Origin: a bacterium
GTDB taxonomy: Bacteria; ARS69
Direction: 5' to 3'
DNA length: 12,387 nucleotides
NCBI GenBank assembly: GCA_025774865.1
Contig: JALGZO010000142.1
Coordinates: forward strand, 1-12,387
Shown here: piece by piece, positions 1 through 12,387 of the stretch
How positions within the stretch are numbered: position 1 is the stretch's first letter
Layout: each line of letters opens with the position of its first letter
Program-made: the position numbers and the translations under genes
The notes under the pieces: generated by a model
The model's database searches: none
Seen by the model: the letters and a program-made list of their open reading frames with translations, nothing else
Told to the model about the DNA's origin: nothing

Positions 1-1
1 T

Positions 2-790
2 TCGGGTTGCGCCTACAGCGAAGACGGTCGCGAGGAGTCGGGAATGGGGATCGCGGTCGGTGACTACGACAACGACGGCGCGTTCGACCTCTTCGTCACG
101 AACTTCCAGAACGAGTCGAACACCTTGTATCACAACGAAGGCGGCGCGTTCTTCTTCGATCACTCGGCTTCTTCGGGGCTGGGCCCCAGGAGCATGCCGT
201 GGCTCGGATGGGGAACGGAGTTCATCGACATCGATCACGACGGCTGGCTCGACCTGTTCGTCGCCAACGGCCACACGGAGTCGGATATCGAGGAGTTCGA
301 CCAGCTCGCCACCTGGAAGCAGTCGGACCATCTCCTCCGGAACCGGGGCGACGGGACGTTCGAGATGGTGACGGCGGAGGAAGCTCCGGACCTCGCCGTA
401 CGTCGGGCCGGCCGCGGTGTCGCGCTCGGCGATCTGGACGACGACGGCGATGTGGACATCGTGATATCGAATCAGCGAGGAGCGGCCACGGTCCTCGAAA
501 ACGTCAGCGAAAGCGGACGACACTGGATCGGGTTCGAACTCGACGGTAGGGACGCCATGAATCGCGACGCGATCGGTGCAATCGTCGAAGTCCGGGCCGG
601 GGGCATGGTCCAGGTCCGCGAGGTGCGCGCGGGCGGGAGCTACCTGTCCGGCAACGACCGCCGGCTCGTGTTCGGACTCGGAGGCGAAGATCAGATCGAT
701 GAGGTGATCCTCCGAGTCGCCGGAGGGACCCGACGACTCGACCCGATGCCGGTCGATCGTTACCACCGCGTCACGGTGGGGAGCCGATGA
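2..790 (+). CDS. CRTAC1-like FG-GAP/VCBS repeat protein with C-terminal UnbV/ASPIC domain (5' end outside window)
   Basis: The reading frame is open from the first bases, so the gene starts before the window; the ATG at 44 is internal to a repeat. Three calcium-binding FG-GAP/VCBS loops are visible: DYDNDG (nt 62-79), DIDHDG (nt 227-244) and DLDDDGDVD (nt 431-457). Each is followed by the hydrophobic strand typical of beta-propeller blades. The last ~80 residues match the UnbV/ASPIC domain: HWIGFELDG, NRDAIGA, a GGSYLSGNDRR segment and then FGLGG. Family members are usually secreted or surface beta-propeller proteins, often in large families in environmental bacteria; biochemical roles are mostly unknown. 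The signal peptide and early blades are out of view. The stop codon overlaps the start of the next gene (ATGA), so the two are probably translated together. Confidence 0.9.
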   Translation, partial: SGCAYSEDGREESGMGIAVGDYDNDGAFDLFVTNFQNESNTLYHNEGGAFFFDHSASSGLGPRSMPWLGWGTEFIDIDHDGWLDLFVANGHTESDIEEFDQLATWKQSDHLLRNRGDGTFEMVTAEEAPDLAVRRAGRGVALGDLDDDGDVDIVISNQRGAATVLENVSESGRHWIGFELDGRDAMNRDAIGAIVEVRAGGMVQVREVRAGGSYLSGNDRRLVFGLGGEDQIDEVILRVAGGTRRLDPMPVDRYHRVTVGSR

Positions 791-1875
791 ACTCTTCTTT
801 CGAATCCGTCGGCCGCAGCTCGCGCCCGGCCGCGCCCGCCGCGCCGCCCCCCGACTTCAGCTCGCGCAGACTCGTCGCCGGAATCCTTCTCGGGACCGGG
901 CTCGCCGTCGCCGGAATCGCCATCGCGATCGCGAGTCGCGGCGGTCTGGATGCGCTCCGCACCGCCACACCGCCCGATTTCCGGTACGCGACCATCGCGC
1001 TTCTCTTCGCCGGGCTCGACACGTGGCTCGGTGGATACCGGTTGTACTACATGGCCCACCGCCTCGCCCCCGGGGTTCGCCCTCTCGACGGCGTGCGCGC
1101 GGACCTCGCCAACCGCTGTCTGGCCGGCATCACCCCGTGGCAGACCGGTGGCGGGGCGGCGCAGCTCTACGTTCTCGCGCGGGCGGGGCTCCGCGTGTCG
1201 GGTGGGGTCGCGATCGGCACGATCAACTTCCTGGTCTCGACACTCATCCTCATCGTGTTCGGATTCGTGGCGTTGGCTCTGCTCCCGAGCCATCTGCCGC
1301 GCTGGCTTCACGTCTCCACCATCTCCACGCTCGGCTTCCTGATCTTCCTCGTGATGCTCGGGGGATGGCTCCTGGCCAAAGGGCGGTTTCCGGACGCGTC
1401 GACGGAGGGCGACGCATCGCCTCTCGCGCGGGGCGGACGGGTGCGCCGGGCCGTGAACCGCGGCCTCGCGTTCGTGCACCACTCGCTCGAGATCGCACGA
1501 GGATTGATGCGGTCTCACCCCCGGCCGGTCCTCAACTTGTTTCCGATCACTACGGCGATGCTCGCCTCCAAGCTCATGTACACGTACTTCGTGTTTCGTG
1601 CCTTTCAACCGGAAGGGCACTTCGAGGAGATGGTGGCGGTGCTCGTGATTCTGATTCTCTCGCTCTTCTTCGCCCCCACGCCCGGTGCCAGCGGAGTCGC
1701 GGAAGGTGCCGGCACCGCCTTCCTGATGCCGACGCTCGGTGTGGCGTCGAGCGTCGGCTTCGTCCTGTACTGGCGAATGCTCTCCCTGTACCTCCCCGTT
1801 CTCTTCGGGGGCCTCACCCTGCTCCACCAGCTCGGCCGGGACTCGCGAAGGGTCGGCGCCCGGCCCGCTCCTTGA
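787..1875 (+). CDS. YbhN / lysylphosphatidylglycerol synthase TM-domain family membrane protein
   Basis: A 362-residue multi-pass membrane protein of the UPF0104/YbhN type (LPG_synthase_TM, Pfam PF03706). A short Pro/Ala-rich N-terminal tail (1-27) precedes hydrophobic segments near 28-50, 66-82, 143-166, 178-198, 250-272, 282-297 and 322-346. Family hallmarks are ITPWQTGGGAAQLYVL (115-130) and the late PTPGASGVAEG motif (297-307). No soluble aminoacyl-transfer (MprF-type) domain is fused, so it is not a full lysyl-PG synthase. Relatives are proposed integral membrane transporters or flippase-like proteins acting on lipids or polyprenyl glycans, and the substrate here is unknown. The ATG overlaps the stop of the upstream beta-propeller gene, with GGGGAG (778-783) as ribosome-binding site. 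Its own TGA lies inside a candidate -35 box for the next unit. Confidence 0.85.
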   Translation: MNSSFESVGRSSRPAAPAAPPPDFSSRRLVAGILLGTGLAVAGIAIAIASRGGLDALRTATPPDFRYATIALLFAGLDTWLGGYRLYYMAHRLAPGVRPLDGVRADLANRCLAGITPWQTGGGAAQLYVLARAGLRVSGGVAIGTINFLVSTLILIVFGFVALALLPSHLPRWLHVSTISTLGFLIFLVMLGGWLLAKGRFPDASTEGDASPLARGGRVRRAVNRGLAFVHHSLEIARGLMRSHPRPVLNLFPITTAMLASKLMYTYFVFRAFQPEGHFEEMVAVLVILILSLFFAPTPGASGVAEGAGTAFLMPTLGVASSVGFVLYWRMLSLYLPVLFGGLTLLHQLGRDSRRVGARPAP

Positions 1876-1900
1876 CACCCCGAGGGCCCGGAATTAGCCT
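1872..1900 (+). promoter_or_regulatory. Candidate sigma70-type promoter of the tdk-to-rluD operon
   Basis: A perfect TTGACA (1872-1877) is followed after 17 bases by TAGCCT (1895-1900), which keeps T1, A2 and T6 of the -10 consensus. Transcription would start near 1907 and leave a leader of about 27 bases before tdk. The -35 box includes the TGA stop of the upstream membrane protein. The position, at the only clear gap before eight closely packed genes, supports a promoter; the weak -10 limits confidence. Confidence 0.5.
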
Positions 1901-1906
1901 CCGGGC
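1886..1906. repeat. 6-bp perfect inverted repeat around the -10 region
   Basis: GCCCGG (1886-1891) and CCGGGC (1901-1906) form a perfect 6-base-pair inverted repeat with a 9-base AT-richer loop that contains the candidate -10 box. It could be an operator half-site pair, or a short hairpin acting on transcripts from the upstream genes. No T-run follows, so it is not a classical terminator. In such GC-rich DNA it may also be chance. Confidence 0.35.
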
Positions 1907-1933
1907 GATCTGTCCGCGGCTCGAGGAGGGGTG

Positions 1934-2548
1934 ATGGAGGGACACCAGGCTTTGGTAGGTGACGTCGGCTGGATCGAGGTCATCTGCGGCAGCATGTTCA
2001 GCGGCAAGACCGAGGAGCTCATTCGTCGGCTCACGCGAGCCACGATCGCCCGGCAGCGCGTGCAGGTGTTCAAGCCGGCCGTCGATGCTCGGTTCGGAAA
2101 GGACGTCGTCTCGCACAGCGGCCAGCGCACACCGTCGGTCGAGGTCGCGAGCGCCTCCGAGATCCTCGGGCGGCTCGACGAGTCGACGAAGGTGGTCGGC
2201 GTCGACGAGGCTCAGTTCCTCGGGCTGGAGCTCGTCGACGTCGTCGAGGAGATCGTGTCGGGCGGCCGCCGCGTCGTCGTCGCGGGCCTCGACCAGGACT
2301 ACATGGGGAGGCCGTTCGAGCCGATTCCTCAGCTCATGGCGATCGCGGACAGCGTGACGAAGACGATGGCCGTGTGCGTCGTGTGCGGTCACCCCGCGAA
2401 CAAGACGCAGCGACTCGTCGAGGGAGAGGGCCGCGTGCTGGTCGGGGCGAGCGAGGCCTACGAAGCGCGCTGCCGCCGATGCTGGAGCCCCGATCCGGCG
2501 AAAGCCATCCCCGTCGAGTTCGAAGCGGCGGGGACGACAGGCGTTTGA
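1934..2548 (+). CDS. tdk: Thymidine kinase (type II, TK1-like)
   Basis: Phosphorylates thymidine (and deoxyuridine) with ATP in the cytoplasmic pyrimidine salvage pathway. The 204-residue product has the type II thymidine kinase layout: P-loop GSMFSGKT (19-26), the DEAQF Walker B/catalytic motif (91-95, Glu92 the likely base), and a structural zinc site from Cys148/Cys151 (CVVCG) and Cys180/Cys183 (CRRC). The substrate-closing lasso lies between these pairs, with GASEAYEARC near its end. The length is normal for the family. ATG at 1934 is preceded by AGGAGG (1924-1929), but a GTG immediately upstream at 1931 is equally possible; the difference is one residue. It is the first gene after the candidate promoter. 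Its stop overlaps the TTG start of yggS. A nucleoside phosphorylase further along the same operon fits a salvage theme. Confidence 0.96.
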   Translation: MEGHQALVGDVGWIEVICGSMFSGKTEELIRRLTRATIARQRVQVFKPAVDARFGKDVVSHSGQRTPSVEVASASEILGRLDESTKVVGVDEAQFLGLELVDVVEEIVSGGRRVVVAGLDQDYMGRPFEPIPQLMAIADSVTKTMAVCVVCGHPANKTQRLVEGEGRVLVGASEAYEARCRRCWSPDPAKAIPVEFEAAGTTGV

Positions 2549-3228
2549 GCCGGATCGAAGAGAACTTTCGAAGGATTCTCGAGCGGATCGAGGAGGCGGC
2601 GCGGCGGGCGGGGCGGAACGCCCACGAGATCACCATCTGTGCCGTGACGAAGGGGGTCGACCTGCCCGAGATTCGCCAGGCGGTGGAGGCGGGGGCGGCG
2701 ATTCTCGGAGAGAATCGGGTGCAGGTGGCGGAACCCAAGATCCGGGAGGCCGCCGACCTGACCGGGCGAGTGTCGTGGCACATGATCGGCCACCTCCAGC
2801 GGAACAAGGCCCGCAGGGCGGTCGAGTTGTTCGACGAGATCGAGTCCGTCGACGGCGTGGCGCTCGCGAAGCGTCTGTCGGAGCTCGGACGAGAGCGCGG
2901 GAGGCCGGTACCGATTCTCGCGGAGGTTCTGACCTCCGGGGAGGCCGCGAAGACCGGAATCCCCCTCGCCGAGGTGGAGGGCGTCGTGGCGGAGATTCGG
3001 GAGCTTCCGGGGGTTGTCCTGGGAGGACTCATGACGATGGCGCCGTTCACGGATGACGAGGGGGCGGTGCGCTCGTCGTTTTCGAAGCTCCGCGAGATGC
3101 GGGACCGGCTAGGCGGCGCCGCCGCGTTGCCGGAGCTGTCGATGGGTATGACCGCCGACTTCGAGATCGCCATCGAGGAAGGATCGACGCGCGTTCGCGT
3201 CGGGACCGGTATCTTCGGTAGAGGGTGA
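2545..3228 (+). CDS. yggS: YggS/PROSC family pyridoxal phosphate homeostasis protein
   Basis: A 227-residue cytoplasmic PLP-binding protein with an alanine-racemase-like N-terminal barrel; family members buffer PLP and affect amino acid pools without known catalysis. Hallmarks are the PLP lysine in ICAVTKG (Lys36, the same number as in E. coli YggS), GENRVQ, WHMIGHLQRNKAR, the ESVDG strand, GGLMTMAP, and the phosphate-binding C-terminus with LSMGMTADFEIAIEEGS followed by TRVRVGTGIFG. The frame is open back to 2374 inside tdk, but family homology begins at SRIEENF. The chosen start is therefore the TTG at 2545, which overlaps the tdk stop as TTGA and gives a normal family length. Only a weak GGCGGGG lies upstream, so initiation probably depends on coupling to tdk. 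In Gram-positive bacteria the orthologue (ylmE) also sits beside ylmG (yggT) and divIVA. Confidence 0.94.
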   Translation: MSRIEENFRRILERIEEAARRAGRNAHEITICAVTKGVDLPEIRQAVEAGAAILGENRVQVAEPKIREAADLTGRVSWHMIGHLQRNKARRAVELFDEIESVDGVALAKRLSELGRERGRPVPILAEVLTSGEAAKTGIPLAEVEGVVAEIRELPGVVLGGLMTMAPFTDDEGAVRSSFSKLREMRDRLGGAAALPELSMGMTADFEIAIEEGSTRVRVGTGIFGRG

Positions 3229-3231
3229 GGA

Positions 3232-3531
3232 ATGTTCGTGTTTGGAAACGCGCTTGCATCTATCGCGACCCTGATCGGAACGATCGCACAGATCTACGTC
3301 TTCGTCTTGATCGGCTACATCATCGTGTCCTGGGTCAACGCCGATCCGCTCAATCCGATCGTCCGGTTCATTCGCGTCGCGTCGGACCCGTTGCTCGACA
3401 GGATCCGCCGGTTCGTCCCGCCGATCGCCGGCCTGGACTTCTCGGTGCTGATCGCGATCTTGATCGTACAGATCGGGATCCAGGGATTCGTCGTATCGAC
3501 GCTCATGGACTGGGCGCGCCAGCTTCGATGA
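3232..3531 (+). CDS. yggT: YggT/YlmG family small membrane protein
   Basis: A 99-residue integral membrane protein with one YggT unit: a first membrane segment at about 5-33 and a second at about 70-92. Between them lies the family's characteristic amphipathic stretch, with SWVNADPLNPIVRFI followed by a DPLLDRIRRFVPP-type segment. This matches the single-unit YlmG form rather than the duplicated proteobacterial form. Relatives are linked genetically to cell division, envelope or osmotic functions, and in plastids to nucleoid distribution; the molecular role is unsettled. It starts three bases after the yggS stop, with GAGGGTGAGG as ribosome-binding site, and sits directly before divIVA, the order seen in Gram-positive bacteria. 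Confidence 0.9.
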   Translation: MFVFGNALASIATLIGTIAQIYVFVLIGYIIVSWVNADPLNPIVRFIRVASDPLLDRIRRFVPPIAGLDFSVLIAILIVQIGIQGFVVSTLMDWARQLR

Positions 3532-3550
3532 AGGGGGAGGGGGAAGCATC

Positions 3551-4135
3551 ATGAAGATCGGGCCGGTCGACATCCGGAATCATTCGTTCTCGAGGAAGCT
3601 CAACGGAGTGGACGAAGCGGAGGTCCGCGCCTTCCTGGACCTCGTGGCGGATCGTCTGGAAGAGTCGATCATGGAAGCGGACGACCTTCGAGGACGAATC
3701 GATCGGCTCGAGCTTCGCGTCGACGAATACTCGAAGCTCGAGCGCGCGCTGCGCGACTCGTTGATCTCGGCCGAGCGCGTGGTCGAGGACCGGCGCCACG
3801 CCGCAGAGAGGGAGGCGCGCATCCGGATCAAGAACGCCGAGGTCGATGCCGAGAAGATCGTCCTGAACGCGCGTGGCGAGCTCGGTCGCCTGCGGGCCGA
3901 GATCGACGATCTGCGGCGGCAGAAGGTGACCTACGTCGAGAGATTCCGGGCGCTCCTGCGCTCGCAGGTCAAGATCCTCGAGGCTTCGATCGAGGAGTTC
4001 GATCCCGACAACGCGGGCCCTGAGGTCCGAAACGTTCTCGACGAAGTCGAGCGCGCCGAGCAGAAGTCGGCCAACATGCCGTTGGGGTATGCGGATCCGC
4101 GGACCCCGGCTTCCCCGTCTTCCGGGACTCCATGA
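3551..4135 (+). CDS. divIVA: DivIVA-domain coiled-coil protein
   Basis: A 194-residue protein whose first 25 residues align without gaps to the DivIVA lipid-binding domain: PVDIRNHSF at 5-13, then a crossed-loop region and GVDEAEV (19-25). Long heptad-rich coiled coils follow (about 28-75 and 78-150), then a Pro/Ser-rich tail (178-194). DivIVA proteins bind negatively curved membrane at poles and septa and recruit division or wall-synthesis factors. At the membrane-inserting tip (Phe17/Arg18 in Bacillus subtilis) this protein has Leu17/Asn18, with Arg15/Lys16 supplying positive charge. The ATG at 3551 is preceded by a very purine-rich GGGGGAGGGGGAAG, a strong ribosome-binding site. It lies between yggT and a nucleoside phosphorylase whose ATG overlaps the divIVA stop. 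Confidence 0.9.
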   Translation: MKIGPVDIRNHSFSRKLNGVDEAEVRAFLDLVADRLEESIMEADDLRGRIDRLELRVDEYSKLERALRDSLISAERVVEDRRHAAEREARIRIKNAEVDAEKIVLNARGELGRLRAEIDDLRRQKVTYVERFRALLRSQVKILEASIEEFDPDNAGPEVRNVLDEVERAEQKSANMPLGYADPRTPASPSSGTP

Positions 4136-4959
4136 CGCCCCTTCTCTCGGATCGTGTTCGTGAGTCGGCGGCGTTCCTCCAAGAGCGGGGCGTCGGCCAA
4201 CCGGTGGCGGCGGTCCTGCTCGGCTCCGGCCTCTCCGGTGCCATCGGGCTGGACGACGGCCTTTCGATCCCGTACGCGGAGATTCCGGGTTTCCCGGACG
4301 GCAACGTGGCGGGCCACGATCACCGCCTCGAGTTCGGACAGGTCAAGGGCCGCGCGGTGCTGGTTCTCCGCGGTCGCGTTCACTACTATGAGGGCGCGTC
4401 GCTCGCGGAAGTGACATTTCCGATCCGCGTGATCCGCTCCCTCGAGCCGCGGTGGATGGCGATATTGAACGCGGCCGGCGGGATCAATCCGGACTACGGG
4501 GTCGGTGACATCGTGTTTCTCTCGGACCACATCAACTGGATGGGCGACAACGCGTTGGTGGGTCCGAACGACGATTCCCTCGGGCCGCGGTTCCCGGACA
4601 TGTCGAATGCGTATGATGCGGAGCTCCGCCGCCGGGCAGAGTCGGTCGCGGAGGACGCTTCGATCCGAACCCACCGAGGAGTCTACGCGGCGGTGGCCGG
4701 GCCGACCTACGAGACACCGGCCGAGATCCGGATGCTGCGCCTCGCGGGCGCCGACCTCGTCGGGATGTCGACGGTGCCGGAAGTGATCGTCGCGGTGCAC
4801 GGAGGATCGAAGGTGCTCGGCATGTCCGTCGTGACGGATCTCGCGGTCACGGAGGAGCTGGAGCCCCTGTCGCACGGAATGGTGCTCGGGGCGGCGGAGA
4901 AGGCGGCGCCTCGCGCGGGCGCGATCCTCGAAGGGCTCGTCGAAGGAGAAGAAGAGTGA
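4132..4959 (+). CDS. punA: Trimeric-type purine nucleoside phosphorylase, possibly adenosine-preferring
   Basis: A 275-residue member of the PNP/MTAP phosphorylase family 2, which cleaves purine nucleosides with phosphate to give free base and ribose 1-phosphate. Motifs in order are LLGSGLSG (phosphate loop), GHDHRLEFG, GRVHYYEG, LNAAGGI, LSDHIN, GPNDDSLGPRFPDMSNAYD, GVYAAVAGPTYETPAEIRM and GADLVGMSTVPEVIVAVH. The Glu of YET that holds the purine ring is present. The usual TN of the base site is instead TD (Asp236, codon 4837-4839), followed by LAVTEELEPLSH rather than the usual LAAG-type sequence. Asp here is the methylthioadenosine phosphorylase state and suggests 6-aminopurine use, although MTAP-specific Ser/His features are absent. 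The start overlaps the divIVA stop (ATGA) with no clear ribosome-binding site, implying coupling. The annotation as PNP is firm; the substrate is inferred. Confidence 0.93.
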   Translation: MTPLLSDRVRESAAFLQERGVGQPVAAVLLGSGLSGAIGLDDGLSIPYAEIPGFPDGNVAGHDHRLEFGQVKGRAVLVLRGRVHYYEGASLAEVTFPIRVIRSLEPRWMAILNAAGGINPDYGVGDIVFLSDHINWMGDNALVGPNDDSLGPRFPDMSNAYDAELRRRAESVAEDASIRTHRGVYAAVAGPTYETPAEIRMLRLAGADLVGMSTVPEVIVAVHGGSKVLGMSVVTDLAVTEELEPLSHGMVLGAAEKAAPRAGAILEGLVEGEEE

Positions 4960-7900
4960 AGCAGGAGACCCAACCGCTCTACCCGGTCGACTCTCTCCGG
5001 GAGTCCGCGGAACGCGCCGAACGCGCGATCCTCGAGCGCTGGAAAACGCGCGACATCTTCCGGAAGACCGTCGACGGGCGGCGGGATGCGCCTCCGTTCG
5101 TGTTCTACGAGGGCCCGCCCACCGCGAACGGCAAGCCGGGCGTCCACCATGTCCTCGCCCGCGCGATCAAGGACCTCGTGTGCCGGTACCAGACGATGCG
5201 CGGGCGTTACGTGCGGCGCCGAGGCGGCTGGGACACGCACGGGCTGCCGGTGGAACTCGAAGTCGAGAAGCAGCTCGACATCGACAAGCGGGAGATCGTC
5301 GAGAGGATCGGGATCGAGGCGTTCAATCGGAAGTGCCGGGAATCGGTCTTCACCTACCTCGACGAATGGCGCGAGCTCACGGAACGGATCGCGTTCTGGA
5401 TCGATCTCGAGGACGAGTACGTGACCCTCGAGAACGAATACATCGAGTCGGTGTGGGCACTGCTCGCGCGGATTCACGAGAAGAATCTTCTCTACCGGGG
5501 GTTCAAGAGCGTTCCGTACTCCACGAAGTCGGGCACGACGCTCTCCGATCACGAGGTGGCGCTCGGTTACCGGGAAGTCGACGATCCCTCCGTCACGATC
5601 CGCTTCCGGTGGGCCGACGATCCCGACGTCTCCTTTCTCGTCTGGACCACCACGCCCTGGACGCTCCCCGGCAACACGGGCCTCGCCGTTCACCCTGACG
5701 TGACCTACGTGAAGGTGCGCCACGGAGGCGAAGTTCTCGTGCTCGCGGAGGATCTGGTGGGCGCGGTGATCACGGGGGAGGAAGAACCGGAGATTCTCGA
5801 GAAGATGAAGGGCGCGGACCTGCTCGGGAAGAGCTACGTGCCCCTCTTCGACTACTACGCTTCGACGAAGGAGACTCACCCCCCCGCGTTCACCGTCGTG
5901 CCGGGGGACTTCGTCACGACGACCGACGGCACCGGAGTCGTGCACCAGGCCCCGGCGTTCGGGGCCGAAGACCTCGAGACGGCCGAGGAGCACGGCATCC
6001 CGATCGTGCTCCACGTCGACGATGCGGGGTGCCTCAAGGGCGAGGTGGCGGACTTCGCCGGACTGTGGTTCAAGGACGCGGACGCTCCGATCACGAAGGA
6101 CCTGCAGGAACGCGGCCTTCTCTACAAATCCGAGACCTACCGCCACACGTATCCCTACAACTGGCGGGGCGAGGATCCCTTGATGTACGTGGCACGCGAG
6201 GCCTGGTACATCCGGACCACCGAGATCCGGCAACGCCTCTGCGACCTGAACCAGGAAATCCGTTGGGTGCCGGGTCACATCCGCGACGGGCGCTTCGGGG
6301 ATTGGCTCGAGAACAACGTGGATTGGGCGCTGTCCCGTGAGCGGTTCTGGGGTACGCCGCTTCCGATCTGGGTGTCGGACCGCGAGCCGAGCCAGTTCGA
6401 GGTGATCGGCTCGGTGGCGCAATTGTCGGAGCGGGCCGGGCGCGATCTCTCCGGTCTCGACCTGCATCGGCCGTACGTCGACGAGATCACGTGGCCCGAC
6501 GGTAACGGCGGCACGATGCGTCGCATCCCGGAGGTCGTGGACGTGTGGTTCGACTCGGGTGCGATGCCGTTCGCGCAATGGCACTATCCCTTCGAGAATC
6601 GTGAGGTCGCCGAGGCGCAATTCCCCGCGGACTACGTCTGTGAGGCCGTCGATCAAACCCGCGGTTGGTTCTACAGCTTGCACGCGATCGCGGCGCTCGT
6701 ACGCGATTCTCCCGCCTACAAGTCGTGCCTCGTGACGGGGCACGTCCTCGGAGGCGACGGTCAGAAGATGTCGAAGAGTCTCGGCAACACCGTGAGTCCG
6801 TGGGACGCGCTGGACATCGGCGGGGCCGACGCGCTGCGCTGGTTCATGTCGGTCACGAACAACCCGACGGGAGGGATGCGCTTCTCCGAGGACGGAGTCC
6901 GCGAGGTGTCGCGCAAGATTCTCGACACGCTGCGAAACCTCTACTTGTTCTTCGCGCAATACGCGAACCTCGACGGCTACCGTCCGGATGGTGATCGCAC
7001 CTCGGTGGAGCAACGCTCTTTGCTCGATCGCTGGATTCTGTCGCGGTTGCACTCGCTCGTTCGCGTGAGTACGTCGCAGATGGATGCCCTCGAAGTCTGG
7101 CGGGCGGGACGGGCGATCGAGCAGTTCTGTCTGGAGGATCTCTCGAATTGGTACGTGCGTCGGTCCCGCGATCGCTTCTGGGCGCCGGGCTTCGAACCGG
7201 ACAAGCGCGCTGCGTTCGACACGCTGTGGGAGTGCCTGCAGACGGTCTCTCGCCTGATCGCGCCGTTCGCCCCGTTCCTGGCCGAGCGGCTCTGGCTGGG
7301 CCTCACGGAGGCCGGGGGAGGGGACGAGAGTGTGCACCTCGCCGCGTGGCCGGAACTCCGAGCGGAGCTCGTGGACGAAGACCTCGAGCAGAGGATGGAG
7401 GCCGTTCGCCGGGTCGTCCGGCTCGGCCGCGCCGCGCGCCAGCGGGCCAACGTGAAGACGCGTCAGCCGCTCGCCCGGGTACGCGTGGTGCCCCCCGCCG
7501 GTGAGGCTCCGCAGGGAGACTTCCTGGCGATCGCGCTCGAGGAGCTGAACGTGAAGACGGCGGAAGCGCAGGAGCCGGGGTCACTACTCTCCGAGGTCCG
7601 CGCGAAGGCGCGATTCGCGGCGCTCGGCCCTCGGTTCGGAAAGGACATGAAGGAGGTCGCGGCCGCCATCGGAGCGCTGTCATCGGAAGCCGTAGCCACC
7701 CTGGAACGGGCGGGGCAGGTCGCCGTCGACGTCCGCGGCGCCTCACACCAGATCCGCCGCGACGAGGTCGAGGTGAGCCACACCGATCCCGAAGGGTGGA
7801 TCCTGGAGCGAGAGGGTGGCTGGTCGGTCGCCCTCGATCTCGAGATCGGGGAAGCGCTCCGGCTCGAGGGTTTCGCGCGGGAAATAGTGAACAAGATCCA

Positions 7901-8117
7901 GTTCATGCGACGTCAGGCCGACTTCGATATCACCGATCGCATCGAGGTCTTCTTCCAAGGGACGGACGTCGTGCGCGAGGCCGTCGAGCGACACGGGGAG
8001 CTCATCCGCACCGAGACCCAAGCCGTCGGGATCGAGTCCGGGAGCTGCGACGCCGAGGCGCAGCAGGAGTGGAAGATCAACGGCGAGCCCACCGTGTTGT
8101 TCCTGAGGCGCGTATGA
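4956..8117 (+). CDS. ileS: Isoleucyl-tRNA synthetase, type 2 (IleRS2) with GVHH in place of HIGH
   Basis: A 1053-residue class Ia synthetase charging tRNA-Ile. The N-terminal Rossmann fold holds GPPTANGKPGVHHVL (53-67), so the HIGH position reads Gly62-Val63-His64-His65. It continues into GGWDTHGLPVE. The CP1 editing domain carries WTTTPWT (230-236) and GTGVVHQAPAFGAED (325-339, with the conserved Asp339). KMSKS is intact at 604-608 in GDGQKMSKSLGN. An anticodon-binding helical domain follows, then the C-terminal domain seen in type 2 enzymes (RRQADFDITDRIEVFF), without the E. coli-type C-terminal zinc finger. The YPYNWRGEDPL segment (Asn402, Gly405) lacks the Cys pair of CWRC-type enzymes. 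GTG at 4956 overlaps the upstream stop and has AAGGAG (4943-4948) seven bases before it. The stop overlaps the lspA ATG. It is the only ileS seen and sits in a housekeeping operon. Confidence 0.97.
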   Translation: MKQETQPLYPVDSLRESAERAERAILERWKTRDIFRKTVDGRRDAPPFVFYEGPPTANGKPGVHHVLARAIKDLVCRYQTMRGRYVRRRGGWDTHGLPVELEVEKQLDIDKREIVERIGIEAFNRKCRESVFTYLDEWRELTERIAFWIDLEDEYVTLENEYIESVWALLARIHEKNLLYRGFKSVPYSTKSGTTLSDHEVALGYREVDDPSVTIRFRWADDPDVSFLVWTTTPWTLPGNTGLAVHPDVTYVKVRHGGEVLVLAEDLVGAVITGEEEPEILEKMKGADLLGKSYVPLFDYYASTKETHPPAFTVVPGDFVTTTDGTGVVHQAPAFGAEDLETAEEHGIPIVLHVDDAGCLKGEVADFAGLWFKDADAPITKDLQERGLLYKSETYRHTYPYNWRGEDPLMYVAREAWYIRTTEIRQRLCDLNQEIRWVPGHIRDGRFGDWLENNVDWALSRERFWGTPLPIWVSDREPSQFEVIGSVAQLSERAGRDLSGLDLHRPYVDEITWPDGNGGTMRRIPEVVDVWFDSGAMPFAQWHYPFENREVAEAQFPADYVCEAVDQTRGWFYSLHAIAALVRDSPAYKSCLVTGHVLGGDGQKMSKSLGNTVSPWDALDIGGADALRWFMSVTNNPTGGMRFSEDGVREVSRKILDTLRNLYLFFAQYANLDGYRPDGDRTSVEQRSLLDRWILSRLHSLVRVSTSQMDALEVWRAGRAIEQFCLEDLSNWYVRRSRDRFWAPGFEPDKRAAFDTLWECLQTVSRLIAPFAPFLAERLWLGLTEAGGGDESVHLAAWPELRAELVDEDLEQRMEAVRRVVRLGRAARQRANVKTRQPLARVRVVPPAGEAPQGDFLAIALEELNVKTAEAQEPGSLLSEVRAKARFAALGPRFGKDMKEVAAAIGALSSEAVATLERAGQVAVDVRGASHQIRRDEVEVSHTDPEGWILEREGGWSVALDLEIGEALRLEGFAREIVNKIQFMRRQADFDITDRIEVFFQGTDVVREAVERHGELIRTETQAVGIESGSCDAEAQQEWKINGEPTVLFLRRV

Positions 8118-8659
8118 ACACCGTCGAGCCCCGTGCGACCGCTGGTCCGTTCTTCTACGTCGTCGCCGCCATCGTGCTCGTGGTCGATCAGATCACGAAG
8201 TTCCGCATCTCCGACCTCATGTTCCGGGGCGAGTCGGTCTCGGTGCTGGGCGAGTTCTTCCGCATCACGTACGTGCACAACGAGGGCGCCGCGTTCGGAC
8301 TGGATCTCGGTGGTCGCTGGTCGTTCATCGTCGTCACGCTCGTGGTGGCCGCGTTCATCCTCTTCTACTACGCGCGCACCGAGAACACCGCGACCGCACG
8401 CTGGGCACTCGCGCTCATCCTCGGCGGCGCGCTCGGGAATCTGGTCGATCGCGTGCGGATCGGCGAGGTCGTCGATTTTCTTCACTTCTCCGTCTCCGGG
8501 ATCTCGTGGCCGATCTTCAACGTCGCGGACATCGGAGTCTCGGTCGGCGTCAGCCTGCTCGCGATCCACCTGTTCCGAAAGGAGCATCCCGAGGATGCCG
8601 TCGGACCCGCCCCCGCTCACCCTTCGGATCCCGCCGGAGAAGAAGGGCGCCCGGCTTGA
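8114..8659 (+). CDS. lspA: Lipoprotein signal peptidase (signal peptidase II)
   Basis: A 181-residue inner-membrane aspartyl peptidase that removes signal peptides from diacylglyceryl-modified prolipoproteins. Four membrane segments are visible (about 13-30, 68-87, 96-113 and 133-154). Conserved signatures are VVDQITK (Asp25), HNEGAAFG (Asn56), GGALGNLVDRVRIGEVVDF with catalytic Asp121, and FNVADIGVS with catalytic Asp139. The frame is open upstream inside ileS, but homology starts after the ATG at 8114, which overlaps the ileS stop (ATGA) and has GAGG five bases before it. The last ~22 residues, a Pro/Ala/Glu-rich tail, are encoded in DNA shared with the start of rluD. Confidence 0.96.
   Translation: MNTVEPRATAGPFFYVVAAIVLVVDQITKFRISDLMFRGESVSVLGEFFRITYVHNEGAAFGLDLGGRWSFIVVTLVVAAFILFYYARTENTATARWALALILGGALGNLVDRVRIGEVVDFLHFSVSGISWPIFNVADIGVSVGVSLLAIHLFRKEHPEDAVGPAPAHPSDPAGEEGRPA
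8579..8584 (+). promoter_or_regulatory. Ribosome-binding site fixing the rluD start
   Basis: AAGGAG ten bases before the ATG at 8595, inside lspA. It supports a start for rluD within lspA, producing a 65-base overlap, and no other in-frame start exists before the S4 domain. Confidence 0.6.
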
Positions 8660-9563
8660 CCAGGCGCTGGCCGCGGAGCTCCGGGGCCGGCACACCCGGA
8701 GCGAGATCCGCCGGCTGATCCGCGCCGGGCGCGTCACCATCGAGGGGCGGCCCGCGAAACCCTCGACCGAGGTGCAGGGCGGAGAGGCGGTCACGCTGGA
8801 CATGCCGCCGCCCGAACCTTCGGACGTCCTCGCCGAGGATCTCGACCTCCGGATCGTGTGGCAAGACGAGCACCTGGCGGTCGTCGACAAGCCGGCGGGC
8901 ATGGTGACTCACCCGGCCGGCTCTCTGCGCCGAGGGACCCTCGTGAACGCGCTGCTCTGGAAGATCCGGGACCTGTCCAGTGTCGGAGGCGCCCTGCGGC
9001 CGGGGATCGTGCATCGTCTGGACCAAGGAACGTCGGGGCTTCTGGTGGTCGCCAAGCATGACGAATGCCATCGACGGCTGACCGCGCAGCTCGCGGCCCG
9101 AACGCTGAAGAGAACCTACGAGGCAGTCGCGTGGGGAAGGGTGGCCCCCGAGTCGTTCGTGATCGACGCGCCCATCGGGCGTCATCCACGCGACCGGAAG
9201 CGGATGGCGGTGGTCGACGGGGGTCGCGAGGCCCGCAGCCACGTGCGGGTGATCACGGCCACGGAGATGGCCTCGCACCTCGAGGTGTCGCTGGAGACCG
9301 GACGCACCCACCAGATCCGAGTGCATCTGCTTCATCGTGGGCATCCCCTGGTCGGCGACGCGCAGTACGGGGGACGACGGCGGTCGGTCCGAAGGGTGCC
9401 TCGGGCGGCCCGTTCTCGGGCGGATCGGTTGCTCGAGGCCATCGAGAGGCAGGCGCTGCACGCCCGGGCGCTCGCGCTGACGCACCCCGTGACCGAGGAG
9501 CGACTCACGTTCGAGAGCCCCCGTCCGGCGGATCTCGAGGCAGTGATCCGGCTCTTGTCCTAG
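8595..9563 (+). CDS. rluD: RluA/RluD-family 23S rRNA pseudouridine synthase
   Basis: Isomerises specific uridines to pseudouridine in large-subunit rRNA. The 322-residue protein has an N-terminal S4 RNA-binding domain (about 15-75: ARLDQALAAEL, RSEIRRLIRAGRVTIEG). The catalytic domain follows: IVWQDEHLAVVDKPAGMVTHP, then GIVHRLDQGTSGLLVVAK with nucleophile Asp143, LKRTYEAVAWG, IGRHPRDRKRMAV, and LETGRTHQIRVHLLHRGHPLVGDAQYG. RluD and its relatives are close, so the exact uridines are inferred. The frame is open back to 8133 inside lspA, but the S4 domain and the AAGGAG at 8579 point to the ATG at 8595. It is the last gene of the operon; lspA-rluD adjacency is common in bacteria. Confidence 0.93.
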   Translation: MPSDPPPLTLRIPPEKKGARLDQALAAELRGRHTRSEIRRLIRAGRVTIEGRPAKPSTEVQGGEAVTLDMPPPEPSDVLAEDLDLRIVWQDEHLAVVDKPAGMVTHPAGSLRRGTLVNALLWKIRDLSSVGGALRPGIVHRLDQGTSGLLVVAKHDECHRRLTAQLAARTLKRTYEAVAWGRVAPESFVIDAPIGRHPRDRKRMAVVDGGREARSHVRVITATEMASHLEVSLETGRTHQIRVHLLHRGHPLVGDAQYGGRRRSVRRVPRAARSRADRLLEAIERQALHARALALTHPVTEERLTFESPRPADLEAVIRLLS

Positions 9564-9639
9564 TCGATCTCCCGGGAAGGCGGGAAATCCGCTAGTATCC
9601 CCCAGAGCCGGGCCCGGGGCGCCGATCGTCGCTCCCGTG

Positions 9640-9658
9640 GCCGGCGAACGGAGCCGGC
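9640..9658. repeat. GC-rich inverted repeat upstream of the switch kinase gene
   Basis: GCCGGC (9640-9645) and GCCGGC (9653-9658) can pair across a 7-base loop. The second arm lies within the 10-base palindrome GAGCCGGCTC (9651-9660), and another 10-base palindrome CCGGGCCCGG lies at 9608-9617. All are in the 131-base gap before the signalling pair, about 35 bases or more before its start. They may be leader structure or operator sites, but high GC makes chance plausible. Confidence 0.3.
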
Positions 9659-9679
9659 TCGAAACGCGTCTCACCAGAT

Positions 9680-9685
9680 GGGGGA
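9680..9685 (+). promoter_or_regulatory. Ribosome-binding site supporting a GTG start
   Basis: GGGGGA nine bases before the GTG at 9695. It supports that start for the GHKL ATPase gene; the two nearby ATGs at 9678 and 9685 are in other frames. Confidence 0.5.
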
Positions 9686-9694
9686 TGTCGCTCG

Positions 9695-10141
9695 GTGGAT
9701 CCCAGCGCCCCGGAAATCCAGCTCGTCGTTCCCAGTCGGATCGAGTCCCTGGCGGTGATCAACGCCGTGGCGGAGGAGATCTCCAACCAGCTGAACTTCG
9801 ACGAGGAAGCGCGGAACGCCATCACGATCTCCGTTGTGGAGGCAGGTACCAACGCGATCGAACACGGAAACGGCTACGATACCGAGAAACCGACGGAGGT
9901 CGTGTTCCGTCAGGAGAATGGAGCCCTGATCATCCTGATCCGGGACCGTGGAGCTGGATTCGATCTCGACGAGCTGGGCGATCCGCTGGCGCAGGAGAAC
10001 ATGTTCGCCGAACGAGGGCGGGGCGTTTACATCCTTCGGGCCTTCATGGATGAGGTGGATTTCGCGTTTCGGGCCGGACAAGGAACCGAGTGCCGCCTCG
10101 TGAAGTACCTCCCGCAAAAGAGTCTCCGCACCAACGAGTAG
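9695..10141 (+). CDS. RsbW/SpoIIAB-like GHKL ATPase (anti-sigma factor / switch kinase)
   Basis: A 148-residue single-domain HATPase_c protein of the serine-kinase anti-sigma type. The N box is VVEAGTNAIEHGNG (47-60; Glu49 and Asn53 for Mg-ATP, His57). The G1 box is IRDRGAGFD (82-90; Asp84, Gly86, Gly88) and the G2 box is ERGRGVYILRAFMDEV (106-121). There is no histidine phosphoacceptor domain, so it is not a sensor histidine kinase. Relatives bind a sigma factor or other target and phosphorylate a STAS-domain antagonist; a PP2C phosphatase reverses this. Such a phosphatase is encoded immediately downstream, which strongly suggests partner switching. The GTG start at 9695 has GGGGGA before it and gives a family-sized protein. 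The target and the STAS antagonist are not in the window. Confidence 0.9.
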   Translation: MDPSAPEIQLVVPSRIESLAVINAVAEEISNQLNFDEEARNAITISVVEAGTNAIEHGNGYDTEKPTEVVFRQENGALIILIRDRGAGFDLDELGDPLAQENMFAERGRGVYILRAFMDEVDFAFRAGQGTECRLVKYLPQKSLRTNE

Positions 10142-10171
10142 CCCGTGCCCGGACGCGGGCCCGGAGTCGAT

Positions 10172-12387
10172 ATGTCCTTCGATCTCGTTGCGGCGACCGC
10201 GTATCTGACGTGCGGCGCGCTGATGCTCTTCCTCGGGTTTATCGTCCTGCGGGAGAACCCTCGCCAGCGCGTGAACCTGGCCACGGCAGGGATGCTCGTC
10301 TTCGGCGGTCTGGGCCCGATCCTGGGCGCCTACAGCAACCTCGCAGGTCGGGCCGGCGACGCCGCGGCCCCACAAGATGTCTTCACGCGGTTCGCGTTCC
10401 TGTGGGAGTTCTTCTTCCCGGCGGTCCTCGCCTTCGCGCTCGTCTTTCCGACCCAGCACCGGATCCTGACGCGCTGGCCGCGCTTCTTCTTTCTGCTCTT
10501 CGTGCCTCACCTCTTCCACGTGTTTCTCGTGCTCGTGGCGGGGGACCTGACGGACTTGCTCGCCGGGGTCAACGTCGAGTCGCTGCTCCCGGTCGGCGCG
10601 AGCATCGCAAACCGGGTGGTGGGGCTGGCGCGCGTGACTCTCGAGCTTCTGCTGCGGGTCCACGTGCGGTTCTTCTCGTTCGTGAACCTCGCGATGGCGC
10701 TCGCGAGCTGGATCATCCTGATGCGATCCGCCCGGAGGACGGCGAGTCCCAAGCTTCGTTCGCAGGTGCGCACGATCCGGTTCGGCCTCGGACTCAGCCT
10801 CGCCCTGTACTCGGGAGGGGAGCTCGTGCCGAGGGCCTTCGGATGGACGCTGGGCCGCTCGATCGGCCTGCCGCTGGTCACGGTCTCGCTGCTCGTGGGC
10901 GCCGTATCGATCGTCGTCGCGATCGTTCGGCTGGGATTCCTCGACGTCCGGTTCATCGTCCGGCGAGGTCTCGTCTACGGGCTTGCCTCCGGCGTGATCG
11001 TCGCGCTGTACCTGTTCGTGGGAAAGCAGATCGATCGCGTCTCGGCACACTTCGTGGGCGAGCAGCTCCCCGTGTTCGAGACCACGTTCCTCGTATTGAG
11101 CTTGTTTCTGCTGCAACCGGTGCTTGCCGGCATCGAGCGGATGGTCGACGGGGCCCATTCGCGCGACCGTTCCGATCTGCGGAACGCCCTGACGCGACTG
11201 TCGGAGCAGGTGTCGTTGCTGCTGGAGCCGTCGGACGTGACCGAGGTCACCGCAAGAACGATACGACGCGAAATGGTTCTCGATCACGTGGCGGTGGCGA
11301 CCCTCGATCGGATCACCGGCGCGTATCAACTCACGCTGGCGAGCGAGCGGAATGGAGACGGCGAATCGCTGGAAGTGGATGACCACTGGAGGTCGGGCGC
11401 GGCGCTCTTCGAAGCGTTGACCGGTCGGCGGGAACCGGTGCCCGTGAGCGAGCTGGCGGAGGTTCCGGCGAACGACGCGGATCGGGCGAAGCTCGCGGCG
11501 GGGCTCGCGACGATCGGGGCGCAGGTCGCGATTCCACTCTACGCCGCCTCGCGCGGCGCGGGATCGCGCGCGAACGCGGGGGCGCTGGTGGGGGTCGTGA
11601 CGCTCGGCCGCAAGGTCACGGAGACGCGGATCACGTTCGAAGAGCTGTCGCTGGTCTCACTCGTCGTCCAGCAGGTCGGGATCAGTCTGCTGAACGCGTC
11701 GTTGCACAAGGAACAGATGGCGACGCGCCTCCTCGAGGAGGAGGTGGCGACGGCGCGTCAGATCCAGCGGCAGCTGCTCCCCGAGGAACCGCCTCGGCTC
11801 ACCGGGTGGGAGCTGTTCGCGAGCAACAGCCCGAGCCGCCACGTCGGGGGGGACTACCACGACTTCGTGCCGCTCCCGGCGGGTTCCGTGGGTATCGCGA
11901 TCGGTGACGTCTCCGGGAAGGGAGTCCCGGCGGCCCTGCTCATGTCGAACCTGCAAGCGGCGCTCCGCATTCGAGTTCTCGACGGCCATCCTCCCGACCG
12001 CGTCGTCGAACAGGTGAATCGACAGATCTGCAAGAACACGGGATCCGAGAGCTTCATCAGCTTCTTCCTGGGAGAGCTCAGCCCTCGCGAGGGTACGTTC
12101 AGCTTCACGAATGCGGGTCACAACGCGCCCGTTCTGGTGCGGAGGAACGGATCGACCGAGAAGCTGGAGCGGGGGGGACTGCTGCTCGGAGTCTTCCCCG
12201 AGGCGTCGTACGAGACCGGGGAGGTGGGTCTCGACCCGGGCGACTTCCTCGCTTTCTACACGGACGGGGTGACCGAGGCGAGCGATCCCGATGGAGAGCT
12301 CTTCAGTGAGGATCGGCTCGTCGACGCTTTGGTGAAGCATCGCCACGAATCTGCCGAAACGAGGCACGACCGAATCCTTCAGGAGGT
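10172..12387 (+). CDS. Membrane-anchored GAF / SpoIIE-RsbU-type PP2C serine phosphatase (3' end outside window)
   Basis: An open frame of 738 codons runs off the window end. Residues 1-322 contain about nine hydrophobic segments (near 5-25, 38-56, 73-95, 104-124, 167-185, 203-220, 231-256, 266-285 and 302-322). The IVRLGFLDVRFIVRRGLVYGL stretch (251-271) resembles N-terminal multi-pass sensor regions of some histidine kinases. A GAF-like domain follows (about 338-512), then a helical linker (513-536, with ATARQIQRQLLPE). The PP2C/SpoIIE domain begins at about 545: HVGGDYHDF (metal Asp561), IGDVSGKGVPAALLMS (Asp579), FISFFLGEL, NAGHNAP (647-653), GGLLLGVF and YTDGVTEA (Asp698). It would dephosphorylate a phospho-STAS antagonist in response to a membrane or GAF signal. 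ATG at 10172 has GGAG five bases before it; an in-frame GTG at 10145 lacks one. It begins 30 bases after the GHKL ATPase gene. Confidence 0.92.
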   Translation, partial: MSFDLVAATAYLTCGALMLFLGFIVLRENPRQRVNLATAGMLVFGGLGPILGAYSNLAGRAGDAAAPQDVFTRFAFLWEFFFPAVLAFALVFPTQHRILTRWPRFFFLLFVPHLFHVFLVLVAGDLTDLLAGVNVESLLPVGASIANRVVGLARVTLELLLRVHVRFFSFVNLAMALASWIILMRSARRTASPKLRSQVRTIRFGLGLSLALYSGGELVPRAFGWTLGRSIGLPLVTVSLLVGAVSIVVAIVRLGFLDVRFIVRRGLVYGLASGVIVALYLFVGKQIDRVSAHFVGEQLPVFETTFLVLSLFLLQPVLAGIERMVDGAHSRDRSDLRNALTRLSEQVSLLLEPSDVTEVTARTIRREMVLDHVAVATLDRITGAYQLTLASERNGDGESLEVDDHWRSGAALFEALTGRREPVPVSELAEVPANDADRAKLAAGLATIGAQVAIPLYAASRGAGSRANAGALVGVVTLGRKVTETRITFEELSLVSLVVQQVGISLLNASLHKEQMATRLLEEEVATARQIQRQLLPEEPPRLTGWELFASNSPSRHVGGDYHDFVPLPAGSVGIAIGDVSGKGVPAALLMSNLQAALRIRVLDGHPPDRVVEQVNRQICKNTGSESFISFFLGELSPREGTFSFTNAGHNAPVLVRRNGSTEKLERGGLLLGVFPEASYETGEVGLDPGDFLAFYTDGVTEASDPDGELFSEDRLVDALVKHRHESAETRHDRILQE

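Follow-up and report, generated by a model that had tools for sequence, protein, structure and literature searches.

A GVHH motif in place of HIGH in the type 2 isoleucyl-tRNA synthetase of an uncultivated bacterium

Does the isoleucyl-tRNA synthetase gene (ileS) of an uncultivated bacterium really encode GVHH where class I synthetases carry HIGH (HXGH)? And if so, which type of enzyme bears the swap, is it the only copy, and what would follow for mupirocin? The gene lies in a stretch of 12,387 nucleotides, hereafter the window. We hold with high confidence that it is a housekeeping ileS of the known GXHH subclass of type 2 enzymes (IleRS2), in which His64 would be catalytic and which would be hyper-resistant to mupirocin. 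The motif sequence, the enzyme type, the number of ileS copies in the draft and the conservation within the family are direct observations.

The motif at the HIGH position

The ileS product is a full-length isoleucyl-tRNA synthetase (937.4 bits against TIGR00392, cut-off 621.4) with tRNA-synt_1, Anticodon_1 and DUF5915 domains. The 3' end of pnp overlaps its start by 4 bases, and the ATG of lspA overlaps its stop (Table 1). Downstream of rluD, the window also contains a gene for an RsbW/SpoIIAB-like anti-sigma ATPase, followed by one for a membrane protein that carries a SpoIIE phosphatase domain (9695-12385). This pair is possibly a partner-switching module.

Table 1 Features of the ileS locus in window coordinates
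Feature	Position	Strand	Evidence
pnp (purine-nucleoside phosphorylase), directly 5' of ileS	4132..4959	+	NF006054, 324 bits; synteny
ileS, type 2 isoleucyl-tRNA synthetase (IleRS2), 1053 aa, GTG start	4956..8117	+	TIGR00392, Pfam, PDB match, tree
GVHH (residues 62-65), replacing the class I HIGH (HXGH) motif	5139..5150	+	Sequence and ungapped alignment
HYPFE (residues 543-547), signature of eukaryotic/eukaryote-like IleRS	6582..6596	+	Signature named in PMC4861432
KMSKS (residues 604-608), normal	6765..6779	+	Sequence
DUF5915 C-terminal domain (residues 859-1051), without CxxC zinc pairs	7530..8108	+	Pfam and sequence
lspA (signal peptidase II), directly 3' of ileS	8114..8659	+	TIGR00077, 122 bits; PF01252; synteny

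Positions 5139-5150 read GGCGTCCACCAT, in frame with the GTG at 4956, and give Gly62-Val63-His64-His65. Among solved structures, four IleRS2 entries of Priestia megaterium match best. With phmmer, the motif region aligns gap-free to 8c8w (YEGPPTANGLPGVHH) and to 8c8u/8c8v (YEGPPTANGLPHVGH), which places Gly62 and His64 at HIGH positions 1 and 3. Entry 8c8w has the identical GVHH in the same context, PPTANGxPGVHH; its columns and those of our enzyme read YEGPPTANG-K/L-PGVHH, where the natural-motif P. megaterium entries read PHVGH. The GVHH form 8c8w also scores slightly above the canonical-motif form 8c8u (938 against 931 bits). In 8c8w, however, GVHH was engineered into a natural HVGH second copy, whereas in our enzyme it occurs naturally and in the single copy detected. 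With Gly62 at position 1 (Gly or Ala in the subclass) and His64 and His65 at positions 3 and 4, the enzyme falls into the G/AXHH subclass.

The sequence-only reading had placed GVHH at this site, and the codons together with the ungapped alignment to 8c8w confirm it. The possibility that a normal HxGH lies at another place in the fold is rejected: neither H.GH nor H.G[TN] occurs in the whole protein, which contains a single G.HH. Sequencing error or chance is rejected by family conservation. Both close homologues from the same family (67-68% identity) have GVHH there, and GXHH is found in 76 of the 78 readable motifs among the best 80 homologues from named genomes, a sample picked by likeness to the query that gives breadth and not an unbiased frequency.

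A type 2 enzyme

The same reading had linked altered GXHH signatures with some type 2 synthetases, and all lines of evidence assign our enzyme to that type. We built a FastTree tree of 111 sequences (17 IleRS1 and 94 IleRS2) from which the motif columns had been removed. Its deep branches are weakly resolved; the branch that separates the 17 IleRS1 from the 94 IleRS2 has a support of 100. Our enzyme lies among the other 84 GXHH IleRS2, away from IleRS1. Its DUF5915 C-terminus has no CxxC, against two in each of the 17 IleRS1. Trp138 and HYPFE are present, as in IleRS2. Thr56, Ala68 and His596 occupy columns that hold Tyr, Asn and mostly Phe in the 17 IleRS1 rows. The signatures Tyr, NKIL and HYPFE are those named in PMC4861432; the IleRS1 ones, Tyr-59 and NKIL, are replaced by Thr56 and by Ala68-Arg69-Ala70-Ile71. 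According to Brkic et al. 2023 (PMC10485003), the Asn and the Phe contact mupirocin in IleRS1 only.

GXHH in an enzyme of the IleRS1 type would be at odds with the finding that this type cannot use the motif. The adjoining lspA would fit such an enzyme, since ileS usually lies next to lspA in bacteria. But the C-terminal domain, HYPFE, Trp138, the best PDB matches and the tree all indicate type 2, and identity to the IleRS1 rows is only 25-31%. We consider the IleRS1 reading refuted, with a probability close to nil.

The enzyme is thus of type 2. The plasmid-type resistance synthetases MupA and MupB are likewise IleRS2-like. An acquired gene of this kind is rejected, because the scores against NF000257 and NF000258 (840 and 825 bits) are far below the cut-offs of 1900, and because ileS stands here in a chromosomal housekeeping context.

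A separate observation concerns the IleRS1 set itself. In 8 of the 17 sequences, position 4 of the HIGH motif is Thr or Gln (HLGT, HMGT, HLGQ; L019, L020, L024, L027, L028, L032, L035 and L036, from distant genomes). No paper that names such HXGT-type motifs for IleRS1 turned up in a literature search. They run counter to the statement in PMC10485003 that all IleRS1 have HXGH.

Copy number and relatives

The genome of origin (G000) was searched for a second ileS, a check that the sequence-only reading had proposed. The window gene is the only one above the TIGR00392 cut-off, and the four other matches are ValRS, LeuRS, MetRS and CysRS. The count holds for this draft of 785 contigs (92.65% complete, 8.3% contamination). 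The phylum is represented by five genomes in the collection, the four besides G000 all belonging to one family. One of these, G003 (100% complete, 1% contamination), likewise has a single ileS above the cut-off. G003 and G001 encode the GVHH enzyme at the same place, again between pnp and lspA, and the three close copies have a mean column identity of 81%. In the fourth relative genome, 82% complete, no ileS was found. Beyond the phylum, much of the order tdk-yggS-yggT-divIVA-pnp-ileS-lspA is found again in an Eisenbacteria contig (L134) and in a Krumholzibacteriota contig (L141). Given the copy number and a gene context that recurs in other genomes, the gene is very probably the resident housekeeping copy.

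Alternatively, the protein could be a paralogue that has degenerated or does not charge tRNA, the canonical IleRS being encoded at another place in the genome; the draft is incomplete and partly contaminated. We judge this very improbable. Another ileS was sought in the draft and none was found; the protein is full length, with an intact KMSKS, is conserved in the close copies and is encoded in a housekeeping operon. Moreover, the non-canonical-motif IleRS2 of Streptomyces griseus and Deinococcus radiodurans are active (PMC10485003, PMC4861432).

The remaining relative, G002, encodes a different IleRS (L039, G002:C58:726-3812). It has GVHH in the context SFLDGPITANNPMGVHH, only 36% identity and PMHKS instead of KMSKS, and in the tree its long branch arises at the base of IleRS2. 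It possibly belongs to the minor IleRS2 clade of PMC10485003, or stems from gene replacement or from a contig that is contamination. One may tentatively suppose, though we regard it as rather less than an even chance, that this phylum, which the passages of the 2023 study used here do not name, has no IleRS other than GXHH enzymes, which fall into two deeply diverged forms (that of the window, G001 and G003, and that of G002). This would imply a swap of one hyper-resistant IleRS2 for another within one family.

Spread of the motif and predicted mupirocin resistance

The link of GXHH with high mupirocin resistance, raised by the sequence-only reading, is real in the literature. In PMC10485003, G/AXHH is reported in 86 of 163 IleRS2, housekeeping enzymes included, and in none of the IleRS1. 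Mupirocin Ki depends on the motif, differing by as much as about a thousandfold, and reaches the millimolar range. Crystallography showed that the third His substitutes for the first, the tip of the HIGH helix being shifted in IleRS2, and a clash of the third His with mupirocin was modelled. Natural examples are S. griseus, with the same non-canonical motif, and D. radiodurans, with ALHH instead of our GVHH. Our enzyme resembles these in the swap of HIGH positions 1 and 3, in type 2 architecture and in being a full-length housekeeping enzyme; it differs only in its lineage, an uncultivated group.

In contrast, the suggestion that a housekeeping-operon copy with GXHH is noteworthy is not supported; such a copy is the usual case. 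Among the best 80 matches, GXHH homologues span at least eleven phyla (Balneolota, Rhodothermota, Bacteroidota, Ignavibacteriota, Zixiibacteriota, Cloacimonadota, Chloroflexota, Gemmatimonadota, Actinomycetota, Pseudomonadota, Bacillota and others), and their ileS often adjoins lspA and pnp. The two exceptions among the readable motifs are HIGH, both in Bacillota. According to PMC10485003, bacterial IleRS1 and IleRS2 are in general each found alone.

The cause of this spread is a distinct question. The motif may be functional and yet owe its distribution to deep ancestral fixation, not to mupirocin selection in this organism, resistance being a by-product. We lean moderately towards this view, which is compatible with the GXHH IleRS2 assignment and bears only on why the motif spread. 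GXHH is nearly fixed over many phyla, and the motif shows only 5 label changes on the tree over all groups. On the other hand, the homologues were sampled by their similarity to the query, and PMC10485003 argues for selection by natural antibiotics.

How the enzyme might work can be proposed by analogy with the published homologues. With Gly62 at the first motif position, His64 would take over the transition-state role that the first His has in the canonical motif. This would be possible because in type 2 enzymes the tip of the HIGH helix is shifted, which would leave room for a His beside the adenine. The shifts at issue are of 1-2 angstroms. His64 would also collide with mupirocin, and the enzyme is therefore predicted to be hyper-resistant (Ki near millimolar) with uncrippled catalysis. 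Normal Ile-tRNA synthesis with intrinsic hyper-resistance is thus expected of the enzyme. Since one ileS was found in the draft genome, intrinsic resistance of the organism is a fair inference; permeability and efflux also shape whole-cell mupirocin resistance.

The GVHH variant is not new but an ordinary example of the type described in 2023. It adds an uncultivated lineage, with predicted intrinsic mupirocin resistance, to the bacteria with a naturally swapped HIGH in their essential IleRS. It leaves unchanged what was described in 2023 about catalysis by class I synthetases and about resistance to mupirocin.

One further position was noted. Residue 596 (6741-6743, before KMSKS) lies in the column of the mupirocin-stacking Phe586 of PmIleRS1. 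This column holds Leu in 65 of 85 GXHH IleRS2, and His in our enzyme and in PmIleRS2; it possibly co-varies with the motif.
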